A DNA stretch of 64,000 nt from positions 2,433,042 through 2,497,041 of the forward strand of contig OX638375.1 of assembly GCA_951813575.1 (NCBI GenBank), given 5' to 3'. Below the pieces are notes generated by a model. That model worked only from the letters and a program-made list of their open reading frames with translations. It was not told the origin of the DNA and made no database searches. The number at the start of each line of letters is the position of its first letter. Position 1 is the first letter of the stretch. The position numbers were made by a program, and so were the translations under genes. This DNA is from Candidatus Binatia bacterium (GTDB lineage Bacteria > Desulfobacterota > Binatia > UBA9968 > JAJDTQ01). Positions 1 to 64,000 of this stretch are shown one piece after another.

Positions 1-922
1 TATCCCGCGGCAACTGCAGGAGTCCGGTATCTCCGACGATCTGCTGGACGTCTCCAACGACGCGGTGCTACGCATCATCGAGCAGTACACGCGCGAAGCC
101 GGTCTCCGGAACCTCGAGCGGGAGATGGCGGCGATCTGCCGGAAGGTGGCGCGCAAGGTGGCGGACGGCCGCACCAGCCGTACCCGGATCACCCGGAGGA
201 ACCTGCACCAGTTTCTGGGCCCCGCCAGGTTCCTGGCGGAAGAGACCCACGAGCAGAACGAGATCGGCGTCGCCACGGGGCTGGCCTGGACCAGCGCCGG
301 CGGCGAAGTGCTGCACGTCGAAGCCTCGCTGTCCAAGGGCCGCGGCAACCTGACCCTCACGGGACAGTTGGGCGACGTCATGCGGGAGTCGGCCCAGGCC
401 GCGGTGAGCTACGCCCGGGCCCATGCGAAGCATCTGGGACTCGAAGAGAACTTCTACCAGAAGCAGGACATCCACATACACGTCCCGTCCGGCTCCATAC
501 CCAAGGACGGTCCCTCCGCCGGGATCACCATGGGTACCGCCCTCATCTCGGCTCTGACCCGGCGGCCGGTAAGCCGGAGCGTGGCCATGACCGGGGAGAT
601 CACGCTCCGGGGCCGCGTGCTGCCCGTGGGCGGCCTGAAGGAGAAGTGTCTGGCGGCGTTTCGTTCCGGGGTCGCGACGGTGGCCATTCCGTTCCAGAAC
701 CGCAAGGACCTCGAAGAGATTCCGCGTCCCTTGCGCAACAAGCTGCATTTCATCCTGGCGCGCAACATGAACGACGTGCTGGCGGCGGCCTTCGGAGACA
801 CGCCGCCCGACAGCCCGGTCCACCCCGAGCCGAAAACCAGGGCCGCGGCCAAGAACAGAAAGCCGGCCCGGCGGACCCGCCCCAAGGGCGCGGGGGGCAG
901 GACGGTTCCCGCCAACGCGTGA
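1..922 (+). CDS. lon: ATP-dependent protease Lon, C-terminal part (5' end outside window)
   Basis: The reading frame is open from base 2, so the gene starts upstream of the window. What is present is the end of the AAA+ module and the whole Lon serine-protease domain. The catalytic dyad is visible: Ser in PKDGPSAG (about base 510) and Lys in GGLKEK (about base 640). Lon degrades misfolded and regulatory proteins in the cytoplasm, driven by ATP. The last 40 or so residues form a basic Lys/Arg/Pro-rich tail beyond the usual Lon end, possibly an added nucleic-acid-contacting tail. Family assignment is secure; the ATPase motifs cannot be seen here. Confidence 0.95.
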   Translation, partial: IPRQLQESGISDDLLDVSNDAVLRIIEQYTREAGLRNLEREMAAICRKVARKVADGRTSRTRITRRNLHQFLGPARFLAEETHEQNEIGVATGLAWTSAGGEVLHVEASLSKGRGNLTLTGQLGDVMRESAQAAVSYARAHAKHLGLEENFYQKQDIHIHVPSGSIPKDGPSAGITMGTALISALTRRPVSRSVAMTGEITLRGRVLPVGGLKEKCLAAFRSGVATVAIPFQNRKDLEEIPRPLRNKLHFILARNMNDVLAAAFGDTPPDSPVHPEPKTRAAAKNRKPARRTRPKGAGGRTVPANA

Positions 923-947
923 ACCGGGACGCCCAGGGATTTGGCGT

Positions 948-972
948 ACGGGCGGGTTGCAAACCCGCCCGT
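948..972. repeat. Perfect GC-rich hairpin downstream of lon
   Basis: Two 11-base arms (ACGGGCGGGTT and its complement) flank a 3-base GCA loop in the 91-bp gap between lon and thiL. No T-run follows, so it is not a classical intrinsic terminator. It may be a transcript-stabilising hairpin or one copy of a dispersed palindrome. Confidence 0.6.
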
Positions 973-1013
973 GCCCGTACACGCGACGGAGCGCGCAAGA
1001 GCGCTAACGCCCC

Positions 1014-2108
1014 ATGAGACTTCGGGATTTGGGAGAGTTCGGGCTCATCGACCTGATCCGGAGGAAGACCCCGCGGACGCGCGGCGTACGTCTGGGCATC
1101 GGCGACGACGCCGCCCGGGTCTCCACTCCCGAGGACTCGCTTCTGTTCACTTCGGATCTTCTCATCGAAGGCGTCCACTTCAACCTCGACTGGATCTCGA
1201 TGCGGGACCTCGGGCACAAGTCCCTCACCGCAAGCCTGAGCGACATCGCCGCCATGGGCGGACGGCCGGCCTATTTCCTGTTGTCGGCGGCCCTGCCCGA
1301 CGTCGCCGTGCAGCGGGCGGCCGCGCTCGTCCGGGGCATTCACGCCCTGGCCGCGGAGCACCGGGTGGCGCTGGTGGGAGGCGACACCTGCGCGGCGGAC
1401 CGGGTGATCATCGACGTGTTCCTGGCCGGCTTCGCCCCCTACGGGGCGGTCACCCGGGGCGGCGCCAGGGTGGGCGACGACATCTACGTCACCGGCACGC
1501 TGGGAGACTCGGCGCTGGGTCTGACACTGCTTTCCAAGCCCCGGCCCACGGTCTCCGCCAGGGACCGGAACTACCTCGTCCGGCGGCACCACCACCCCAC
1601 CGCCCGGGTGAACACCGGCATGCAACTGGCGAAGGAAGGCCTCGCCCGGGCCATGGTGGACGTCAGCGACGGGCTTGCCCAGGACCTGGGCCACATCTGC
1701 CGGGCCAGCGGCACCGGGGCGGTGGTACGACAGGACCGGGTGCCGCTGTCGCGCGCCTTCGGCCGCGTCGCGGGCGCGGACGACCTGACCTGCGCGCTGG
1801 CCGGCGGCGAAGACTACGAGCTGCTGTTCACCGCGGCCGGCGACGCCCGCCAGGGAGTGGAGCGCGTGGCCCGGCGAACCGGCGTCCCCATCACCCGCAT
1901 CGGCGAATGCGTGCCCCGAAAGCAGGGCCTCACGCTGGTGGACCCGCGGGGGGAAAGCACACCGCTGGCGGCACCGGGCTACGACCACTTTCACCCGGCC
2001 CCGGCCAACCCCGCCCCGGTCGGCTCGGCCGCGCCGCCCCTGGATTCCCGCCCCCCTCCGTCATTCCCGCGAAAGCGGGAATCCAGGGGGGGCGCGGCGG
2101 GGAGCTAG
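1014..2108 (+). CDS. thiL: Thiamine-monophosphate kinase
   Basis: ThiL phosphorylates thiamine monophosphate to the cofactor thiamine diphosphate in the cytoplasm. The PurM-like/AIR-synthase fold is recognisable: N-terminal GIGDDAA metal/ATP motif (about residues 24-30), the LxxSDIAAMGG segment (about 75-85), GDT, and MVDVSDGLAQDLGHI followed by GGEDYELL in the C-terminal half. At 364 residues it is longer than the usual 310-330. The extra C-terminus, with PRKRES in it, is encoded by a dispersed palindrome, so the native end was probably overwritten. It lies 6 bp before larB, so the two are probably co-transcribed. No TPP riboswitch was recognised upstream. Confidence 0.93.
   Translation: MRLRDLGEFGLIDLIRRKTPRTRGVRLGIGDDAARVSTPEDSLLFTSDLLIEGVHFNLDWISMRDLGHKSLTASLSDIAAMGGRPAYFLLSAALPDVAVQRAAALVRGIHALAAEHRVALVGGDTCAADRVIIDVFLAGFAPYGAVTRGGARVGDDIYVTGTLGDSALGLTLLSKPRPTVSARDRNYLVRRHHHPTARVNTGMQLAKEGLARAMVDVSDGLAQDLGHICRASGTGAVVRQDRVPLSRAFGRVAGADDLTCALAGGEDYELLFTAAGDARQGVERVARRTGVPITRIGECVPRKQGLTLVDPRGESTPLAAPGYDHFHPAPANPAPVGSAAPPLDSRPPPSFPRKRESRGGAAGS
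2060..2086. repeat. Dispersed palindrome (family 1) inside the thiL 3' end
   Basis: This is the core ATTCCCGC-GAAA-GCGGGAAT with the flanks GTC...CCAG seen in the other copies. It is read in frame as part of the ThiL tail and ends about 20 bp before the thiL stop. A partial second copy (CTGGATTCCCGC) precedes it at about 2039-2050. Confidence 0.9.
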
Positions 2109-2114
2109 ACTACC

Positions 2115-2864
<750 letters not shown>

Positions 2865-2911
2865 CACGGCAGTGCCGTATATGGGCTAATTTCGTTACCG
2901 GGATCACGACA

Positions 2912-3340
2912 ATGGCCGATGAAGACAAGAAATACCGCGTGCTGAGACGGTCGTCGGAGTTGAGCGTCCGGCTCTCCGGCGACTCGCTGCCCCAGCTTCT
3001 GGCGGACGCCGGGCTTGCGCTGTTCGACCTGTTGGTGGACCTCGATTCGGTGGAAGCTCGGGAGAGCGTCACCCTCGAAGTGGAGGGGCTGGACAACGAC
3101 GACCTGATGGTCAACTGGATCCGGGAGCTCCTCTACGAGTACCAGGCCAGCGGGTTCATCCTGAAGGAGTTCGACATCCGCGACGCCGGGGAGTTCTTCG
3201 TGCGCGCGGAGGCCCGCGGCGAGAAATTCGATCCGGACCGCCACGAAGAACGGGAAGCCATCGCAGCGGTGGACGAACGCCTGAGCCACCTGGGGAAAAT
3301 GGGCTCCCAGTGGACCGCCCAGGTTGGTTTCGAGCTGTGA
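2912..3340 (+). CDS. Archease family protein
   Basis: This is a 142-residue protein. The HTADxG signature normally near the archease N-terminus is replaced here by RRSSELS, but the rest fits: GDSLPQLLADAGLALFDLLVD (residues 25-45), a central EGLDNDDLMVNWIRELLYEY helix and a C-terminal IKA-like KMGSQWTAQVGFEL strand. Archease activates the RtcB RNA ligase by promoting guanylation. No rtcB is in the window, and the altered metal/GTP-contact signature makes the RtcB role uncertain. The ATG at 2912 fits the conserved N-terminus; longer in-frame starts overlap larB and were rejected. Confidence 0.8.
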   Translation: MADEDKKYRVLRRSSELSVRLSGDSLPQLLADAGLALFDLLVDLDSVEARESVTLEVEGLDNDDLMVNWIRELLYEYQASGFILKEFDIRDAGEFFVRAEARGEKFDPDRHEEREAIAAVDERLSHLGKMGSQWTAQVGFEL

Positions 3341-3358
3341 CCGTCAACGGGGCGCTCC

Positions 3359-4723
3359 ATGCGTGACGAGTACTCCGGGTGCTCCCTCATCGCCGACCCG
3401 ATCCACCGCTACATCCCCTTCACGGTTCCCAAGGACGCCGACGAGGTAACGGAAAAGGAACTGATCGACTCCCCCTGGTTCCAGCGCCTCCGGTACATCT
3501 TCCAGCTTCAGAGCGCCCGCTGGGTCTACCCCTCGGCGGAGCACAGCCGTTTCCAGCACTGCCTGGGGGCCATGCACCTGGCCGGCGCCTTCGCCCGCGG
3601 GCTGTACCCGTCGCTGCGCAAGGTGCTGGGCGAAGAGTGCCCTTCCGCCAACTATGTGGAAGAGTACATGCGGGTCACCGGCCTGCTGCATGACGTCGGC
3701 CACGGTCCGTTCTGCCACTTCTTCGACAACCACTTCCTCAGCCAGCACGGGCTGATCCACGAGGACATCTCGCAGGTCATCATCCGGGAACATCTCGGCG
3801 ACCTCATCCGCGGCATCCGCCGCAGCCCCACGGGGCCCTTCGCGGACGGAGAAGTGCTCGACCCCGAGGACATCGCCTTCCCCATCAAGAAGGACTCCGC
3901 GGACGATCCCACGAAACCCCTTTGGCTGCGGTTCCTTCAACCCCTGACCAACGGCATCTTCACCTTCGACAACCTCGACTACGTGTCGCGCGACTCGTAC
4001 ATGTGCGGCGTGGCGGTGGGACCCATCGACCGTGACCGGCTCATCTACTACACCTTCATCTCGCCCAAGGGACTGACCCTGCACCGTTCCGGCGAGGGCG
4101 CCCTCACCATGTTCCTGAACGCGCGCAAGTACCTCTACGAGAACGTCTACTTCCACCGCACCACCCGGGCCATCGACGCCCACCTCCAGGAGCTGTTCCC
4201 GGAAACCATGGCGCAAATCGCGCCGGGAAATCCGCTGGACCACATGGAGCAGTACCTGCACCTGACGGACTGGTCCCTGTTGCAGGAGGTGTCGCGCTGG
4301 CGCCGGCTCGACACCCCGCTGGGCCGCGAGTGGGGCCGCATCCTCGACCGCGATCTCAAGTGGCGGCTGGCGTACGAACGGACCCTGTCGGCGGCGGAGA
4401 TGGCGAGCGGGCTCGACCTCATCGAGGTCCGCGAATGGGAGGTCCTGATCCGGGCGGCCCTGCCCCCGGAGGAACGGGACCTGGTCTACCACGTGGACAT
4501 CGCCAGCCAGGACTCGCGGCCGGAAAACCCCATGGCCATGGGCAAGAAGCAGATCCACACCTACGATCCGTCCACCGGGGTCATCACCAAGGAGTCCATG
4601 GCCGAGCTGTTCGCCTACATCCCTTCCAAGATCGTCAAGTTCCGGGTCTTCGCCCTGGACCACGCCCACGACCGTCTGCTGGCCGCCGCCACCGAGGAGG
4701 TGTTCCAGGGCGCCGGAAAATGA
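3359..4723 (+). CDS. HD-domain phosphohydrolase (YdhJ/SAMHD1-like)
   Basis: A 454-residue metal-dependent phosphohydrolase. The N-terminal half carries the HD metal site: EHSRFQHCLGAMHLAG (about residues 61-76), GLLHDVGHGPF (HD pair, about 108-118) and the later Asp in NLDYVSRDSYMCGV. The DPIHRYIPFT and WFQRLRYIFQLQ opening is typical of the dGTPase/SAMHD1-related branch annotated as HD superfamily phosphohydrolase. The substrate is probably a nucleotide or nucleic-acid phosphate ester but cannot be read from sequence. It lies 18 bp after the archease gene in the same orientation, so it is probably in the same operon. Confidence 0.87.
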   Translation: MRDEYSGCSLIADPIHRYIPFTVPKDADEVTEKELIDSPWFQRLRYIFQLQSARWVYPSAEHSRFQHCLGAMHLAGAFARGLYPSLRKVLGEECPSANYVEEYMRVTGLLHDVGHGPFCHFFDNHFLSQHGLIHEDISQVIIREHLGDLIRGIRRSPTGPFADGEVLDPEDIAFPIKKDSADDPTKPLWLRFLQPLTNGIFTFDNLDYVSRDSYMCGVAVGPIDRDRLIYYTFISPKGLTLHRSGEGALTMFLNARKYLYENVYFHRTTRAIDAHLQELFPETMAQIAPGNPLDHMEQYLHLTDWSLLQEVSRWRRLDTPLGREWGRILDRDLKWRLAYERTLSAAEMASGLDLIEVREWEVLIRAALPPEERDLVYHVDIASQDSRPENPMAMGKKQIHTYDPSTGVITKESMAELFAYIPSKIVKFRVFALDHAHDRLLAAATEEVFQGAGK

Positions 4724-4738
4724 GTATCGGCGCCTCGC

Positions 4739-5110
4739 TCAGGTGTTCTTCCGGTGGGCCAGGCCCAAGTCAGCCGCTACCGACCGCAACAGCTTGTCGC
4801 GCGTCCATAGCCTCGCCGGCGGAGCCAACGCGGCGGCCGCCAACAAGTGCGCGTCCACATACCCGATGCCCCGCCCCATCAATCGGTTCTGTTCGATGAA
4901 ATGGAGCACCTCCGGATCGTCGGCTCTGGACAGCGCGGGCAGATTCCGCACCATGGCCAGTATCTCCCCGCGTCGGGCCAGATTGCCGCAAGCCAACTCG
5001 CCGATGACGAAGGGGTGGACCCGCGCCCGGTCCGCGTCGAGCAGAGCCGCCAGTTCCCGGTCGCCGGAGCGCAAGTGGTCGATCCATACCGAGGTATCGA
5101 TCAGAATCAT
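4739..5110 (-). CDS. vapC: PIN-domain ribonuclease toxin (VapC family)
   Basis: A 123-residue PIN domain. The acidic Mg2+ site is visible: Asp in ILIDTSVWIDHL (residue 5), Glu in FVIGELACG (residue 38) and Asp in GYVDAHLLAAA (about residue 94). VapC toxins cleave tRNA or rRNA when released from VapB. The start ATG overlaps the vapB stop by 4 bp, so translation is coupled, and antitoxin-before-toxin is the usual order. It is complete with no lost catalytic residue. GC and codon use are close to the neighbours, so there is no strong transfer sign. Confidence 0.9.
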   Translation of the reverse strand: MILIDTSVWIDHLRSGDRELAALLDADRARVHPFVIGELACGNLARRGEILAMVRNLPALSRADDPEVLHFIEQNRLMGRGIGYVDAHLLAAAALAPPARLWTRDKLLRSVAADLGLAHRKNT

Positions 5111-5322
5111 CGGCGGGACGGACGACCGCCGGCAAGACGGCGGCGCGGAATCGGCTGGAGGTCCGGCTGGCTGCCGCCCAGCCGCGCCAGCCGTCGAGCG
5201 CTCTCACGCTCCACGAGGGCTTGCAACGCCGCCCGAATCAAGGCCGGCTTGCGCGTTATGTTGGTGAGGTCGCGCGCGCGGGCCAACAGCTCATCGTCTA
5301 TGTTCAAGGTCGTTCGCATCAC
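5107..5322 (-). CDS. vapB: VapB-type ribbon-helix-helix antitoxin
   Basis: A 71-residue protein starting RTTLNIDDELLARARDLT, the N-terminal strand and helix of the VapB (type II antitoxin, MetJ/Arc-like) family, followed by the LIRAALQALVERESARRLARL helix and a short basic, disordered C-terminus that would neutralise VapC. It overlaps vapC by 4 bp. An inverted repeat 62 bp upstream is a candidate binding site for the complex. Confidence 0.85.
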   Translation of the reverse strand: MMRTTLNIDDELLARARDLTNITRKPALIRAALQALVERESARRLARLGGSQPDLQPIPRRRLAGGRPSRR

Positions 5323-5383
5323 GATACCCCCGGACTGCCCCCGGTCTACGCCCGGGCAACGGCCGATTTAGTCATCAATATTA

Positions 5384-5397
5384 GCATCATTTGATGC
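5384..5397. promoter_or_regulatory. Inverted repeat upstream of vapBC, candidate operator
   Basis: The arms GCATCA and TGATGC are separated by TT. They lie in an AT-rich patch between vapB and the end of znuB, where the vapBC promoter must sit. VapB proteins usually bind such palindromes to repress their own operon. The assignment is by position only. Confidence 0.4.
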
Positions 5398-5402
5398 CAT
5401 TC

Positions 5403-6284
5403 TCAACGTTTCCACAGCCACCCCACGGCGTGGGTGCCGAGCACCAGCCCGCAACCCAGGGCGACCATGGTGGGGCCCAGCGGAAGATCGAAGCGGTAGC
5501 AGACCGCGAACCCCGCCACGCCGATGCCGGCGCCCGCCAGGGAGGCGGCGATGAAATAGGGTGCCATGCGCGATACCAGAGGCCGCACGGCGATGGGCGG
5601 CAGCACCAGAAAGCCGAAGGTGAGCAGCGGCCCGGCCATGATCACGCCCAACGCCACGGTGACGCCGGCCAGGAGATAGAGAAGGAGGTCCCAGACGGCG
5701 GCGCCCCCCTTCAGAAGGACCGTGAGGTCGCGATCGAACGATGAGATCAGCAACTCGCGGCGAAACAGGATCAGGCACGCCATCACCACCGCGTAGACTC
5801 CGCCCAGGGTCGCGAACTCGGTCCAGGACAACACCACCGCGTCTCCCTTGACAAGGCTCAGGATCGCCACGTCGCCGAAGGGATGGAACGCCACGAAGAG
5901 GACCGTGAGCGACCCGGCCAGAGCGTAGGCCACGGCCAGGCGGATCTCCGCGCGGCCGGCGCCGCGCCGCTCCATCAGGCCCAGCAGCACCATGCCGGCG
6001 AAGGTGAACAGCAGCGAGCCGCCGTAGGCGAGCAGGCGCTCGACCTCGTGGGCGTCGCCCGACGTATGGCCCGGATGCGGCACCAGCCCCACCTCATGCG
6101 CGAACAACGAGAACGCCACCCCCGCGGCCGCCAGTTGCGGCAGGGTCAGGCCCAGCAGCACGCTGCGCCTCAGCACCAGGAAGCCTCCGACCACCGGACA
6201 GACCAACCCCAGGACGATGCTTCCGACCACTGCGGGAAACAGCACGAAGGAAGGGTCCAGGATTTCCGCGAGGGCGCCCGCCAC
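5403..6284 (-). CDS. znuB: Zinc ABC transporter permease (ZnuB-like)
   Basis: A 293-residue inner-membrane protein with about eight to nine hydrophobic segments, belonging to the ABC-3 family of Zn/Mn importers. The early GLVCPVVGGFLVLRRSVLLGLTLPQLAAAGVA region is the family's conserved block, and the later GPLLTFGFLVLPP motif matches the coupling region. It is the third gene of a run with ZnuA and ZnuC, 11 bp after znuC. A His-bearing loop (HPGHTSGDAHEVE, about residues 71-83) may hand on metal. Zinc is preferred over manganese because of the linked Zur-like regulator and His-rich outer-membrane protein. Confidence 0.88.
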   Translation of the reverse strand: MAGALAEILDPSFVLFPAVVGSIVLGLVCPVVGGFLVLRRSVLLGLTLPQLAAAGVAFSLFAHEVGLVPHPGHTSGDAHEVERLLAYGGSLLFTFAGMVLLGLMERRGAGRAEIRLAVAYALAGSLTVLFVAFHPFGDVAILSLVKGDAVVLSWTEFATLGGVYAVVMACLILFRRELLISSFDRDLTVLLKGGAAVWDLLLYLLAGVTVALGVIMAGPLLTFGFLVLPPIAVRPLVSRMAPYFIAASLAGAGIGVAGFAVCYRFDLPLGPTMVALGCGLVLGTHAVGWLWKR

Positions 6285-6295
6285 GTCCGCTCACC

Positions 6296-6964
6296 CTACG
6301 CCGGCTCTTGCAAACCCCCGTTGGAGGCACGGATCACGCGTCCACAGGTCCGGTCCAGGATCTCGTTGTCGTGGCTGGAAAGGACGATGGTCATCCGCGA
6401 GCCGTGGTTGAGGTCCACGAGCTGTTGTGCGATGTCTGCCTTGGAGTCCCGGTCGACGCCGGAAAACGGCTCGTCGAGAAGCAGCAGGGCCGGCTCCATG
6501 GTCAAGGCCCGGGCGATGAGAGCCCGCTGCCGCTGTCCGCCGGAGAGGTGGGCGAACACGGTCCGGCCCAGGCGGCCCAGCCCCACCCGATCGAGGGCCC
6601 TGTCCACCCGCCTTCTCTCGTCTCCGGGGAACAGCCGCCACGGTCGAAGCCGCCCGTAGGCGCCCATGGCCGCCACCTCCCACACGCTCAACGGAAAGTA
6701 GGCGCTCAGGGAATCGTTCTGGGGTACGTAGCCGAGCCGGGCGCGCGCGAGGTGGCGTTCCACTCTGCCGCCACGCAGCGGGAGCAGGCCCAGCATGGAC
6801 CGGAGGAGGGTGGTCTTGCCGGACCCGTTGGCCCCCGCCAGCCCCACGAAGTCGCCAGCATGGATCTCCAGGTCGACTCCTTCAAGCACCGGCTCGGCGC
6901 CGTACCCCAGACACGCGCCCTGGAGGGCGATGACCGGATGCGCCGGCGCGGCCCCCATGGTCAC
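6296..6964 (-). CDS. znuC: Zinc ABC transporter ATP-binding protein (ZnuC-like)
   Basis: A 222-residue ABC ATPase. It has Walker A GANGSGKTT (about residues 44-52), Q-loop GYVPQNDS, signature LSGGQRQRALIARAL, Walker B LLLLDEPFSGVD and switch His in VLSSHD. It powers zinc import through the ZnuB permease. The start overlaps the end of znuA by 4 bp (ATGA), indicating coupled translation, and znuB follows after 11 bp. It is somewhat shorter than ZnuC proteins that carry a C-terminal extension. Confidence 0.9.
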   Translation of the reverse strand: MTMGAAPAHPVIALQGACLGYGAEPVLEGVDLEIHAGDFVGLAGANGSGKTTLLRSMLGLLPLRGGRVERHLARARLGYVPQNDSLSAYFPLSVWEVAAMGAYGRLRPWRLFPGDERRRVDRALDRVGLGRLGRTVFAHLSGGQRQRALIARALTMEPALLLLDEPFSGVDRDSKADIAQQLVDLNHGSRMTIVLSSHDNEILDRTCGRVIRASNGGLQEPA

Positions 6965-7887
6965 GGACCGGCCGCTTTCGACAGATGCGTGACCAGGTAG
7001 TCGATCAAACCGATGTAACTGTCGACGCCGGGCCGGCCGCCCACGTACAACGGAATGTGCACCAACCTTGCACCCGTCTCCCTGGCGACGCGCTTCGGTA
7101 CCCGGCTCGGATAGGTCCCGTACACCACCAGCGGAACCTTCGCGGCCTTCATCCGCTCCACCAGTCGGACGATGTGCGCGGGCGTCGGCCCTATGCCGGA
7201 CGCAATCTCCAGGGTGTCGAACTGCCGCATGCCGTAACGCCTGGCGAAATAGTTGAGCGTGTCATGGTAGCTGACGAACCGGATGCCGGTGAGGCTCCGG
7301 GCGTTCCTCTGCCACTCGGGTATGCGCCGGTCCAGCTCCGCCAGATAGGCCTTCAGGTTCTCCATGAAGAAAGGACGGTGTTCGGCGTAGGCTTTCGACA
7401 GGCCCTCCGCAACGTTCCGCGCGATGAGCTTGCCCATGACCGGGTCCAGATTGTAGTGGGGGTTGCCCATGGGATGGACGTCGCCTCCCTTGCGCGAAAG
7501 AGTCTCCGGCATCCCCAACGGCACGACTCCGGTGGATGTATCGATATGGCCGATCCCTCCGCGTGATACTCGCGGGTTGTCGGCCACGTCGAGCAAGGCA
7601 GGCAGGAACGAATGCTCCAGCGTAAGCCCCATCAACACCACCGCATCCGCGCGGTTGAGCAGGGTGACCATGCTCGGCTTCACCTGAACGCTGTGGATAT
7701 CCCGGACGCCCAGGGTCAGGCTGCTGACCGACACCCGGTCCCTGCCGATCTGCCGGGTGATGTCGGCCAGGTCCGGTATCGTCGTGATCACCCGGATCTT
7801 CTGGGCCGCCACGGAACCCGAAAGTATCGAGACGAACGCCAGCGTCGTGACGAACGCCGACAACTGCTTCGCGGACACGCTCTTCAC
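6961..7887 (-). CDS. znuA: Periplasmic zinc-binding protein (ZnuA-like, cluster A-I)
   Basis: A 308-residue secreted protein. I chose the GTG at 7887 because AGGAGG sits 6 bp upstream and the protein then begins with a signal peptide ending near SGSVAAQ. Likely metal ligands are His in GVRDIHSVQ, His in LTLEHSFLP, His in FVSYHDTLN and Asp in GVDSYIGLID. Unlike classic ZnuA there is no long His/Asp-rich loop. That loop appears instead in the adjacent outer-membrane protein. Gap to the upstream gene is 11 bp and overlap with znuC is 4 bp. Confidence 0.87.
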   Translation of the reverse strand: MKSVSAKQLSAFVTTLAFVSILSGSVAAQKIRVITTIPDLADITRQIGRDRVSVSSLTLGVRDIHSVQVKPSMVTLLNRADAVVLMGLTLEHSFLPALLDVADNPRVSRGGIGHIDTSTGVVPLGMPETLSRKGGDVHPMGNPHYNLDPVMGKLIARNVAEGLSKAYAEHRPFFMENLKAYLAELDRRIPEWQRNARSLTGIRFVSYHDTLNYFARRYGMRQFDTLEIASGIGPTPAHIVRLVERMKAAKVPLVVYGTYPSRVPKRVARETGARLVHIPLYVGGRPGVDSYIGLIDYLVTHLSKAAGP

Positions 7888-7898
7888 GAGAAGTCCTC

Positions 7899-9266
7899 CT
7901 AACGCCGCTCGCGAAAGCCATGCGTATGGCTGCCGAGCACGGTGGTCCACTGAAGGTAGAACTGAGCGCCGTCGTTCCCCGATCCCGCTCCGCCGACGTC
8001 ATCCCGACCGTGGGTATACTGCAGACGCAGACGGTTGAACTCGCTGGGCGACCAGGAAATGTAAGGCGACACGCTCTGCGTCTTGTTGGTGGGATTCTCC
8101 AGGTCGGGCGCGGAATCGAGCATCAGCCCGAGACTCCAACGGCCCTGAATCTCCGGATTGAGATTCCACTCCGCGTAGGCATAGCCGCCGCGGGCGGCGA
8201 CCCGCCCCAAGTCATGGAACGTCTGGCGGTTGGTGAACCACTCGCCCGCGAGCGTGAACCCTTCATACAAACCCGCAACCAGAGGCCGGTGCCGGAGTGT
8301 CACGTCGAAACCGAGCAGAGAGCGCTCGCTCCGTTCCTCCTCCGTCTCCGTCCTTGGCGTGAACGCCAACGAGGAACCCACTTCGAAGTTCCAGGTCTCG
8401 CTCAGGTCGAAAAAGGCATGCACCCGGCCCAGGTAGGTCAGGTGGCTGAGGAAGCGCTTGCTTCCGGAGGCGTCGTCCTCCGCATGTTCGTCACCGTCGC
8501 CGCCGTGAGTGTGACTCCCGTCGCCGCTGTCGTGAGCGTGATCCCCGTCGCCGTCGTCGTGATCCTCACCTTCCTCGTCGTGCTCGTCGTGCTCGTCACC
8601 GTCCGGGTGGGCATGGCCGATTTCGTTGAACACGCCACCCGTGACGGCCAGGTAGAACGGTGTCGGGAAGAGATAGCGCGATTGGACGCCGGTGCCCAAG
8701 GCCTCCCCGCCCACCATGCGGGTAAGAGACAACGGCGCATTGACGAACGGAAGCTCGTGCTGATGAAACTGCCCCAGACGGCCGAAATCCGCGAAGAACC
8801 GCCCGGCGGTGAAGTTGACCGGCAGAGCGGTGGTTTGCACGGCCGCCTCTTCGATCTCGACCCCGCCTTCCGAGCCGCTGATGAACGTATAGGCCCTGGC
8901 GTACGGATCTATTTCAGCCGACAGTCCGACCTCCAGCGTCCGGAACCTGAACTCTCCGTCGCTGTCACCCCGGTGTTCGAAAGTGGTGTCGATGGAAGCC
9001 CCGATGGAAGGATTCAGGATCGAAGGGCTCTTCTGAATCGATTTCACCGATTGCTCCACCGAATCCACACGGGCGGCCTCCGCCTTCTTCTGCTCAAGCT
9101 CGTCGATGCGCTTCATCAGCCGGCCCATCTCCTCCTGCATCGCCTGCAGTTGCTTCTTGAGCGCGTCCACCGCCTCTTCCGCCCCGGCCGGCGCCGCCAA
9201 CCCGCAGGACAGCAAGAGCGCGAGGCACCCGACAAACAACCTCTCCATCACGAAAACCCGTCCCAT
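7899..9266 (-). CDS. Outer-membrane beta-barrel protein with His/Asp-rich loop, zinc-uptake linked
   Basis: A 455-residue protein. The ATG at 9266 is preferred because AAAGGAG lies 6 bp upstream. It has a signal peptide (cleavage near PAGAEE), a coiled-coil stretch of about 35 residues (KKQLQAMQEEMGRLMKRIDELEQKK) and then an amphipathic beta-rich body typical of a trimeric or porin-like barrel. Residues about 215-266 are an extreme His/Asp/Glu loop with many HxH and DEHDEH units, a probable metal-binding external loop. It is first in the operon with znuACB and divergent from a Fur-family gene, so it is probably the outer-membrane entry for Zn2+. It has no TonB plug, so it is not a ZnuD receptor. 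Confidence 0.8.
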   Translation of the reverse strand: MGRVFVMERLFVGCLALLLSCGLAAPAGAEEAVDALKKQLQAMQEEMGRLMKRIDELEQKKAEAARVDSVEQSVKSIQKSPSILNPSIGASIDTTFEHRGDSDGEFRFRTLEVGLSAEIDPYARAYTFISGSEGGVEIEEAAVQTTALPVNFTAGRFFADFGRLGQFHQHELPFVNAPLSLTRMVGGEALGTGVQSRYLFPTPFYLAVTGGVFNEIGHAHPDGDEHDEHDEEGEDHDDGDGDHAHDSGDGSHTHGGDGDEHAEDDASGSKRFLSHLTYLGRVHAFFDLSETWNFEVGSSLAFTPRTETEEERSERSLLGFDVTLRHRPLVAGLYEGFTLAGEWFTNRQTFHDLGRVAARGGYAYAEWNLNPEIQGRWSLGLMLDSAPDLENPTNKTQSVSPYISWSPSEFNRLRLQYTHGRDDVGGAGSGNDGAQFYLQWTTVLGSHTHGFRERR

Positions 9267-9307
9267 CAGCGTCTCCTTTCCACGCACGGAACTCGATACT
9301 CCCGGAC

Positions 9308-9334
9308 CTTTATTAAGAATAAATTCTCATTAGT
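9308..9334. promoter_or_regulatory. Candidate Fur/Zur box upstream of the zinc operon
   Basis: Read on the minus strand, the segment is an AT-rich imperfect palindrome resembling Fur-family boxes, centred on AGAAT-AA-ATTCT (9316-9327). It lies about 50-70 bp before the zinc operon start at 9266 and stands out from the GC-rich surroundings. A Zur repressor site here is inferred. Confidence 0.4.
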
Positions 9335-9381
9335 CAACCCCTTTCAGGCTTTCATATATGGCGTTTTGCGATAAACTTTAC

Positions 9382-9411
9382 TTGATACTAGTATTAAACG
9401 ATCAATATACT
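9382..9411 (+). promoter_or_regulatory. Sigma-70-like promoter with overlapping palindrome
   Basis: TTGATA (9382-9387) and TATACT (9406-9411) are 18 bp apart. The perfect palindrome ATACTAGTAT (9385-9394) overlaps the -35 box and could be an operator. It points toward the Fur-family gene, whose start is about 130 bp downstream. Confidence 0.4.
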
Positions 9412-9449
9412 GGCGGTCCGGACGGGTGTGGCCGAAAGGACCTCCTGCT

Positions 9450-9493
9450 TTGCATGTCCGAAGCGCAGTGGTGTATAATCGGAGACCGATTAT
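9450..9493 (+). promoter_or_regulatory. Promoter with 8-3-8 inverted-repeat operator before zur
   Basis: A perfect -10 box TATAAT (9474-9479) follows a TTGCAT -35 box (9450-9455) with an 18-bp spacer. The inverted repeat ATAATCGG-AGA-CCGATTAT (9475-9493) overlaps the -10 and the expected start site, an ideal place for autorepression. It sits 50 bp before the Fur-family start codon. Confidence 0.5.
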
Positions 9494-9542
9494 TCAGGAA
9501 GAGGACGGAACGCACCGCCCGCGGCAGGATCGGGAGACTCCC

Positions 9543-9977
9543 ATGACCGACGAAAAACGCCACGCCGAAGAAGCCGCTTCCCAGCATCGCCCCCGCGCCA
9601 AACGGCGGACACGGCAACGAAGCATCATCCAGCGGGTGCTGCTGGAAGCCAACCGGCCGCTCAGCCCCCACGACATCCTCCAGGCCGCGCAGGCCACGGC
9701 GCCCGGACTGGGCATCGCCACCGTCTACCGCGCGATCCACACCATGATCACCGAGGGCCTGCTCGTCGCCGTGGAAATACCCGGGGAGGCTCCCCGTTAC
9801 GAGACCGCGGGAAAGGAACACCACCATCACTTCCAGTGCCGGACCTGCGACGACATCTTCGACATCCAGGGTTGCCCGCCGGCCATCCAGCAACTCGCCC
9901 CCAAGGGTTTCCGGCTCGAAGGCCACCAGGTCGTGCTCTACGGCGTGTGCCCCCCGTGCACGGGAATGCCCGCGTAG
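9543..9977 (+). CDS. zur: Fur-family metalloregulator, probably Zur
   Basis: A 144-residue regulator. The N-terminal winged helix carries RSIIQRVLLEANRPLSPHDILQAAQ and the recognition region LGIATVYRAIHTM (about residues 56-68). The C-terminal dimerisation/metal domain has KEHHHHFQC, the CRTCDD pair and a second Cys pair VCPPC, forming the structural zinc site. The ATG at 9543 was chosen because it precedes the conserved domain by the usual distance; in-frame upstream codons overlap the promoter. Its position back to back with a znuACB operon makes Zur the likeliest role, but Fur or PerR cannot be excluded by sequence alone. Confidence 0.85.
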   Translation: MTDEKRHAEEAASQHRPRAKRRTRQRSIIQRVLLEANRPLSPHDILQAAQATAPGLGIATVYRAIHTMITEGLLVAVEIPGEAPRYETAGKEHHHHFQCRTCDDIFDIQGCPPAIQQLAPKGFRLEGHQVVLYGVCPPCTGMPA

Positions 9978-10114
9978 ACGGACTTGCGTTTCCCCATACG
10001 ATGACGTATCGCGGAAGTGGGTCTTACGACCCGCTCACTCGCTTTGCCTTCGCGGCACCGGCCCTTGGCAGGTCAAGGCCAGCCGTGCCGTGAACGCCGC
10101 CACAGGAGACCGAT

Positions 10115-10591
10115 ATGAGCGCCCTGCGTATCGAACAGGAAGGAATGCCGGCACAGGAGCTGGATTTCCGGCAACTCGCGGAGCTGGACGGCCAGATCGC
10201 CGACGTCGGCGCCCTGATCCCCGGCCGGGTCGGCGGCGCGGTGACGCTTCAGGCCGTCCTCGACCGGCTCAATCCGGACCCGGACCTCGACTACCTGACG
10301 GTGGAGTCCACCGACGGCGGCTTCGCCGCCAGCGTGCCGCTGGAGGCGCTGCGCCACGCGGTCATCGCCTACCGCGTCGGCGACGAGCCGCTGCCCCGGG
10401 ACAAGGGCGGGCCGCTGCGGTTCCTGATCCCCGACGACGAGGGCTGCGCCACCGGCGGCGCCGACGCCTGCGCCAACGTAAAGTTCGTGGGCACGCTACG
10501 GTTGACCAAGGGGCGGGGCAAGGATACGCGCCCGGAGACCCCCCGGCAGCACGCGAGGCTGCATGAGGAGGAAGGGGAAGGGGGACGCTAG
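10115..10591 (+). CDS. Small molybdopterin-domain protein (sulfite-oxidase fold)
   Basis: A 158-residue protein resembling the oxidoreductase molybdopterin-binding domain: GAVTLQAVLDRLNP, YLTVESTDGGFAASVPLEAL (about residues 70-89), GGPLRFLIPDDEGC and DACANVKFVGTLRL. It is much shorter than SuoX or MsrP (over 300 residues) and matches a group of short stand-alone domain proteins. I see no signal peptide. A moaBDE cluster and a molybdenum hydroxylase elsewhere in the window show that the cell makes the cofactor. It lies 38 bp before the thiolase gene. Whether it binds Moco is unproven. Confidence 0.65.
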   Translation: MSALRIEQEGMPAQELDFRQLAELDGQIADVGALIPGRVGGAVTLQAVLDRLNPDPDLDYLTVESTDGGFAASVPLEALRHAVIAYRVGDEPLPRDKGGPLRFLIPDDEGCATGGADACANVKFVGTLRLTKGRGKDTRPETPRQHARLHEEEGEGGR

Positions 10592-10629
10592 CCCCGCACT
10601 TCCCGGGAATCGAACGGAAAGGACACTGA

Positions 10630-11766
10630 ATGGCCTCACTCAAGGACAAGTACGCGATCGTGGGCGTGGGACACTCGGCACTCGGGAAGGTGCCCGAGCT
10701 GAGCGACTACGGCCTGCAGGTGATGGCGGTGAAGGCCGCCCTGGACGACGCCGGCCTCACGAAGAACGACGTCGACGCGGTGATCACCCACAGCCACCTG
10801 CTGGGCGCCGTCCGGGTGCATCACCAGAACCTCTCCGAGCGGCTGGGCATCGATACGGCCTTCGGCGTCTCCCTGTCCGCGGGCGGGGCGACCTCCTGCC
10901 TCATGGTGCAGGTGGCGGCCGCGGCCATCGAGGCGGGCTTCTGCAAGACCGTGCTGTGCGTGCACGGCGACAAGGGCGCTACCCGCAAGACCCCCGGAAG
11001 GGGCGAAGGCGGCGGCGAGTTCGGTCCCGAGTACGGCCTGTACGGCGCCGCCGGACAGCACGCCTTCGGCCTCACCCGGCACATGCACGAGTACGGCACC
11101 ACTCACGACCACATGGGCGCCATCGCCGTGGCCTGCCGCAAGCACGCGCAGCTCAACCCCGTGGCCGCCATGCAGGCCGACATGACCCTGGAGGACTATC
11201 ACAACTCGCGCTGGATCGTGTGGCCGTTCCACCTGTTCGACTGCTGCCTCCGGAGCGACGGCGCCGCCGCGGTCATCGTCACCTCGGCGGAGCGCGCCAG
11301 GGACATGAAACAGAAGCCGGTCCACGTCATGGGCATGGGCCGCGCCAACAACTCCCGCGGCTACATCCACGGCGACCACATGACCGAGCTGGGCGCCAAG
11401 GAGTCCGGCGCCCATGCCTTCGCCATGGCCGGCCTCACGCCCAAGGACATCGACACCGCCCAGATCTACGACTGTTTCACCTACATCCTCATGGCCACCC
11501 TGGAGGACTACGGCTTCTGCAAGAAGGGCGAGGGCGGCCCGTTCGTGAGCGGCGGCCGCATCGAGCTGGGCGGCGAGCTGCCCACCAACACCTCGGGCGG
11601 CATGCTGTCGGAGTGCTACATCGAGGGCATGCTCCAGATCGTCGAAGGGGTGCGCCAGTTGCGCGGCGAATGCGGCCCGCGCCAGGTCAAGGACGCCGAG
11701 ACCGCCATCATCAGCGGCAACGGCGGCAACGCCGTGTGCCACTCGACGCTGATATTGAGGAACTAA
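10630..11766 (+). CDS. Thiolase-fold protein (lipid-transfer/Ltp-like acetyl-CoA acetyltransferase family)
   Basis: A 378-residue thiolase-like protein beginning KYAIVGVGHSALGKVPELS. The family's C-terminal pattern is present: DIDTAQIYDCFTYILM, then NTSGGMLSECYIEGM and GNGGNAVCHSTL. At the place where classic thiolases carry the nucleophilic Cys this one reads AGGATSCLM, so the CxSG nucleophile is not obvious. That is the pattern of Ltp-type retro-aldolases and SCP2-thiolase homologues that pair with DUF35 proteins, and a DUF35 gene follows after 2 bp. The probable role is C-C bond cleavage or formation on an acyl-CoA; the substrate is unknown. Confidence 0.8.
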   Translation: MASLKDKYAIVGVGHSALGKVPELSDYGLQVMAVKAALDDAGLTKNDVDAVITHSHLLGAVRVHHQNLSERLGIDTAFGVSLSAGGATSCLMVQVAAAAIEAGFCKTVLCVHGDKGATRKTPGRGEGGGEFGPEYGLYGAAGQHAFGLTRHMHEYGTTHDHMGAIAVACRKHAQLNPVAAMQADMTLEDYHNSRWIVWPFHLFDCCLRSDGAAAVIVTSAERARDMKQKPVHVMGMGRANNSRGYIHGDHMTELGAKESGAHAFAMAGLTPKDIDTAQIYDCFTYILMATLEDYGFCKKGEGGPFVSGGRIELGGELPTNTSGGMLSECYIEGMLQIVEGVRQLRGECGPRQVKDAETAIISGNGGNAVCHSTLILRN

Positions 11767-11768
11767 CC

Positions 11769-12176
11769 GTGAGCGACTACGCGAAACCGATACCGACGCC
11801 GTCCGAGGATTCTCAGCCCTACTGGGAGGCTGCCAGGAACCACGAGCTCAAGCTGCAGCAGTGCGCCGCGTGCAGCGCCTTCCGGTTCCCGCCCGCCGCA
11901 GTGTGCTCCGAGTGCACCTCCGACGCCTACGAGTGGAAGCCCGTATCCGGCAAGGCCCGGGTGTTCTCCTTCGTCATCTACCACCGCGCCTACCACCCCG
12001 GCTTCAAGGAAGAGCTTCCCTACGTCGTAGCGGTCATCGAGCTCGACGAGGGGCCGCGCATGCTCTCCAACGTCATCGGCTGCAAGCCCGAGGAAGTGCG
12101 CTGCGACATGCCGGTGGAGGTGGCCTTCGAGGACATCACCGACGAGATGACCCTGCCGAAGTTCCGGCCGGCCTGA
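11769..12176 (+). CDS. DUF35 Zn-ribbon/OB-fold protein, thiolase partner
   Basis: A 135-residue protein with a GTG start 2 bp after the thiolase stop. The N-terminal rubredoxin-like ribbon has CAAC (about residues 36-39) and CSEC (50-53), followed by an OB-fold with GKARVFSFVIYHRAYHP and the PYVVAVIELDEGPRMLSNV strand set. DUF35 proteins bind thiolase-fold partners (as ChsH2 does with Ltp2) and shape or complete the acyl-CoA site. The 3' 172 bases are part of a perfect 633-bp tandem duplication, so the last 57 residues are encoded a second time within the next open frame. Confidence 0.88.
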   Translation: MSDYAKPIPTPSEDSQPYWEAARNHELKLQQCAACSAFRFPPAAVCSECTSDAYEWKPVSGKARVFSFVIYHRAYHPGFKEELPYVVAVIELDEGPRMLSNVIGCKPEEVRCDMPVEVAFEDITDEMTLPKFRPA

Positions 12177-12217
12177 GCCGAAAGGAAGCGGAGCCTGTCA
12201 TTCCGTGCCCCTCTTCC

Positions 12218-12267
12218 GTCATTCCCGCGAAAGCATGCCCTCGACCCGATCGGGGGCGGGAATCCAG
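12218..12267. repeat. Family 1 palindrome with expanded, self-complementary loop (second copy 12851-12900)
   Basis: The outer arms ATTCCCGC (12221-12228) and GCGGGAAT (12256-12263) match the standard element, but the usual GAAA loop is replaced by a longer insert containing its own palindrome CCCGATCGGG (12245-12254). It lies between the DUF35 gene and ubiD and is copied by the tandem duplication. Confidence 0.75.
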
Positions 12268-12326
12268 AAGCGGCGCGGCAAGTGGAACCGCCGAACGCGG
12301 CATCCCCCACACAAGGGAAGGCAACC

Positions 12327-12809
12327 ATGTCATACCGTGACCTGAGAGAATGGCTCGAGCAGGTGGACGCCATGGGCGAGCTCCGCCGGATTCCGGGTTG
12401 CGACTGGAACCTGGAGATCGGCGCCCTGGCGGAGGTGGCGGGACGCGGGCAGGACGCCTCCGCGCTGCTGTTCGACAACATCAAGGACTACCCCGAGGGG
12501 CACCGGGTGCTGGTGGGCATGGTGGAGTCGCTCAAGCGCGCCGCCCTCACCACCAACCTGCCCACCGACATCACCCGCAACGAGTTCATCGCCGCCTGGA
12601 AAGAACGCCTCAACAACCCCAAGCTGATCCCGCCGGACAAGGAAGAGCTTCCCTACGTCGTAGCGGTCATCGAGCTCGACGAGGGGCCGCGCATGCTCTC
12701 CAACGTCATCGGCTGCAAGCCCGAGGAAGTGCGCTGCGACATGCCGGTGGAGGTGGCCTTCGAGGACATCACCGACGAGATGACCCTGCCGAAGTTCCGG
12801 CCGGCCTGA
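12327..12809 (+). pseudogene. Chimeric ubiD'-DUF35' frame made by the tandem duplication
   Basis: This 160-residue open frame has the same start and first about 104 codons as the intact ubiD at 12960, then switches in frame at base 12638 to the last 57 codons of the DUF35 gene. It lacks the UbiD prFMN-binding core and catalytic Arg-Glu-Glu residues, and lacks the zinc ribbon of DUF35. It keeps a ribosome-binding region and a clean stop, so it could be translated, but no function is expected. It is best regarded as a by-product of the duplication. Confidence 0.88.
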
Positions 12810-12959
12810 GCCGAAAGGAAGCGGAGCCTGTCATTCCGTGCCCCTCTTCCGTCATTCCCGCGAAAGCATGCCCTCGACCCGATCGGGGGCGGGAATCCAG
12901 AAGCGGCGCGGCAAGTGGAACCGCCGAACGCGGCATCCCCCACACAAGGGAAGGCAACC

Positions 12960-14375
12960 ATGTCATACCGTGACCTGAGAGAATGGCTCGAGCAGGTGGA
13001 CGCCATGGGCGAGCTCCGCCGGATTCCGGGTTGCGACTGGAACCTGGAGATCGGCGCCCTGGCGGAGGTGGCGGGACGCGGGCAGGACGCCTCCGCGCTG
13101 CTGTTCGACAACATCAAGGACTACCCCGAGGGGCACCGGGTGCTGGTGGGCATGGTGGAGTCGCTCAAGCGCGCCGCCCTCACCACCAACCTGCCCACCG
13201 ACATCACCCGCAACGAGTTCATCGCCGCCTGGAAAGAACGCCTCAACAACCCCAAGCTGATCCCGCCGGAGTACGTGGACGAGAGCCCGCTCTACGAGAA
13301 CGTGTTCACCGGCAAGGACGTCGACGTGCTCAAGCTGCCGGTGCCCAAGTGGCACGACGAGGACGGCGGCCGCTACATCGGCACCGCCCACGTGGTCATG
13401 ACCCAGGACCCGGACGAGGGCTGGGTGAACATGGGCACCTACCGCACCATGGTCCACGAGGCCGACCGGCTGGCCGTCTACATCTCGCCGGGCAAGCACG
13501 GCCGCATCCACCGCCAGAAGGCCTTCGACCGGAACAAGCCCCTCAAGGTGGCCATTTCCTTCGGCCAGGACCCGCTGCTGTTCCTGCTGTCCTCGCGGCA
13601 GATCCCCTGGGGCGAGCAGGAGCTGGACTACGCCGGCGGCATCAAGGGCGCACCCATCGACGTGATCCGCGGCGAGTTCACCGGCCTGCCGATTCCCGCC
13701 CACGCCGAGATCGCCATCGAGGGCGAGATCATGCCCGACGAGACCCGGGACGAGGGCCCCTTCGGCGAGTGGCCCGGCTACTACGCCAGCGGCTCGCGCC
13801 AGGAACCGGTGGTGCACGTCAAGAGCCTGATGTACCGCAACAACCCCATCCTCACCGGCTCGCCGCCGTTCCGGCCGCTGCCCGGCGCCGACGGCTGCAC
13901 GTCGCTGATCCGGGCCGCGTTCATCTGGGATTCCATGGAAAAGGCCGGCGTCCCCGACGTCACCGGCGTCGCCTGCTACCAGAACCGCTTCTTCACCGCC
14001 GTCTCCATCCGCCAGCGCTACCCCGGACACGCCAAGCAGGCCGCCCTCATCGCCAGCCAGAACCACACCGGCGCCTACCTCGGCCGCTACGTCGTGGTGG
14101 TGGACGACGACATCGACGTCGCCGACCTGAACGACGTCGTGTGGGCCATGTGCACCCGCTGCAACCCCGCCGACTCCATCGACATCCTGCGCCGCACCTG
14201 GAGCGGCCCCCTCGACCCCATCATCCCCCGCGACCAGAAAGGCCACAACTCCCGCGCCATCATCGACGCCTGCCGCCCCTACGAATGGATCAAGGATTTC
14301 CCGCCCGTGTCGGGGGCGAGTCCGGAGCTGAAGGAGCAGGTGCTGGAGAAGTATGGGGAGTATTTGAAGGGGTGA
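12960..14375 (+). CDS. UbiD-family prFMN-dependent decarboxylase
   Basis: A 471-residue UbiD-fold (de)carboxylase. Recognisable parts are the N-terminal DLREWLEQVDAMGELRRI, the ALLFDNIKDYPEG strand, the central VNMGTYRTMVH and ISPGKH region contacting prenylated FMN, and the acidic block EGEIMPDETRDEGPFGEWPGYY that carries the catalytic Glu pair. The enzyme acts on aromatic or alpha,beta-unsaturated acids and needs prFMN from UbiX, which is not in the window. With the thiolase and DUF35 genes it suggests a catabolic route for an unsaturated or aromatic acid. The ATG at 12960 is the second copy of a duplicated start region. Confidence 0.9.
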   Translation: MSYRDLREWLEQVDAMGELRRIPGCDWNLEIGALAEVAGRGQDASALLFDNIKDYPEGHRVLVGMVESLKRAALTTNLPTDITRNEFIAAWKERLNNPKLIPPEYVDESPLYENVFTGKDVDVLKLPVPKWHDEDGGRYIGTAHVVMTQDPDEGWVNMGTYRTMVHEADRLAVYISPGKHGRIHRQKAFDRNKPLKVAISFGQDPLLFLLSSRQIPWGEQELDYAGGIKGAPIDVIRGEFTGLPIPAHAEIAIEGEIMPDETRDEGPFGEWPGYYASGSRQEPVVHVKSLMYRNNPILTGSPPFRPLPGADGCTSLIRAAFIWDSMEKAGVPDVTGVACYQNRFFTAVSIRQRYPGHAKQAALIASQNHTGAYLGRYVVVVDDDIDVADLNDVVWAMCTRCNPADSIDILRRTWSGPLDPIIPRDQKGHNSRAIIDACRPYEWIKDFPPVSGASPELKEQVLEKYGEYLKG

Positions 14376-14568
14376 GGGGGCGGAGTCTCTCCCCCGCGAC
14401 AGACATCACACTTGGGCATGTGATCTCCTCCAGGAGAAATTGACCCACTCTTCCTGGCCCTCACGCATGGGCTAATGTTTGCAAAATAGAAATGGATTTC
14501 TAATTTGTCAGAATGCCGTGTTGCGTGCCCGCCGTCAGCCACTACCCCGTATCTAGAATGTAGGCCGG

Positions 14569-14907
14569 CTACGACACCCGCCAGTTACGGCTGTACTCGC
14601 GGGTTCCTTTGGTCGCCCGCGAAACCAACCGAATGGTGACACAGGTGTCATCGTCCAGGGCGGCCAACATTTTCATGAGCCGATCCAGCGTGAAACGTCC
14701 CAAATCGGCATTGCGGATTCGGGAGAAATCGGCGGCCGCAAAGCCAGTCTCTTGCCCGGCCTTCCTGACCGTAAGCCCGCGGTTGTCCAGCACCGCTATG
14801 ATCCTAGCCGCAACGATCGCCTTGGCCTGCTTCAGATCCGCTTCTGGATCACCCAAATCTCGAAAGACGTTTCCGCTTCCCTCTTCCAATTCTAAGTCGT
14901 CCTTCAT
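14569..14907 (-). CDS. XRE-family antitoxin (HigA-like)
   Basis: A 112-residue protein with a helix-turn-helix in its centre: LKQAKAIVAARIIAVLDNRGLTVRKAGQETGF followed by FSRIRNADLGRFTLDRLMKMLAAL (about residues 29-85). This is the HigA/XRE form found after Gp49-type toxins. The ATG at 14907 overlaps the toxin stop by 4 bp, supporting coupled translation in toxin-then-antitoxin order, typical of HigBA. It should neutralise the upstream toxin and repress the operon. GC is visibly lower than in the flanking ubiD gene, consistent with transfer. Confidence 0.83.
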   Translation of the reverse strand: MKDDLELEEGSGNVFRDLGDPEADLKQAKAIVAARIIAVLDNRGLTVRKAGQETGFAAADFSRIRNADLGRFTLDRLMKMLAALDDDTCVTIRLVSRATKGTREYSRNWRVS

Positions 14908-15269
14908 TGCAACAAACCCCTCTTCAATCGCCCCAGGCGCGCCTTCACGAGGTCGATATCGCGCTTCGGCGTTTTGATGCCCGTCTTCGATTTCTTTCCG
15001 AACACGTGAACCACCCACAATTTCCCCGCGATTTCAGTGACGTAGACAACGCGCCAAGCATTCGCCTGGTAGCGCAGGGCAATCTCCATGACGCCGGGCT
15101 CAAGACCCTTCAGCGGCTTGGCAATATCTGCCTTCCCGCCTTCCGCCGCGATCGTAAGCGCGGTGTTGATCCGGTCGCGCACAGCCTTTGGGAAAGTCTC
15201 ATAGACCTTCCGCACTGCCTTGACCCAACCAATGGGCCTTGTCGTGCGACCAAGTTTTATTGTTGTCAT
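14904..15269 (-). CDS. Gp49/RelE-like toxin (HigB-like, DUF891)
   Basis: A 121-residue protein of the phage-derived Gp49-like family. The pattern is PIGWVKAVRKVYETFPKAVR, then LKGLEPGVMEIALRY, WRVVYVTEIAGKLWVVHVFGKKSKTGIKTPKRDIDLVKARL. The VHVFGKKS..TP segment is the RelE-fold active-site strand. Such toxins cleave mRNA on the ribosome. It overlaps the XRE antitoxin by 4 bp. Start ATG at 15269 is followed by the family's usual short N-terminus. Confidence 0.83.
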   Translation of the reverse strand: MTTIKLGRTTRPIGWVKAVRKVYETFPKAVRDRINTALTIAAEGGKADIAKPLKGLEPGVMEIALRYQANAWRVVYVTEIAGKLWVVHVFGKKSKTGIKTPKRDIDLVKARLGRLKRGLLQ

Positions 15270-15445
15270 TGATGACTACGCGTGTCAATCATGTGTTGCC
15301 TTGTGTCAAGGGCGCAGGCCGGGCCAACGGAGAACAGGGTCGTGTACGCCTTCGACTCAAGACTGATCTCCCTTCAACCCGCAAAGAATGTGCCAGTCCC
15401 AACGGTCGCGGGAGTTCCACGACCCGGAGGATGTGTTGGGATCGT

Positions 15446-16108
15446 TCAGGCGGCAACTGAAAACACGCCGGTCTCGGAATTTGCCGTCCACAGCTCGCCA
15501 GTATCGATGTCGAACCACCAGCCGTGCAGCGCGAGATCGCCCTTTTCCACTCGATCCTGAATCCACGCATAGGACCTAAGGTTTGCCAGCGACCTGAGCA
15601 CGGATCGCTGCTCCGCCGCAGTCGCCGTTTCCGCGTCCGTGCGCTCGCCCCCGGAGCCCTCCGTCACCACCTCCCGGCAGGCACCGTCCGCCAGCGCTAC
15701 CCACGGCCCGAGGCACTCGAACGGGGGTGGTTCTTGCCCCCGCGCCGCGTCCATTGCCGCCTTGATGCCGCCGCAGTGGGAATGACCGCACGCAACCACG
15801 TGAGAGACCCCGAGCGCCTTGACGCCGTACTCCACGGCCGCCATCACCGCGTGCGCCATAAAGTCGCCGTCACTTCGGGGCGGAACCAGGTTCGCCACCA
15901 CCCGCACGACGAAGATGTCCCCGGGCCTGGCGCCGAAGATCAGCGCGGGGTCCACGCGGGAGTCGCTGCAGGCGATAATGAGGACATCGGGGTCCTGACC
16001 TCGTGACAGGCGGGCCATGAGCGGATGCTCACCGTTGTACTCGGTCTGGCGGAAGGTATGAGCTCCATCGAGGAGCGCCAAGAGGCTTCCCTTACTTTTT
16101 TCGGTCAC
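15446..16108 (-). CDS. Beta-class carbonic anhydrase
   Basis: A 220-residue enzyme interconverting CO2 and bicarbonate in the cytoplasm. The beta-class zinc ligands are all present: Cys in IIACSDSRVDP (about residue 47, with the Asp-Arg dyad), and His and Cys in VVACGHSHCGGIKAA (about 105-119). The GTG start at 16108 gives the usual short N-terminal helix. It stands alone, between a toxin-antitoxin pair and a divergent nuclease gene; no bicarbonate transporter is adjacent. The 176 bp behind it, up to the toxin start, shows no further gene. Confidence 0.93.
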   Translation of the reverse strand: MTEKSKGSLLALLDGAHTFRQTEYNGEHPLMARLSRGQDPDVLIIACSDSRVDPALIFGARPGDIFVVRVVANLVPPRSDGDFMAHAVMAAVEYGVKALGVSHVVACGHSHCGGIKAAMDAARGQEPPPFECLGPWVALADGACREVVTEGSGGERTDAETATAAEQRSVLRSLANLRSYAWIQDRVEKGDLALHGWWFDIDTGELWTANSETGVFSVAA

Positions 16109-16184
16109 GGTTTCAGGCCTTTCGCGAGTTGTCGATCCCTGCGTGCAGTGGTAGTGTTGCCCTTAACGGGCCACCTCCGCAGAC

Positions 16185-17087
16185 ATGAACCGCAACCAGT
16201 TCCTCAGAACGATCGACGCAATCAACGTCTGGAAACGCGGCGGACAACGTGCACCGCACAAACCGCTATTGCTCCTACTGGCGCTTGGCCGAGTGCTCAG
16301 CGGCCGGGATCGCCTAGCGTCCTACTCACGGGACATCGAGCAAAAGCTCGAAGAGTTGTTGCAACACTTTGGTCCTCCTCGCAAGGCCCTACACCCCGCG
16401 CTTCCTTTCGGCCACCTGCGCACGGACGGACTGTGGGAAATCCCCGGAAGCGATGGTTTGTCGGTCACATCAAGCGGCGACCTCTACGTTGGCGAACTAC
16501 GGCGCGAAAACATCGTGGGCGGTTTCCCGGAACCCATCTACGACATGCTGCGCAACTCTCCGGAACTCGTGCGGGAAGCCGGGCAAAGACTGTTGGACGG
16601 TCATTTCCCGGAATCGTTACACGACGACATCCGTGAAGCCGTCGGCATTCCTCGCACCTGGGAAATACACGATTCTCCCGTCCAGCCCCGGGACCCGGCT
16701 TTCCGGCGCGAGGTGCTGCGCGAGTACGAGCGTCGGTGCGCCGTGTGTGAGTTCGACGTTCGTCTCGGAGACGAACTGATCGGAATCGAAGCTGCCCACA
16801 TCAAGTGGCATGCAGCAGGCGGCCCCGACACGGTAATCAATGGACTGGCGCTGTGCTGGCTTCACCACAAGGCTTTCGACCGTGGGGCGCTAGGTCTGAC
16901 CGCTACGGGCGACGGCTTCAAGGTCCTTGTTTCCAGCGAAGTCCACGGGTTGAGCCAACCTCTCCACTGGTTCCTGGACTTTCATGACAAACCTCTACGG
17001 CCGCCTCGAAACAGGCGACTAGACCCGAAGGCAGAGTTCGTCGACTGGCACCAACGGCAAGTCTTCCGAAAGCCCCCTCTCGCGTGA
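16185..17087 (+). CDS. Sulfur-binding-domain HNH endonuclease (phosphorothioate-DNA-dependent, type IV restriction)
   Basis: A 300-residue protein in two parts. The N-terminal half has the sulfur-binding-domain pattern of ScoMcrA/SprMcrA-type enzymes: RAPHKPLLLLLALGRV (about residues 23-38), EELLQHFGPPRKALHPALPF and LRTDGLWEIP. The C-terminal half is an HNH nuclease with CAVCEFDV, EAAHIKWHAAGG (first His), VINGLALC and LHHKAFDRGALGL. Relatives cut DNA carrying phosphorothioate backbone marks made by Dnd or Ssp systems. No dnd or ssp modification gene is in the window, which fits a stand-alone defence against modified DNA. Specificity is inferred from the family. Confidence 0.82.
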   Translation: MNRNQFLRTIDAINVWKRGGQRAPHKPLLLLLALGRVLSGRDRLASYSRDIEQKLEELLQHFGPPRKALHPALPFGHLRTDGLWEIPGSDGLSVTSSGDLYVGELRRENIVGGFPEPIYDMLRNSPELVREAGQRLLDGHFPESLHDDIREAVGIPRTWEIHDSPVQPRDPAFRREVLREYERRCAVCEFDVRLGDELIGIEAAHIKWHAAGGPDTVINGLALCWLHHKAFDRGALGLTATGDGFKVLVSSEVHGLSQPLHWFLDFHDKPLRPPRNRRLDPKAEFVDWHQRQVFRKPPLA

Positions 17088-17107
17088 GCCGTCCCCGGCC
17101 TTGCCCC

Positions 17108-18283
17108 TCACACCCCCCTCAGCACCTCCGCCATCTGCCTTACCCCAACCACCTCCACCTCCCGCGTCAACGGATAGCGTTCCGTTCCCGCGTACACCAC
17201 GAACGCCTTCTCGGGCCGGACGTCTTCCAGCGCGTGATGGAATCCGCGGGTGGGGCGCGGGGCAAGGCTGTGCTTGATCTCGATGGCCCAGGGGGCGGCG
17301 CGGCCGGGGAGTTCCAGGACCAGATCGATCTCGGCGCCGGCGGCGGTGCGGTAGAAGCTGGGGAGGGTCCGCCAGGGTGCCACGGCGAGGAGGTTCTCGA
17401 TCACGAAGCCCTCCCAGCTCGCACCCATCACCGGGTGACCGGTCAGAGTAAGCTCGTCCTGAATGCCGAGGAGCCCGTGCACGAGGCCGCTGTCCCTGAC
17501 GTAGACCTTGGGGGACTTCACCAGCCGCTTGCGGGTGTTCGCGATGAAGGGCGGCAAGCGCCGGACCAGCAGGAGATCCGTCATTAGATCGACGTACCGG
17601 GTCACCATGGGCGCGCTGATGGACAGGCTGGCGGCCAACGCCGAGGCGTTCAGCAAGGACCCCTGGCCATGAGCGAGCATCCGCCACAGCCTTTCCAGCG
17701 TGGTGGCGGGGACAGGGTGCGGCGAGAACTGCGGCATGTCCCGCTCGAGGTAGGTGGCGATGAAGTTCAGCCGGTACGCGAGGCTGCCGGCGTCGTTGCC
17801 GGCCAGGAAGCTCTCGGGGAAGCCGCCGCGTACCCACAATCTCCTGAGGGCCTCGTCGTCAGGCGCTGCTTCGAGAACGTCGAAGGGATGGAGCGCCACG
17901 TATTCGATTCGCCCCGCAAGGCTCTCGCTCGACTGCCGCAGCAGGTCCATGGATGCGGAGCCCAGGATCAGAAAACGGCCCGTGCGCCTGCCCGCCCGGC
18001 GGCCTTCATCGATGAGGCCGCGCAGCTCGCGAAACAACTCGGGGGCGCGATGGACCTCATCGATGATCACCAGACGGTCGGCGTACCGCTCAAGGAAAAG
18101 CCAAGGCTCGGCCAGCCTGTCCCGGTCCGTGCTTTTCTCAAGGTCAAGGTATACGTTATTGTCAACGTCGGCGATTTGCCGCGCCAGCGTGGTCTTGCCA
18201 ACCTGACGCGGGCCGATGAGTGCCACGGCGGCCTGACGACCCAGAGCCACGCGGATGTCTTTGGCTGCGCGACGCGTGATCAT
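17108..18283 (-). CDS. AAA ATPase with DUF4143 C-terminal domain
   Basis: A 391-residue protein. The N-terminal AAA domain has Walker A GPRQVGKTT (about residues 24-32), Walker B RLVIIDEVHRAP and sensor FLILGSAS. The C-terminal DUF4143 domain carries KVYVRDSGLVHGLLGI and the nuclease-like stretch GAEIDLVLELPGRAAPWAIEIKHS, which resembles the D-ExK core of PD-(D/E)XK folds. These proteins are common, often mobile, and of unknown cellular role; a link to toxin-like or defence functions has been suggested. The start ATG lies inside an 11-bp inverted repeat. Confidence 0.87.
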   Translation of the reverse strand: MITRRAAKDIRVALGRQAAVALIGPRQVGKTTLARQIADVDNNVYLDLEKSTDRDRLAEPWLFLERYADRLVIIDEVHRAPELFRELRGLIDEGRRAGRRTGRFLILGSASMDLLRQSSESLAGRIEYVALHPFDVLEAAPDDEALRRLWVRGGFPESFLAGNDAGSLAYRLNFIATYLERDMPQFSPHPVPATTLERLWRMLAHGQGSLLNASALAASLSISAPMVTRYVDLMTDLLLVRRLPPFIANTRKRLVKSPKVYVRDSGLVHGLLGIQDELTLTGHPVMGASWEGFVIENLLAVAPWRTLPSFYRTAAGAEIDLVLELPGRAAPWAIEIKHSLAPRPTRGFHHALEDVRPEKAFVVYAGTERYPLTREVEVVGVRQMAEVLRGV

Positions 18284-18321
18284 CCTTGCAAATTAAAATG
18301 ATTTGTTTGGATTTGCAAGGA
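18283..18321. promoter_or_regulatory. 11-bp inverted repeat in a divergent promoter region
   Basis: TCCTTGCAAAT (18283-18293) and its exact complement ATTTGCAAGGA (18311-18321) flank a 17-bp AT-rich spacer. The left arm touches the DUF4143 ATPase start codon, and the right arm lies 36 bp before the Smr gene. It may be an autoregulatory operator or a target sequence left by gene insertion. Confidence 0.55.
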
Positions 18322-18356
18322 GTAGCCTCCACTCTGCGGTTGATGGTGATAATTGG

Positions 18357-18752
18357 ATGCCTCCCCCTTGGATCGAAGCTCTGCGGCGTATTGCCGCCAC
18401 GTTCGCCTCGAAAAGCCGCAACGTTCGCGGGACGGTAGACGACGACCCCCACGACGACACCCCGCCCGACGAAGACGCAGTCGTCCTCCCCTTGGAGGAC
18501 CACATCGACCTCCACCCCTTCGCGCCGAGGGACATTTCGAGCGTGGTGGAAGAGTACGTCTGGCAGTGCCACGAAGAGGGGCTCCGGGAGGTGCGGATCA
18601 TTCACGGGCGCGGCAAGGGGGTGCAGCGACGCATCGTACAATCGGCGCTGCAGAAGAACCCGCTGGTGGAATCGTGCCATGACGCGCCGCCGGAGAGAGG
18701 CGGCTGGGGCGCGACGGTTGCGGTGATCCGGTCGAAGCAGTCCGAGGAGTAG
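18357..18752 (+). CDS. Smr-domain protein
   Basis: A 131-residue protein made of an acidic linker and a C-terminal Smr domain: IDLHPFAPRDISSVVEEYV (the DLHG-like motif), REVRIIHGRGKGVQRRIVQSAL (HGxGxG motif, about residues 78-99) and the closing GGWGATVAVI strand. Stand-alone Smr domains nick branched DNA or cleave RNA and have been linked to ribosome-collision handling. The ATG at 18357 gives the short form; an in-frame TTG at 18303 would overlap the inverted repeat. No MutS2 part is present. Confidence 0.85.
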   Translation: MPPPWIEALRRIAATFASKSRNVRGTVDDDPHDDTPPDEDAVVLPLEDHIDLHPFAPRDISSVVEEYVWQCHEEGLREVRIIHGRGKGVQRRIVQSALQKNPLVESCHDAPPERGGWGATVAVIRSKQSEE

Positions 18753-18754
18753 TT

Positions 18755-19357
18755 TCAGCTCCCGTCCACAAGACGCCGTATGCAGCCCAATGCACGCCGC
18801 AGACTCTCCGTATGATGCGCGGCAACCACAGGCCTCCAGCGCGACTGGACGTACTCGATCAGCCTCGTGGCATAAACCGGTCCCGCCGTTCGACCGCTTC
18901 CTTCACGCGGGACCATATCCATACGGATCTTTCTTTTTCGGGAACGACGTGCGAGGCCAACCATGGCCCGCTTTGGATCTGGGACATCTTCCGGAGCCGC
19001 AGGGAGCTGTGTCCTTGGGACACCCAAGAATGAGGACAACGTTTGGGCATCTGCCATCAGCCACGCTTCAACTGCTCGAACGACGACACGAAAGCACATA
19101 TGGGGTGCAGGGTGTGGAATCCAGGCCGCCCGGAGCGACGGTGCACATTCGGCACTCGAATCGAGATCGACGAGCACGATCCACGGCGAGTGGCGCGCCG
19201 CATTGTTATAACCGCCTATTCTCTCCCTCAATAAATCCTTGCCGGTCTGTCCATAGATCGTTCCAGGCTCACCGCCACACTCGGCGATCAATCTCTGAAT
19301 GACCGCGGCATCCAAGATACCTTCGACCGCCGCCGACACCACCCTCACAACGCGCAC
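18755..19357 (-). CDS. DUF4276-like TOPRIM-fold protein paired with an AAA ATPase
   Basis: A 200-residue protein. The GTG at 19357 is preferred: it lies 1 bp after the ATPase stop and starts the expected first strand, VRVVRVVSAAVEGILDAAVI, whose Glu, with DLDSS (about residues 73-77), would form a TOPRIM-like acidic site. The central RVVVRAVEAWLMADAQTL segment is also typical of DUF4276. Together with the upstream ATPase it resembles a split OLD-family nuclease, in which ATPase and TOPRIM modules are on separate chains. Such pairs are often placed among predicted defence systems. Activity is not shown. Confidence 0.68.
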   Translation of the reverse strand: MRVVRVVSAAVEGILDAAVIQRLIAECGGEPGTIYGQTGKDLLRERIGGYNNAARHSPWIVLVDLDSSAECAPSLRAAWIPHPAPHMCFRVVVRAVEAWLMADAQTLSSFLGVPRTQLPAAPEDVPDPKRAMVGLARRSRKRKIRMDMVPREGSGRTAGPVYATRLIEYVQSRWRPVVAAHHTESLRRALGCIRRLVDGS

Positions 19358-19358
19358 G

Positions 19359-20510
19359 TCAAGCGTCCCCGAACAGCACAAGCTGCGTCGCCTGATTGGG
19401 TCGGGTCCTGGGGATGACAATATCCGCCAGTGAGAGTCCTCCGTCTAGCAGGTCGCGGATATCCAAGTGTGAACTTGCCGGGCTCACCACGGTACCTTCG
19501 GTGCCAGGTGCCAGGAGCAGCGTTTCGTCGAGACCGATACCTTCGTCGCGGAGCAGGTCAGGAGAGTGCGTGCTGAGAAAGATCTGCCGCCTAGTCTGGC
19601 GTTGAACCCTCGCCAGCATCTGCGGAAGCAATCGGACAATCTCCGGGTGCAGCGAAAGCTCCGGCTCTTCCAACAGCAAGGGGCCCTCTCTCTCCATGGC
19701 CACCCACAACAATCCCATAAGCCTCAGCGTGCCATCAGAGAACTGTTCTTCGGTCTGCCAAGCTCCCTGCGGTCGCCAGTGCTGGTACTTGCCCCGCAGA
19801 TGTGGCGTGCCGCGGTCATCGCGCCGCAACTCTATTTCCTCGAGTTGTGGAACCGCGACGCGGAGGGCCTTCTGAATTCGTTTAAGTCTGGCGTTGCGGC
19901 TACGGTCCTGCGTCGTTGCCACCTGCTCCAGGAAGTCCCCGCCAAAGGGATCGTTGGATTGCCCCACCGAGCGATCGGGCTCACGGACGAGTTGGGGGAC
20001 GATATGCATGTACCGGATCGACGCGAAAAACGAGACGAGATCTCGAAACTTCTGGTTGACGTTTACTTGTTCGAGATAGGTTTGTGTCAGGCGCGCGGGG
20101 TCGGCAGTGTCGTCCGCATTGGGACGCTCGACCAGTTCGACATCGTCATGCAATACGCGCTCCCTACGGACCAGTGGTCTGCGCTGGTTATCTTGGCGCA
20201 GGGCCAACTCGTACTCCCATCGAGACCCACCCTCTTCTTCTTCCAGTTCGACTTGAATCTCAATGTCCGGGTTCTTGCGGGCCGCAAGGCAGCGAACCGC
20301 GCTCACGCCGCCACGCCGCGCCACGGCCTCCTGAAAACCACCACCCGACGATGCAAGGTCTCTCAAGAATCGAAAAACATCCAGGAAATTAGATTTCCCC
20401 GACGCATTGGGTCCGACAAGAAACAAGCGATCCTGAACGGCAACCTCCACGGCAGCAAAGTTCTTCCAGTTTTGTAAACGCAATTTGCGGAACCTCAAGT
20501 TCGTGCTCAT
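19359..20510 (-). CDS. AAA15/AAA21-type ABC-like ATPase
   Basis: A 383-residue ATPase of the RecF/OLD branch. It begins FRKLRLQNWKNF and has Walker A VGPNASGKSNFLD (about residues 32-44), a Q-loop region, the ABC-like signature FSDGTLRLMGL, Walker B GPLLLEEPELSLHP and the switch STHSPDLL. The family senses or processes DNA or RNA ends in defence and repair. The following gene starts 1 bp after its stop and encodes a TOPRIM-like partner. GC is lower than in the nearby housekeeping genes. No phage or integrase genes are beside it. Confidence 0.85.
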   Translation of the reverse strand: MSTNLRFRKLRLQNWKNFAAVEVAVQDRLFLVGPNASGKSNFLDVFRFLRDLASSGGGFQEAVARRGGVSAVRCLAARKNPDIEIQVELEEEEGGSRWEYELALRQDNQRRPLVRRERVLHDDVELVERPNADDTADPARLTQTYLEQVNVNQKFRDLVSFFASIRYMHIVPQLVREPDRSVGQSNDPFGGDFLEQVATTQDRSRNARLKRIQKALRVAVPQLEEIELRRDDRGTPHLRGKYQHWRPQGAWQTEEQFSDGTLRLMGLLWVAMEREGPLLLEEPELSLHPEIVRLLPQMLARVQRQTRRQIFLSTHSPDLLRDEGIGLDETLLLAPGTEGTVVSPASSHLDIRDLLDGGLSLADIVIPRTRPNQATQLVLFGDA

Positions 20511-20555
20511 GACGTTTGCCTCTCGGGGATTCTCTGTTGGGTGCCCTCTTTACCT

Positions 20556-20582
20556 CTGGACTCCCGCTTTCGCAGGAACGAC
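20556..20582. repeat. Degenerate family 1 palindrome
   Basis: CTGGACTCCCGC-TTTC-GCAGGAAC matches the element in reverse orientation with two changes in the arms. It lies in the 103-bp gap between the AAA ATPase start and the stop of the convergently placed molybdenum hydroxylase gene. Confidence 0.7.
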
Positions 20583-20613
20583 GTATTCCGGGCGTCGGCA
20601 TGTCGCGTGCCCT

Positions 20614-23007
20614 CTACCCGCCCCTCCCCTCCGCCTCCCGCACCAGCGCCCTGATCCGGTCCGGGCTGAGCGGCAGCTCCTTGATCTGAATCCCCAGCGA
20701 CGACAGGGCGTGGGACACCGCGTTGGCCAGGGCAGCGCCGCAGGCGACGATGCCGCCTTCGCCGGCGCCCTTGACGCCCAGCGGGTTCAGGGGCGAGGGG
20801 GAGTACTCGGTGATGATGCTCTCCACGGGCGGGATCTCCGTGGCGGACGGGAGCGGGTAGTCGAGCAGGGTGGTGGTCAGGAGCTGGCCGTCCTGGTTGT
20901 AGGCAAGCTCCTCCAGCAGCGTGCCGCCGATGCCCTGGGCGGCGGCGCCGAGGGCCTGGCCGTGCACCAGCAGCGGGTTGACGGCGCGGCCCACGTCCTC
21001 CAGCACGAGGTAGCGCAGGATGTCCACCATGCCGGTCTCGGGGTCCACGGTGACGTGGACCAGGTGGCCGCCGTAGGTGTAGGTGAGCAGGTTGTTGTGG
21101 AAGTACTCGGTGGCCTCGAGGCCGGGGGCGGCGTCGCCGGGGGCCTTGCCGGGCCGGGTCATCTCGAGCAGGTCGCCGAGGCCAAGCAACGGGCGGTCCG
21201 TCCCCGCCACATCAACCCCTGGATTCCCGCTTTCGCGGGAATGACGGGGGGCGGGCGGCGGCTGGGGGGTGCCTGCGGCGTAGACCCCGCCGTCGCGGAA
21301 CTCCAACCCGCCCGGGTCGGTCTCCAGGCGTCGCGATGCCACCTCCAGCAGGCGTTTCTTGAGCGCCTGGGCGGTGAGGTGCACGGCGTTGCCGGCCATG
21401 ACGGTGCCGCGGCTGGAGTAGGTGCCGCCGCCCCAGGGCATGAGGTCGGTGTGGCCGTGGAACACGGTGATCCACTCCATGGGCACGCCCAGGGCGTCGG
21501 CGCAGATCTGCGACATGATGGTCTCGTGGCCCTGTCCCAGGGTGGCGATGCCCAGGTAGACGGCCACGCTCTCCGGGCCGGTGATGGCCACGCGCGCGCC
21601 CTCGGACGGCCCGAGGCCGGTGTTCTTCACGAACCAGCCGATGCCGATGCCGTGGTAGCGCCCGTCCCGCTTCTGCCCCTGGAGCGGCCGCAGCTCGTCC
21701 CAGCCGAAGCGTTCCAGGGCGTGCTCCAGCGCCCGCGGATAGTCGCCGCTGTCGAACACGGTGGAGGCGATGCCGGGCCGGGTGGGGCCCAGCTCGTAGG
21801 GGATCTCCTCCGGCTGGATGAGGTTCTTGCGGCGCAGGTCGATGGGGTCCATGCCCAGGTCCTCGGCCACCATGTCGAGCATGCGCTCCCGGAAGTAGCA
21901 GGACTCGTAGCGCCCGGGTGCGCGGTAGGTGCCCACCCCCATCTTGTTGGTCATGACGCAGCGTATGTGGGCCTCGTAGGCCGGGACCCGGTAGGGTCCG
22001 GGCAGCACGCCGGCGGTGGAGGCCGGTACGAGCCCGCCGTGGGTGCGGATGTGGGCGCCCATGTCGCCGTGGATGTGGGCGCGCATGCCCAGGAGCGTGC
22101 CGTCCTTCCGCGCGGCGATCTCCAGCTCGCAGTGGACTTCCCGCGAGTGGTTGGCGGCCATCAGGTGCTCGCGCCGGTCCTCGATCCACTTGACCGGTCG
22201 CCCGAGCTTCATGGCGGCGTAGGGGACCAGGTAGTCCTCCGGGTAGAACTCGCCGCGGATGCCGAAGCCGCCGCCCACGTCGGGCTCCACGAAGTGGATG
22301 CGATGCTCGGGAAGCTCCATCAGCGAGGACAGCACGGCGCGGTTGAAGTGCGCCACCTTGGTCATGCCCCACACCGTCAACTCGTTCCGGCCGGCGTCCC
22401 AGGACGCCACCAGACCGCGGGTCTCCATGGGGTTGCCGGTATGGCGGTGCGTCCGCAACACCTCCTTGCGGGTGTACTCGGCGTCGCGGAACGCGCCGTC
22501 CACGTCGCCCAGCTTGATGTCGTGGCCGCCGGCCACGTTGGTGCCCTGCTCCTCGTGGATGATCACGTCGCCGCGCAGCGCCGCCTCGACGTCCGGCACC
22601 ACTCCCAGGGGCTCGTACTCCACTTCGATCAGGTCGGCGCCGTCCTCGGCCACGTAGCGGTCCACCGCCGCCACCAGCGCCACCGGCTCGCCCACGTAGG
22701 CGACCTTGCCCCGGGCCAGCGGGTACTGCAGGAAGCGGTCCAGCCCGTCCAACTGGTACATGCGCAGCGGGATCGGCTTGACGCCCGCCGGCAAATCCGC
22801 AAAGGTGAGCACGCCGACGACCCCCGCGAGCTTCAGGGCCTCCGACACGTCCACCGACTTGATGCGCGCGTGCGCGTGGGGACTCCGCAGGACGGCCGCA
22901 TACAACATCCCGGGCAGCTTCACATCGTCGATGAAGGTGGCCTTGCCGGTCAGGAAACGAACGTCTTCGCTACGCCGGATCGGCGCCCCGATGTAAGTCT
23001 GCGTCAT
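20614..23007 (-). CDS. Xanthine-dehydrogenase-family molybdenum hydroxylase large subunit
   Basis: A 797-residue molybdopterin-cytosine-dinucleotide-binding subunit. It opens with IGAPIRRSEDVRFLTGKATFIDD and has GGGFGIRGEFYPED, GVGTYRAPGRYESCYFRERML and, near the end, GVKGAGEGGIVACGAALANAV with the catalytic Glu. The CO-dehydrogenase active-site loop (AYxCSFR) is absent, so CO oxidation is not supported; the substrate is an unknown aldehyde, N-heterocycle or similar. The usual FAD and 2Fe-2S subunits are not adjacent. A family 1 palindrome is inserted in frame near 21219-21245. Start ATG at 23007; upstream in-frame codons run into another palindrome. Confidence 0.88.
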   Translation of the reverse strand: MTQTYIGAPIRRSEDVRFLTGKATFIDDVKLPGMLYAAVLRSPHAHARIKSVDVSEALKLAGVVGVLTFADLPAGVKPIPLRMYQLDGLDRFLQYPLARGKVAYVGEPVALVAAVDRYVAEDGADLIEVEYEPLGVVPDVEAALRGDVIIHEEQGTNVAGGHDIKLGDVDGAFRDAEYTRKEVLRTHRHTGNPMETRGLVASWDAGRNELTVWGMTKVAHFNRAVLSSLMELPEHRIHFVEPDVGGGFGIRGEFYPEDYLVPYAAMKLGRPVKWIEDRREHLMAANHSREVHCELEIAARKDGTLLGMRAHIHGDMGAHIRTHGGLVPASTAGVLPGPYRVPAYEAHIRCVMTNKMGVGTYRAPGRYESCYFRERMLDMVAEDLGMDPIDLRRKNLIQPEEIPYELGPTRPGIASTVFDSGDYPRALEHALERFGWDELRPLQGQKRDGRYHGIGIGWFVKNTGLGPSEGARVAITGPESVAVYLGIATLGQGHETIMSQICADALGVPMEWITVFHGHTDLMPWGGGTYSSRGTVMAGNAVHLTAQALKKRLLEVASRRLETDPGGLEFRDGGVYAAGTPQPPPAPRHSRESGNPGVDVAGTDRPLLGLGDLLEMTRPGKAPGDAAPGLEATEYFHNNLLTYTYGGHLVHVTVDPETGMVDILRYLVLEDVGRAVNPLLVHGQALGAAAQGIGGTLLEELAYNQDGQLLTTTLLDYPLPSATEIPPVESIITEYSPSPLNPLGVKGAGEGGIVACGAALANAVSHALSSLGIQIKELPLSPDRIRALVREAEGRGG
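21219..21245. repeat. Family 1 palindrome inserted in frame in the molybdenum hydroxylase gene
   Basis: CTGGATTCCCGC-TTTC-GCGGGAATGAC is 27 bases, exactly nine codons. It is translated on the minus strand as part of RHSRESGNPGV, so the reading frame is kept. It sits between a conserved strand (RDGGVYAAG) and the region before LEMTRPG, probably a surface loop. Confidence 0.92.
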
Positions 23008-23036
23008 GTGCTGCTCCGTGACTTGACCCCCCACCC

Positions 23037-23063
23037 CTGGATTCCCGCTTTCGCGGGAACGGC
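23037..23063. repeat. Family 1 palindrome between divergent genes
   Basis: A nearly perfect copy (CTGGATTCCCGC-TTTC-GCGGGAAC) in the 128-bp gap between the molybdenum hydroxylase and the membrane-protein gene. Nothing else was recognised in this gap apart from short AT-rich bases near 23100. Confidence 0.85.
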
Positions 23064-23135
23064 GGTTTCGGGGCGGCGGTGTCCGTGCCAGTATTCGTAC
23101 CAGACTAGTACACGCGTGTCGCATTTCGCAAAGCA

Positions 23136-24461
23136 ATGGTGCTCTTGAAGCAACTTACCCGCCCGGAGACCCTGTTCGTGCTTCTATGGGGGAGCCAAGT
23201 GGTCAGGATGGCTTGGCCGGGCGCGGCCATGGACCTCGCGGGGGCGGTCTTCGCCGCGTTGTTCATCCTCCGGGTGTTCGTATTCCTGCGCCGGGCGACC
23301 ATCGTGCTGTGCTGCGCGCTCACCGCCCTGGCCGCCGTGCTCATCTTCATCTACGGCGGCCCGGCCACGGTGCTGACAGGGTTCACGGCGGCGCCCATGT
23401 TCGCCGGCTTCTTCGGCACCATCGTGCTGCTGCGCGCCACCGGGGAGCAGCTCCGGCAGATCACCCACGCCCGCGAGTTGTTCGAGCGGCTCAAGCCCGA
23501 CCACCGGCTGGGCGGCTTCCTGGTGGGCAGCCACCTGCTGGCGGTGGTGCTGGGCCCCGGCGCCTACGCCATCACCGCCCCCATCATAGGCCAGAGCAAG
23601 GCGGAGGACGAGCACCTGGCGGCCATGCGCGCCTGCCATCGCGGCGGCGGCCTCGCGGGCCTGTGGTCGCCGTTCTGGATCGCCATGGCGCTGTCGTCGC
23701 AGTACGTGCCGGGAGTGCCCCTGTGGCACACCATGGCGTTGGGCATGTCCATGGCCGCCCTGGCGTTGACGGCCTCCCACGTGCTCTTTGCGCCGGAACC
23801 GGGCATCACCCTCCTGTGGCGGGCGCTGCGGAGCCTCCAGCCCATCGTCCCGCCGGTGGCGGTGTGCGTCCTGTCGGTAGCGGTGCTGTCCGGCGTCACG
23901 GTGTTGTCGGGCCTGGAGGCGCTGATCGTGAGCGTGCCGGTTCTGTGCGCGCTGGCGCTCCTGGGAAAAGGCCGGCGCGCGTTCGTGACGGCCCTGGCCG
24001 GCACCTACCGGGGCACCGCCTATGTCGGCAACGAGATCGCGATCCTGACCCTGTCGCTGGCCCTGGGCGGGGTGATCCGCCACGTCTTCGCGCAGACCGG
24101 CATTACCGTCTGGATCGGCGGCCTCGATCTGCCCGCCATTGCCGTCATCGCCACCATGATCGGCGCCACCTCCCTCGGCGCCCTGGTCGGGGTGCACCAG
24201 ATCGTGTCGGTGTCGTTGCTCCTGTCCGTGTTCTCGGACCTGCCAGTGCGGGTGGCGGGCGTGGTGCTCATCGAGAGCACCCTGGCGGCCTGGTCCTGCT
24301 CGTCCATAGTCGGCCTCTCCGCCATCATGGTCGGCACCGCCACCACCATGTTCCGCGTCCCCCCGGGAAAGGTCATCCTCGGGCCCAACCTCCAGTTCAC
24401 CGCGCTGTTCGCCATTGGATGCATCGTGGTGTTGGCGGGGGTGAACGCGCTGCTGACGTAG
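23136..24461 (+). CDS. Polytopic inner-membrane protein, probable transporter of unknown substrate
   Basis: A 441-residue hydrophobic protein with about eleven to twelve membrane segments. Visible features are a short basic N-terminus, a charged cytoplasmic loop (RATGEQLRQITHARELFERLKPDHR, about residues 100-124), a HLLAVVLGPGAYAITAPIIGQSK stretch and repeated small-residue helices with GATSLGALVGVHQIVSVSLLLSV and SSIVGLSAIMVGTAT. The layout resembles ion-transporter-like permeases with two half-repeats, but I do not recognise the family. It starts 128 bp from the divergent molybdenum hydroxylase gene, and no soluble partner follows directly. Confidence 0.7.
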   Translation: MVLLKQLTRPETLFVLLWGSQVVRMAWPGAAMDLAGAVFAALFILRVFVFLRRATIVLCCALTALAAVLIFIYGGPATVLTGFTAAPMFAGFFGTIVLLRATGEQLRQITHARELFERLKPDHRLGGFLVGSHLLAVVLGPGAYAITAPIIGQSKAEDEHLAAMRACHRGGGLAGLWSPFWIAMALSSQYVPGVPLWHTMALGMSMAALALTASHVLFAPEPGITLLWRALRSLQPIVPPVAVCVLSVAVLSGVTVLSGLEALIVSVPVLCALALLGKGRRAFVTALAGTYRGTAYVGNEIAILTLSLALGGVIRHVFAQTGITVWIGGLDLPAIAVIATMIGATSLGALVGVHQIVSVSLLLSVFSDLPVRVAGVVLIESTLAAWSCSSIVGLSAIMVGTATTMFRVPPGKVILGPNLQFTALFAIGCIVVLAGVNALLT

Positions 24462-24479
24462 CCGGAGGCCCGACGCCCT

Positions 24480-24605
24480 CTGGATCCCGGGTCAAGCTTG
24501 CCCTGGGCTTGACCCGGGGCCCGGGATGACGATTGCGGGGCCCGGAGCGGACCACTGCCATCCCGGGGCCCCTCTCCGTCATCCCGGGCTTGACCCGGGA
24601 TCCAG
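24480..24605. repeat. Family 2 palindromes (CCCGGG...TTGACCCGGG type), two copies
   Basis: Copies at 24480-24530 (expanded, with CCCGGGTCAAGC and GCTTGACCCGGG arms) and 24578-24605 (ATCCCGGG-CTTGA-CCCGGGAT). They fill most of the 258-bp gap between the membrane-protein gene and the VOC gene. This family differs from the ATTCCCGC-GAAA family in core sequence but shares the flanks GTCAT...CCAG. Confidence 0.85.
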
Positions 24606-24719
24606 AAGCGCGGACGCCCGCCCACGGCTGACTTGGCGCACCTCCGCGAATATGAAAAACTATGCCGCTGGAGTTCGGCAAGCACCCACGAAGGACCGAG
24701 GGAAGCAGGAGGCACCCCC

Positions 24720-25157
24720 ATGAACAGCCTGGCCAAGGACACGACGGCGACGTTGATTCCGGCGGTCCGCTACCGGGACGCGGCCGCGGCCATCGACTGG
24801 CTGTGCGAGGCCTTCGGCTTCCAGCGGCATCTGGTGGTGCCCGGCGAGGGCGGCGCCATCGTCCACGCCCAGCTCGTGTTCGGCAACGGCATGTTCATGC
24901 TGGGCTCGGCCCGGGACGACGAGTTCGGCGTGCTTCAGCGGCCCCTGGCCGGACCCGGCGAGCCGGTTTCGCAGAGCACCTATGTCATCGTCACGGACGT
25001 GGACGCGCACCACGCCAGGGCCGTGGCCGCGGGGGCGGAGATCGTCATGGCCCCGGAGGATCAGGAGTACGGCGGCCGCCTTTACTGCTGCCGCGACCCC
25101 GAAGGCAACCTCTGGAACTTCGGCAGCTACGACCCATGGGAGGAGAACGAGCAATGA
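24720..25157 (+). CDS. VOC-superfamily (glyoxalase/bleomycin-resistance-like) protein
   Basis: A 145-residue protein with paired beta-alpha-beta-beta-beta modules: TLIPAVRYRDAAAAIDWLCEAFGF opens the first, and TYVIVTDVDAHHARAVAAGAEI the second, ending in YGGRLYCCRDPEGNLWNFGSYDPW. This is the PhnB/YdfO-like subgroup of metal-binding VOC proteins, which includes lyases, dioxygenases and antibiotic-binding proteins. The substrate cannot be read from sequence. Start ATG at 24720 follows GGAGG-like bases. Confidence 0.85.
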   Translation: MNSLAKDTTATLIPAVRYRDAAAAIDWLCEAFGFQRHLVVPGEGGAIVHAQLVFGNGMFMLGSARDDEFGVLQRPLAGPGEPVSQSTYVIVTDVDAHHARAVAAGAEIVMAPEDQEYGGRLYCCRDPEGNLWNFGSYDPWEENEQ

Positions 25158-25288
25158 ACAGAACCCTCAAGACCTTGGCGCGTTATACGGACTACGGCAC
25201 CGTCGAGACCGGCTGCGAGCTGTCTCAACCGTACATACATGAGCTTCCCTTTCAACGACCTCTCACATGCTCTGTGCAGCACGCGTGA
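25154..25288 (+). CDS. Possible 44-residue open frame overlapping the VOC gene end
   Basis: An ATG at 25154 overlaps the VOC stop by 4 bp (ATGA) and opens a 44-codon frame beginning NRTLKTLARYTDYGT. I recognise no domain. It may be the degraded start of a once-coupled gene. The tight overlap is the only support. Confidence 0.2.
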   Translation: MNRTLKTLARYTDYGTVETGCELSQPYIHELPFQRPLTCSVQHA

Positions 25289-25327
25289 TTGCACGGTTTC
25301 CAAAGGGGTTCAGGTTCCGGCGGGCCG

Positions 25328-25708
25328 TCAACGCCCCGCGCTTACCGTCTTGCGACGCTCGACGCCGCGCAAGGCCGCGTAGACGATCCAGGCCGGCCCG
25401 CTGAGAACCAGAGCGTAGATCAGGATCGCCACGGGCCCGAGCAGGCCGGCGAAAAGGGAAGCCACCGCGGTGAGCGGCGCCAGAACGGCGAACGAGACCC
25501 AGGCGGTGGTGCGGTACCCCAAGGCCAGGAGCCTTCGTGTGGCCGCCGCCAGCGGCAGGCCGCAAGGCGCCACTACCACCAGCGAAAGCCACGCCTGGGG
25601 CTCCACCGGGAACGGCATCGTACCGCGGGCAGCAGCCGCAATCGTGATACCCGCCGGAAGCCACAGCCATGGCAAGACACGCCACACGGCGCCGGGCCTT
25701 TCGGACAT
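25328..25708 (-). CDS. Small membrane protein of unknown function
   Basis: A 126-residue protein with four hydrophobic segments (about residues 12-27, 37-58, 68-88 and 92-110) separated by short loops, and a basic C-terminus RRKTVSAGR. No motif of known function is visible. It begins 1 bp after the stop of the DUF3574-like gene on the same strand, so it is probably co-transcribed with it. Confidence 0.5.
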   Translation of the reverse strand: MSERPGAVWRVLPWLWLPAGITIAAAARGTMPFPVEPQAWLSLVVVAPCGLPLAAATRRLLALGYRTTAWVSFAVLAPLTAVASLFAGLLGPVAILIYALVLSGPAWIVYAALRGVERRKTVSAGR

Positions 25709-25709
25709 G

Positions 25710-26129
25710 CTACCCGGCGCAGGTCGTGCCGGCCATGCGGAAAACCGAGTCCTGATTGAACCGCTTCGTGTACTCGGCCGAAATCTCCTCCACGAGCTTC
25801 ATGCCCTGGGCACGGTCGGACCACGAAGCGATCAGCACCACCTTGACGGGCTCGCGCAGCAGTTTCCCTGACGGCGCCAGCCACTGTCCTTTGCCGTCGA
25901 ACACGGTCAACCCGTCCGGGAAACGCGGTGTGACCGTGTCGGCGAGGAACTGCCGCCACTGGTCCTTCGTAACGGCCTTTCCCTCTTTGTCTATCAGCCC
26001 GAAGAGCATCCGGAACTCGGTGGCCGGCTCCAGCCCCTTGGGACATTCCTGGCCGGCCAGGGAGGCGCCTGCCAGTGACACCAACAAGATGCCGGCGACA
26101 AACCAGGTTCGTGTTGTCTGGTATATCAG
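25710..26129 (-). CDS. DUF3574-type secreted protein (start uncertain)
   Basis: The conserved part reads EFRMLFGLIDKEGKAVTKDQWRQFLADTVTPRFPDGLTVFDGKGQWL, then KVVLIASWSD and KLVEEISAEYTKRFNQDSVFRM, the pattern of the small DUF3574 family. A hydrophobic stretch and LAGQEC before it suggest a lipoprotein-like or Sec signal. No good ATG/GTG/TTG with a ribosome-binding site lies just before it; 26129 (CTG) marks the likely start of the signal region. In-frame sequence continues open to 26321, but that part overlaps remnants of other genes. The original 5' end may be disrupted. Confidence 0.6.
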   Translation of the reverse strand: MIYQTTRTWFVAGILLVSLAGASLAGQECPKGLEPATEFRMLFGLIDKEGKAVTKDQWRQFLADTVTPRFPDGLTVFDGKGQWLAPSGKLLREPVKVVLIASWSDRAQGMKLVEEISAEYTKRFNQDSVFRMAGTTCAG

Positions 26130-26208
26130 AGAGTTATTGCCATAACCCCATAGTACAAGGTCTGACACCGAGGCCGGTCTCAGGGAACCAATCCGGCACA
26201 CGCCGGGT

Positions 26209-26262
26209 AGCGATATGATACACCTGACTCCGGCGGAACCGCTTCGCGAACTCGTTCGAGAT
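26209..26262 (-). pseudogene. Remnant of a second DUF3574-like 3' end
   Basis: Read on the minus strand this encodes ISNEFAKRFRRSQVYHIA, closely resembling the end of the neighbouring DUF3574 protein (ISAEYTKRFNQDSVFRMA). Only this fragment remains. It abuts a truncated substrate-binding-protein gene on the other strand. Confidence 0.55.
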
Positions 26263-26265
26263 CTG

Positions 26266-26586
26266 GGCGTGTACAAGGCAGCCAGGGAGGCGGGCAAGCT
26301 CGCCATCGGGGTCGACAGCAACCAGAACTACCTGCATCCCGGCACCATGCCGACTTCGATGATCAAGCGCGTGGACCTGGCGGTCTACGAAGCCTTCAAG
26401 AGCGCACGGGACGGGAGCTGGCAGGGCAGCGTCCGGGTCCTGGGCCTTGCCGAGGGCGGCGTGGGCTGGGTCCTCGACGAGCGCAACCGGAGTCTCGTGA
26501 ACGCAGGCATGGAGGCCGCCATCGAGAAGGCCCGCAAGGCCATCATCGCGGGCGAGATCAAGGTCACGGACTACATGGCGCAGTAA
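26266..26586 (+). pseudogene. 5'-truncated BMP-family (PnrA-like) ABC substrate-binding protein
   Basis: The last 106 residues of a BMP/Med lipoprotein are intact: GVYKAAREAGKLAIGVDSNQ, LHPGTMPTSMIKRVDLAVYEA, VLGLAEGGVGWVLDERN and AIIAGEIKVTDYM. Full members have about 330-370 residues and an N-terminal lipoprotein signal, which is missing. Upstream of base 26266 the sequence belongs to the DUF3574 remnant on the other strand, so the break is sharp. No BMP-type transporter genes remain nearby. The family normally imports nucleosides or similar compounds. Confidence 0.82.
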
Positions 26587-26628
26587 CCGCGCCCGGGGCC
26601 TCTGGGGTCGGAGCCCGTGAATGCCGGG

Positions 26629-27126
26629 CTAGGGCTGCTTCGCGGGAAGCGGCACCCAGCGCGAAAAGGTCGCGGCCTGTCCCCGCTTGGTGCCGTGCTC
26701 GTCCAACACGTTCCACACGGTGGCCTGCTTCACCAGGAAACGCCGGCCGCTCTTCGAAATGCGCACGCCCTCGTAGTCGGTGATGAAACCGTGCTCTTCC
26801 GCCTGATGGAGCATCCGGGCGCGCTCGGTGCGGTTCGCCGGCTCCGCGGTCAGGCGTGATGGGATGGCGGTCAACTCCGCCCAGGTCATTTCCCACAGGA
26901 CCAGGGCCTGCCGGTTGCCGTAGTTGAGGACGGGGTCTTCGGCGTTGGCGTGGGACACGACCACGAAAGGCGCGGAGAAGAGCTTTTCGCACTGCTCGTC
27001 CAGGGTGCCGGTCCGCTCGATGAGATCGCGTTTCAACCAGGATGCATAGCTGTCCAGGAGCCAGCGTATCCACGTCAGGTCCATGGCCGGCATCGGGTGC
27101 GGCAAGCGTTCGGACGGCTCTTTCAT
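26629..27126 (-). CDS. MEKHLA-domain protein
   Basis: A 165-residue protein covering one MEKHLA domain, a PAS-related sensor module: APFVVVSHANAEDPVLNYGNRQALVLWEMTWAELTAIPSRLTAE, then GFITDYEGVRISKSGRRFLVKQATVWNVLDEHGTKRGQAATF. The ATG at 27126 gives the usual length. Stand-alone MEKHLA proteins are found in bacteria and plants; the ligand is unknown. It is divergent from the decarboxylase operon, with 164 bp between them. No partner kinase is adjacent. Confidence 0.83.
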   Translation of the reverse strand: MKEPSERLPHPMPAMDLTWIRWLLDSYASWLKRDLIERTGTLDEQCEKLFSAPFVVVSHANAEDPVLNYGNRQALVLWEMTWAELTAIPSRLTAEPANRTERARMLHQAEEHGFITDYEGVRISKSGRRFLVKQATVWNVLDEHGTKRGQAATFSRWVPLPAKQP

Positions 27127-27290
27127 ACGGAGTTTCAATCTATGTTCGGGCCGTCGACCGGTCAAACGGTCCGCCCGGGACCCCGTGATTCCGCGGACGG
27201 GGGAGCATCATTTGACTTGTCCCCGGAAAAGCCCGATAAAGGGAAAATCGGGCGTTCCGCAGCTAATTCCCAGCGCAAGGAGAACATCCA

Positions 27291-27506
27291 TTGGCAACCT
27301 CCGTCACCGCTCCCATGGTTGGAAAGATACTGAAGATCGAGGCCGATACGGGCGCAACCGTCGAAGAGGACGATGTGATTATCGTGATGGAGGCGATGAA
27401 GATGGAGATTCCGGTGGTGGCGCCCGCGGGCGGGACCGTGAAAACCATCAAGGTGGAGGTCGGCCAGTCGGTGGAGGCGGGGGAGGAGCTCGCCGAGATC
27501 GAATAG
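27291..27506 (+). CDS. Biotin carboxyl-carrier domain protein of the Na+ decarboxylase
   Basis: A 71-residue free-standing biotinyl domain. The biotin-acceptor Lys is in EAMKME (about residue 37), in the right place between two four-stranded halves (VTAPMVGKILKIEADTGATV and VVAPAGGTVKTIKVEVGQSVEAGEELAEI). It starts with TTG, 8 bp after AAGGAG. It carries CO2 from the carboxyltransferase (gene at 28922) to the membrane beta subunit (gene at 27701). The short size is typical of the MmdC type without a Pro/Ala linker. Confidence 0.9.
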   Translation: MATSVTAPMVGKILKIEADTGATVEEDDVIIVMEAMKMEIPVVAPAGGTVKTIKVEVGQSVEAGEELAEIE

Positions 27507-27542
27507 GCCCGGCCACGGAAGCATTCACCTGGCATCTTCGGC

Positions 27543-27659
27543 ATGGGCATTTGGGAATTCGGTTTGACGGTGGCGCTGGTAGGGAGCGTGGGCACGCTCC
27601 TGGTGCTGTGGTTGCTGAGCCTCCTGATCCTCCTGATCAGGAAGGTCTTCCCCTCCTGA
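27543..27659 (+). CDS. Tiny gamma subunit (OadG-like) of the Na+ decarboxylase
   Basis: A 38-residue gene. The product has one membrane helix (FGLTVALVGSVGTLLVLWLL) followed by a second short hydrophobic run and a basic end (IRKVFPS). Its place between the biotinyl protein and the beta subunit is that of OadG/MmdD, which anchors the complex and stabilises the alpha-beta contact. Typical gamma subunits are 80-120 residues with a C-terminal tail; here only the anchor is left. The ATG at 27543 has no strong ribosome-binding site. Confidence 0.68.
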   Translation: MGIWEFGLTVALVGSVGTLLVLWLLSLLILLIRKVFPS

Positions 27660-27700
27660 GTACGATCCGCTGGGCGCGACAAGCATAAGACCCTGACTCT

Positions 27701-28843
27701 ATGGAATCGGCGATCCTCTCCGGAGCCTTGGGGCTCCTAGACGGCATGTTTCACCTGGCACCCGGCCAGGTGGTCATGATGGCCATCGCCGGAGTTCTCC
27801 TCTACCTCGGTATCCGGAAGGGGTTCGAGCCGCTGTTGCTGGTGCCCATCGGGTTCGGCGCCATCCTGGTCAACATCCCCCAGGCCGAGCTCATGGCCGA
27901 GGGCGGCACGCTGCGGTTCTTCTACGACTTCGGCATCCGCACGGAGATCTTCCCGGTGCTGATCTTCATCGGCATCGGCGCCATGACCGACTTCGGGCCG
28001 CTGTTCTCCAACCCGAAGATCATCATGCTGGGCGCGGCCGGCCAGTTCGGCATCTTCCTGACGCTGCTGCTGGCCCTGGCCCTGGGCTTCGACAAGCTGG
28101 ACGCCGTGGCCATCGCCGTCATCGGGGCCTGCGACGGTCCCACTTCCATCTACGTGAGCTCTCGCTACGCGCCCCACCTGCTGGGGGCGGTTTCGGTGGC
28201 GGCCTATTCGTACATGTCGCTGGTGCCGCTGATCCAGCCGCCGATCATGCGGGCGCTCACCACGGCCCGGGAGAAACAGATCGTCATGGAGATGGTGCAG
28301 CAGGCGCCGGTGTCCAAGACCACCCGCATCCTCTTCCCCATCGTCGTCACCATCGTGGCATCGATCATCGCCCCCCTGGGGACTCCGCTCATCGGAATGC
28401 TCATGCTCGGCAACCTGCTGCGGGAGTGCGGGGTGGTGGAGCGCCTCAAGCTGACTTCGGAGAACGAGATCGCCAACATCGTCACGCTGCTGCTGGGACT
28501 GGCCATCGGCGGCACCATGGCGGCGGACGGGTTCCTCCGGGTGGAGACCCTCATGGTGCTCGCCCTGGGGTTGGTGGCCATCGGGCTGGACACCGTCATG
28601 GGCGTGCTGTTCGGCAAGCTCATGTGCCTGTTCACCCGGGGCAAGATCAACCCGCTCATCGGCGCCGCCGGCATCTCGGCCTTCCCCATGGCCGCGCGGG
28701 TGGTGCAGCGCGAGGGGCAGCGCTACAACAAGAAGAACCATCTGCTGATGCATGCCATGAGCGCCAACGCCGGCGGCCAGATCGGCTCGGTGATCGCCGC
28801 CGCCGTCATGCTCTCGGTGCTCAAGGGCATGGGGATCATCTGA
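27701..28843 (+). CDS. Na+-translocating decarboxylase beta subunit (OadB/MmdB family)
   Basis: A 380-residue membrane protein with about nine to ten helices. Family landmarks are GVLLYLGIRKGFEPLLLVPIGFGAILVN (about residues 31-58), GIGAMTDFGPLFSNP with the functional Asp, the GACDGPTSIYVSS segment holding the Asp essential for Na+ transport, and the end SANAGGQIGSVIAAAVML. It decarboxylates carboxybiotin and pumps Na+ outward. It follows the gamma gene by 41 bp and precedes the alpha subunit, giving biotin carrier, gamma, beta and alpha in one operon. Confidence 0.92.
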   Translation: MESAILSGALGLLDGMFHLAPGQVVMMAIAGVLLYLGIRKGFEPLLLVPIGFGAILVNIPQAELMAEGGTLRFFYDFGIRTEIFPVLIFIGIGAMTDFGPLFSNPKIIMLGAAGQFGIFLTLLLALALGFDKLDAVAIAVIGACDGPTSIYVSSRYAPHLLGAVSVAAYSYMSLVPLIQPPIMRALTTAREKQIVMEMVQQAPVSKTTRILFPIVVTIVASIIAPLGTPLIGMLMLGNLLRECGVVERLKLTSENEIANIVTLLLGLAIGGTMAADGFLRVETLMVLALGLVAIGLDTVMGVLFGKLMCLFTRGKINPLIGAAGISAFPMAARVVQREGQRYNKKNHLLMHAMSANAGGQIGSVIAAAVMLSVLKGMGII

Positions 28844-28871
28844 CCAAGGGTTTGGCCCGCACCCCGATACC

Positions 28872-28897
28872 GTCCTTCCCGAGAAAGCGGGAATCCA
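28872..28897. repeat. Family 1 palindrome between beta and alpha decarboxylase genes
   Basis: TTCCCGAGAAAGCGGGAATCCAG with one arm change (CCCGAG for CCCGCG) lies 24 bp before the alpha-subunit ATG, inside the operon. It would fold in the mRNA and could affect relative expression. Confidence 0.8.
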
Positions 28898-28921
28898 GGG
28901 GTGGCGGCCGGGGGGACACGA

Positions 28922-30505
<1,584 letters not shown>

Positions 30506-30540
30506 CAGGCGGGCAGGTCATGCCCGCGGCCCCGCCACCC

Positions 30541-30614
30541 CTGGATGCCCGCGCGCCCCCCTCCGTCATTCCCGCGCGCCCCCTCCGTCATTCCCGCGAA
30601 AGCGGGAATCCAGG
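30541..30614. repeat. Cluster of family 1 palindrome copies
   Basis: One full element (30588-30614) and partial copies (CTGGATGCCCGC at 30541; GTCATTCCCGCGCGC at about 30565) lie between the decarboxylase operon and exbD. The full copy encodes the last residues and stop of exbD on the minus strand. Confidence 0.88.
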
Positions 30615-31055
30615 GGTGGCGGGGCCGCGTGGCGCATCCCCGCCACCGGCCCCCCCGCGCCGGGTCATGATCGCGAGCCGGTCCAGGCCGGCGGACCGTG
30701 CGGCATCCATCACCGCCACCACCAGGCCGTGGGGGACACGGCGGTCGGCCCGGATCAGCACCCGCGGGTCCCGGCGTTCGCCGGCCATTCCCACCAACCC
30801 CGCCCCCAGCGCCTCCAGCGTCACCGGCACGCCGTCCAGATGGATGACGTTCTCCGGCGTGATGAGAACGCGGATGTCGTCGTCGTTGGGCGCGACCTCG
30901 CGCGCCGACGCGCCGGGCAGGTCCACGGTGATGCCGGGATTGGCCAGGAAGTTCATGGACAGGGCGAAGAAGATCAGCAGATTGAAGATCGTGTCCAGGA
31001 ACGGCGTCATGTCGAGGAAGCCGCCCGCGGGTCTCCTGCGTGGCCGGAAGTCCAT
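30588..31055 (-). CDS. exbD: ExbD/TolR-type biopolymer transport protein
   Basis: A 155-residue inner-membrane protein: a basic N-terminus (DFRPRRRP), one membrane helix with the functional Asp in DMTPFLDTIFNLLIFFALSM (about residues 15-34), then a periplasmic domain (ITVDLPGASA, DDDIRVLITPENVIHLDG, RVLIRADRRVPHGLVVAVMDAA). With ExbB it uses the proton gradient to energise TonB-like or Tol-like proteins; no tonB or tolA is in the window. The last about 10 residues (PGFPLSRE) and the stop come from a dispersed palindrome, so the native C-terminus was replaced. Confidence 0.87.
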   Translation of the reverse strand: MDFRPRRRPAGGFLDMTPFLDTIFNLLIFFALSMNFLANPGITVDLPGASAREVAPNDDDIRVLITPENVIHLDGVPVTLEALGAGLVGMAGERRDPRVLIRADRRVPHGLVVAVMDAARSAGLDRLAIMTRRGGAGGGDAPRGPATPGFPLSRE

Positions 31056-31056
31056 G

Positions 31057-31683
31057 TCAGCCCTCGACGCCGTCGCAGAGAAGGTCCATGAAACGGGTGG
31101 ACTGCCGCTCCATCTCCAGAGTCAGGGCATTGGCCTTGTTCAACAGGTAGCGGTGCATGACGATCACGGGAATGGCCACGCTCAAACCCACCATGGTGGT
31201 GATGAGCGCCTCGGAAATGCCGCCCGCGAGGGTGCCGGGGTTGACCGCGGTCTGGGAGGAGATCACCGCGAAGATCTCGATCATCCCCGAGATGGTCCCC
31301 AGAAGACCGAGCAGGGTGCTGACCCCCGCGATGGTGCCGAGGGTGTCCACGAACCGTTCCAGCCCGGCCGCTTCCTGGCGGCCGGCCTCTTCGAGGTGCT
31401 CCTTGATGATGCCGCGGGGTTGCCCCGACACGCGCACGGCCACAAGCAGGACCCTCGCGAAAGCGGCGCGGCTCGAGCGCAACAGTTCCACGGCGGCGGC
31501 GACATCCCCGCCGGCGATCAGCGCTTCAGCCCTTCGCACCAGGTCCGCCGGCACCACGCGATGGCGTCTCAGGCTGAAGAGCCGCTCCACGAAAATGGCC
31601 AGGGCCACGATGGAGCAGAGCAATATGGGCGCGATGAAGACGCCGCCCTTGCCGAGGAATTCGAGCATGCTGTCAAATACCAC
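31057..31683 (-). CDS. exbB: ExbB/TolQ/MotA-family proton channel
   Basis: A 208-residue inner-membrane protein. It has an N-terminal helix (GGVFIAPILLCSIVALAIFVERL, about residues 12-34), a long cytoplasmic loop with LGTIAGVSTLLGLLGTISGMIEIF forming the second helix, and a third helix GGISEALITTMVGLSVAIPVIVMH, all hallmark ExbB/TolQ blocks. It forms the pentameric motor around an ExbD dimer. exbD starts 1 bp after its stop. No other motor component is adjacent, so the energised partner is unknown. Confidence 0.9.
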   Translation of the reverse strand: MVFDSMLEFLGKGGVFIAPILLCSIVALAIFVERLFSLRRHRVVPADLVRRAEALIAGGDVAAAVELLRSSRAAFARVLLVAVRVSGQPRGIIKEHLEEAGRQEAAGLERFVDTLGTIAGVSTLLGLLGTISGMIEIFAVISSQTAVNPGTLAGGISEALITTMVGLSVAIPVIVMHRYLLNKANALTLEMERQSTRFMDLLCDGVEG

Positions 31684-31743
31684 TAATCGTCGACTTCGGG
31701 TAACATGCTTTCATTGACCCGGCTTGTTTCCCGGCCCTGCACG

Positions 31744-31759
31744 TTCTATTTCAATAGAA
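31744..31759. promoter_or_regulatory. Palindrome in the exbB/hydrolase divergent gap
   Basis: TTCTATT-TC-AATAGAA is a perfect 7-2-7 inverted repeat in the 101-bp divergent promoter region, 25 bp before the hydrolase start. It is AT-rich against a GC-rich background. A regulator binding site is inferred from position. Confidence 0.4.
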
Positions 31760-31784
31760 GGGGCCACAGGTCCCGCGATCATCC

Positions 31785-32564
31785 ATGCGCAGACAGATCG
31801 GACCGCTGGTCGTCGACGTCTTTCCACCGGAACGGAACAAGTTCCGGCCGCCCATCGTCATGGTCCACGGGCTGTGGGTGGGCGCCTGGTGCTGGCACGA
31901 GTGGGCCACCCGCCTGTGCAACCTGGGCTGGGAATGCTGGTCGCTCCATCTGAAGGAGCGCAACGGCGGCGCGCCGCAAACCCCCGAGGAAACCGTGCAG
32001 GACTTGCGCGCGGTGCTTGGAGAGGCGGCTTTCCCGCCGGTGCTGATGGGCCACGGGACCGGCGCGCGGCTCGCCTTGACGGCGGCCTCTGATTGCGCGG
32101 TCACGGCCGGCATCCTGGCCGCCCCGGACATCTCCCCCTACCTGGCGGCTTTGCCCAAGGCCCTGCGCCTGCTGCGGCTCCGGTATCTGGCGCTGCTGGT
32201 GATGCGCCGGCGGATACTCATCCGGCCGGCGGACTTCCGTGAGCTGTGGCTCAGCACCGTTCCGGCGGACCGGCAGCGGGAAATCGTCGAAGCCCTGGCT
32301 CCGGAGCCGCCACAGATGGTCCGGGCGCTGTTCGAACGCGGTCTCGAGCTCCCGGAGTTGCGGTTCCCGGCGCTGGTCCTCGGCGGCGCCGAAGACCGGG
32401 CGGTGACGAGCCGGGCCGTCCGGGACTTTGCCCGGGACATCGGCGCCGACTACCTGGAGGCCGGCGGCCGGGGCCATTGGCTGCTCGAGGACGGGGACCT
32501 CGTGAGCCGGACCCACAACTGGCTCGTGCGGACTCTCGGAGAAGACATACAGAAACCGTTATGA
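31785..32564 (+). CDS. Alpha/beta-hydrolase-fold protein lacking the catalytic Ser
   Basis: A 259-residue protein with the fold's oxyanion segment VMVHGLWVGAWCWHEWA (about residues 25-41), the nucleophile-elbow region LMGHGTGARLALTA (about 87-100), the acid-site strand ALVLGGAEDRAVT and the His loop GRGHWLLED. At the elbow the expected GxSxG reads GHGTG, so the nucleophilic Ser is Gly. It may be inactive, act without a covalent intermediate, or bind a ligand. Its stop overlaps the ccdA start by 4 bp, linking it to cytochrome/thiol biogenesis. Confidence 0.8.
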   Translation: MRRQIGPLVVDVFPPERNKFRPPIVMVHGLWVGAWCWHEWATRLCNLGWECWSLHLKERNGGAPQTPEETVQDLRAVLGEAAFPPVLMGHGTGARLALTAASDCAVTAGILAAPDISPYLAALPKALRLLRLRYLALLVMRRRILIRPADFRELWLSTVPADRQREIVEALAPEPPQMVRALFERGLELPELRFPALVLGGAEDRAVTSRAVRDFARDIGADYLEAGGRGHWLLEDGDLVSRTHNWLVRTLGEDIQKPL

Positions 32565-33289
32565 CCGACATCAACCTCTTCGTTGCCTTCACGGCCGGCG
32601 GGCTGTCGTTTCTCAGCCCTTGCGTCCTGCCGTTGATCCCGTCGTATCTGTCGTTCGTCTCCGGCATGTCGCTCCAGGAAATCCGCGAGGGCGGCTCCGG
32701 CGGCGCCCGGGTGATGGGGAACGCCCTGGCGTTCGTGTGCGGCTTCTCCCTGGCATTCGTCGCCCTGGGAGCGTCCGCGAGCTTTCTGGGGAGCCTGCTG
32801 ATCGCCTACCAGGACGTCGTCCGGTGGTTGGGCGGCCTGTTCATTCTCTTGGTGGGGCTCTACCTGACGGGGCTCTTCAAGGTCGTGGCCCTCGACCGCT
32901 ACGCGCAGTTCAACCTGCGCAGCAAGCCCGCGGGCTATCTCGGGTCGGTGCTGGTGGGCCTTACCTTCGCGGTGGCGTGGATCCCCTGCGTGGGTCCGAT
33001 CCTGGGCGCCATCCTGACCCTCGCCGGCACCACCAGCGAGATCCAGCGGGGCGTGGTGCTGCTCTCCGCCTACGCCGCCGGGCTGGCGCTGCCGTTCCTC
33101 CTGAGCGCGCTGGCCATGAACCAGTTCTTCAGGGTGTCCCGCGCCATCGGTTCCTGGCTGCCGGCCATCCACGTCGCCGCCGGCCTGCTGCTGGTGGCCG
33201 TCGGCATCCTCCTGCTCACCGACACCATGACCGCGCTCAACGCCTACGCCCTCCGCTTCACCCCGATCTGGCTGGTGGAGAGGCTGTAG
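32561..33289 (+). CDS. ccdA: CcdA/DsbD-like thiol:disulfide membrane transporter
   Basis: A 242-residue inner-membrane protein with six helices in two related halves, each bearing the active Cys-Pro: SFLSPCVLPLIPSYLSFVSG (about residues 16-35) and AWIPCVGPILGAILTLA (about 136-152). CcdA passes electrons from cytoplasmic thioredoxin to periplasmic thiol-disulfide proteins used in cytochrome c maturation or copper-site assembly. It is coupled to the preceding hydrolase gene by ATGA. The VKOR, Sco and Cox11-like genes at 58-61 kb belong to the same general chemistry. Confidence 0.9.
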   Translation: MTDINLFVAFTAGGLSFLSPCVLPLIPSYLSFVSGMSLQEIREGGSGGARVMGNALAFVCGFSLAFVALGASASFLGSLLIAYQDVVRWLGGLFILLVGLYLTGLFKVVALDRYAQFNLRSKPAGYLGSVLVGLTFAVAWIPCVGPILGAILTLAGTTSEIQRGVVLLSAYAAGLALPFLLSALAMNQFFRVSRAIGSWLPAIHVAAGLLLVAVGILLLTDTMTALNAYALRFTPIWLVERL

Positions 33290-33527
33290 GTATCGGAATT
33301 TGCAACTCCAACCCTTGAATGACAAGCGCTCAAACGATACAAACCCGCACAGACGCTCGGTGACGTTCCGGGTCGGGTTCTGTGAGAGCATTGGAGGGCG
33401 TGGTAAGATAGATTACTGGGCTCCTCTCAACTGAATAAGGCAGCGACTTCGCCGATAAACTAATAGATGAGTTTCGTCACGCTCCGCACCTGACCTTGGA
33501 ACTGCTCAAACCGCGACGAGTCCTGAA

Positions 33528-34331
33528 ATGCCCATAGCCTTCAAGAAACCGCCGATCAATGAAGTGGTGGTCGCCACTTATTTCACCCCACCTCTTTCCA
33601 CGCTGCGTAGCGAGCATATCGGACTGTTCTGGCAAACGATCCGCGACGAATTCCCTATAGCCCGCCAGCAACCTCCCGTAGCGCTCCCAAACGAGATCGT
33701 CGCGCTGACTCCCGAAGTCGCCAACGACGAATTCCTTCCGATGCCACGGTACTGGTTTATCGCGGACAACGAAATCAATCTTATTCAGGTCCAGAAAAAC
33801 GCCTTCATGTTCAACTGGCGTCGCAGGGACCAGGGATACCCACGCTTCCACCGGAACATCAAACCTATGTTCGACAAATACTACGGCCGTTTCAATGAGT
33901 TTCTTCGGAAGGAACTCAACACGGAAGACCCTACCGTCGACCTTTGTGAGTTAAGCTATATCAATGCTTTGGAGCGCTGTGATTTCTGGGATGGACCGGA
34001 TGCTACTGCGACTGTCATCCCGTCTTTTTCGATTCTAGCTCCCGACATCGACACTGCTGGAACCGCCGCGTTCAACTGCAACTACGTGTACAAGATGAGT
34101 ACGGATTTGCAACTCAACATCGGGATACGTACCGGCGTTGCCACCCAACAGCAAAACAAGCCCGTGCTAGTATTCGAAATAAAGGCGAGCGGCCGTGTGG
34201 GGGAGATCGCTAAACCAGCAACGGACGAATGGTTCGAGCGAGCTCATGACGCGATTTTAAAATGCTTTTTGAGCATCACGAGTGGCGACGTTCGAACCCG
34301 TTTCTGGGAGGCCGTGGAGGAAACGCAATGA
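33528..34331 (+). CDS. TIGR04255-family protein, first gene of a three-gene cassette
   Basis: A 267-residue cytoplasmic protein. It begins FKKPPINEVVVATYFTPPLSTL, characteristic of TIGR04255, followed by MPRYWFIADNEINLIQVQKNAFMFNWRR (about residues 72-99), the other conserved block. The family is sporadic and functionally unknown, often in accessory DNA. The next gene overlaps by 4 bp, and a third overlaps that by 4 bp, so the three are one coupled unit. GC is clearly below the genome style, which suggests horizontal gain. The 238 bp upstream holds no other gene; a TAAGAT -10-like box lies near 33405. Confidence 0.72.
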   Translation: MPIAFKKPPINEVVVATYFTPPLSTLRSEHIGLFWQTIRDEFPIARQQPPVALPNEIVALTPEVANDEFLPMPRYWFIADNEINLIQVQKNAFMFNWRRRDQGYPRFHRNIKPMFDKYYGRFNEFLRKELNTEDPTVDLCELSYINALERCDFWDGPDATATVIPSFSILAPDIDTAGTAAFNCNYVYKMSTDLQLNIGIRTGVATQQQNKPVLVFEIKASGRVGEIAKPATDEWFERAHDAILKCFLSITSGDVRTRFWEAVEETQ

Positions 34332-34963
34332 TGTCGGAACTGTCTAGCCTTGTCGCTGCAGACTACCCATCACGCGAACTGCTGAGCGAGCACGGTTCCA
34401 CCTCTGACTTTGACGTAGAGCCCGTTTCGCGGCAACCAAGAATTCCTCGCATCCTTGTCTCCCATCGCACGTCAGAATCGGGCGACAACTTCCGCTGTAG
34501 CGCGGTCGACGAATGCGTTCTCACACCTACCAATGATCCCACAGTCCTTCTTGGTCCGTGGGACCTCTTCATGGCCGAAGTCGCCGACAACATACGGCAG
34601 ACGTTGGTAATCGGACAAGCATACCGGAACCGAATCGAATCACTTCGCAGCGATGCCGCGCTCGATGGTTTCCTCGTTAACAAGGCCTCCGAGCGGGACT
34701 TCTGGTCTTTTGTGAAGTCAATGCCTTTCGCCCAAAAGGCAGACGTAGTCCTCGTGGACAACGGCAATCTTCGCGCAATTTGGGACAGGGAGGACGGTAC
34801 CCACCTTGGACTCCAATTTCTTGGCAATCGCACGCTGCAATACGTCATTTTTCGACGGCGGCAGGGAAGTAGCAATATCTCACGTGTGGCCGGTCGCGAT
34901 ACATTCGAAGGTGTTTCACAACAGGTACAGGCTTTCGGACTCAAACCGCTCCTGCAAAGATGA
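34328..34963 (+). CDS. Unknown protein, second gene of the TIGR04255 cassette
   Basis: A 211-residue protein I do not recognise. The N-terminal about 50 residues look disordered (Ser, Glu, Arg-rich). The middle has a helical region (WDLFMAEVADNIRQTLVIGQAYRNRIESL) and the C-terminal half alternates beta-like strands: DVVLVDNGNLRAIWDREDGTHLGLQFLGNRTLQYVIFRRR. This last part resembles short proteins that accompany TIGR04255 genes, with a compact beta-sheet ending in the basic RRRQG. Overlaps of 4 bp on both sides give strict coupling. No signal peptide or membrane helix. Confidence 0.6.
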   Translation: MMSELSSLVAADYPSRELLSEHGSTSDFDVEPVSRQPRIPRILVSHRTSESGDNFRCSAVDECVLTPTNDPTVLLGPWDLFMAEVADNIRQTLVIGQAYRNRIESLRSDAALDGFLVNKASERDFWSFVKSMPFAQKADVVLVDNGNLRAIWDREDGTHLGLQFLGNRTLQYVIFRRRQGSSNISRVAGRDTFEGVSQQVQAFGLKPLLQR

Positions 34964-35412
34964 CCGGCATCGACCTTCCGGACGCGGCTCACGTCGTTCG
35001 ATATGTAAAGCCGACAGACGTACGTGACGGCGGAAAAATCGCTGGTGCGGCGTTCTGCCTCCGAGCGTGGCGACCCGATGATACCAGCTTGTCTGTCAAC
35101 TGGCTTGAATGCTTTGACAACCTCACAAATGAGCAGCAAGTCGCCGAGGTGAGGCGGCTGTCAAGACTAACGATGCGGGAACGCGGTCGGCTTGCTGAAT
35201 TGAACGTAGGTGCTACCAAAGAACACCTCCGCAGCCGACTCGACTCGGTTCGCTTCGTTAACACACCCCTCGCCAAGGAGGGTACTCACGAAGCCGATCC
35301 TTCCCATAGCGAAGTCACCGCCCTGCCTTCCGCAGACTCCCCCGAAGCCGAATTGATCGGGGACATGATCGCACAAACCATAACCACCATCTATCCCGCA
35401 ATCCAAAGATAG
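34960..35412 (+). CDS. Unknown protein, third gene of the TIGR04255 cassette
   Basis: A 150-residue protein of unknown function. The first half has aromatic and charged residues around AAHVVRYVKPTDVRDGGKIAGAAFCLR and LSVNWLECFDN; the second half is helical, then a low-complexity acidic linker. The HxxR...K arrangement and the VNWLE motif recur in small cassette proteins, but I cannot assign a domain. It starts inside the stop of the previous gene (ATGA), and the enolase gene converges 17 bp after its stop. Confidence 0.6.
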   Translation: MTGIDLPDAAHVVRYVKPTDVRDGGKIAGAAFCLRAWRPDDTSLSVNWLECFDNLTNEQQVAEVRRLSRLTMRERGRLAELNVGATKEHLRSRLDSVRFVNTPLAKEGTHEADPSHSEVTALPSADSPEAELIGDMIAQTITTIYPAIQR

Positions 35413-35428
35413 TCGGTATCTCGGGACC

Positions 35429-37172
<1,744 letters not shown>

Positions 37173-37228
37173 CACGGCACGCGGCCAGATTGACTTCGTT
37201 TCCACGTTAAAATAAGACGTAAACCAGA

Positions 37229-37303
<75 letters not shown>

Positions 37304-37329
37304 CTCCTCCACACCACACCACCGCCCCC

Positions 37330-37420
37330 CTGGACCCCGGACCCCGGATCAAGTCCTGGGTGACGCTGGGCGTCCTGGGTGACGTTGGGTGCCCGGCGGG
37401 ACCCTGGGCGCCCGGCGGGA
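37330..37420. repeat. Family 2-like GC-rich repeat patch after the tRNA
   Basis: Partial copies of the CTGGACCCCGG...GGATCAAGTCC element followed by short direct repeats (GTCCTGGGTGACG, GCCCGGCGGGAC twice). They fill the gap between the tRNA and the end of proV. No gene is seen there. Confidence 0.6.
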
Positions 37421-37441
37421 CGCGGCATGTCCGAGGCGGCC

Positions 37442-38503
37442 CTACGCGGCGCCGGTCAGGCGGTCGCCGGACAGGGCGTGCACCATGCGGCCCACCGAGA
37501 TGGCGCCCACGGTCTTGCCCTTGACGTCCACCACGGCGGCATTGTCGTGCGGCGACGCCACCACCCGGGGCAATGCGTCCTCCAGCAGCATCTCCGAAGG
37601 AATGGAGTAGTCCTTGCCGGCCTGGCCCTGCGGGCGGGGCTGGGTAGGCTCCATGATGGAGCCGACGCGGATCACCCGGCCGCGGTTGATGTTCTTGGTG
37701 AAGTTGGAGATGTAGTCGTCGCTGGGCTTCAGGACGATCTCCTGGGAATCGCCGTTCTGGACCACCTCGCCGTCGCGAAGGATGGCGATGCGATCGCCCA
37801 AGGTGATGGCTTCCTCAAGGTCGTGGGTGACGAACAGGATGGTCCGGTTGAGCTCCCGCTGCAGCTCCAGCAGCAGCGTCTGCATGTCCGTGCGGATCAG
37901 CGGATCCAGGGCGCTGAAGGCCTCGTCCATCAGCAGGATCTCCGCCTCGGTGGCCAGCGCGCGGGCGAGGCCCACGCGCTGCTGCATGCCGCCGGAGAGC
38001 TGGTGCGGATAGGACGCCTCGTAGCCCGAGAGTCCGACCCGCTCGATCCACCGCTCGGCCCGGGTGTCGCATTCCGCCCGCGCCACCCCCTGCATCTGCA
38101 GGCCGTACCGGACGTTCTCCAGGATGGTCCGGTGGGGAAACAGCGCGAAGCGCTGAAACACCATGCTGACCTTGTGCCGCCGCAGGTGCTGCAGCGCGGC
38201 CTGATCCAGGCCGAGCACGTCCTGGCCATCCACCAGCACGGTCCCCTCGGTGGGGTCGATGAGCCGGTTGACGTGCCGCACCAGGGTGGACTTGCCGCAG
38301 CCGCTGAGCCCCATCACCACCTGGATGCCGCCCGGCTTGACCGTCAGGTTGATGTCCCTGAGCCCCAGCACGTGGCCGTGGGACTCCAGCAGCTCCTGCT
38401 TGTCGACGCCGTCCCGCACAAGGGGCATCACCGACGGGGGATCGTCGCCGAAGATCTTGTAGAGGGAATGGATTTCGATATTCGAAGCGCTTGCCGTAGT
38501 CAT
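37442..38503 (-). CDS. proV: Glycine betaine/proline ABC transporter ATP-binding protein
   Basis: A 353-residue ATPase of the ProV/OpuAA group. It has Walker A GLSGCGKST (about residues 64-72), Q-loop VSMVFQRFALFPHRT, signature LSGGMQQRVGLARAL, Walker B ILLMDEAFSALDP and switch VTHDLEEA. It also has the ProV-type N-terminal extension and a C-terminal CBS-like region that senses ionic strength in relatives. It drives uptake of osmoprotectants with the permease gene overlapping 4 bp upstream. No periplasmic binding protein (ProX) is in the window. Confidence 0.9.
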   Translation of the reverse strand: MTTASASNIEIHSLYKIFGDDPPSVMPLVRDGVDKQELLESHGHVLGLRDINLTVKPGGIQVVMGLSGCGKSTLVRHVNRLIDPTEGTVLVDGQDVLGLDQAALQHLRRHKVSMVFQRFALFPHRTILENVRYGLQMQGVARAECDTRAERWIERVGLSGYEASYPHQLSGGMQQRVGLARALATEAEILLMDEAFSALDPLIRTDMQTLLLELQRELNRTILFVTHDLEEAITLGDRIAILRDGEVVQNGDSQEIVLKPSDDYISNFTKNINRGRVIRVGSIMEPTQPRPQGQAGKDYSIPSEMLLEDALPRVVASPHDNAAVVDVKGKTVGAISVGRMVHALSGDRLTGAA

Positions 38504-39384
38504 GACGTCTGCCTGCTGCTTTGTATACGCCTGCCGTAGCTCTGGGTGATGCGGTCAAAGACGATGGCGAGCGCCACCACGGCCGCTCCGTTGAACAGGC
38601 CGAGGGCGAAGTATTGGTTGGTCACCGCCTGGAGCACCGGCTGGCCCAGGCCCTTGACGCCGATCATGGAGGCGATCACCACCATGGAAAGCGCCATCAT
38701 GATGGTCTGGTTGACGCCGGCCATGATGTTGGGAAGCGCCAGCGGCATCTGGATGTCGAACAGCCGCCGCCAGGTGTCCGTGCCGAAGGCGTCCGCCGCC
38801 TCCAGCACCTCCTTGTCCACCAGCCGGATCCCCAGGTTGGTGAGCCGGATCACCGGCGGCACCGCGTAGATCACCACCGCGATCAGCCCGGGGATCTTGC
38901 CGAGCCCGAACAGCATCACCACCGGGATCAGGTAGACGAAGATGGGCATGGTCTGCATGATGTCCAGCACCGGCGTGATCAGCGACTGGACCCGGTCGGA
39001 GCGGGACATCCAGATGCCCACCGGGATTCCGATGGCGATGGCGATGAGGGTGGACACGAAGATGATCGCCAGGGTCCGCATGGTGTCTTCCCACATGCCC
39101 AGGTAGCCGATGAGGAAGAGCGACACGGCCACGAAGATGGAGAGTTTCCGGCTGCGACCGGCCACGTAGCACACTCCGGCCACCACTAGGATCACGGCCC
39201 ACCAGGGGGTGGAAAGAAGAAACCGTTCGAACCACACCAGGAAGTACAGAAGCGGGTCGAAAAAGCCCTCGATGGCGTCGCCGTAACTCCTGGAAAACGA
39301 CCGGTACCCGGAGTCGAAAGCCTTCTTGAGGATGCGCAACGAGGCTTCGTCGAGGGTCGGAAATTCCTGCAGCCAACCGGTCAT
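38500..39384 (-). CDS. proW: Glycine betaine/proline ABC transporter permease
   Basis: A 294-residue inner-membrane protein with about six to seven helices. Landmarks are GIPVGIWMSRSDRVQSLITPVLDIMQTMPIFVYLIPVVMLFGLGKIPG and IRLTNLGIRLVDKEVLEAADAFGTDTWRRLFDIQMPLALPNIMAGVNQTIMMALSMVVIASMIG, the EAA loop docking on the ATPase. It overlaps proV by 4 bp and begins 27 bp after polA's end on the same strand. The binding protein must be encoded elsewhere. Confidence 0.92.
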   Translation of the reverse strand: MTGWLQEFPTLDEASLRILKKAFDSGYRSFSRSYGDAIEGFFDPLLYFLVWFERFLLSTPWWAVILVVAGVCYVAGRSRKLSIFVAVSLFLIGYLGMWEDTMRTLAIIFVSTLIAIAIGIPVGIWMSRSDRVQSLITPVLDIMQTMPIFVYLIPVVMLFGLGKIPGLIAVVIYAVPPVIRLTNLGIRLVDKEVLEAADAFGTDTWRRLFDIQMPLALPNIMAGVNQTIMMALSMVVIASMIGVKGLGQPVLQAVTNQYFALGLFNGAAVVALAIVFDRITQSYGRRIQSSRQTS

Positions 39385-39411
39385 GAGTACCCCCTTTCTT
39401 CCCTGCGCTCC

Positions 39412-42105
39412 CTACGCATGCGCCTCCGCCCAGTTGTCCCCGGTGTGCACGTCCACCACCAAGCCGCAACGCAGCTCGGCGGCGCCTTCCATGCACTCCG
39501 TGACCAGGCTCGTGGCCCGGTCCAGCGAGGAACGAGGCACCTCGAAGACCAGCTCGTCGTGGACGGTGAGCAGCATCCGCGCCACCGGCTCTTCCACGAG
39601 CGCGTGGTGCACCGCGATCATCGCCCGCTTCATGATGTCGGCCGCGGTGCCCTGGATCGGGGCGTTGAGGGCCATGCGTTCCCCCACCGCCCGCAGGCGG
39701 TAGTTGGCGGACTGGAGCTCCGGCAGATAGCGCCGGCGGCCGAACATCGTGGTGGTGAAACCGTCCACCCGGGCCTTCTCCACCTGCGAATCCAGAAACG
39801 CCTTCACCGCCGGGAACTGCGCGTAGTAGGCGTCGATGAACTCACGGGCCTCGCCCACCTCGATCCCCAGCCGCTGGGACACCCCGAACGCGGACATGCC
39901 GTACGCGATGCCGTAGGAGAACTGCTTGACGCGGCCGCGCATCTCCGAGGTCACGTCCGGCAGGTCCACCCCGAACACCTTGGCGGCGGTGGCGGCGTGG
40001 AAGTCGTGGCCCTGGGCGAACGCCGCCAGGAAGCTCCCGTCCTCGGACAGGTGCGCCAGCACCCGCAGCTCGATCTGGGAATAGTCGGCGGAAAGCAGCA
40101 CGCTGTCCGGAGGCGCCACGAAGGCGCGCCGGATCTGCCGGCCGAGATCGGCCCGGATCGGGATGTTCTGGAGATTCGGGGCGGAGGACGACAGCCGCCC
40201 GGTAGCGGCCGCCGCCTGTTCGTAGGTGGTGTGGATCCGCCCCGTCTCCGCGTTCACCAAGCTCACCAGGGAGTCGGTGAACCCGGTCCTGAGCTTGGCC
40301 ACCTCGCGGTACTCCAGCAGCGCGTCGATGATGGGATGGTTGCCGGCCAGCTTGCCCAGCTCGGCGGCGTCGGTGGAGTAGCCGGTCTTGATCTTCTTGG
40401 TCTTGGGAAGCCCGAGCTTGTCGAACAGGATACTCGATAACTGCGGGTGGGAGTTCACGTTGAAGGCCTCGCCGGCCAGTTCCTGGACCCTGGTTTGGAG
40501 CGAGTCCATGCGCTCCCCCAGCTCCCGGTTGAACTCGCCGAGATAGCCGTCGTCCACCAGGATCCCGGCGTGCTCCATGCCGGCCAGCACCTCGGTCAGC
40601 GGGAACTCCAGCGTCTGTGCCAGCTCCCAGCTCCCGGCCTCCTTGAGGCGCGCCTCCAGCACCGGCGCCAGCGCCTGCACCGCCGCCGCCTCGGCCGCCA
40701 GCCCGTGCCGGCGGGCCGCCTCCGTCCGGTCCTCGTCGCCGGGGTTGAGGAGGTCGCCCTGAGGGCTGCCGTCCGCCGCCTCCACCGTTTCGCCGTCCAG
40801 CTCCGCGTCCAGGTGCCGGCGCACGATGTCCTTGAGCGCGTAGCCGCCGCTGGCCCCCGGGTCCAGCAGGTACGCCGCGATCTTGAGGTCGCAGCGCACG
40901 CCCCGCAACCGTGCCCCGTGCCGGATCATGGCGCCGCACAGCGGCTTGGCCTCGTAAACCGCCTTGGCGGTGCCCTCGGCCGCCAGCACCTCGCCCGGCC
41001 CCGCCGCCAGGGCGAACGGCAGCACCCCAACCTCCCCGGGCCGCGCGCAGAAGGCCGCCATGCCTTCGTCCCAGGCCACGGCCACGGAGTCCGCCGCGGG
41101 GATGTCGGCGCCCGAGTTCCAGCGCGAGATGGACGACGGCCGGATGACCGCCTCCTCCGCCGGTTCCGCGTCCGGGGCCAGCGCCAGGAGGCGCTGGTAC
41201 AGGGTCCTGAACTCGAACGACGTGAACAGCTTGCGCACCGTCTCCGGATCCCAGGCCTGGCGCACGAAGAGGCCGTCGTCGGCCTCCAGCGGCACGTCGT
41301 CCAGGAGCCGCCCCAGGGTCCGGTTGAGCTTCACCTGGTCGCCGCACTCCTCGATGCCCTTGCGGATCTTGGGGGTGAGCTCGGCCGCGTGCTCGATGAT
41401 GCCCTCGATGTCGCCGTATTCCTTGAGGAGCTTCGCCGCGGTCTTGTCGCCCACCCCGGGCACGCCGGGAAGGTTGTCGGCCTGCTCGCCCTTGAGGGCG
41501 GCGAAGTCGGTCCAACGGTCGGGGCCGACGCCGTAGCGCTCCACCACCATGGCAGGGTCGTAGCGGATCATGTCGGTGACGCCCTTGCGGGTCATCAGCA
41601 CGGTGACGTCGTCGTTCACGAGCTGGAGACAGTCGCGGTCGCCGCTGACGATCACCATGTGGTGCCCCGCCTCCCGGCCGCGCCGGGCCAGCGTGGCCAG
41701 CAGATCGTCGGCCTCGTAGCCTTCCAGCTCCACCACCGGGATGCGCAGCGTCTCCAGCAATTCGCGGATGAGGGGAAGCTGTTGCCGCAGGGTCTCGGGG
41801 GTCTCGCTGCGGCCTGCCTTGTACTCCGGATACTGGTCCAGGCGGAACTGCGGCGCGCCCTTGTCCATGCATGCGATGACCGCGTCCGGACGTTCCTCGC
41901 CCTCCAGCTTGATGAGCATCGAGGTGAAGCCGAACACCGCGTTGGTCACCTGGCCGGCGCTCGTGGTCAGGGTCTCCGGCAGGGCGAAAAAGGCACGGAA
42001 CGCGAGGGAGTAACCGTCCAGCAGGACGACCCGGCTCTTCCCGGAGCCGGCGTCGGACGCGCGGGTCTCCGACCCTCCGGATCTGTCACCGTTCGCCGCC
42101 ATCAA
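39412..42105 (-). CDS. polA: DNA polymerase I
   Basis: An 897-residue enzyme for primer removal and gap filling. The N-terminal 5' nuclease (about 1-290) has LLDGYSLAFRAFFAL, SGDRDCLQL and the helix-hairpin-helix NLPGVPGVGDKTAAKLL. The middle region (about 310-480) has the fold of the 3'-5' exonuclease, but no DxE/DTET exo I motif is visible at its start, so proofreading is probably lost. The polymerase part shows VLLSADYSQIELRVLAHLS (motif A), RGRVKQFSYGIAYGMSAFG (O helix) and LLTVHDELVFEVP (motif C). Length is standard. Confidence 0.97.
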   Translation of the reverse strand: MMAANGDRSGGSETRASDAGSGKSRVVLLDGYSLAFRAFFALPETLTTSAGQVTNAVFGFTSMLIKLEGEERPDAVIACMDKGAPQFRLDQYPEYKAGRSETPETLRQQLPLIRELLETLRIPVVELEGYEADDLLATLARRGREAGHHMVIVSGDRDCLQLVNDDVTVLMTRKGVTDMIRYDPAMVVERYGVGPDRWTDFAALKGEQADNLPGVPGVGDKTAAKLLKEYGDIEGIIEHAAELTPKIRKGIEECGDQVKLNRTLGRLLDDVPLEADDGLFVRQAWDPETVRKLFTSFEFRTLYQRLLALAPDAEPAEEAVIRPSSISRWNSGADIPAADSVAVAWDEGMAAFCARPGEVGVLPFALAAGPGEVLAAEGTAKAVYEAKPLCGAMIRHGARLRGVRCDLKIAAYLLDPGASGGYALKDIVRRHLDAELDGETVEAADGSPQGDLLNPGDEDRTEAARRHGLAAEAAAVQALAPVLEARLKEAGSWELAQTLEFPLTEVLAGMEHAGILVDDGYLGEFNRELGERMDSLQTRVQELAGEAFNVNSHPQLSSILFDKLGLPKTKKIKTGYSTDAAELGKLAGNHPIIDALLEYREVAKLRTGFTDSLVSLVNAETGRIHTTYEQAAAATGRLSSSAPNLQNIPIRADLGRQIRRAFVAPPDSVLLSADYSQIELRVLAHLSEDGSFLAAFAQGHDFHAATAAKVFGVDLPDVTSEMRGRVKQFSYGIAYGMSAFGVSQRLGIEVGEAREFIDAYYAQFPAVKAFLDSQVEKARVDGFTTTMFGRRRYLPELQSANYRLRAVGERMALNAPIQGTAADIMKRAMIAVHHALVEEPVARMLLTVHDELVFEVPRSSLDRATSLVTECMEGAAELRCGLVVDVHTGDNWAEAHA

Positions 42106-42233
42106 ATCAGTCTACTCTGGCCCCCGGAGCAGGGTCAACAGACAGTTCCTTCCGTCGCAGGCCGGAACGCCGCCCTCTCCGTCGCTCCCCTGCACCACCC
42201 ACTCCGTGGCCACGGCCCGCCCGCTCCATCGCC

Positions 42234-42369
42234 ACGGCACCACCCACCCCGTCACCAGGCCCACCCACCCCGTCGTCACGGCACCACCCACCCCGTCGTC
42301 ACGGCACCACCCACCCCGTCGTCACGGCACCGCCCACCCCGTCGTCACGGCACCGCCCACCCCGTCACC
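42234..42369. repeat. 23-bp tandem repeat (about six units)
   Basis: Units of ACGGCACCACCCACCCCGTCGTC start at 42234, 42257 (shortened), 42278, 42301, 42324 and 42347 with a few substitutions. They fill the 259-bp gap between polA and gpmI. A family 2 palindrome follows at 42360-42392. Copy number is likely to vary. Confidence 0.9.
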
Positions 42370-44086
42370 CCGGACTTGATCCGGGGTCCAGGGGGTGGGC
42401 GGAGGCCCCGGACGCCTGCAGCAGACTCGGGGCGAACTCCGCCGGGGGAGCGTAGCCCAGAAGCTCCAGCAGCGTGGCCGCGAGGTTGGCCAGACCCGCG
42501 TCCGGGGGCGGGGCGAGGCTGTAGCGGCGGCCCGAGAATTCCCGGATCAGGAACGGCACCGGATTGACGGAGTGGGCGGTGCGGAAGACTGGGTTCCCGT
42601 TTTCGTAGAGCGGCGCGCCGCTCTTGCTCCGCTCCACCATCTCCTCGGAGTTGCCGTGGTCGGCGGTCACCACCAGGCAGCCACCGGCTGCCTCCACCTC
42701 CGCCAGGATCCGGCCTATGGCGGCATCGATGGCTTCCAGGGCGGTGACGGTGGCTTCGAGGTTCCCGGTATGACCCACCATGTCGCCGCCGGCGAAGTTG
42801 GCGCGGATGAACCGGTAGCGTCCGTCGCCGATGGCGCGGCTTACCGCCTCGGCCGTTTCCGCCGAGCGCATCCACGGCCGCTGGTCGAAGGGGACCCGGT
42901 CCGAGGCGATCTCGACGTACTCCTCGAGGGTGTCGTCGAACTTGCCCGACCGGTTGCCGTTCCAGAAGTAGGTGACGTGCCCGTACTTCTGGGTTTCCGC
43001 ACAGGCGAACTGGGTCACCCCGGCGCCGGCGAGGTACTCGCCCAGAGTCCGGCTGATCTCCGGCGGAGCCACCAGATAGTGTTCCGGTATTCCAAGGTCG
43101 CCGTCGTAGAGCATCATGCCCGCGAAGGACACGTCGGGGACCCGCCCGCGGTCGAAGCGGTCGAAACCGGCGCCGGCGGTGAAGGCCCGGGTGATCTCGA
43201 TGGCGCGGTCGCCGCGGAAGTTGAAGAAGATCGCCCCGTCGCCGTCCTCCATGGTGGCCACCGGGGCGCCGTCCGGCCGCCGCACGGTAAACGCGGGCAG
43301 CACCTGGTCGCTGATGCCTGGCTCCCGCGCGCGGAAGTGCTCCAGCGCGGCCGCGGCACTGGGAAAGCCCGGCGCCTCCCCGTGGACGTGGGCGCTCCAG
43401 CCCCTGGCGACAATGCTCCAGTCCGCCTCGTAGCGGTCCATGGTCACCACCATCCGGCCGCCCCCGGACGCCACCCGGTAGTCCCGGCCGCCCTTGTCCC
43501 TGATCGACCCCAGCAACGCTTCGAGCCGTTCGAGGTACACGGTCGCGGTGCGGTCCGGAACGTCACGTCCGTCAAGCAGAGGGTGTACGTAGACCCGCCG
43601 CAGGCCCTCGTGGTCGGCGCGGCGTACGAGCGCGTGCAGGTGGTCCTCGTGCGAGTGGACGTTGCCGTCGGACAGCAGTCCCAGGAAGTGCAGGGCGCCG
43701 CCGCCGGACGCCAGCCGCCGCACCAGGGTCTTCCAGTAACCGTCCCACAACGTGCCGGTGGCGATGGCGCGGTCGACGCACTTGGCGCCCTGGTCGAACA
43801 CCCGGCCCGCCCCCATGATGTTGTGCCCCACCTCGGAGTTGCCGATGTCGGCGTCCGAGGGCAGGCCCACCGCGGTCCCGTGCGCCCTCAGCGATGTCGC
43901 CAGGCCGGTCCCACCCAGCAGATCGAGGTTCGGCGTGCGCGCCAGTGCCACGGCGTCGAACTCGTCGCGGGCGCCGATGCCGACTCCGTCCAGAATGAGA
44001 AGGACCACCGGACCTCCCGGCGCGGGCAGGCGCGTATGCCTGCGCAGCGTGAGGGCCCCGGCCCCGACAGCGTCTTCCATATGCAT
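42365..44086 (-). CDS. gpmI: 2,3-bisphosphoglycerate-independent phosphoglycerate mutase
   Basis: A 573-residue di-manganese enzyme interconverting 3- and 2-phosphoglycerate. The first metal half has VVLLILDGVGIGA (about residues 26-38) and the catalytic Ser in IGNSEVGHNIMGAGR (about 79-93); the second has FNFRGDRAIEITRAF and VTADHGNSEEM. It lacks the common NAIxxAxTP wording but keeps the metal ligands. At 573 residues it is about 60 longer than usual; part of the excess is the C-terminal PLDPGSSPG tail and stop, which come from a family 2 palindrome. Confidence 0.9.
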   Translation of the reverse strand: MHMEDAVGAGALTLRRHTRLPAPGGPVVLLILDGVGIGARDEFDAVALARTPNLDLLGGTGLATSLRAHGTAVGLPSDADIGNSEVGHNIMGAGRVFDQGAKCVDRAIATGTLWDGYWKTLVRRLASGGGALHFLGLLSDGNVHSHEDHLHALVRRADHEGLRRVYVHPLLDGRDVPDRTATVYLERLEALLGSIRDKGGRDYRVASGGGRMVVTMDRYEADWSIVARGWSAHVHGEAPGFPSAAAALEHFRAREPGISDQVLPAFTVRRPDGAPVATMEDGDGAIFFNFRGDRAIEITRAFTAGAGFDRFDRGRVPDVSFAGMMLYDGDLGIPEHYLVAPPEISRTLGEYLAGAGVTQFACAETQKYGHVTYFWNGNRSGKFDDTLEEYVEIASDRVPFDQRPWMRSAETAEAVSRAIGDGRYRFIRANFAGGDMVGHTGNLEATVTALEAIDAAIGRILAEVEAAGGCLVVTADHGNSEEMVERSKSGAPLYENGNPVFRTAHSVNPVPFLIREFSGRRYSLAPPPDAGLANLAATLLELLGYAPPAEFAPSLLQASGASAHPLDPGSSPG

Positions 44087-44144
44087 CTCCCCGGCCTGGT
44101 GCCGTGCCGGTTGAGTTTAGGCGTTTTCCACGTTAGGGGGAAGG

Positions 44145-44909
44145 TTGGCCGACCCGTCCCCCGTCATGATGGTCTCCAAATACCCTGCCAGCCGGCGCGC
44201 CGTGGTGATCCGGCACGTTGCCTTCGAGGATCTGGGCTCGTTCGCGGAGCCCCTTGCGCGGCACGGCTACCGGGTGGACTACCTGGAGGCCGGCGTGGAC
44301 GATCTCGGCGGCGACGAAGTCCGGAACGCCGATCTTCTCATCGTCCTCGGCGGCCCCATCGGCGCCGGCGACGAACGGCAGTATCCCTTCCTGACCGCCG
44401 AGCTCCGGCTGCTGGAGCGGCGCCTGGGCGACGACCGCCCGACCCTGGGCATCTGCCTGGGAAGCCAGCTCATGGCCCGGGCCCTGGGCGAGCGCGTGTT
44501 CGGGGCCGGACGCAAGGAGATCGGCTGGAGCCCCCTGTCCCTGACCGAGGCCGGACGCGCCTCGGCCCTTCGCCACCTGGCGCCCGAGAAGACCGCCGTG
44601 CTCCACTGGCATGGCGACACCTTCGACCTGCCGCGCGGCGCCGTCCACCTGGCCGCCACCCCGGCGTGCGAGAACCAGGCCTTCCGGTGGGGCGCCGGCG
44701 GGCTGGCGCTCCAGTTTCATCCGGAGGCGACGCCCGCCGGGCTCGAACGCTGGTTCATCGGCCACACGCTCGAGATCGAGACCACGCCCGAGGTCTCGGT
44801 GGAGCGGCTCCGCGAATCCACGCGCCGGCTCGGGCCCGCGCTGTTGACGCAGGGCCCGGCTTTCTTCGACGAATGGCTCGCCCAGGCTGGCGCCGCCGCT
44901 CGGGAATGA
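44145..44909 (+). CDS. Class I glutamine amidotransferase-like protein (GuaA-type domain)
   Basis: A 254-residue (TTG start) stand-alone amidotransferase: LLIVLGGPIGAGDE, then the nucleophile elbow PTLGICLGSQLMARALG (Cys about residue 106) and ALQFHPEAT (His about 195). This group, similar to YfeJ and gamma-glutamyl-polyamine type proteins, supplies or cleaves glutamine-like amides; the acceptor is unknown. The start is uncertain: TTG at 44145 has AGGGGGAAGG before it, and ATG codons at 44166/44169 are alternatives. The C-terminus has a short helical extension beyond the domain. Confidence 0.8.
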   Translation: MADPSPVMMVSKYPASRRAVVIRHVAFEDLGSFAEPLARHGYRVDYLEAGVDDLGGDEVRNADLLIVLGGPIGAGDERQYPFLTAELRLLERRLGDDRPTLGICLGSQLMARALGERVFGAGRKEIGWSPLSLTEAGRASALRHLAPEKTAVLHWHGDTFDLPRGAVHLAATPACENQAFRWGAGGLALQFHPEATPAGLERWFIGHTLEIETTPEVSVERLRESTRRLGPALLTQGPAFFDEWLAQAGAAARE

Positions 44910-44924
44910 CGGCGCCGCGCGCCC

Positions 44925-45839
44925 CTATTGCCGGATCTCCTCCAACTCCTGCCGGGTGTCGATGTCCTTGGCAAAGGAACGGATGCGCGTGACCACCATG
45001 GCGGCGGAATGGGCCGGCGGCGTGCCGTCCGGCACCATGATCTGGCGGGCCAGCTCGGCGGCGAGCTCGGGAACGGTGAGGCTTCCCCGGGAGTACCTGA
45101 AATACGTCCTGAAGATGCCGTACGGCGCCGCCACGACGCGGTACGGCCACCGCAACGAAGCCACCCTCCGGATGTCGTCCGCCAGCCACAAGCCCAGCAC
45201 CCGGAGCGTGATACGGACCGTGCGCTCGTAGACGCTGCGGTTGCGGAAACGATAGGCCAGCATCAGGAACCGGTTGAACCAATCCAGGCGGACGGCCCCG
45301 GACCGCAGGATCAGGAGATGACCCGGATAAAGGTTCAGCGGCGGTTCGTCGCGCGCAGGCCGAATGCGATAGCTGGGCTTCCAGCTACTGGCGCCCATCT
45401 CCGCCGGCTCGGCCGCGATGAGCTGCCACCAAAGCCCGCTGTCGGCGTAGGGCCGGTACAACCCGTCCAGCAGTTCGCGGAACTCCATCGCGGTGGGGAG
45501 GATGTCGCAGGCGGAGACCGCAACCGGACGGTCCGGGTACCGTCGCGTCATGAGCCCGGTGTATGCGGTGATGGTGGAGAGGAGGTCGCCGCTGGTATCC
45601 ACGATCTCGCAGTCCACCAGGTCGCCGTAGACCCGCCGCGGCCCAACCAGCACGGGGGCCTCGAACCGGCCGCTTTCACGGACCCGCTGGACCAGCTCGT
45701 CCGCGATGCACCGTCCGGACGGCAGCCTCACCGCGCCCTTGAACCCGCGCAACACATCGGCGGCGGTAAGCCCGTCGGGTACCGTTTCCAGTCGATCGTT
45801 GCCGCCCGCCAGAATGATTATCGGCAACAATTCGCTCAT
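44925..45839 (-). CDS. MobA-like nucleotidyltransferase family protein
   Basis: A 304-residue protein. It opens with PIIILAGGNDRL, the LAGG signature of nucleotidyltransferases (MobA/IspD/GlmU fold), then ADVLRGFKGAVRLPSGRCIADELVQRVRESG. A later YPDRPVAVSACDILPTAMEFRELLDGL has the metal-binding Asp region. The rest is not typical of MobA (about 200 residues) and includes basic, aromatic strands (WPYRVVAAPYGIFRTYFRY). A sugar-nucleotide or cofactor transferase is likely; the substrate is unknown. The ATG at 45839 was chosen because the protein then starts with the nucleotide-binding strand. Confidence 0.65.
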   Translation of the reverse strand: MSELLPIIILAGGNDRLETVPDGLTAADVLRGFKGAVRLPSGRCIADELVQRVRESGRFEAPVLVGPRRVYGDLVDCEIVDTSGDLLSTITAYTGLMTRRYPDRPVAVSACDILPTAMEFRELLDGLYRPYADSGLWWQLIAAEPAEMGASSWKPSYRIRPARDEPPLNLYPGHLLILRSGAVRLDWFNRFLMLAYRFRNRSVYERTVRITLRVLGLWLADDIRRVASLRWPYRVVAAPYGIFRTYFRYSRGSLTVPELAAELARQIMVPDGTPPAHSAAMVVTRIRSFAKDIDTRQELEEIRQ

Positions 45840-46085
45840 CCCTGTCCGGCTCCCCTGCTCCCGTTGGGTGTCCGCCCCGCCCTGACAGCGTGCCGGCCCC
45901 GCGGGCCGGTGCTCCGTGAAGTGATGTCTAGTATGCACTGGTCTGGACGCGCTCTCAACCTTCTTTCGCGATCCTCCGTGGATCCGCCGCTTTGAAAAAC
46001 GTCGCCGAACTGTTACTCAAAAGGGTACGGTCGCGCGACGCCGGGAGCCACGGCGACGCGGGGCGGCCCGAATGCCCGGAAACCG

Positions 46086-46274
46086 ATGACGACCTCCGTC
46101 AACTGCCCTGTTTGCCAGACCGAAACCCCGTGGACCGGCAACCCTTACCGGCCCTTCTGTTCCCGACGCTGCCACATCGTCGACCTCGGCGCCTGGGTAG
46201 ACGGCACATACCGCATTGCTGGCGAGGACGTGGAACCCGAGTCCGTCCCGGCCGACGAAACCGACCGTCAATGA
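46086..46274 (+). CDS. yacG: DNA gyrase inhibitor YacG-like zinc protein
   Basis: A 62-residue protein with a complete zinc knuckle, Cys7-x2-Cys10-x14-Cys25-x3-Cys29, and the family sequence FCSRRCHIVDLGAWVDGTYRIAGE. YacG binds and inhibits GyrB. It has no strong ribosome-binding site. The 246-bp region upstream (45840-46085) holds the divergent promoter toward the nucleotidyltransferase-like gene and no other gene I can support. Confidence 0.9.
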   Translation: MTTSVNCPVCQTETPWTGNPYRPFCSRRCHIVDLGAWVDGTYRIAGEDVEPESVPADETDRQ

Positions 46275-46367
46275 AACAGGAGTCCTTACGCGACAGCGCC
46301 GTTCGGTGGGCGATCCGGCCGCTCGAGCCGACAGGACACTGAGGGTCCGTACTCCGGAAAATCCTGC

Positions 46368-47168
46368 ATGTCGATACATCCCACAGCCGTGGTGGATCCG
46401 CGGGCGGAAATCCACGCCGAGGCCGAGCTCGGTCCCTTCACCGTGGTCGACGGGCCTGTCAAGATCGGCGCGGGGACCCGTCTCATGCCCCATGCGGTGG
46501 TGCTGGGCTGGACGGAGATCGGTGAAGGAAACCGGATCCATAGCGGAGCGGTGCTTGGCGACGCGCCGCAGGACATCTCCTATAGCGGCGCGCGGTCCTA
46601 TCTGCGGATCGGCGACCGCAACGTCTTTCGGGAAGGCGTCCAGGTGCACCGGGGCACGACCGAAGATTCCGCCACCGTCATCGGCAACGACAACTTCCTG
46701 ATGGCCAACTCCCACGTGGCGCACAACTGCCGCATCGGCGATCGCATGATCCTCACCAACAATGCGGTGTTGGGAGGCTACGTCGAGGTCGGCGACCGCG
46801 TGGTCCTCTCCGCCAGTTGCGCGGTTCACCAGTTCGTCCGGCTGGGCCGGTTCGCGATCATGCGCGGGCTGAGCGCCACCAGCCGGGACGTGCCGCCGTT
46901 CTCCATCATCGACTGGCAGCACACGGTGCGCGGGTTGAACGTGGTCGGCTTGCGGCGGGCGGGTTTCGACGAACCCAGGATCCGGGTCCTGAAGAACGCC
47001 TTTCAGATCCTTTTCCGGAAACGGCGGAACCTCACCGCGGCTGTGAACGAGCTCGAGGCGGTCGCCGGAGAGTCGTCGGAAGACGTGCGGGAGCTGCTGG
47101 AGTTCCTCCGTTCGTCGAAGCGCGGCGTTTGCGCCGGCCCCAAGGGGCACCCGCCGGGAAGACCGTAG
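46368..47168 (+). CDS. lpxA: Acyl-ACP-UDP-N-acetylglucosamine O-acyltransferase
   Basis: A 266-residue left-handed beta-helix enzyme for the first step of lipid A synthesis. Hexapeptide repeats run from HPTAVVDPRAEIHAEAELGPF onward. The catalytic His is in MANSHVAHNCRIGD (about residue 124), and NAVLGGYVEVGD follows. The C-terminal helical domain has AIMRGLSATSRDVPPF and LNVVGLRRAGF. Its presence is the clearest sign of a lipid-A-containing outer membrane. No lpxD or fabZ is adjacent, so it lies outside the usual cluster. Confidence 0.95.
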   Translation: MSIHPTAVVDPRAEIHAEAELGPFTVVDGPVKIGAGTRLMPHAVVLGWTEIGEGNRIHSGAVLGDAPQDISYSGARSYLRIGDRNVFREGVQVHRGTTEDSATVIGNDNFLMANSHVAHNCRIGDRMILTNNAVLGGYVEVGDRVVLSASCAVHQFVRLGRFAIMRGLSATSRDVPPFSIIDWQHTVRGLNVVGLRRAGFDEPRIRVLKNAFQILFRKRRNLTAAVNELEAVAGESSEDVRELLEFLRSSKRGVCAGPKGHPPGRP

Positions 47169-47197
47169 GGATTGGAGATCGTCACTCCCGCCCCCTC

Positions 47198-47224
47198 CTG
47201 GATTCCCGCTTGCGCGGGAATGAC
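47198..47224. repeat. Family 1 palindrome after lpxA
   Basis: CTGGATTCCCGC-TTGC-GCGGGAATGAC, with loop TTGC instead of TTTC, sits in the 71-bp convergent gap between lpxA and the ferritin-like gene. It could act as a bidirectional transcript end. Confidence 0.85.
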
Positions 47225-47239
47225 GGGAGAGGGGCCGGG

Positions 47240-47968
47240 TCACACCGGCCTGAGAAACCGGCCGAGACACCGCTTGATGTCGTCGTCGGAGAGCGGGAAC
47301 AGAAACATCTCGTTCCTCATCCGGACACGCTGCAGGCTGACGCGCTGGATCGCACGCTTCATGGTCATGAGGTCCCGCTTGTTGCGCACGGCCGCGGCCG
47401 CCTCCCGCGCCGCCTCCCGGTAGTGGTTCTTCTCGTCCTGGTAGATGACCTCCATGGCCGCGGCGACCTTGCGCTCGAGGGGGCTGCCCTTCAGCCTGCG
47501 GCCCTCGCGAAACAGCCTCGCGCCACCGCCCTCCGTCACCAGCACGGCGGCCTTTTCCACCGGGGATCCCGCAACGTAGCTCCGGCGGAGGTCGCCGAGG
47601 GCCTTTTCTTCCGGCAACTGGTTGGTGTCCTCCGCGCCGATCTTGCGGCCGAGCAGGTATTCGAGGATGTCGGCCTGGAGCACGTAGTGGTTGAACTCCT
47701 GCACCATCTGCTCCATCAGCCCGTGGTAGTGGTGCCGGTCGACGGTGCGGTCCACCTCCGGGAACATCTCTACGAGGTTGGCCAGCTCCCGGTGAAGGCC
47801 GCTGAAGTAGCCGTCCACGGGATGCAGCTCCTTCCATAGCTGGGCCTTGAGCCAGTAGACGTGTTGCTCCCGAGTGGGCTTGCGGCGGAAGAACCGCCTG
47901 GCGATGGCCGCCTCGGTCTCCCAATAGGGATAGGCGACGTCGATCAGGTATTGCTCTGTCTGTCTCAT
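47240..47968 (-). CDS. Ferritin-like-fold protein of unknown function
   Basis: A 242-residue all-helical protein. Two ExxH motifs (QEFNHY, about residue 90, and QDEKNHY, about 178) on separate helices, with extra Glu and His residues (EVDRTVDRHHYH, LVTEGGGARLF), fit a carboxylate-bridged di-iron site in a ferritin-like four-helix bundle. N-terminal YLIDVAYPYWETEAAIARRFFRRKPTREQHVYWLKAQLWKELHPV is amphipathic. I know no named family that fits exactly. It is a single gene facing lpxA and running divergently from the cinA-like gene. An oxygenase or metal-storage role is possible but unproven. Confidence 0.6.
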   Translation of the reverse strand: MRQTEQYLIDVAYPYWETEAAIARRFFRRKPTREQHVYWLKAQLWKELHPVDGYFSGLHRELANLVEMFPEVDRTVDRHHYHGLMEQMVQEFNHYVLQADILEYLLGRKIGAEDTNQLPEEKALGDLRRSYVAGSPVEKAAVLVTEGGGARLFREGRRLKGSPLERKVAAAMEVIYQDEKNHYREAAREAAAAVRNKRDLMTMKRAIQRVSLQRVRMRNEMFLFPLSDDDIKRCLGRFLRPV

Positions 47969-48069
47969 TTCCCGAAAACCTCCAAAGGGACTCTTCCTGG
48001 CGGCACGCTGCCGGCAAGGCCGCGGCTGCCGGGACCGCGGGTTGTCCCACCAACGTCCCGTGTCATACT

Positions 48070-48816
48070 ATGGGCTTCACCATGTCGAAGACAGCCGGCA
48101 TCATCATCATCGGCAACGAGGTCCTGTCCGGAAAGACCCAGGATATCAACTCCACCTTCCTGTGCGGCGAGTTGCGCCTTCTCGGGGTCGACGTGCAGCG
48201 GGTGACCGTGATACCCGACGACCTGGAGCTGATCGGCCGGACCGCCGCCCGGTTCTCCGCCAAGTGGGACCTCGTCTTCACCACCGGCGGCGTCGGCCCG
48301 ACCCACGACGACGTCACCATCGAGGGCATTGCCCACGGGTTCGGCGTCCCCGCGGTGATCCATCCGCAACTGCAAAGACGTCTTTCACGGCGCTACGGCA
48401 CCGACCTCAACGAAGCGCGGCTGCGCATGGCCATGGTGCCGGAAGGCGCCGAGCTGCTGGCCGCGGGGGCGATGTTCGCGCCAGTGGTGCGGATGAACAA
48501 CGTCTACATATTCGCCGGCGTGCCACGCATCCTGCAGGACCGCTTCAACGCCATCAAGGAACGGTTCCGGGAGGCGCCGTATCATTTGAAGAACATCTAC
48601 ATCACGGACGGCGAGGGTGCCATCGCCGGGACGCTGAACGACCTGTTGGAGCGGTTTCCCGAGATCATGCTCGGGTCGTATCCGGTGCTGGACAATCCGG
48701 AATACAAGGTGAAGGTGACGGTGGAGTCCAAGAGCGGGGAATACCTGGACGAAGCCGTGACAACTCTGCTGGAAAGCCTCCCCGAGTCCACCGTCCTCCG
48801 CATCGAAGAGGGCTGA
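48070..48816 (+). CDS. Molybdopterin-binding (CinA/MoaB-fold) domain protein
   Basis: A 248-residue protein with a MoaB/MogA-like domain: GIIIIGNEVLSGKTQDINSTFL (about residues 10-31), VIPDDLELI, then FTTGGVGPTHDDVTIEGIAHGFG, the binding loop, and YIFAGVPRIL. The C-terminal about 80 residues resemble the domain of YfaY/CinA N-terminal relatives, without the nicotinamide-mononucleotide deamidase part. Members act on FAD/ADP-ribose-like compounds or molybdopterin. It ends exactly at the stop of convergent moaE, near a Mo-cofactor operon. An internal ATG at 48082 is an alternative start. Confidence 0.8.
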   Translation: MGFTMSKTAGIIIIGNEVLSGKTQDINSTFLCGELRLLGVDVQRVTVIPDDLELIGRTAARFSAKWDLVFTTGGVGPTHDDVTIEGIAHGFGVPAVIHPQLQRRLSRRYGTDLNEARLRMAMVPEGAELLAAGAMFAPVVRMNNVYIFAGVPRILQDRFNAIKERFREAPYHLKNIYITDGEGAIAGTLNDLLERFPEIMLGSYPVLDNPEYKVKVTVESKSGEYLDEAVTTLLESLPESTVLRIEEG

Positions 48817-49269
48817 CTAGTCTCGAGAACCCACGGCGGGGGCCTCGGTGAACCGCTCACCCGTCTGACTGCCGATCCAGATCTCGCCGCCCTCGTAGAT
48901 CTCCTTCTTCCAGATCGGGACGCGCTTCTTGAGCTCGTCGATGGCGTAGCGGCAGGCCTTGAAGGCGTCGTCGCGATGCGGCGCCGACACGGCGATGGCC
49001 ACGCTGGCCTCGCCGATGGGCACGTTGCCGGTACGGTGGACGATGGCCATCCGGGTGATCCGCCACGTCGTCGCGGCCTCTTCCCCCAGGCGGGTCATCT
49101 CCTGCTCGGCCATGCCCGGATAGGCCTCGTAATCCAGCGAGATGATCGAGCGGCCCTCGTTGTTGTCCCGGGTCGTGCCGATGAACGTGGCCACCGCGCC
49201 GGCGCCGGGGTCGCCGACGAAGGCCAGCAACTCGCTCACATCGATGGACTTATCCGTAAGGCGGTACAC
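48817..49269 (-). CDS. moaE: Molybdopterin synthase catalytic subunit MoaE
   Basis: A 150-residue enzyme that with MoaD adds two sulfurs to precursor Z to form molybdopterin. Family blocks are GAVATFIGTTRDNNEGRSIISLDYEAYPGMAE, RTGNVPIGEASVAIAVSAPHRDDAFKACRYAIDELKKRVPIWKKE with the catalytic Lys residues, and EGGEIWIG. Start GTG is 1 bp after the moaD stop. It is the last gene of moaB-moaD-moaE. MoaA and MoaC are not here. Confidence 0.94.
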   Translation of the reverse strand: MYRLTDKSIDVSELLAFVGDPGAGAVATFIGTTRDNNEGRSIISLDYEAYPGMAEQEMTRLGEEAATTWRITRMAIVHRTGNVPIGEASVAIAVSAPHRDDAFKACRYAIDELKKRVPIWKKEIYEGGEIWIGSQTGERFTEAPAVGSRD

Positions 49270-49270
49270 G

Positions 49271-49516
49271 TCATCCTCCGCTCACCGGCGGTATGAAGGC
49301 CACCTCGTCGCCGTCCGCCAACCGGTGTTCCAACCCGACATATTCGCTGTTGACCGCGTACAGGAGCCTCAACTCGACGCCGGAGAGTCCGGCGTGTTCC
49401 CGCCGGAGCTTGTCCCACAGTTCCTTCACCGTGGTGCCGTCGGGCACGTCCTGAAGATCGTCCCCGGTCCCCGCCCGTTCCCGCAGCATGGCGAAGAGCT
49501 TGACCCTTACCTTCAT
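49271..49516 (-). CDS. moaD: Molybdopterin synthase sulfur-carrier subunit MoaD
   Basis: An 81-residue ubiquitin-like protein ending in the essential Gly-Gly (VSGG), which is thiocarboxylated. It starts KVRVKLFAMLRERAG and has TVKELWDKLRREHAGL, LLYAVNSEYV and DGDEVAFIPPVSGG. Its start overlaps the moaB stop by 4 bp, and moaE follows 1 bp after its own stop. Confidence 0.93.
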   Translation of the reverse strand: MKVRVKLFAMLRERAGTGDDLQDVPDGTTVKELWDKLRREHAGLSGVELRLLYAVNSEYVGLEHRLADGDEVAFIPPVSGG

Positions 49517-50019
49517 AGTCCGCGGGCCTGCGCCACCATGTGGCCCAACTGCGGCAGCAACAGCGAGGTCATGGCGAGTTTCACGGCTCCGCTCGAGCCG
49601 GGCAAGGATACCACCACGCGGGATCCGGCCGTACCGGCCAGCGCGCGGCTCAGCATCGCCGCGGAGCCGATTTCCTGGTAGCTGAGGAAGCGAAACAGCT
49701 CGCCGAAACCGTCGATGCGCTTGTCCAGGACGCCGCTCACAACCTCGTAGGTACCGTCCCTCGGGGCAATGCCGGTGCCGCCGTTAAGGATCACCACATC
49801 CACCGCCTCGACCGCCAGGGCCTTGGCGATGAGTGTCCGGATATCGTCGGGTTCGTCCTTGACGATCTCGTAGCCGGCGACCGCGTGCCCTTGCTCTTCC
49901 AGCAACGCCTTGATGGCGCCGCCGCTGCGATCCGTGGTCTCATCGCGGGTGTCGCTGACCGTGATGACGAAACACGCCACGGTCTTGAGGCTTCTCTCGG
50001 TGTGCGATTTCTCTGCCAT
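49513..50019 (-). CDS. moaB: Molybdenum cofactor biosynthesis protein MoaB
   Basis: A 168-residue MogA/MoaB-fold protein: ACFVITVSDTRDETTDRSGGAIKALLEEQGH, then DVVILNGGTGIAPRDGTYEVVSGVLDKRIDGFGELFRFLSYQEIGSAAMLSRALAGT, and SLPGSSGAVKLAMTSLLLPQLGHM. It adenylates molybdopterin before metal insertion. It leads the moaB-moaD-moaE operon. The gap to dnaN upstream is 118 bp. Confidence 0.93.
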   Translation of the reverse strand: MAEKSHTERSLKTVACFVITVSDTRDETTDRSGGAIKALLEEQGHAVAGYEIVKDEPDDIRTLIAKALAVEAVDVVILNGGTGIAPRDGTYEVVSGVLDKRIDGFGELFRFLSYQEIGSAAMLSRALAGTAGSRVVVSLPGSSGAVKLAMTSLLLPQLGHMVAQARGL

Positions 50020-50137
50020 ACGGAACCTGCTCGGGCACCCACGGGATTCCGGCCCACGGTCGGGCCGGGAGACGTGCTTGCATGGAAACGATGGGTTGCG
50101 GCCTGGGGGTTTTCTGTCGTGCCGGGACCGTCTCGCG

Positions 50138-51244
50138 CTATATCCTCATGGGCATGACCACATATACCAGGGAGTCGTCGTCCTTTCGTTTCAACAGCGT
50201 CGGACTCTGGTCGTCCTTGAGGGCCATGGCGATGTGGTCCTGGTGGCCCAGCACGCCCAGGATGTCGAGCAGATACTGGGCGTTGTAGCCCACCGCAAGC
50301 CGCCCGCCGTTGTAGTCGACGTCCAGTTCCTCCACCGCTTCGCCCAAATCCGGGTTGTTGGCGGAAATCGCCATGTTACCGCTCGTGAACTCGACTCGAA
50401 CGCCCCGGTACCGGTCGCTGGACAGCAGCGAAACACGCCGCAACGCCCGGAATAGACTGTGTTGCGCGACACTGGCCTCACTGTTGTTGTCGCTCGGTAT
50501 CACCTTGTCGTAATCGGGGAACTCGCCGTCGATGAGCCGGATGGACATCTCCACGTCCCCCTTCCACACGAACACCATGTTGTCCGCGAAACCGATGGAC
50601 ACCTTCTCCTCGCCGCTGTCTTCCAGAAGCCTACGGAGCTCGGCGAGCCCCTTTCGCGGTATGATCACGCCCCGGTCCACTCCCAGGGGCCCGATCTCCC
50701 GCTCCACCAGAGAGAGCCGGTGCCCGTCGGTGGTCACCATCCGCACTTTCGACTGATCCAGCTCATGAAGCAGCGCGCCGTTCAGGTTGGACCGGGTCTC
50801 ATCGGTCGAAATGGAGAAGATGGTCTTGTCGATCATCTCTTTGAGCGCGTCGCCGGGGCATTCTTTCCTGTTTTCCTCCGAGCTCTTCGCAAAGGCCGGA
50901 AACTCCTGGGCGTCCAGCCCCACCATCTTGAACACGGACTTGCCGCTCTGTATCTCCACCCGGTCGTTGTCCAGGCGCTTCAACTCCACCATTTCCTCGG
51001 ACAGCTCCCGGACGATCTCGTAGAGCTTGCGGGCGTCCACCGTCACACGGCCGGAGGTGATGATCTCTCCGTTGAGGCTGGCGCGCACGCCCACCTCGAG
51101 GTCCGTGGCGGTGAGCCGGACCCGGTTCGCATGGGTCTCAACCAGCACATTGGCGAGTATCGGCATGGTATTGCGCCGCTCCACCGTGCTTTGAGTCCAA
51201 TACAACGCGCTCAGAAAATCTTCACGCCTGGCTCTGATCTCCAT
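50138..51244 (-). CDS. dnaN: DNA polymerase III sliding clamp (beta)
   Basis: A 368-residue clamp of three repeated domains. It begins EIRARREDFLSALYWTQSTVERRNTMPILANVLVE and carries AKSSEENRKE, STDETRSNLNGALLHELDQSKVRMVTTDGHRLSLVE in domain 2 and the end DDSLVYVVMPMRI, the C-terminal motif lining the polymerase-binding pocket. It encircles DNA and tethers replicative and repair polymerases. AGGAGG precedes the ATG at 51244. It lies downstream of dnaA with a replication-origin-like gap between them. Confidence 0.97.
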   Translation of the reverse strand: MEIRARREDFLSALYWTQSTVERRNTMPILANVLVETHANRVRLTATDLEVGVRASLNGEIITSGRVTVDARKLYEIVRELSEEMVELKRLDNDRVEIQSGKSVFKMVGLDAQEFPAFAKSSEENRKECPGDALKEMIDKTIFSISTDETRSNLNGALLHELDQSKVRMVTTDGHRLSLVEREIGPLGVDRGVIIPRKGLAELRRLLEDSGEEKVSIGFADNMVFVWKGDVEMSIRLIDGEFPDYDKVIPSDNNSEASVAQHSLFRALRRVSLLSSDRYRGVRVEFTSGNMAISANNPDLGEAVEELDVDYNGGRLAVGYNAQYLLDILGVLGHQDHIAMALKDDQSPTLLKRKDDDSLVYVVMPMRI

Positions 51245-51271
51245 TTGTCCTCCTGGATCACTCGTGCCGAC

Positions 51272-51467
51272 TAGATCTTATATAGAATTTAAAGAACCAA
51301 GAGTAGTAGTAGGGCCTGTGGATATCGGGATAGATGGCCGAACCTGCGGGTATTAAACCATCTTTTCGGTGGAAAAAAAAACCCGGCAATACGCGCTTTC
51401 CACACCGCCAAGGTTGGCACGCGTTACGGCCGATGGTCTTTCAACAGGGGGCACCGGCTTATCCACA
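51272..51467. other. Candidate replication origin (oriC): box, GC cluster, DnaA-trios, AT-rich tract
   Basis: On the plus strand, from dnaN toward dnaA, come an AT-rich tract (51272-51300), GAG followed by three TAG triplets (51301-51312), GGCC (51313-51316) and the DnaA box TGTGGATAT (51317-51325, 8 of 9 bases to consensus). A perfect box TTATCCACA lies at 51459-51467. Box, short GC cluster, TAG triplets and AT-rich region is the order of the basal unwinding system described for Bacillus subtilis. The dnaA-dnaN location and the gene orientations on each side support it. Confidence 0.75.
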
Positions 51468-51536
51468 GCGTGTCCACGAGAGGCCGGTCCCGGAAGACCG
51501 TTGCGGATCGCTTGTGGAGGCGGGCGTTACCGGCCA

Positions 51537-52850
51537 CTAGTTCTTGAGTTGGCGTACCAGCCGGTCCACCGTGGCCTTGATGATGGGGTCGTCCTCGGCC
51601 TTTCTGGCTATGGTCTTGGATGCATGAATGACCGTCGAGTGGTCTCTCCCGCCGAACTCGGCGCCGATGGCGGGATAGGAGGTGGAGGTGAACTTGCGGC
51701 ACAGGTACATGGCCATCTGACGGGCCAGGGCCAGGTTCCTGGTGCGCCGTTTGGACTTGAGGTCGCTGATCTTGAGATCGAAATGGTCGCAGATCGCCTT
51801 CTGGATGTTTCGGACGGTAACCTGCTTCTCGTTGTCCTTGAGGGTGTGGCGCAACACCTCCTTGGCCAGGTCGACGGTGATGTCCACCTTGGTCAGCGAG
51901 GCGAAGGCGCCGAGGCGGGTGAGGGAACCTTCCAACTCCCGAACATTGGACCAGATGTTGGTCGCCAGGAAGTTGGCCACGTCCTGCGGAAGGTCGATTT
52001 CCTCGTCCTCGGCCTTCTTGATGAGGATGGCGATACGTGTCTCGATGTCCGGGGGCTGGATGTCGGCGGTGAGGCCCCACTCGAAACGGTTGCGCAGCCG
52101 ATCCTCCAGGTTGGGTATTTCCTTGGGAAAACGGTCCGAAGTGATGATGATCTGCTTGTGGTTCTCGTACAGCGAGTTGAAGGTGTGAAAGAACTCTTCT
52201 TGCGTTCGTTCCTTGCCGGCGATGAACTGGATGTCGTCGAGGATCAGCACGTCGATGTTGCGGAAGTGGTTCTTGAACTCGTTCATGCGGTCACGGCGAA
52301 GGGAGCCGATGAGCTGGTTCATGAACGATTCGAACGTGATGTAGACAACCTTCTGGCCGGGATTCCGGCGCAGCAGCCGGTGGCCCACGGCGTTCACGAG
52401 ATGGGTCTTCCCGAGCCCGACGCCGCCGTAGATGAACAGCGGATTGTAGTGGTCCGCGGGCTTGTTGGCCACCGCCAGGCAGGCGGCGTGGGCGAACTGG
52501 TTGCTGGCGCCGACCACGAAGTTCTCGAAGGTGTAGCGCGGGATGAGCGTCGTCGCCTCCGCTTCCGGCGCCTTTCGCGCCGGCACGGCTCTCTCGGCGT
52601 CGTCCGGGCGCTCCGGGTTGACCGAGAGCGCGACGCTCATGGGCTTGTCGTAGAGGTGTGAAAACCCGGCCTCGATGGCCTCCAGGTAGTTGTCCGTGAG
52701 CCAGTCGCGAAAGAGCGTGCTGGGTACTTCGATGGTAACTTCGTCGTCGCTGACCGTGGACAGCCGTAGCGGTTTGATCCAGGTTTCGAAATTGTGTAAG
52801 CCGAGCCGTTCCTTGAGGCTTTCCCTTATCTCGGGTGGGAGCGGTTTCAT
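51537..52850 (-). CDS. dnaA: Chromosomal replication initiator DnaA
   Basis: A 437-residue protein with all four domains: N-terminal DnaB/DiaA-contact domain (LKERLGLHNFETWIKPLRL), linker, AAA+ domain with Walker A GGVGLGKTHLVNAVG (about residues 140-154), Walker B VLILDDIQFIAGKE and arginine-finger region RFEWGLTADIQPPD, and the C-terminal helix-turn-helix with AMYLCRKFTSTSYPAIGAEFGGRDHSTVIHA, which reads DnaA boxes. Start ATG at 52850. Boxes lie on both sides of the gene, allowing autoregulation. Confidence 0.98.
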   Translation of the reverse strand: MKPLPPEIRESLKERLGLHNFETWIKPLRLSTVSDDEVTIEVPSTLFRDWLTDNYLEAIEAGFSHLYDKPMSVALSVNPERPDDAERAVPARKAPEAEATTLIPRYTFENFVVGASNQFAHAACLAVANKPADHYNPLFIYGGVGLGKTHLVNAVGHRLLRRNPGQKVVYITFESFMNQLIGSLRRDRMNEFKNHFRNIDVLILDDIQFIAGKERTQEEFFHTFNSLYENHKQIIITSDRFPKEIPNLEDRLRNRFEWGLTADIQPPDIETRIAILIKKAEDEEIDLPQDVANFLATNIWSNVRELEGSLTRLGAFASLTKVDITVDLAKEVLRHTLKDNEKQVTVRNIQKAICDHFDLKISDLKSKRRTRNLALARQMAMYLCRKFTSTSYPAIGAEFGGRDHSTVIHASKTIARKAEDDPIIKATVDRLVRQLKN

Positions 52851-53145
52851 TCTACCTTTGCCTTGTTCGGGTGCGTGCTTGAGCGTAAGTTATCAACAAT
52901 TCTGTCAACAGTTGTGGAGAACTCTTACCCGCTTGAGGCCGGACTTGTCCTGTCCTTTGCTGCCGCGAACCCGCGTTGCGACGACAAGTATTGAGCCCGT
53001 GTTGCGACTGATTCGTGATCAAAGAAAGGAGCCGTCTTAATGTTTTTTCAAACACAATGCAAGAAGAAAAAACGGCCGAAAATATTTCGTAACGAAATCC
53101 GACAGATTCACGGCGGCAGGTTGTCGCGGCGCGAAGGAGCCGCCG
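52851..53145. promoter_or_regulatory. dnaA/hemL divergent region with DnaA-box variants
   Basis: This 295-bp stretch has TTATCAACA (52890-52898) and TGTGGAGAA (52913-52921), each one base from a DnaA box, close to the dnaA start where autoregulation is common. An AT-rich patch (53035-53090) and a perfect inverted repeat ATTTCGT-A-ACGAAAT (53084-53098) lie on the hemL side, and AAGGAG before 53146 is the hemL ribosome site. No gene is seen. Confidence 0.55.
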
Positions 53146-54444
53146 ATGGGTAGAGCGTTTCAAGCGTCATCCGAGCTGTTCCGGCGCTCGAAAGAGGTGG
53201 TGCCCGGGGGCGTCAACAGCCCGGTACGGGCGTGGAACGCCGTTGGCGGCGAGCCTTTGTACATCGCCCGCGCCGATGGGTCTAGGGTCTTCGACGAGGA
53301 CGGCCGCGGCTACATCGACTATGTCTGCGCGTGGGGGCCGTTGATCCTGGGCCACGCCCCGAGAGCGGTGCTGGACGCCCTCGCAGAGGCGGGCCCGCGG
53401 GGGACCGGTTTCGGAGCGCCGACCAAGGGCGAGCTGGAGTTGGCGGAGCTGGTCTCCGCCCGGATGAAGGGCATCGAGCAGTTGCGGCTGGTGAACTCCG
53501 GCACCGAGGCCACCATGAGCGCCATGCGGCTGTCGCGGGGCTACACGGGGCGGACCAAGGTGCTGAAGTTCGACGGCTGTTACCATGGGCATGTGGACGG
53601 CCTGCTGGCCAAGGCCGGCTCCGGCGTGGAAAGCCTGTCGCTTCCGGACAGCGCCGGGGTGCCGGAAAGCTTCACCGGCGAGACCCTGATATCCGGCTTC
53701 AACGACGTGGACTCCGCGCGCCGTCTCATCGCCGAGCACAGGGAGGATCTGGCGGCCGTGATCGTGGAGCCGGTGTGCGGCAACATGGGCGTGATCCCCC
53801 CTGAGCCCGGGTTCCTGGAGGCACTGCGGGAGTTGACCCGGCGTTACGGCGTGGTGCTGATCTTCGACGAAGTGATCACCGGTTTCCGCGTGGCCCCCGG
53901 GGGCGCCCAGGAACGCTACGGGGTCACTCCGGACCTCACCTGCCTGGGCAAGGTCCTGGGCGGCGGCCTGCCGGTGGGAGCCTTCGGGGGCCGCCGGGAC
54001 ATCATGAGCTGCCTGGCGCCTGTGGGCCCGGTCTACCAGGCCGGCACCCTTTCCGGAAACCCCGTCACGGTGGCGGCCGGCTTGGCCACCCTGAGGGCGC
54101 TGGAGGAGAAGGGCGTGTACCGGGAGCTGGAGGAGAAGGGAAGAAAGCTCGAGGAGGGGTTCAAAGGCGTGCTTTCCTCGGGTGTCGAAGGCGCCGTGAA
54201 CCGGGTGGGGTCCATGTTGACGCTCTTCTTCGGACCGGACCGGATCGCGGCGCCGGAGGACGCCAGGGGCTGCGACCGCGACCGCTTTTCGAGGTTCTTT
54301 CACGGTATGCTCGCGCGGGGCATCTATCTTCCGCCGTCGCAGTTCGAAGCGCAGTTCGTGTCGCTGGCCCACGGCGACGACGACATCGCGGCGACGGTGG
54401 CGGCGTTCGCGGACTGGGCGGCCGAGGACTCGTCGCGGCGTTGA
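53146..54444 (+). CDS. hemL: Glutamate-1-semialdehyde 2,1-aminomutase
   Basis: A 432-residue PLP enzyme making 5-aminolevulinate in the C5 haem pathway. Blocks include ELFRRSKEVVPGGVNSPVRAW, GPLILGHAPRAVLDAL, LVNSGTEATMSAMRLSRGYTGRTKVLKFDGCYHGHVD, LIFDEVITGFRVAPGGAQ and the PLP-Lys region LTCLGKVLGGGLPVGAFGG. The ATG at 53146 follows AAGGAG. It runs away from the origin; the ATP synthase assembly gene follows directly. Confidence 0.97.
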   Translation: MGRAFQASSELFRRSKEVVPGGVNSPVRAWNAVGGEPLYIARADGSRVFDEDGRGYIDYVCAWGPLILGHAPRAVLDALAEAGPRGTGFGAPTKGELELAELVSARMKGIEQLRLVNSGTEATMSAMRLSRGYTGRTKVLKFDGCYHGHVDGLLAKAGSGVESLSLPDSAGVPESFTGETLISGFNDVDSARRLIAEHREDLAAVIVEPVCGNMGVIPPEPGFLEALRELTRRYGVVLIFDEVITGFRVAPGGAQERYGVTPDLTCLGKVLGGGLPVGAFGGRRDIMSCLAPVGPVYQAGTLSGNPVTVAAGLATLRALEEKGVYRELEEKGRKLEEGFKGVLSSGVEGAVNRVGSMLTLFFGPDRIAAPEDARGCDRDRFSRFFHGMLARGIYLPPSQFEAQFVSLAHGDDDIAATVAAFADWAAEDSSRR

Positions 54445-54479
54445 CCGGCCACCGCCGGCGTGTTAGAAAATCCTCTCCA

Positions 54480-54704
54480 GTGAACAACGGAAAGAGCCCT
54501 TTTCTCTTTCGTGCCGCCAAGTACACCGCGGTCGGCTTTGAATTCCCTACAACGGTCGGAGCCGGTCTGGTCCTGGGTTACTACGCGGACCAGTACCTCG
54601 CCACCTCTCCGTGGATGGTGCTGGTAATGGGGCTTCTGGGGCTGGCGATCGCTTTCTACCGGCTGGTGCTGCTGTTGCGTCACTTCTCGGCGGAGCGGAA
54701 ATGA
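54480..54704 (+). CDS. AtpZ/AtpI-like small membrane protein
   Basis: A 74-residue protein (GTG start) with two membrane helices: VGFEFPTTVGAGLVLGYYADQYL and WMVLVMGLLGLAIAFYRLVLLL. The GFEFPTTVGAGLVLGYYAD pattern is that of the AtpZ/AtpQ-type proteins that precede ATP synthase genes and help assemble the c-ring or carry Mg2+/Ca2+. It overlaps the following gene by 4 bp. A TTG at 54441 would extend it into the hemL stop, and I consider that less likely. Confidence 0.75.
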   Translation: MNNGKSPFLFRAAKYTAVGFEFPTTVGAGLVLGYYADQYLATSPWMVLVMGLLGLAIAFYRLVLLLRHFSAERK

Positions 54705-55075
54705 GTTGGGAGGCGCAGGGTCTGCCGGTGTTTCGGGTGGAGCTCTGGCACGGGCTCCTGGTGCTGGCCTCCATGGCGCTGGTGCCGCTGGAGTGGGTAG
54801 AGCCGGGCGGGCTGCTGCTGGGCGGCCTGTTCATGGGCGTCAACTTCCTGCTCCTGGCGGTGGGCGTCCGATGGGTCATCACCCCGTTCGCGAGCAAGGG
54901 AAGGGTCCGGGCAGGGGTCGCGTTGCTGATCCTGAAGTTCTGCTTCCTGCTCGGCGCCTCCTGGGTCCTGTTGACCCGGATCGCTCCGGACGCGGCGTCT
55001 TTCGCTTTGGGGGTTAACTGCCTGATCCTGGCGATCTTGTGGGATCGGCTCTACGATACAAAGTTGAGCAAGTAA
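54701..55075 (+). CDS. atpI: ATP synthase subunit I-like assembly protein
   Basis: A 124-residue membrane protein with about four helices (HGLLVLASMALVPLEWV, GGLLLGGLFMGVNFLLLAVGVRWV, GVALLILKFCFLLGASWVLL, FALGVNCLILAILW). Its size, topology and location directly before atpB match AtpI, the c-ring assembly factor, though the sequence is not strongly conserved. It overlaps the preceding AtpZ-like gene by 4 bp and is 1 bp from atpB. Confidence 0.7.
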   Translation: MSWEAQGLPVFRVELWHGLLVLASMALVPLEWVEPGGLLLGGLFMGVNFLLLAVGVRWVITPFASKGRVRAGVALLILKFCFLLGASWVLLTRIAPDAASFALGVNCLILAILWDRLYDTKLSK

Positions 55076-55076
55076 G

Positions 55077-55778
55077 ATGGGACAACATCCGTTTACCTGG
55101 TACGACCTCTTGCCCGCGGCCTTGCAGGGCGTGTTGCCGTTGCAGATTTTCTTCTCGGTGGTGAGCATGGTGCTGCTGGTCTGTCTCGCGCTGGGCGTGC
55201 GGCGCCGGCTGCTGGACACCCACAACGCGGTGATCCCCAGCGACCGCATCACGCTGTTGAACATCTTCGAGTTGTTGATCGAGTTCGTGATGGGCCTCAG
55301 CGACAGCATCATCGGCCACAAGGGCCGGCAGTACCTTTCCCTCTACGGCACCTTCTTCATCTTCATCCTGCTTTCCAATTTTATCGGCCTGGTGCCGGGG
55401 TTCTCACCCCCCACGAGCAATCTCAACGTCACTCTGGGCCTGGGGCTGATCTCCTTCGGCGCCTATCACTACTTCGGCGTCCGGGAGCACGGCGGCGGCT
55501 ACCTCAAGCAGTTCATGGGCCCGTTCCTGGTGATCGCGCCGCTGTTCTTCCTGATCGAGGTGTTCTCCCACATGTTCCGGCCGCTCACGTTGGGCCTCCG
55601 GCTGGCCTTCAACATGTTCGCCGACCACTTGGTGGTGGAGATCTTCACCGGCCTCACCTACGTGGTGATTCCGGTTCTGTTCTACCTGTTAGGGGCCCTG
55701 GTCTCGGTGATCCAGGCCTTCGTTTTCACCTTGTTGAGCATGATCTATGCATCCCTGGCTATGAGCCACGATCATTGA
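55077..55778 (+). CDS. atpB: ATP synthase F0 subunit a
   Basis: A 233-residue membrane protein of the proton half-channels. The conserved helices are visible: LLSNFIGLVPGFSPPTSNLNVTLGLGLISFG, the essential Arg in PLTLGLRLAFNMFADHLVVEIF (about residue 173) and the C-terminal ALVSVIQAFVFTLLSMIYASLAM. Start ATG is 1 bp after the atpI-like stop. With atpE it forms only the F0 a and c part; b, delta and the F1 genes are not nearby. Confidence 0.95.
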   Translation: MGQHPFTWYDLLPAALQGVLPLQIFFSVVSMVLLVCLALGVRRRLLDTHNAVIPSDRITLLNIFELLIEFVMGLSDSIIGHKGRQYLSLYGTFFIFILLSNFIGLVPGFSPPTSNLNVTLGLGLISFGAYHYFGVREHGGGYLKQFMGPFLVIAPLFFLIEVFSHMFRPLTLGLRLAFNMFADHLVVEIFTGLTYVVIPVLFYLLGALVSVIQAFVFTLLSMIYASLAMSHDH

Positions 55779-55853
55779 GCGCCACGGCGGCACGCGGGGA
55801 GGATGATGAGGAGAGGTTGGCCAAACGTCCGTAGCGCCGGAAAGGAGAAAAAG

Positions 55854-56177
55854 ATGAAACAACTGACAGCCTTCGTACTGACGGGACTCTTCGTGCTGAT
55901 CCTGTCGGGTGTCGCCGCCGCGGCGGACGCTCCCGGCAGCGCGGCCAACATGGTCCCGGGCATCATCGCGTTGGGTGCCGGTCTTGGCATCGCCATAGCG
56001 GCTTTCGGCTGCGCGCTCGCGCAAGGCCGGGTCGGCGGCGCCGCCATGGAAAGCATCGGCCGCAACCCCAACTCAGCCGACAAGATCTTCACGCCGTTGA
56101 TCCTGTCCCTGGCCCTCATCGAAGCGCTGGGCATCTACGCCCTGATTATCGCTTTCATCCTCGCGGGCAAGGTTTAA
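55854..56177 (+). CDS. atpE: ATP synthase F0 subunit c
   Basis: A 107-residue protein with a cleavable-looking signal stretch (LTAFVLTGLFVLILSGVAAAADA), then two helices: IIALGAGLGIAIAAFGCALAQGR and LILSLALIEALGIYALIIAFIL. The ion-binding Glu is in IEALGIY. Na+-type rings have Glu-Ser-Thr there; this one has Glu-Ala-Leu, so H+ coupling is more likely. AAAGGAG precedes the ATG at 55854. A strong intrinsic terminator follows, ending the operon here. Confidence 0.93.
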   Translation: MKQLTAFVLTGLFVLILSGVAAAADAPGSAANMVPGIIALGAGLGIAIAAFGCALAQGRVGGAAMESIGRNPNSADKIFTPLILSLALIEALGIYALIIAFILAGKV

Positions 56178-56217
56178 GGCAAGTCCGCGCCGCCGGATAA
56201 GCGGTGCGAAAGACCCG

Positions 56218-56256
56218 AAAAGGCAGGGGCCGCCGTGGGCAGCTCCTGCCTTTTTT
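56218..56256 (+). terminator. Intrinsic terminator after atpE
   Basis: AAAAGGCAGG (56218-56227) pairs with CCTGCCTTTT (56245-56254), followed by more T bases, around a short GC-rich loop. It lies 40 bp after the atpE stop and closes the hemL-atpE unit. Confidence 0.9.
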
Positions 56257-56270
56257 CGCACGCCCGCCGT

Positions 56271-56402
56271 CATTCTCCGCTTCCCGCTAACGTCGTTCCC
56301 GCCCGCCTCCGTCATTCCCGCCCGCCTCCGTCATTCCCGCGGCTCCTCCCCGTCATTCCCGCGGCTCCTCCCCGTCATTCCCGCGAAAGCGGGAATCCAG
56401 GG
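56271..56402. repeat. Array of family 1 half-palindromes
   Basis: CGTCATTCCCGC units recur about every 20-25 bp (spacers such as CCGCCTC and GGCTCCTCCC), ending in one full element with GAAA loop (56376-56402). They lie between the atpE terminator and the dCMP deaminase gene. Confidence 0.88.
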
Positions 56403-56421
56403 GCGGGGAGGCCGGGTACCC

Positions 56422-56886
56422 TCAGGGCATGCCCACCGCGTGCAGCCTGACGCCCGTGTGCTCGAGGATATCCGCCACGGTATCGAGCTTGTAGGGCTTC
56501 TCGTAGAAGATGTCGCCGATGCCCGTGTTCACCAGCACCTTGAGACAGTGGATGCAGGGGGTGTGGGTGATGTAGATGGAGGCGTCCTTGATGCTGGCGC
56601 CGTTCTTCGCGGCCTGGGCGATGGCGTTGATCTCCGCGTGAATGGTGCGGAAGCAGTTCTGCTCGATCTCCCCGTCCGGGTTCTTGGACTCGTAGACCAG
56701 ACAGCCCGCCTCCGTGCAATGGGGCATGCCCGCGGGTGAACCGTTGTAACCCGTGGCGAGGATGCTCCGGTCCCTGACGATCACCGCCCCGACCTTGGCG
56801 CGGGTGCAGGTGGACCGTTCCGCCACCTGCCGCGTAATGGTCATGAAGTATTGATCCCAGCTAAGTCTTTCGTCGTCCGTCCCCAC
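56422..56886 (-). CDS. dCMP/cytidine deaminase family protein (ComEB-like)
   Basis: A 154-residue zinc deaminase. The zinc site is complete: His-Ala-Glu in [11 protein letters not shown] (about residue 82) and Pro-Cys-x2-Cys in [12 protein letters not shown] (about 108-117). Preceding blocks [29 protein letters not shown] and C-terminal [18 protein letters not shown] match dCMP deaminase, which makes dUMP. The GTG at 56886 is favoured because a -10-like TATAGT lies just before an upstream alternative (GTG 56943). Confidence 0.9.
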
Positions 56887-56993
56887 GTTTTCGGACCTTT
56901 CCCCTGGGCGCCGTATCGCCGCCGGTATCGTCTTTGGGCGCACACTATATCATGCAAAACCCTGCGCGTCGCAGCGTCCTGCCGCCACGAGCG

Positions 56994-57806
56994 CTAGGAA
57001 ACCTCGCCACCGTCCGTGTCCATCGCCACCCGGGCTCCGACCCCCGCGCCCAGGGCGGCCTGGGCATTGCCGTTGCAACGGGAAATCTCCAGCAAACCCC
57101 AGCTATTGACGAGGGCCAGGTAGTTGCCGGTCCCGGCCGAGGCGTAGTTGGGGGAAAGGCCGCGGATCACGCGGTCGCCGACGCGCACCGAGACGTGTCC
57201 CGGTTCGAACCGCTCCAGGTCCTCCCGGCGGAGGTTGGTGGTCAGGTTGCCGAAGCCGTCGACGTAGATCACCTGGCCTTCCACGCGGTTGTCGCCCTGC
57301 CTTTGCGGGGCCGGGATGTGCAGCTTCTCGAAGGCCTCCACCGTCTCGCCGAGCTGTTCCGGCGGAACGCCCCCGGAGACGTGGGCGGCCGCCGGGGCGA
57401 AGATGTCCCGGCCGTGGAACGTGGTGCTGGTGGGCCGCAGGTGATATTCGGGATTGGAGAGGTGGATGACGCGGGTGAGCCGTTGCCGGCCGGCCGCAAG
57501 GCTCATGAGCCCGTTGTCCGGGCCCACGTAGCAGGCGCGGTCGGTTTCGAGGAGAACGGGCCGCCGGTTGCCGCCGACCCCGGGGTCCACCACCGCCACG
57601 TGGATCGTCCCCTCGGGAAAGAAGTCCACCGCCGCGGCCAGGGCCAGCGCGCCGCCGGTGACGTCCTGGGGCGCCACGCCGTGGGTCACATCGATGACCG
57701 CGGCCGCCGGGTTGATGGCGGACACGACGCCCTTCATAATGCCGACGAAAGGGTCCCGGTAACCGAAGTCGGTGGTGAGGGTGATGATGCGGGCGGGCGG
57801 TACCAT
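56994..57806 (-). CDS. DUF62 / SAM hydroxide adenosyltransferase
   Basis: A 270-residue protein of the fluorinase/DUF62 family, which hydrolyses S-adenosylmethionine to adenosine and methionine. Features are ITLTTDFGYRDPFVGIMKGVV (about residues 8-28), IDVTHGVAPQDV, VVDPGVGG, DNGLMSLA, TTFHGRDIFAPAAAHV carrying the catalytic Arg-His pair, and YVDGFGNLTTNL. It is a single gene, running divergently from the GST gene 52 bp away. Confidence 0.93.
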   Translation of the reverse strand: MVPPARIITLTTDFGYRDPFVGIMKGVVSAINPAAAVIDVTHGVAPQDVTGGALALAAAVDFFPEGTIHVAVVDPGVGGNRRPVLLETDRACYVGPDNGLMSLAAGRQRLTRVIHLSNPEYHLRPTSTTFHGRDIFAPAAAHVSGGVPPEQLGETVEAFEKLHIPAPQRQGDNRVEGQVIYVDGFGNLTTNLRREDLERFEPGHVSVRVGDRVIRGLSPNYASAGTGNYLALVNSWGLLEISRCNGNAQAALGAGVGARVAMDTDGGEVS

Positions 57807-57858
57807 AGGAGACGGACCCTAACGGAATACACTCAGCGGGTAAAGACGGAGGACTGCC

Positions 57859-58545
57859 ATGATCGAGCTCTACACCAGCGCCACCCCCAACGGGCAGAAG
57901 ATCCATATCATGCTGGAGGAGACCGGCCTCGCGTACCGGCTTCACTGGGTCGATCTTCGGAAGGGGGAGCAGTTCGACCCGGAGTTTCTCAAGATCAGCC
58001 CCAACAACAAGATCCCGGTCATCCTCGACCGCGACGGCCCCGGCGGCGAGCCCCTCTCGGTGTTCGAGTCCGGCGCCATCCTGCTGTACCTGGCGGAGAA
58101 GACGGGAAAGTTCCTGCCCGCGGAAACCCGCGCCCGCACCCGGGTGCTCGAATGGCTGATGTTCCAGGTGGGCGGGGTGGGCCCGATGCTCGGTCAGGCC
58201 CACCACTTCCGCGCCTACGCGCGGGAGAAGATCCCCTACGCCATCGAGCGCTACACCAACGAGGGGGCGCGCATCTACCGCGTGCTGGACAAGCAGCTTT
58301 CCGACAACCAGTACCTGGCCGGCGATTACTCCATCGCCGACATGGCGGTGTTCCCCTGGATCCGGCTGCACGAACGGCAGGGCCAGGACATGGCCGACCA
58401 TCCCCATCTGACCCGTTGGTTCGACGCCATCGCCGCCCGCCCCGCAGTGGCCAGGGACATGGAGAAGACCCGCGACGTGGTGGGCGCCATCAATGACGAG
58501 ATGTGGGACAACCTCTGGGGAAAGAAGCAGTTCGGGCGCCGGTAG
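57859..58545 (+). CDS. Glutathione S-transferase (YfcG/Ure2p-like)
   Basis: A 228-residue GST. The thioredoxin-like N-domain has YTSATPNGQKIHIMLEETGL (the N/TPNG motif that binds glutathione in the Nu class), PNNKIPVILDRDGPGG and VFESGAILLYLAEKTG. The all-helical C-domain has LAGDYSIADMAVFPWI. Members have disulfide reductase or peroxidase activity, so a glutathione-based redox system is implied. AGGACT-like bases precede the ATG. Confidence 0.92.
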   Translation: MIELYTSATPNGQKIHIMLEETGLAYRLHWVDLRKGEQFDPEFLKISPNNKIPVILDRDGPGGEPLSVFESGAILLYLAEKTGKFLPAETRARTRVLEWLMFQVGGVGPMLGQAHHFRAYAREKIPYAIERYTNEGARIYRVLDKQLSDNQYLAGDYSIADMAVFPWIRLHERQGQDMADHPHLTRWFDAIAARPAVARDMEKTRDVVGAINDEMWDNLWGKKQFGRR

Positions 58546-58593
58546 ACCCGGGGCGCAGATCCGGGGCCGCCAGGCCGGTCACGAACCGGAGCG

Positions 58594-59493
58594 TCAGCCG
58601 TCCTGCTTCTCGGCGGTCTTGACGCCGTCGAAACCGGCGCGGTCCGCCAGGCTGGCCGGCGTCAACACCCCGGTGTGACGCTGACCCTTGATGATCCACG
58701 TGGGATAGCTGCGGATGCCGGCCGCCAGACACTTGGTGGCGGTCGGGCCGCTGCGTCCCGCGGGACTGCATTCGACGTACGGGATGCGGTGGGCCGACGC
58801 GCCGAAAAGCTCCTTCTGGTGCGCGCACGCGGGACACCAGAACGCCCCGTACATCTGGACGCCGGCCTCTTCCAGGTGGACGGCCAGCCCCTTGATCCAG
58901 GGATCCTCGTTGCCCGACGCCACTACCGTGGCGCCGGAATAGAAGATCAAGTGGACCGCCAGCACACCGACCGCGGCCGCCATGGCGCTCGCGCCGAGCC
59001 AGGGCTTCCATGCCAGGCGCCGGCTGACCTGCGGGATCTGGAACAGCGTGATGACGAAGATGGCCGCGAGCAGCCCCAGCGACGTCAGGCAGTAAGGGCA
59101 GGCGGCCTCCAGCCGAAAGAGGGAGATGGCGGTGAGATACACGCTGTAGGCTACGCCGAACAGCGATACCGCGGCCAGCACCTTCCAGCGCCGGCTCCGG
59201 CGCCTGGTGAAGGCCGCGCCGGCAAGCACGGCGTAGACGAGAAAACCCCACAGCGAAGTCGGCAGGCCCAGGAGCGTGGACCAGCGGCTGTGCAACACGA
59301 TGTCGCAGTCGGCCCCGGCCTCGCAAAAGGCGGCTTTCTCCCCCGACCAGGAGGTTCCGGTCAAATACCCCGCCAGCACCAGACCGATCAGCGCCAACGC
59401 CAGCACTGGCCAGTTCGGACTCGCGGGCGCGGCCGTAGCCGGTTGCTGCTGCCGGGGTCCGCGCCCGCCCTTTTTTCTCGATGCCTTAGCCAT
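58594..59493 (-). CDS. VKOR-family protein fused to a thioredoxin-like domain
   Basis: A 299-residue inner-membrane protein. Four helices form the VKOR domain (about residues 28-160), with the loop Cys pair FCEAGADC and the active-site ACPYCLTS. A fifth helix leads into a periplasmic thioredoxin-like part with AFWCPACAHQ (CxxC). It re-oxidises and carries disulfide formation in the periplasm, replacing DsbA/DsbB. The basic N-terminus (KASRKKGGRGPR) is cytoplasmic. It is the last gene in a set with Sco and the Cox11-like protein on the same strand. Confidence 0.9.
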   Translation of the reverse strand: MAKASRKKGGRGPRQQQPATAAPASPNWPVLALALIGLVLAGYLTGTSWSGEKAAFCEAGADCDIVLHSRWSTLLGLPTSLWGFLVYAVLAGAAFTRRRSRRWKVLAAVSLFGVAYSVYLTAISLFRLEAACPYCLTSLGLLAAIFVITLFQIPQVSRRLAWKPWLGASAMAAAVGVLAVHLIFYSGATVVASGNEDPWIKGLAVHLEEAGVQMYGAFWCPACAHQKELFGASAHRIPYVECSPAGRSGPTATKCLAAGIRSYPTWIIKGQRHTGVLTPASLADRAGFDGVKTAEKQDG

Positions 59494-59581
59494 GATTGTT
59501 CCCTCGGGATTCCGGCCCGCCAGTTGGCACTACCGTGAAATCTAACAGACGCACGGGTTCCAGGACAACATCGGCGGCGCC

Positions 59582-60220
59582 CTACGCCTTCCCCGCCAGC
59601 AGCCGCCGGGCGCTCTCCCGCAGCCTTTCCAGAGCCCGCGGGTCGTTGCTGTCGTAGTAGCCGCGGATCTCGCCGTCACGGTCCACCAGGACGAAGCGGG
59701 TGCTGTGGAACATCACGGGATCGAGGGTGGCGCCGTCCACCGGGGCGGCGCTCAGGCGAAACCCCTCCTGCACGATGCGCCGGATCTCCCGGACCTCGCC
59801 GGTCAGGAACAGCCAGCGTTCCGGATCGGCCCCGTACCGTTCCGCGTACCGGGACAGCAGGGCGGGAGAGTCGTTCTCCGGATCGACGGTAATGGACACG
59901 GAACGCAGGTCGCCGTAGGCCTTCAGGTCCGTTTGAAGCGCGCCCATGGCGCGGCTCTGAAGCGGGCAGGTGTCCTTGCACTGGGTGTAGATGAAGTCAG
60001 CGATCCAGACCCGGCCCCGCAGGTCCCGGGCGGAGACCGCCCGGCCGCTTCGTTCGACCAGGGCGAAGTCCGGCGCCGGCCCGTACCGCGCCAGCCGCTC
60101 CAGAACGGGCTGGCGCGGGGCCGCCGGGGGCGTGCGCATCTGCTGGATGACCAGGCCCACCAGGACCAGGAAAAGGACGGTCCCGACGGTCACCTGGAGC
60201 GCGAAATGGCGTTGCGTCAC
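59582..60220 (-). CDS. Sco1/SenC/PrrC copper chaperone
   Basis: A 212-residue membrane-anchored thioredoxin-fold protein. One N-terminal helix (LQVTVGTVLFLVLVGLVI), then the copper-binding CxxxC in YTQCKDTCPLQ (about residues 83-87) and the His ligand in VMFHSTRFVLVDRDG (about 169). It delivers copper to the CuA site of cytochrome c oxidase. It lies 72 bp after the Cox11-like gene and 88 bp before the VKOR gene. Confidence 0.92.
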   Translation of the reverse strand: MTQRHFALQVTVGTVLFLVLVGLVIQQMRTPPAAPRQPVLERLARYGPAPDFALVERSGRAVSARDLRGRVWIADFIYTQCKDTCPLQSRAMGALQTDLKAYGDLRSVSITVDPENDSPALLSRYAERYGADPERWLFLTGEVREIRRIVQEGFRLSAAPVDGATLDPVMFHSTRFVLVDRDGEIRGYYDSNDPRALERLRESARRLLAGKA

Positions 60221-60292
60221 GGTCCGGACCTCGTGGCGCCCGGCGGCGCGGCGACACTTGACGATGCCCCGCGGCGAACGGCCCCGCCGGGA

Positions 60293-61729
60293 TCAGCCGG
60301 GAGGAATCTTCTGCAGCAGCCTGTCATTTTCGTAAAGCTCGTACCCCTTGATCAACAGCTCGTAACCGCGGCCCGGATGATCGCTCAGGTCCAGCAGTTC
60401 CAGGTCCAGGATCACGACGGTGGTCAGGCCTGCCTTGAGATCGAAATCGAGCCGGATGGGACCCACGGCGTTCTTGACCGGGGCGGGCGCTCCGCTCTTC
60501 CGGAGAATCCCGCGGATCCCGGTGACCTGCAGGTCGACGGCCGCGAAGCGCCGCGGCCGGAGCGAGCCCCGGTAGACCGTTGCCGCGGCCGTGCCGTCCT
60601 TGTACCGGGCCAGGTCCATCCGGCCGAGCTGCGGCGTCAGCTCCAGCCACCCCGGATCGGCGGATCGGAGGCGCGCGTCGGGCGACAGCCGGAGCTTCCC
60701 GAGGCTCAGCTCCACGCCGCTGAAGTCGTCGATGGCGTCGCGGTGGTCCTTGACCCGGACCTCCAGGGTGCCCTCGGCCTGAGCCCGGGCCTCGCCGTCG
60801 CCTTCGGGAAACCGGTCGCTCGGGTAGAACTGGTAGGTGACGTGGAACTCGCCGTTTTCACGCGGCACGTCCCAGTCCACCCGAAACACGAGCGGAAGCT
60901 CCTTCGCCTGGCCCGGCTCCAGGGTTTCCTGCAGAAAGAAGAAGCACTGGATCACGTTGAGGTATTTGGCGGCGGCTTCCTTCGGCCTATCCAAGTGGCG
61001 CGCCTTGCCCGTGACGGTCCGGTCCGAGAGGTTCCGGACCCGATAGGAGGCGTGGAGGGTCTCTCCGGGCCGCGCCAGCACCATCTTCTGGAGCGGCTCG
61101 AAGGCCCAGGGCAGGCCTTCCCGGACCGCGGCGTGGAAGAACACCTTCACCGCCTCGTCCCAGTTCCGGAAGATGCTCCACCGCCCCTCCTCGCGAAGCA
61201 GGTCCAGCGACTCTTCCCCGGTGATGGTGGACAGGCGGCCGGCACGGCTCATTTCGTCGAGGGTCTCGAGGACTTGCCGGCGGTTCTCCGGCGTCAGCCG
61301 GTTGAGCGCATCGGGGTCGAATCCGGCGAAGAGCTTCTGCAACTCGGCGGAATTGGCGTCCGGAAGGCTGATGTCGAAGCGGACCGTGGCGCTGTCGCCC
61401 CGGACGTCGGAGGACAGGGGGCCCACCTCGATCCGCCGGGCCAGAGCGCGGGCGAGGTCCCGGGCGGCGCCGGTGAAGGAAGGGTTCTCGCTCAGGTAGG
61501 CCGCCTCGCTTTTGGCCCGCCGGTCGCGTTGCGACACGTACCGGTAGGCCTCCGCGTAGTCCTGTGTGTACACGGCCTCGAGGTAGCGCGACACCAGGTC
61601 ACGGAAGCGGGCGGTGTCTTCCGCCGCCACGGCCCCGGAGAAACCCACGCAAACGGCAAACGCCATCGCCGCCGCCGCCAAGCCCACCCGGGCGAAAAAA
61701 CGCTTCTTGTTGCTCAACCGGTTCATCAT
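60293..61729 (-). CDS. Secreted protein with central Cox11/CtaG-like domain
   Basis: A 478-residue protein. A signal peptide (ending near AVAAED) is followed by a helical N-domain (about residues 36-180), then a Cox11-like block: LPWAFEPLQKMVLARPGETLHASYRVRNLSD, AAAKYLNVIQCFFFLQETLEPGQ and LPLVFRVDWDVP (about 205-305). In true Cox11 the copper site is CFCF; here it is CFFF, so one copper Cys is lost. The C-terminal about 170 residues, a beta-rich domain (LSLGKLRLSPDARL, VDLQVTGIRGIL, KAGLTTVVILDLELLDL), is unknown. The position beside Sco and VKOR fits oxidase or copper-site assembly. The domain call is mine; I see no named family. Confidence 0.72.
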   Translation of the reverse strand: MMNRLSNKKRFFARVGLAAAAMAFAVCVGFSGAVAAEDTARFRDLVSRYLEAVYTQDYAEAYRYVSQRDRRAKSEAAYLSENPSFTGAARDLARALARRIEVGPLSSDVRGDSATVRFDISLPDANSAELQKLFAGFDPDALNRLTPENRRQVLETLDEMSRAGRLSTITGEESLDLLREEGRWSIFRNWDEAVKVFFHAAVREGLPWAFEPLQKMVLARPGETLHASYRVRNLSDRTVTGKARHLDRPKEAAAKYLNVIQCFFFLQETLEPGQAKELPLVFRVDWDVPRENGEFHVTYQFYPSDRFPEGDGEARAQAEGTLEVRVKDHRDAIDDFSGVELSLGKLRLSPDARLRSADPGWLELTPQLGRMDLARYKDGTAAATVYRGSLRPRRFAAVDLQVTGIRGILRKSGAPAPVKNAVGPIRLDFDLKAGLTTVVILDLELLDLSDHPGRGYELLIKGYELYENDRLLQKIPPG

Positions 61730-61859
61730 CAGCCCGCCTGCGGCGTGCCTCCCATTAAAGCATGATCATCCGGCAAGTGCAGGCACTCGCGCCTCTTTGT
61801 CGGTTCCGTGCCTTCCTCGTCACGCCCCGCCCGCATCATCATTGCCGTCCCGTCATTTC

Positions 61860-62164
61860 CGTTCCTCTTCTCCGCCGTTTCCACCCCTTCTCCGTCATTC
61901 CGCCGCTCCTCGGTCGTTCCGCCGCTCCTCGGTCATTCCGCCCCTCCTCCGTCATTCCGTCCCTCCTCCGTCATTCCGTCCCTCCTCCGTCATTCCGTCC
62001 CTCCTGCGCGATTCCTGCCCCCTCCTGCGCGGTTTCCACCCCTCCTGCGCCGTTCCCGCCCCTCCGTCATTCCCGCGAAAGCGGGAATCCAGGGGCGGTG
62101 GTGGGGTGCTACAGCGGCGTTTCCTGCCGTACCTCTCCTGGATTCCCGCTTTCGCGGGAATGAC
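61860..62164. repeat. Palindrome-derived repeat array
   Basis: This stretch is filled with CGTCATTCC units, some in a 21-bp tandem array (CTCCTCCGTCATTCCGTCCCT, about 61945-62000), and ends with two full family 1 elements in opposite orientation (62066-62092 and 62138-62164). It is the left half of a 648-bp intergenic region (61730-62377), the longest in the window. No gene is seen. Confidence 0.88.
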
Positions 62165-62186
62165 GGAAGGGGTGCGGGAATGACGA

Positions 62187-62358
62187 AGGACGGTGGGGAG
62201 GAAGGACGGTGGGGAGGAAGGACGGTGGGGAGGAAGGACGGTGGGGAGGAAGGACGGTGGGGAGGAAGGACGGTGAGGAGGAAGGACGGTGAGGAGGAAG
62301 GACGGTGGGAAGGAACGACGGTGGGAAGGAACGACGGTGGGAAGGAACGACGGTGAGG
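62187..62358. repeat. 16-bp tandem repeat array
   Basis: Units of AGGACGGTGGGGAGGA repeat about ten times with drift (GTGAGG and GTGGGAAGGAAC variants toward the end). It follows the palindrome array and stops 20 bp before the ABC permease stop. It is strongly purine-rich on one strand, which could form unusual structures, and is likely length-variable. Confidence 0.88.
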
Positions 62359-62377
62359 GTGGAGTGCTGGAACGGCC

Positions 62378-63187
62378 CTACCGGCTTCCACGGAGCCACC
62401 GGCGGCCTCCCACCAGGAAGAAGACCAGCGCGAAGGTGAGGACGATCATGGCGCCCGAGGAGATGTCGATGAAGTAGCTGAGGTACATGCCCGTTGCCGC
62501 GCACGCGGCGCCGATGATCGGGGTGATGACCAGCAGGGTCTGAAACCGCTGGGTCAGGTAGCGGCCGATGACGGGCGGGATGACCACGGCCGCGGACACC
62601 AGGGTGACGCCGAGGATGCGCGTGGACGCCACGATGGTGACGGCGAGGAGCAGGACAAAGATGAGCTCGGTGCGGCCCGTGGAGATGCCGTAGACCGGCG
62701 CCACCTCCGGGTCGAAGGTGGAGAACAGGAGCTGGTGGCGGATGACGATCATGGCGAACGCGACGGCGGCGGCGGTGGCTGCGATGACCCAGAGGTCCAC
62801 GGGCGTGATGCCGAGCAGGTTGCCGAAGAGCGCGGCCTCGAAGTCCAGGGTGAACTTCCGGTAGGTGGAGACCACCGCCACCCCCAGGGCGAAGCTCGAG
62901 GTGGTCACCACCCCGATGGCGGCGTCGGCGCCCACCAGGCGTCGGTGGCTGATGAGGTGGATCAGCACCGCGCTGACCAGCGCCCAGACGCCGGCGCCGA
63001 TGAAGAAGTTGACGCCGACGATGGTGCTCAGCACCGCGCCGCCGAAGAGCGCATGGGCCAGCCCGTGGCCGATGTAGCTCATGCGCCGGAGCACGACGTA
63101 GACCCCGACGTAGCCGCACACCGCCCCCACGATGATGGAGGCGATCATGCCGTTGCGGAAGAACTCGTAAGCGAACGGCTCCAGCAT
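62378..63187 (-). CDS. Metal ABC transporter permease (ABC-3 family)
   Basis: A 269-residue inner-membrane protein with about eight helices. Landmarks are YVGVYVVLRRMSYIGHGLAHALFGGAVLSTIVG (about residues 27-59), the substrate-path region LEFEAALFGNLLGI-like sequence (LDFEAALFGNLLGI), and the conserved ILGVTLVSAAVVIPPVIGRYLTQRF. It belongs to the Zn/Mn/Fe importers, a second set besides the one at 5.4-9.3 kb. The ATG at 63187 overlaps the ATPase stop by 1 bp. Confidence 0.88.
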   Translation of the reverse strand: MLEPFAYEFFRNGMIASIIVGAVCGYVGVYVVLRRMSYIGHGLAHALFGGAVLSTIVGVNFFIGAGVWALVSAVLIHLISHRRLVGADAAIGVVTTSSFALGVAVVSTYRKFTLDFEAALFGNLLGITPVDLWVIAATAAAVAFAMIVIRHQLLFSTFDPEVAPVYGISTGRTELIFVLLLAVTIVASTRILGVTLVSAAVVIPPVIGRYLTQRFQTLLVITPIIGAACAATGMYLSYFIDISSGAMIVLTFALVFFLVGGRRWLRGSR

Positions 63188-63948
63188 CAGCGCCCGTTGG
63201 GAGAGTGGGGCCGTTCTCCCACCATGATCATGTCGCCGTGCTGGAACACCACCATCTCGCCCTTGTAGGTCTCCCCCAGCACCTGGGTGGTGAACACCTC
63301 CTGGGGGTCGCCTTCGGCGATGACGCGCTGGTTCAGGCACACCACCCACGGCAGGTGCGCGGCCACCCAGTTGAGGTCGTGGCTGGTGATGAGGATGGCC
63401 ACGCCCGAGTGGTTGATCTCGTGGAGGAAGTGCACCACCTCGTCCCGGGAGCGGATGTCCAGGCCGGAGGTGGGCTCGTCGAGCAGGATCAGCTCCGGCT
63501 CCCCCAGCAGGGCTCGTGCGATGAACGCCGCCTGCTGTTGCCCGCCGGAAAGCTCCCGGATCTGGCGCTGCCCCAGCTCCAGGAGGTTGAGCCGTTGCAT
63601 GATCTCGTGCGCGCGGTCCCGCTCCTCCGCGCCGGTGCGGCGATACCAACGGCGGTCACGCGACAGGCCCAGCAGCACCACCTCCTCCACCGTGATGGGG
63701 AAGGTCAGGTCGATCTGCTCCAGTTGCGGCACGTAGCCCATGGACGCCGGGGACGAGCCGCCGGCCGCGTTGATCTCCACCCGGCCCTCCCTGGGCCGGA
63801 TGTGTCCCAGGATGGTGCGCAACAGTGTCGTCTTGCCGCCGCCGTTGGGACCCACCACCGCCAGGAACTGGGCCGGCCAGAGCTTCAGGTCGATGTGCTC
63901 GATGCCCAGGGTCTGCCGGTACCCGCTGGACACGTCGGTAAGCTCCAC
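63187..63948 (-). CDS. Metal ABC transporter ATP-binding protein (start may lie further upstream)
   Basis: A 253-residue ABC ATPase of the Zn/Mn family. Walker A GPNGGGKTTLLRTILG (about residues 34-49), Q-loop MGYVPQLEQIDLTFPITVEEV, signature LSGGQQQAAFIARALLGEP, Walker B LILLDEPTSGLD and switch LITSHD are present. The first good start is GTG at 63948, but the frame stays open to the end of the window, so the true start could be outside. A binding protein, if present, would lie to the right. Confidence 0.9.
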   Translation of the reverse strand: MELTDVSSGYRQTLGIEHIDLKLWPAQFLAVVGPNGGGKTTLLRTILGHIRPREGRVEINAAGGSSPASMGYVPQLEQIDLTFPITVEEVVLLGLSRDRRWYRRTGAEERDRAHEIMQRLNLLELGQRQIRELSGGQQQAAFIARALLGEPELILLDEPTSGLDIRSRDEVVHFLHEINHSGVAILITSHDLNWVAAHLPWVVCLNQRVIAEGDPQEVFTTQVLGETYKGEMVVFQHGDMIMVGERPHSPNGR

Positions 63949-64000
63949 GATGGGCTGCCCGTGCTCGCTCCATTCACGGAGCCCGGCATGCGGATGGCCG

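Follow-up and report, generated by a model that had tools for sequence, protein, structure and literature searches.

A CGTC-1 REP unit inserted in frame in a CoxL-like gene of a Binatia bacterium, and half-site repeats on one side of the family's hairpins

Comparison with related genomes identifies a palindrome inside the reading frame of a CoxL-like molybdenum hydroxylase gene of a Candidatus Binatia bacterium as a real, in-frame insertion of a CGTC-1 REP unit. The gene lies in the window, the whole stretch of 64,000 nucleotides that was analysed. This core observation is not new in kind, since intragenic CGTC REPs are already known. What goes beyond the known is the presence of polar arrays of half-sites, with lengthening of proteins at REP sites, and a DnaA-tailed HUH transposase gene that has CGTC REPs on its flanks in REP-rich congeners. 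Intragenic REPs are usually catalogued singly; here, in a single genus, the REP sites of two genes are variously empty, filled, decayed or expanded. With 8 to 703 REPs per genome across this genus, the gain, loss and growth of REP-derived peptides become traceable.

The REP unit in the CoxL-like gene

The gene and the elements in and around it are as follows (window coordinates).
20614..23007, minus strand: large subunit of a CoxL-like molybdenum hydroxylase (MoCoBD_1/MoCoBD_2), 797 aa when counted from MTQTY, the likely start; from ORF, Pfam and NCBIfam
21220..21246, minus strand: CGTC-1 REP unit, in-frame RHSRESGNP; CGTC tag, 8-bp stem ATTCCCGC, loop GAAA, CCA tail
21199..21267, minus strand: insertion of 69 nt (23 codons) when compared with the empty site in genomes G001 and G008, from the GLEF-LLEMT spacing
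23039..23063, minus strand: second REP unit, 2 mismatches, upstream of the likely CoxL start; genome palindrome scan
20558..20582, minus strand: degenerate REP unit, 3 mismatches, directly downstream of the CoxL gene; genome palindrome scan

The open reading frame containing the palindrome (20614-23136, minus strand, 840 aa) is spanned by the Pfam domains Ald_Xan_dh_C, MoCoBD_1 and MoCoBD_2. Its best NCBIfam model, NF040766 (aerobic CO dehydrogenase large subunit), scored 687.7 bits, which is under the 950-bit cut-off of that model. The start codon is likely to be at 23007 rather than at 23136, because the first 43 codons of the longer frame contain the second, upstream REP unit. An open frame of 887 codons also runs antisense to the gene (20485-23148, plus strand); open frames of this kind make the automatic choice of the longest ORF unreliable in this GC-rich genome.

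On the plus strand the palindrome reads TGGATTCCCGCTTTCGCGGGAATGACG; on the gene strand the same positions read CGT CAT TCC CGC GAA AGC GGG AAT CCA, that is, RHSRESGNP. The claim of a sequence-only reading, that a perfect 27-base copy of nine codons is translated with no frame break, was thus confirmed by the sequence and the ORF translation. From its letters, the REP sequence is free of stops in five of the six frames. The insertion as a whole exceeds the palindrome itself.

The site was compared in nine congeneric genomes, G000 (the genome of the window) to G008, and could be read in six; in G006 it falls at a contig end, and G003 and G005 have only paralogues (61% identity at most). The number of codons between GLEF and LLEMT was 19 in G001 and G008 (L045 and L043), 42 in G000, 43 in G002, 74 in G004 and 95 in G007. 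Three of the six genomes carry the REP (G000, G002 and G007), one has a degenerate form in which split, degenerate half-sites remain (G004), and two are empty (G001 and G008). In G007, the REP shared with G000 is adjoined by seven 21-nt repeats. The RHSRESGNP peptide was also absent from all 11 more distant homologues aligned. Together with the two empty congeners, this bears out the expectation that relatives would lack the peptide.

In the window and in L041, the insert lies between imperfect direct repeats (AGT...AGTD), which may be either target duplications or a part of the element. For two intergenic REP dimers compared with congeners in search of target-site duplications, the flanks were too diverged to set the ends. 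In the window the repeats lie at 21199-21207 and 21268-21276; they are apparently also present at an insert in a UvrA gene (L014, about 1501), and a GCGGGGACGG-like sequence lies to the right of both the CoxL and the UvrA inserts. The placement of the peptide in a surface loop, which had been proposed earlier, was not demonstrated: AlphaFold2 models of the window protein and six homologues had a mean pLDDT of 37 over the seven sequences, and PDB relatives found by sequence place the insert between aligned blocks and nothing finer.

The repeat family in the window, the genome and the genus

The genome consists of one contig of 4,210,610 bases, and the G+C content of the window is 66%. A 25-mer of the palindrome was found with at most three mismatches at 95 places in the whole genome, ten of them inside the window, and at none with the reversed control; the dispersal noted on first reading therefore stands. 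The stem arm ATTCCCGC occurs 27 times in the window, compared to 3.99 +/- 1.85 expected, and none of 100 shuffles reached 27. Alignment of all 95 copies gave the core CGTC-ATTCCCGC-GAAA-GCGGGAAT-CCAG, bordered by G-rich sequence on the right and C-rich sequence on the left. In the consensus of the 82 units with at most one mismatch, the CGTC tag sits at one end of the hairpin. The stem has 8 bp and starts with AT, the loop has 4 nt and the tail is CCA (ATTCCCGC / GAAA / GCGGGAAT / CCA). Neighbouring REPs less than 200 nt apart formed 23 head-to-head, two head-to-tail and no tail-to-tail pairs.

These features match the description of CGTC-1 REPs in the part of Di Nocera, De Gregorio and Rocco (2013, PMC3733652) that was consulted: a CGTC tag, an 8-bp stem starting with AT, a 4-nt loop, a CCA tail and head-to-head dimers. 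By this likeness of sequence and dimer orientation, the palindrome is a member of the CGTC-1 family. The location of copies is similar too, mostly intergenic with some intragenic copies, and uvrA is among the targets in both cases; the Binatia lineage is not named in that part of the paper. According to the same text, the family includes Rickettsia RPE-6 and Neisseria dRS3. The comparison with Rickettsia made in the sequence-only reading was therefore apt, since R. conorii RPE-6 is equated there with CGTC-1 REPs, and RPE-6 and RPE-4 insert into genes as the present element does. Unlike the Rickettsia elements, to which the likeness is drawn by published description and not by RPE sequence, the present family lives in a GC-rich genome with only 3 of 70 clusters intragenic. 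The dRS3 elements differ from it in being described, in the text consulted, mostly in large clusters.

The remaining REP units of the window are listed below.
2060..2084, plus strand: REP unit giving the C-terminal codons SFPRKRESR of a ThiL-like ORF (named by eye); palindrome scan
28872..28896, plus strand: REP unit between genes, 2 mismatches; palindrome scan
30564..30611, plus strand: REP unit (30587-30611) whose CGTC side is adjoined by a single tandem half-site at a 22-nt period; half-site scan
47200..47224, minus strand: REP unit, 1 mismatch; palindrome scan
56291..56398, plus strand: REP unit (56374-56398) with four half-sites before its CGTC side, periods 22, 22, 19 and 19; half-site scan
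62066..62185, no single strand: two REP units in a head-to-head dimer (62066-62090 and 62140-62164), the second having a half-site on its CGTC side; palindrome and half-site scans

A REP cluster was called intragenic if one frame was open through the cluster and a codon score, trained on long, GC3-rich ORFs of the analysed stretches, exceeded 6 on both sides. Copies at the ends of genes escape this rule; an example is the one at 2060-2084, which supplies the last codons (SFPRKRESRGGAAGS) of the ThiL-like ORF (1008-2108). By this rule, 3 of the 70 clusters of G000 are intragenic: those in CoxL, in a class-II UvrA and in an Lhr-type helicase. None of 36 clusters was intragenic in 382 kb of G007 and G005, a sample that does not include the contigs carrying the CoxL and Lhr REPs of G007. 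Placement is thus mostly intergenic, as for CGTC-1 REPs in general. The sequence-only reading had asked whether frame-preserving insertions are enriched, and such an enrichment was not demonstrated: all three intragenic cases are in frame, but the screen itself demanded an open frame, and purifying selection explains it. Among 15 loci with coding sequence on both sides, no frame-breaking REP insertion was found; by eye, these REPs lie between different, complete-looking genes.

In the class-II UvrA (G000:C1:1712414), a REP and one in-frame half-site follow the second Walker A segment, and among the nine congeners the insert is found in G000 only. In the Lhr-type helicase (G000, 2390524 and 2390569), the frame runs through a complete head-to-head REP dimer. 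It is present in four of the nine genomes (G000, G004, G005 and G007) and absent from the other five. Measured from stop to stop, the Lhr frame is 1465 to 1489 aa long in the five genomes without the dimer, and 1504 (G000), 1604 (G005), 1617 (G007) and 1653 aa (G004) in the others, an excess that comes in part from other gaps, for example one after alignment column 641.

With at most two mismatches, the number of REP copies was 8 in G008, 18 in G006 (a genome 76% complete), 19 in G001, 85 in G002, 90 in G000, 111 in G003, 375 in G004, 574 in G005 and 703 in G007. Trees were built for uvB, class-II UvrA, Lhr and the transposase; the uvA set, spoiled by wrong reading frames that came from such automatic ORF choices, was left out along with the concatenated tree and identity matrix containing it. 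G003, G004, G005 and G007 cluster together in the uvB, class-II UvrA and Lhr trees. The presence or absence of the REP, in CoxL as in Lhr, does not fit one clean gain on the trees. From the presence/absence and copy-number differences we infer that the element may be mobile; these differences fit the mobile palindromes proposed on first reading, but neither a transposition event nor an expressed insert peptide was observed.

Two observations concern the surroundings of REP copies. In the window, from 12217 to 12899 and on to about 13089, matches recur at exactly 633 nt (12217/12850, 12256/12889 and 12445/13078) and share their surroundings, which indicates a direct duplication from 12217 to about 13089; both of its copies hold a REP-like palindrome with some 20 extra loop nucleotides. 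In addition, the CGTC-side flanks of the G000 REPs at 725856, 2099728, 2293236, 2788979 and 2931624 share a further repeat resembling AACACCATCCGAGAGCGGCAACAACC, so that some REP copies may belong to a larger element.

Half-sites on the CGTC side

Half-sites were counted around 153 REP units, 90 of them from G000, 37 from G007 and 26 from G005. An extra copy of GTCATTCCCGC was found within 12 to 45 nt on the CGTC side of 44 units, compared to two units with a tail-side half on the other side (two-sided binomial P = 3e-11, treating units as independent). The two tail-side exceptions belong to an array of full units with a 34-nt period; one head-to-tail array of this period lies at G000 3927666-3927758. 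In 42 of the 44 cases, the repeated segment ends 11 to 12 nt into the unit, that is, at the stem/loop boundary. The 41 arrays contained 84 intervals, of 18 (4 cases), 19 (10), 20 (25), 21 (34) and 22 nt (11). Neighbouring spacers within arrays were 85% identical, compared to 58% for random spacers. The outermost spacer matched the outer flank at 0.571, against 0.470 +/- 0.021 after shuffling, a modest likeness, so that not every array is a clean product of simple tandem duplication.

The exact half-site pattern was found 28 times in G000, 16 in G007, 10 in G005, 5 in G004, 4 in G002, 2 in G006, and not at all in three genomes. In a scan of 198 sampled genomes of the phylum, made irrespective of their content of CGTC REPs, G000 alone was positive for half-site arrays. 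Among IMG/VR contigs, nine stretches had the CGTC-side arrangement and none the tail-side one; several of the nine share one sequence context, so that they amount to fewer than nine independent cases. CGTC-side half-sites are present on IMG/VR contigs that look like Neisseria, the genus of dRS3, an element equated with CGTC-1 in the text consulted.

We take the end of the repeated segment at the stem/loop boundary as a sign of slippage, and the arrays would then be tandem duplications provoked by the hairpin. In genes, half-site arrays lengthen the protein at REP sites. Clear intragenic arrays, with a 21-nt period, are found in the UvrA of G000 and on both outer (CGTC) sides of the Lhr dimer of G007; the 21-nt repeats in the CoxL of G007 and the 24-nt repeats in the Lhr of G004 resemble half-sites weakly. 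One-sided arrays are not described in the part of PMC3733652 consulted, nor was a description found in the consulted portions of the open-licence literature on REP-linked tandem duplication or intragenic REP repeats. Their strict one-sidedness is a mechanistic clue that can be tested in any genome with CGTC REPs, and a REP hairpin with repeat growth on its tag side offers a simple route to new protein pieces.

A candidate transposase and the origin of the inserts

Eight of the nine congeners have a single gene for a Y1 HUH transposase with a C-terminal DnaA-like domain; G001 is without it. The HUH motif is present in all eight and the Y---NP motif in five. At the alignment position of E. coli RayT Tyr115, which we take to be the nucleophile, G003, G004, G005, G007 and G008 have Tyr, and G000, G002 and G006 have His. 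The G000 gene accordingly falls outside the RAYT definition (HUH plus a catalytic Tyr before NP(V/L)(R/K)), having His at the putative catalytic Tyr, and it scored 60.2 bits with the NCBIfam model REP_Tyr_transpos, below the cut-off of 80. From these residues, the transposase is probably dead in G000 and intact in REP-rich congeners. In the published description, as far as consulted, the nucleophilic Tyr adjoins the NP motif. The gene resembles TnpAY1 subclass 2.1.2 with a Bac_DnaA_C tail, as presented in the part of PMC6006769 consulted, in its HUH core, its Y---NP motif (in these five of eight) and its C-terminal DnaA-like domain.

REPs of the window family lie on both sides of the transposase gene in G004, G005 and G007, on one side in G003, and on neither in G000, G002, G006 and G008. 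A REPIN is a pair of REPs with a spacer, linked to one RAYT gene; REP pairs are present here, and so is one transposase gene in eight of the nine congeners, but in G000 this gene is without window-family flanks. Upstream of the G000 gene (L031 1987-2134) lies a head-to-head dimer of a different CGTC palindrome (CGTCATCCCGGACTTGATCCGGGATCCA). In a REP-rich sample, random REP-free 1-kb intervals had REPs in both flanks at a frequency of 0.0017. Since REPs lie between genes, this value is too low for real genes; moreover, the three flanked genomes are related to one another. A CGTC hairpin was found near none of 22 related loci outside the genus (the only hit of the scan was a stretch of N). In G008 the tyrosine is intact, yet there are only 8 REP copies. 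The link between transposase and REPs is weak, and we treat it as a lead. The part of PMC3733652 consulted reports no CGTC REP beside a tyrosine transposase gene, and that of PMC6006769 no REP-like sequences near subclass 2.1 genes (from an automatic search with GT[AG]G tags), whereas here window-family CGTC REPs are near the gene in four of eight congeners. Confirmation of the link would answer a question that the 2013 work left open. A bolder scheme, in which we place little confidence, would have this transposase act on the tag of CGTC REPs, which reportedly have no transposase of their own, and so move them; that action on the tag side, or stalling at the hairpin, would also grow half-site arrays on one side, and within genes the process would insert a nine-codon seed and then peptide repeats.

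As a whole, we consider it probable that a REP inserted in CoxL and that repeats then grew by slippage on the tag side, mobilisation by the DnaA-tailed HUH transposase being the least certain step. The REP would have been copied into CoxL from the genomic REP population, and would have survived because the landing stretch tolerates a change of length and because the length and sequence of the unit keep the frame. Once inserted, its CGTC side would be prone to tandem duplication of the CGTC tag, the 5' stem arm and about 8 nt of flank, driven by slippage that the hairpin provokes; the copies seen in genes have a period divisible by three and lengthen the protein. The chance that HSRESGNP is a native peptide, or a fortuitous resemblance unrelated to the palindrome, is close to nil: no supporting point was found, the match to the 95-copy family is exact over 25 to 27 nt, and close congeners are without the peptide. 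Since presence and absence do not follow the trees cleanly, G001 and G008 may instead have undergone precise loss of an ancestral REP, perhaps through recombination between the direct repeats encoding AGTD, or REP alleles may have been exchanged between congeners. We regard this as possible but rather doubtful. The filled and empty states do not fall on one clean branch in either CoxL or Lhr, and imperfect repeats do lie beside the insert; however, the absence of the peptide from every more distant homologue means that it was gained at some depth, and the empty-site orthologues are in two of the three REP-poorest congeners (8 and 19 copies).

The half-site arrays could also have arisen by decay of head-to-tail REP arrays, or be iteron-like sites that a binding protein keeps at a distance of about two helical turns. 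A true head-to-tail array with a 34-nt period does exist in G000, and the narrow range of periods, 18 to 22 nt, would suit regularly placed sites; we nevertheless find this origin rather unlikely, given that 42 of 44 repeats reach no further than the stem/loop boundary, with no 3' stem arm left, and that neighbouring spacers are locus-specific. Preservation of the in-gene REP for its usefulness, whether as an mRNA hairpin or as a loop for new interactions, seems highly improbable. G000 and G007 have the same nine codons, from which G002 departs by one synonymous base, with no non-synonymous change among the three carriers, but this is not exceptional: for about 6.3 synonymous sites and a dS of 0.25 to 0.34, only one or two synonymous changes are expected. 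Moreover, the G004 copy has decayed while the gene was retained. Purifying selection acts on the gene itself whether the insert is there or not (dN/dS 0.126 for both G000/G002 and G000/G007, 0.138 for G001/G008), and insertion followed by tag-side growth remains our preferred reading.

A last observation concerns UvrA: at G000:C1:2261027-2266594 (L131 and L139), a single open frame of 1935 aa contains two matches of UvrA length and is thus a tandem UvrA fusion; paired UvrA-length matches occur in the other eight congeners as well.

What the first reader, a model, noticed from the sequence alone, without database searches (positions are those of the whole stretch)
33528..35412. Compact three-gene, translationally coupled cassette headed by a TIGR04255 protein
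Seen: three genes, each overlapping the next by 4 bp (ATGA), no signal peptides or membrane helices, and GC clearly lower than both neighbours, wedged between ccdA and eno. Known: TIGR04255 is a sporadic, uncharacterised family. Inference: this is a transferred cassette whose products act together, possibly as a defence or stress module, with the two unknown partners as the new part. I recognise no nuclease or toxin motif, so the function is open.
Basis: partly seen in the sequence, partly recalled or inferred. Interest (0 to 1): 0.68.

Follow-up and report, generated by a model that had tools for sequence, protein, structure and literature searches.

The report
Mobile three-gene cassette, ADP-ribosyltransferase-like end
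A small set of three overlapping genes, dropped between two housekeeping genes of this bacterium, turns out to be an undescribed module that recurs in the same order in many bacterial phyla and in two phage genomes; its last protein probably has the shape of an NAD-using enzyme (ADP-ribosyltransferase), so the module may arrest or protect cells during attack, which is untested.

Summary
Three genes (33528-34331, 34328-34963, 34960-35412) overlap by ATGA at each join, at 54.5% GC against 66.3% around them. The first is a true TIGR04255 member. The insertion is shown directly: in three sister genomes ccdA and eno lie 27-61 bp apart with no cassette. The unit is not a local accident. Of 77 related TIGR04255 heads with enough sequence downstream, 72 are followed by the second family ('g2') and 66 by g2 plus the third ('g3'); pairwise distances of the three proteins correlate (r 0.63-0.69). 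The window's genes 2 and 3 join these families by profile comparison. Searched from g3, all 15 assessable loci have g2 directly upstream, but the head gene varies (TIGR04255 or at least five other kinds, one fused to g2). g3 folds confidently, and its best PDB matches are all ADP-ribosyltransferase folds (KptA/Tpt1, AvrPphF ORF2), with near-invariant Arg, Ser, Arg and His. Two viral contigs carry the cassette as cargo; some loci adjoin restriction-modification or TIR genes, but most neighbours are ordinary. Best reading: a mobile conflict module (abortive or toxin-antitoxin-like) with an exchangeable head, a g2 adaptor or antitoxin and an ART-fold effector. Function is inferred; no activity was tested.

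The parts
33290..35428 (.). Inserted segment between ccdA (ends 33289) and eno (ends 35429): the cassette plus 238 bp upstream
   Evidence: In sister genomes G001, G002 and G006 the ccdA and eno ends are 61, 27 and 34 bp apart with none of the three genes
33528..34331 (+). Gene 1, head: TIGR04255 family protein, 267 aa (P0001)
   Evidence: NCBIfam TIGR04255 70.6 bits against cut-off 30; AF2 model pLDDT 88.6, pTM 0.88, no convincing PDB match
34328..34963 (+). Gene 2, g2 family, 211 aa (P0002)
   Evidence: ATGA overlap with gene 1; its subfamily profile matches the broad g2 profile, E 2.6e-6, prob 88.7
34622..34855 (+). Conserved g2 core of gene 2 (residues about 99-176, pattern ..NL.A.W...)
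   Evidence: Aligned region; invariant N147, W152, F164 in A5
34960..35412 (+). Gene 3, g3 family, 150 aa (P0003), putative ADP-ribosyltransferase fold
   Evidence: ATGA overlap with gene 2; its subfamily profile matches the broad g3 profile, E 5.3e-8, prob 94.8; AF2 model and Foldseek of a family member
34999..35001 (+). Codon of conserved Arg14 in gene 3 (family column R20)
   Evidence: Arg in 72 of 78 g3 sequences
35092..35094 (+). Codon of conserved Ser45 in gene 3 (family column S50)
   Evidence: Ser in 77 of 78
35305..35307 (+). Codon of conserved His116 in gene 3 (family column H97)
   Evidence: His in 77 of 78

Best explanation
It is a horizontally moving three-gene conflict module. 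Shown: the cassette was inserted between ccdA and eno; a constant pair of unknown families (g2, g3) follows an exchangeable head, here a TIGR04255 protein; distances of the three proteins correlate. Shown by prediction only: g3 has an ADP-ribosyltransferase (ART) fold related to the NAD lobe of KptA/Tpt1, with near-invariant Arg, Ser, Arg and His. Inferred: g3 is an NAD+-using effector that modifies an RNA or protein (or consumes NAD+) and stops growth; g2 binds g3 and holds it inactive or links it to the head; the head senses the trigger (phage infection, or loss or inhibition of a neighbouring restriction system) and releases the effector. Overlapping or closely spaced genes would keep the three in fixed proportion, as in toxin-antitoxin and abortive-infection operons.
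For: Empty site in three sister genomes and a GC drop. Conserved order: 72/77 heads with g2, 66/77 with g2+g3. Reverse search: 15/15 assessable broad-g3 loci have g2 directly upstream (one, L207, at a weak E 0.03), with TIGR04255 in some and unrelated or fused heads in others. Distance correlations 0.64, 0.69, 0.63, with 0 of 2000 permutations as high. Window genes join the families: E 2.6e-6 and 5.3e-8, crossed controls null. g3 model pLDDT 95.5, pTM 0.87; the eight best PDB hits are all ART folds, best prob 0.99; S50 and H97 in 77/78 sequences. Mobile and conflict context: whole cassette in two viral contigs, one between an NlpC/P60-like ORF and a tail protein, one after an integrase; between HsdM and HsdS in L164; beside type I or III restriction genes in L123, L125, L126; beside a TIR protein in L199. 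Sporadic, about 2.5-2.8% of genomes in two phyla.
Against: Most neighbours of the 79 head-bait loci are ordinary metabolic genes; restriction genes adjoin only 3/79 there against 6/27 in the g3-bait set and 0/20 controls. Foldseek E for g3 is only 0.02 and TM 0.48, below a firm fold assignment. The R-S-R-H set is not the classical R-S-E triad nor the Tpt1 Arg-His-Arg-Arg tetrad. In the window protein the second Arg is Lys. The fold was predicted for a relative (L041), not for P0003. No toxicity, binding or phage data exist.
Confidence: 0.45

Rival explanations
1. A stress or selfish toxin-antitoxin-like cassette without a phage role: g3 is a toxin held by g2 and the head, kept because losing it harms the cell.
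For: Sporadic, mostly among ordinary genes; tight coupling; ART-fold toxins such as DarT are established toxin-antitoxin effectors (general knowledge; DarT/DarG review PMC9967889 listed); in L056 the third place is held by a PIN (VapC-type) protein.
Against: Three genes and exchangeable heads are unusual for a simple toxin-antitoxin pair; some loci sit inside or beside restriction systems and two in viral contigs.
Confidence: 0.25
2. An RNA-repair or RNA-modification module: g3 works like the NAD lobe of KptA/Tpt1, mending RNA ends left by host or phage ribonucleases, with head and g2 binding the RNA.
For: Closest folds are KptA/Tpt1; KptA acts in RNA repair during phage conflict (PMC9503650).
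Against: g3 lacks the N-terminal RNA lobe that supplies three of the four essential Tpt1 residues (PMC6333775); no RNA ligase or 2H family turned up among the listed neighbour families, which show only the commonest ones.
Confidence: 0.12
3. A non-enzymatic or metabolic accessory complex that merely travels by transfer; the ART-like fold is coincidental or has lost activity.
For: Weak Foldseek E-values; no catalytic triad of a known class; ordinary neighbours.
Against: Ser and His invariant in 77/78 sequences of a family near 25-35% identity suggest a kept active or binding site; exchange of heads, IS and viral carriage fit conflict genes better.
Confidence: 0.15

Closest known systems
TIGR04255 (sporadTIGR04255), NCBIfam
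   Same: Gene 1 is a full-length member well above cut-off
   Different: The family is only named as sporadic and has no function; here it is shown to be one of several heads of a g2-g3 pair, and elsewhere TIGR04255 genes lead other partners such as HNH nucleases
KptA/Tpt1 tRNA 2'-phosphotransferase
   Same: Best structural matches of g3 (prob 0.99 for 9ldi; 8tfz with NAD prob 0.87)
   Different: g3 is about 130 aa without the winged-helix RNA lobe and without the Arg-His-Arg of the essential tetrad; it is always next to g2
DarT/DarG and other ART-fold toxin-antitoxin systems
   Same: Small ART-fold protein in a tight operon (works-like argument only)
   Different: No macrodomain or known antitoxin family in genes 1 and 2; three genes, exchangeable head
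Restriction-linked guard systems such as PrrC in type I loci
   Same: One relative lies between HsdM and HsdS (L164)
   Different: No anticodon nuclease; most copies are not restriction-linked
AvrPphF ORF2 (HopF), ART-fold effector
   Same: Second-ranked structural match of g3 (1s21, prob 0.80)
   Different: A secreted effector of plant bacteria; g3 lies in an intracellular operon without a secretion context

Membership tests
TIGR04255 | Score above the curated cut-off (30 bits) over the full model | tested here: met
   70.6 bits, residues 5-259, model 2-251 of 252
g2 family (defined here) | Profile match to 69 g2 proteins found directly after TIGR04255 heads | tested here: met
   Subfamily profile against broad profile E 2.6e-6, prob 88.7; P0002 alone is too divergent
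g3 family (defined here) | Profile match to 59 g3 proteins, with conserved Arg, Ser and His | tested here: met
   Subfamily profile against broad profile E 5.3e-8, prob 94.8; R14, S45 and H116 kept, second Arg is Lys
ADP-ribosyltransferase fold superfamily | ART fold | tested here: inconclusive
   Eight best PDB hits are all ART folds, best prob 0.99, but E 0.02 and TM 0.48; predicted for relative L041, not P0003
ADP-ribosyltransferase fold superfamily | NAD+-dependent activity | not testable with these tools
   Needs biochemistry
KptA/Tpt1 | N-terminal RNA lobe carrying Arg-His-Arg of the essential tetrad | tested here: not met
   g3 is 129-150 aa with no such lobe in the model; tetrad location from PMC6333775
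DarTG toxin-antitoxin | Macrodomain antitoxin next to the ART toxin | tested here: not met
   No Pfam or NCBIfam match in P0002; P0001 is TIGR04255 only
Toxin-antitoxin systems in general | One gene toxic alone, neutralised by its neighbour | not testable with these tools
   Needs expression tests
Known defence systems in PADLOC-DB 2.0.0 | Match of a component to a library model | tested here: not met
   No match for any of the three proteins up to E 5
Anti-phage defence module | Enrichment next to known defence genes | tested here: inconclusive
   Restriction genes near 6/27 g3-bait loci, 3/79 head-bait loci, 0/20 controls; PADLOC families hit 37 against 10 in about 149 flanking proteins each

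The most novel reading that the evidence does not exclude
An unrecognised class of bacterial immune or self-arrest system in which interchangeable sensor heads (TIGR04255 and at least five other kinds) plug into one constant adaptor-effector pair, the effector being a minimal ADP-ribosyltransferase with a new Arg-Ser-Arg-His active site, spread across many phyla and carried by phages.
Probability: 0.33. Interest if true: 0.82.

Novelty: new variant of a known kind. Interest (0 to 1): 0.66.

Why it matters
It gives a first context and a testable mechanism to TIGR04255, a family known only as 'sporadic', and links it to two protein families that Pfam, NCBIfam, PADLOC and PHROGs did not match. 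If g3 is an ART effector under an exchangeable sensor, this is a modular self-arrest or defence system overlooked by current defence finders, with heads that could be compared to learn what each senses.

Tried and rejected
Single-sequence searches for genes 2 and 3 in plasmids, and for gene 3 in phages, found nothing; single P0002 or P0003 against the broad profiles is not significant, so the link rests on subfamily profiles. Viral-contig scans with the broad g2 and g3 alignments were impossible (no conserved stretch); g3 or head of the viral copies found nothing in named phages or plasmids. The head structure gave no usable PDB match: the START/Bet v 1-like hits have TM 0.3 or less and are not used. 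I first thought the L161 head resembled a COMM-domain protein; Pfam did not support it, so it is called unrelated. TIGR04255 has no paper in the held library. A strong defence-island claim was rejected because most flanks are ordinary. A six-base repeat GGTATC near both ends of the insert could be a target duplication but may be chance. No sigma-70-like promoter or same-strand terminator was found.

Full report
1. Observation. Gene 1 (33528-34331, 267 aa) overlaps gene 2 (34328-34963, 211 aa) by ATGA, and gene 2 overlaps gene 3 (34960-35412, 150 aa) by ATGA. Cassette GC is 54.5% against 66.3% for the rest of the window, lower than or equal to all but 2 of 622 windows of that length. Gene 1 is a TIGR04255 protein, 70.6 bits against a cut-off of 30. 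Genes 2 and 3 match nothing in Pfam, NCBIfam, PADLOC or PHROGs.

2. It was inserted. In the eight other genomes of the genus that were searched, ccdA is present at 80-84% identity. In G001, G002 and G006 the convergent ends of ccdA and eno are 61, 27 and 34 bp apart, with no trace of the three genes; in the window 2.1 kb lies between them. G004, G005 and G007 hold a different small gene after ccdA (my reading: GIY-YIG-like, not tested), so the spot takes insertions repeatedly. The own genome holds a second TIGR04255 gene elsewhere (L008) with another partner.

3. Same order elsewhere. A scan of 84,980 species' genomes with a head alignment gave 79 loci, among them Nitrospirota, Acidobacteriota, Planctomycetota, Proteobacteria and others. 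Of 77 heads with at least 1 kb downstream, 72 are followed by a protein of one family, g2 (pattern NWDSYG ... GGiqleW), and 66 by g2 and then g3 (pattern RRI ... SSAAF ... SV ... DP.p.nPaHa.v.G). The 11 exceptions include an IS between g2 and g3 (L073), a PIN protein in third place (L056), a divergent third gene (L049, L051) and head-only relatives (L050, L092, L101, L103, L106). Head-g2 joins are mostly overlaps, often the same -4; g2-g3 joins are mostly short gaps. Pairwise distances of the three proteins correlate (0.64, 0.69, 0.63; 0 of 2000 permutations as high). Caveat: shared organism history contributes to that correlation.

4. The window's genes belong. Searching the phylum with gene 3 gave close relatives with the same layout. 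Their gene-2 profile matches the broad g2 profile at E 2.6e-6, and their gene-3 profile the broad g3 profile at E 5.3e-8; crossed comparisons are null.

5. The head is exchangeable. Searching with g3 alone in 395 genomes of the window's phylum and 396 of an acidobacterial genome's phylum gave 15 loci where upstream sequence exists, and all 15 have g2 directly upstream (one weakly, L207, a second copy found in a genome already known to hold a cassette). The head is TIGR04255 in some (L156/L163, L198-L202, L207), but L165 and L127 share another head (23% identical, no TIGR04255 match for L127), L159/L160 a third, L161 and L204 others, and in L164, L205 and L206 an unrelated head is fused to g2 in one protein. 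L162 shows no obvious head. So g2-g3 is the constant core. Conversely, distant TIGR04255 genes lead other partners, for example HNH nucleases (L010, L011) or a helix-turn-helix protein (L003). Some of the non-TIGR04255 heads might be distant structural relatives; that was not tested by folding.

6. Fold. AlphaFold2 gave a confident g3 model for the L041 member (pLDDT 95.5, pTM 0.87). Its eight best PDB hits are all ADP-ribosyltransferase folds: KptA/Tpt1 (prob up to 0.99, TM 0.48) and AvrPphF ORF2 (prob 0.80). E-values are modest (0.02 at best). Across 78 diverse g3 sequences Ser50 and His97 are kept in 77, Arg20 in 72 and Arg80 in 69; the window protein keeps the first Arg, the Ser and the His and has Lys for the second Arg. 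g3 lacks the RNA lobe that carries three residues of the Tpt1 tetrad (PMC6333775), so it is not a KptA; at most it works with the same kind of NAD lobe. The head model (pLDDT 88.6) has no convincing match.

7. Context. Two IMG/VR contigs carry the entire cassette: in L128 between an NlpC/P60-like ORF (my reading; no Pfam match) and a Phage-tail_3 protein, in L129 between a phage integrase and a ParB-methylase. Near relatives adjoin a type III-like DNA methylase and a Schlafen/AlbA_2 protein (L123), HsdR and HsdM (L125), HsdR (L126); L164 has its g2-g3 between HsdM and HsdS; L199 adjoins a TIR protein, L206 a UvrD helicase, L161 a rolling-circle Rep. Counted with the same queries, restriction genes lie near 6/27 g3-bait loci, 3/79 head-bait loci and 0/20 control stretches; the queries came from the g3-bait set itself, so this leans towards it. 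PADLOC families hit among about 149 flanking proteins: 37 against 10 in controls, several hitting the same protein. Most neighbours are ordinary genes. Prevalence is about 2.5-2.8% of genomes in two phyla, sporadic as for conflict genes.

8. Verdict. Shown: a real, mobile, co-inherited three-gene unit with an exchangeable head and a constant pair of undescribed families. Predicted: an ART-like fold for the third protein. Inferred: a toxin-antitoxin-like or abortive defence module. The families are new; the kind of system (small ART effector under control of its neighbours) is known, hence 'new variant of a known kind'.

Noticed in passing
window 33289-35429; L214, L215, L216 (sister genomes G007, G005, G004): The ccdA-eno gap is a repeated landing site: sister genomes hold a small gene there that reads like a GIY-YIG endonuclease, plus repeats in two of them.
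   Followed up: partly
G000:C1:3009927-3010670 (L008): A second TIGR04255 gene in the same genome, followed by a different partner (233 aa, no family).
   Followed up: partly
L010 2199-3343, L011 2189-3279: TIGR04255 head followed by an unknown protein and an HNH endonuclease: a different three-gene set with the same kind of head.
   Followed up: partly
L056 2068-3433: Third gene replaced by a PIN-domain protein, with a C-terminal extension of g2 that looks like a VapB-type antitoxin.
   Followed up: partly
L128 4203-10332 (IMGVR_UViG_3300049218_000483): Cassette inserted inside the tail gene module of a viral contig whose tail protein matches Rcc01698 (gene-transfer-agent-like).
   Followed up: partly
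L125 6873-7313 (G361); L159 (G361): This genome has two g2-g3 loci; the g3 of the L125 copy is interrupted by a stop codon.
   Followed up: no
L033 6446-6910: Head start seems fused to the end of g2 by a deletion, a decayed cassette.
   Followed up: no
window 33288-33294 and 35414-35420: GGTATC occurs at both ends of the insert; may be a target-site duplication or chance.
   Followed up: no
BFVD entry A0A9E7QQI2: Unnamed viral protein of 149 aa is the best viral structural match to g3 (prob 1.00, E 0.002).
   Followed up: no

Follow-up and report, generated by a model that had tools for sequence, protein, structure and literature searches.

The way in which Cox11 hands copper on to the buried CuB site has yet to be settled, as has the reason why the transfer of a single ion needs two coppers and a pair of cysteines (PMC6696091). 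The window analyzed here, a stretch of 64,000 nucleotides from a Candidatus Binatia bacterium, carries a gene for a Cox11-like protein in which the CFCF copper motif reads CFFF. Can such a protein still deliver copper? The initial annotation had placed at 60293-61729 an ORF with the core motifs of Cox11 and had noted that the second cysteine of the copper motif is a phenylalanine; both observations were borne out (the ORF contains LPWAF, GETLHASY, AAAKYLNVIQCFFF and LEPGQ). The features of the locus are listed in Table 1.

Table 1. Window positions of the Cox11-fusion gene, its parts and key codons, and the two downstream genes
Feature	Position	Strand	Basis
478-aa probably exported protein, NTF2-like + Cox11 Ig-like + DUF4382-type	60293..61729	-	ORF, ATG start
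Signal-peptide-like N-terminus, residues 1-36, AVAA/ED	61622..61729	-	By eye from sequence
NTF2-like domain, residues 34-190	61160..61630	-	Structural alignment of model (VIA-align 2)
Cox11 Ig-like domain, residues 193-305	60815..61153	-	PF04442 and 1so9 structural match
His245 codon	60995..60997	-	Alignment of the order's copies with canonical Cox11
Cys262 codon TGC	60944..60946	-	Invariant in all copies
Phe264 codon TTC	60938..60940	-	TGC or TGT (Cys) in 8/8 congeners
DUF4382-type C-terminal domain, residues 317-478	60293..60781	-	43-48% identity to separate ORFs
SCO1/SenC protein, CxxxC and downstream His, 72 bases downstream	59582..60220	-	PF02630 E 1e-28, motifs
VKOR with C-terminal CPAC segment, 88 bases further downstream	58594..59493	-	PF07884 E 9e-27, motifs

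The AlphaFold2 model of the protein (mean pLDDT 91.6) is divided into three parts, in agreement with the earlier description of one domain before the Cox11 part and another after it. The central part matched the Pfam profile CtaG_Cox11 (PF04442) over residues 189-302 with 85 bits against a cut-off of 25 (E 7e-24), and by sequence it matched the Cox11 of Sinorhizobium meliloti (PDB 1so9; E 1e-22), values far beyond chance. For residues 193-305 of the model, the best solved match was again apoCox11 1so9 (Z 10.8, rmsd 2.5, 110 aligned residues, 41% identity), with its Ig-like fold. The initial annotation had made its assignment depend on a profile or structural match, and both were found. Judged by its profile match and modeled fold, the protein belongs to the Cox11 superfamily, and that it may work like Cox11 is the leading reading. 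Residues 34-190 of the model adopt the NTF2-like cone fold and resemble the CaMKII hub, the N-domain of PBP2a/PBP5 and ketosteroid-isomerase-like chains (Z 8-10.5, VIA-align 2); a Pfam profile search of this part gave no family match. The C-terminal ~160 residues are related to separate proteins of other genera (43-48% identity), one of which matched DUF4382 (PF14321; 1e-8, score 35.6 against a cut-off of 25). The window protein itself had no DUF4382 match in the Pfam profile search, and no credible match for this domain was found in the PDB by sequence. These two outer domains might serve oligomerization or docking. The protein is probably exported, judging by its hydrophobic N-terminus with an AVAA site, which looked to us, by eye, like the cleavable signal described earlier; AlphaFold2 drew one long helix (residues 6-54) over this segment, and the NTF2-like domain separates it from the Ig domain.

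CFFF differs from CFCF by one base: a G>T exchange, private to the window genome among nine congeners, has turned TGC into TTC at residue 264. The other eight encode the same fused protein, 71-76% identical, and all of them keep CFCF. Because it stems from one altered base and occurs in only one genome out of the nine, the lost cysteine cannot alone define a non-copper family. The earlier view of a diverged Cox11 relative within a larger exported one-cysteine protein holds, but the missing cysteine is not a trait of the group to which this protein belongs; the genuine single-cysteine proteins are paralogues from other genera of the order. Within the Cox11 domain, dN/dS was 0.14-0.17 between the window protein and its congeners and 0.13-0.25 among the congeners; given this match, the gene is not decaying. 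Neither of the other two domains is more constrained than this one (dN 0.085-0.12 for the window protein). At sites invariant in the others, 15 of 263 carried private changes on the window branch, compared with 6-12 in the other lone lineages of the set. Pseudogene decay was ruled out by the normal dN/dS and by private changes being about as frequent as in congeners.

The data at hand are compatible with a fixed change, a base error and a rare allele, with the single 4.2 Mb contig favoring good sequence; among the loci found, there was no second genome of the same species in which to read codon 264. We consider it unlikely that CFFF reflects a mistake in base calling or assembly, or a rare allele, in a population whose protein is CFCF and works with the cysteine pair. 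Such an origin would be compatible with one G>T at a site where all eight congeners, as well as an unfused relative from genome G018, have Cys, in a gene that is otherwise under normal constraint. However, the assembly consists of one contig of 4.21 Mb and was thus presumably built from long reads at good coverage, the neighboring Sco and VKOR and the oxidase have kept their catalytic Cys and His residues intact, and the window branch shows the other private changes at conserved sites counted above (15/263).

The comparison with canonical Cox11 (15 proteins, from plasmids) revealed larger departures, which the initial annotation had not noticed: the protein has no essential lysine, no juxtamembrane cysteine, and a conserved histidine. 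The lysine three residues before the first Cys (position 259) is present in 15/15 canonical proteins and in none of the order's copies, with or without CFCF; the window protein has Val259. A juxtamembrane Cys ~91-95 residues before CFCF, found in 13/15 canonical proteins as extracted, is absent from all copies of the order, and the only cysteines of the window protein are Cys27, within the signal, and Cys262. Both CFCF cysteines occur in all canonical proteins and in the eight congeners, whereas the window protein lacks the second. Position 245 is His in 38/38 examined copies of the order and F, Y or P in the canonical proteins, while Cys262, the first Cys of CFCF, is invariant in all copies. 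In the AlphaFold2 model, His245 and Cys262 lie on strands 239-248 and 257-262, respectively. The cysteine pair, the lysine and the juxtamembrane cysteine have all been reported as essential in yeast and bacterial Cox11; in the malarial protein, replacement of the second Cys by Ala left copper binding close to wild type in vitro but significantly reduced it in vivo (PMC9172173).

In summary terms of family, the window protein shares with Cox11/CtaG (PF04442; S. meliloti 1so9/1sp0) the Ig-like domain, the first Cys of CFCF, Pro249, Tyr299 and LEPG. It differs in the NTF2-like domain inserted between anchor or signal and Ig domain, in the extra DUF4382 domain, in the loss of Lys259, the juxtamembrane Cys and the second Cys, and in the gain of His245. 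Its score with the NCBIfam Cox11 equivalog PRK05089 was 96.3 bits, below the cut-off of 162. Since it failed on three residue-level features and on this cut-off, it was not filed as Cox11 proper. That it is an ordinary Cox11/CtaG with a harmless extension would agree with a score far above the Pfam cut-off and with a tree in which the order's CFCF members group with canonical Cox11 (97% support), but we regard this as very improbable: the equivalog shortfall (96 vs 162 bits) and the position outside the oxidase operon oppose it, and the missing defining residues (the lysine, the juxtamembrane Cys and the second Cys) weaken it.

A Cox11-domain match was found in 25 of the 35 genomes of the order. 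The motif CFCF is carried by genus g1 and by the unfused protein of G018; 15 genomes of other genera encode mostly ~300-aa proteins with an NTF2-like and a Cox11 domain, often two or three in tandem. In all 28 paralogues examined in these 15 genomes, the Ig domain contains a single Cys, which is Cys262 every time, and His245 is present in each of them; the Cox11 domain has only six invariant residues, and these two are among them. The model of one such relative also had 1so9 as its best match (Z 10.9, rmsd 2.5, 113 aligned residues). The single-Cys copies come together in the tree as one clade (100%); the monophyly of the order's CFCF copies has 82% support. The single-Cys paralogues (loci L040-L059) share with the window protein the NTF2-then-Cox11 arrangement, Cys262, His245 and the Sco and VKOR neighbors, but they form a separate clade, show no trace of CFCF (CAL/CGF), and often occur in tandem, with DUF4382 unfused; the DUF4382 protein is a separate gene in most of these 15 genomes and is fused in the window genus. 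Among 395 genomes of the phylum, the NTF2-Cox11 architecture turned up in this order only; the few matches elsewhere covered just the NTF2-like half. The many relatives with a single Cys and the conserved His suggest that the loss caused by C264F is survivable.

Five of the loci (L040, L046, L049, L051 and L057) contain two or three diverged single-Cys genes that fall in separate subclades, indicating old duplications kept side by side. The gene sets of related genera comprise Sco, VKOR, CopD, a TlpA-like protein, a second Sco protein and exported methyltransferases. Proteins combining a signal or anchor with a SAM-methyltransferase recur beside the Cox11-like genes (L042:7208-7882, L050:5853-6458, L040:7364-8598 and others); an exported methyltransferase is odd, because one would not expect SAM in the periplasm.

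The window genome encodes a single heme-copper oxidase, with the CuB histidines in subunit I and the CuA ligands in subunit II. No cytochrome bd was found in the nine congeners, so this oxidase is probably needed. The Cox11-fusion gene lies outside the oxidase operon, 1.35 Mb away, and the additional bona fide cox11 that the initial annotation had proposed to look for did not appear: no other Cox11 domain was found in the 4.21 Mb contig. The organism thus probably depends on one oxidase, and its only Cox11 is without a residue that has been described as essential in yeast and bacteria (PMC9172173). This can be read in two ways. Cys262, perhaps together with His245, may be enough for copper transfer, which is what the single-Cys paralogues in genomes with an oxidase suggest; or CuB may be loaded by another route.

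According to the second reading, the protein would deliver no copper in this species; CuB would be loaded by other means, for example Caa3_CtaG, and the gene would be kept because of its two outer domains, NTF2-like and DUF4382, or because its product serves Sco and VKOR as a thiol or docking partner. The missing essential residues are consistent with this. Caa3_CtaG (PF09678, Bacillus-type CtaG) is, like Cox11, an assembly factor of heme-copper oxidases, although it belongs to an unrelated membrane family; it is encoded once, separately, in the window genome and also in 6/8 congeners, and CtaG of B. subtilis is needed for active caa3 oxidase (PMC13344008). In addition, no Cox11-domain match was obtained in eight genomes of the order that do have a heme-copper oxidase, so loading of CuB apparently does not require Cox11. 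Nevertheless, the Cox11 domain is no less constrained than the other two and retains Cys262 and His245, and congeners with CFCF have Caa3_CtaG just the same, so it is no compensation peculiar to the window species. We find this reading rather doubtful. Two nearly complete genomes, G011 and G013, combine a heme-copper oxidase with single-Cys copies only, without Caa3_CtaG or PCuAC. Separately, G010 (same order, 100% complete) has heme-copper oxidase genes and no match for the Cox11 domain, Caa3_CtaG or PCuAC, so in this genome CuB must be loaded by something else. PCuAC was also considered as a helper and discarded, as none was found in the genus. A copper monooxygenase as client (AMO/PmoA) had no match in the order; the control genomes gave none either, so this absence is not proven.

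Given that the Cox11 domain is strongly constrained and that Cys262 and His245 are never lost, we prefer, with modest confidence, copper transfer through the former, perhaps with the latter. Our leading but tentative proposal, which we stop short of calling probable, is that the protein assists the sole oxidase as a divergent periplasmic accessory that would deliver copper by means of Cys262 and perhaps His245. In its favor we counted the Cox11 profile and fold, the lack of another Cox11 domain beside a sole oxidase, the downstream Sco and VKOR genes, purifying selection, the conservation of Cys262 and His245, the single-Cys-only oxidase genomes G011 and G013, and the malarial Cys-to-Ala result. 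Against it stand the order-wide lack of the lysine and the juxtamembrane Cys, although both are reported as essential (PMC9172173), the eight oxidase genomes without a Cox11 match, the presence of Caa3_CtaG, and the distance to the oxidase operon. Cys262 would hold Cu(I), and His245, on the preceding strand, would be its partner or part of the site; the C264F protein would still work, since this branch would not be strictly reliant on the cysteine pair. A bolder and unlikely version is that the order holds a Cox11 branch in which a Cys-His site replaces Cys-x-Cys, and that the window protein, as the sole Cox11 of a sole oxidase, has been caught in this switch or recently through it, with the His acquired first.

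The order offers a natural series, from Cys pair plus His, to Cys plus His in the sole Cox11 beside one oxidase, to tandem single-Cys paralogues, which lets the requirement for the pair be tested with natural proteins. It also illustrates that annotating Cox11 by profile alone hides the loss of function-bearing residues. Plant HCC2, a Sco without the copper cysteines, is likewise a copper-chaperone homologue retained after loss of metal-binding residues (PMC6696091), but its fold is that of Sco (thioredoxin), not of Cox11.

The Sco and VKOR neighbors reported by the initial annotation were recovered, in that order downstream, with their Cys and His motifs intact, and the Cox11-fusion gene may be co-transcribed. 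Promoter and terminator scans around it gave nothing above shuffled sequences. Between this gene and a metal ABC permease gene lie two tandem arrays, one at 61879-62073 (a 19-mer, ~10 copies) and the other at 62185-62355 (the 16-mer GAAGGACGGTGGGGAG, 10.7 copies, 97% matches), which are separated by an inverted pair around TGGATTCCCGCTTTCGCGGGAATGA.
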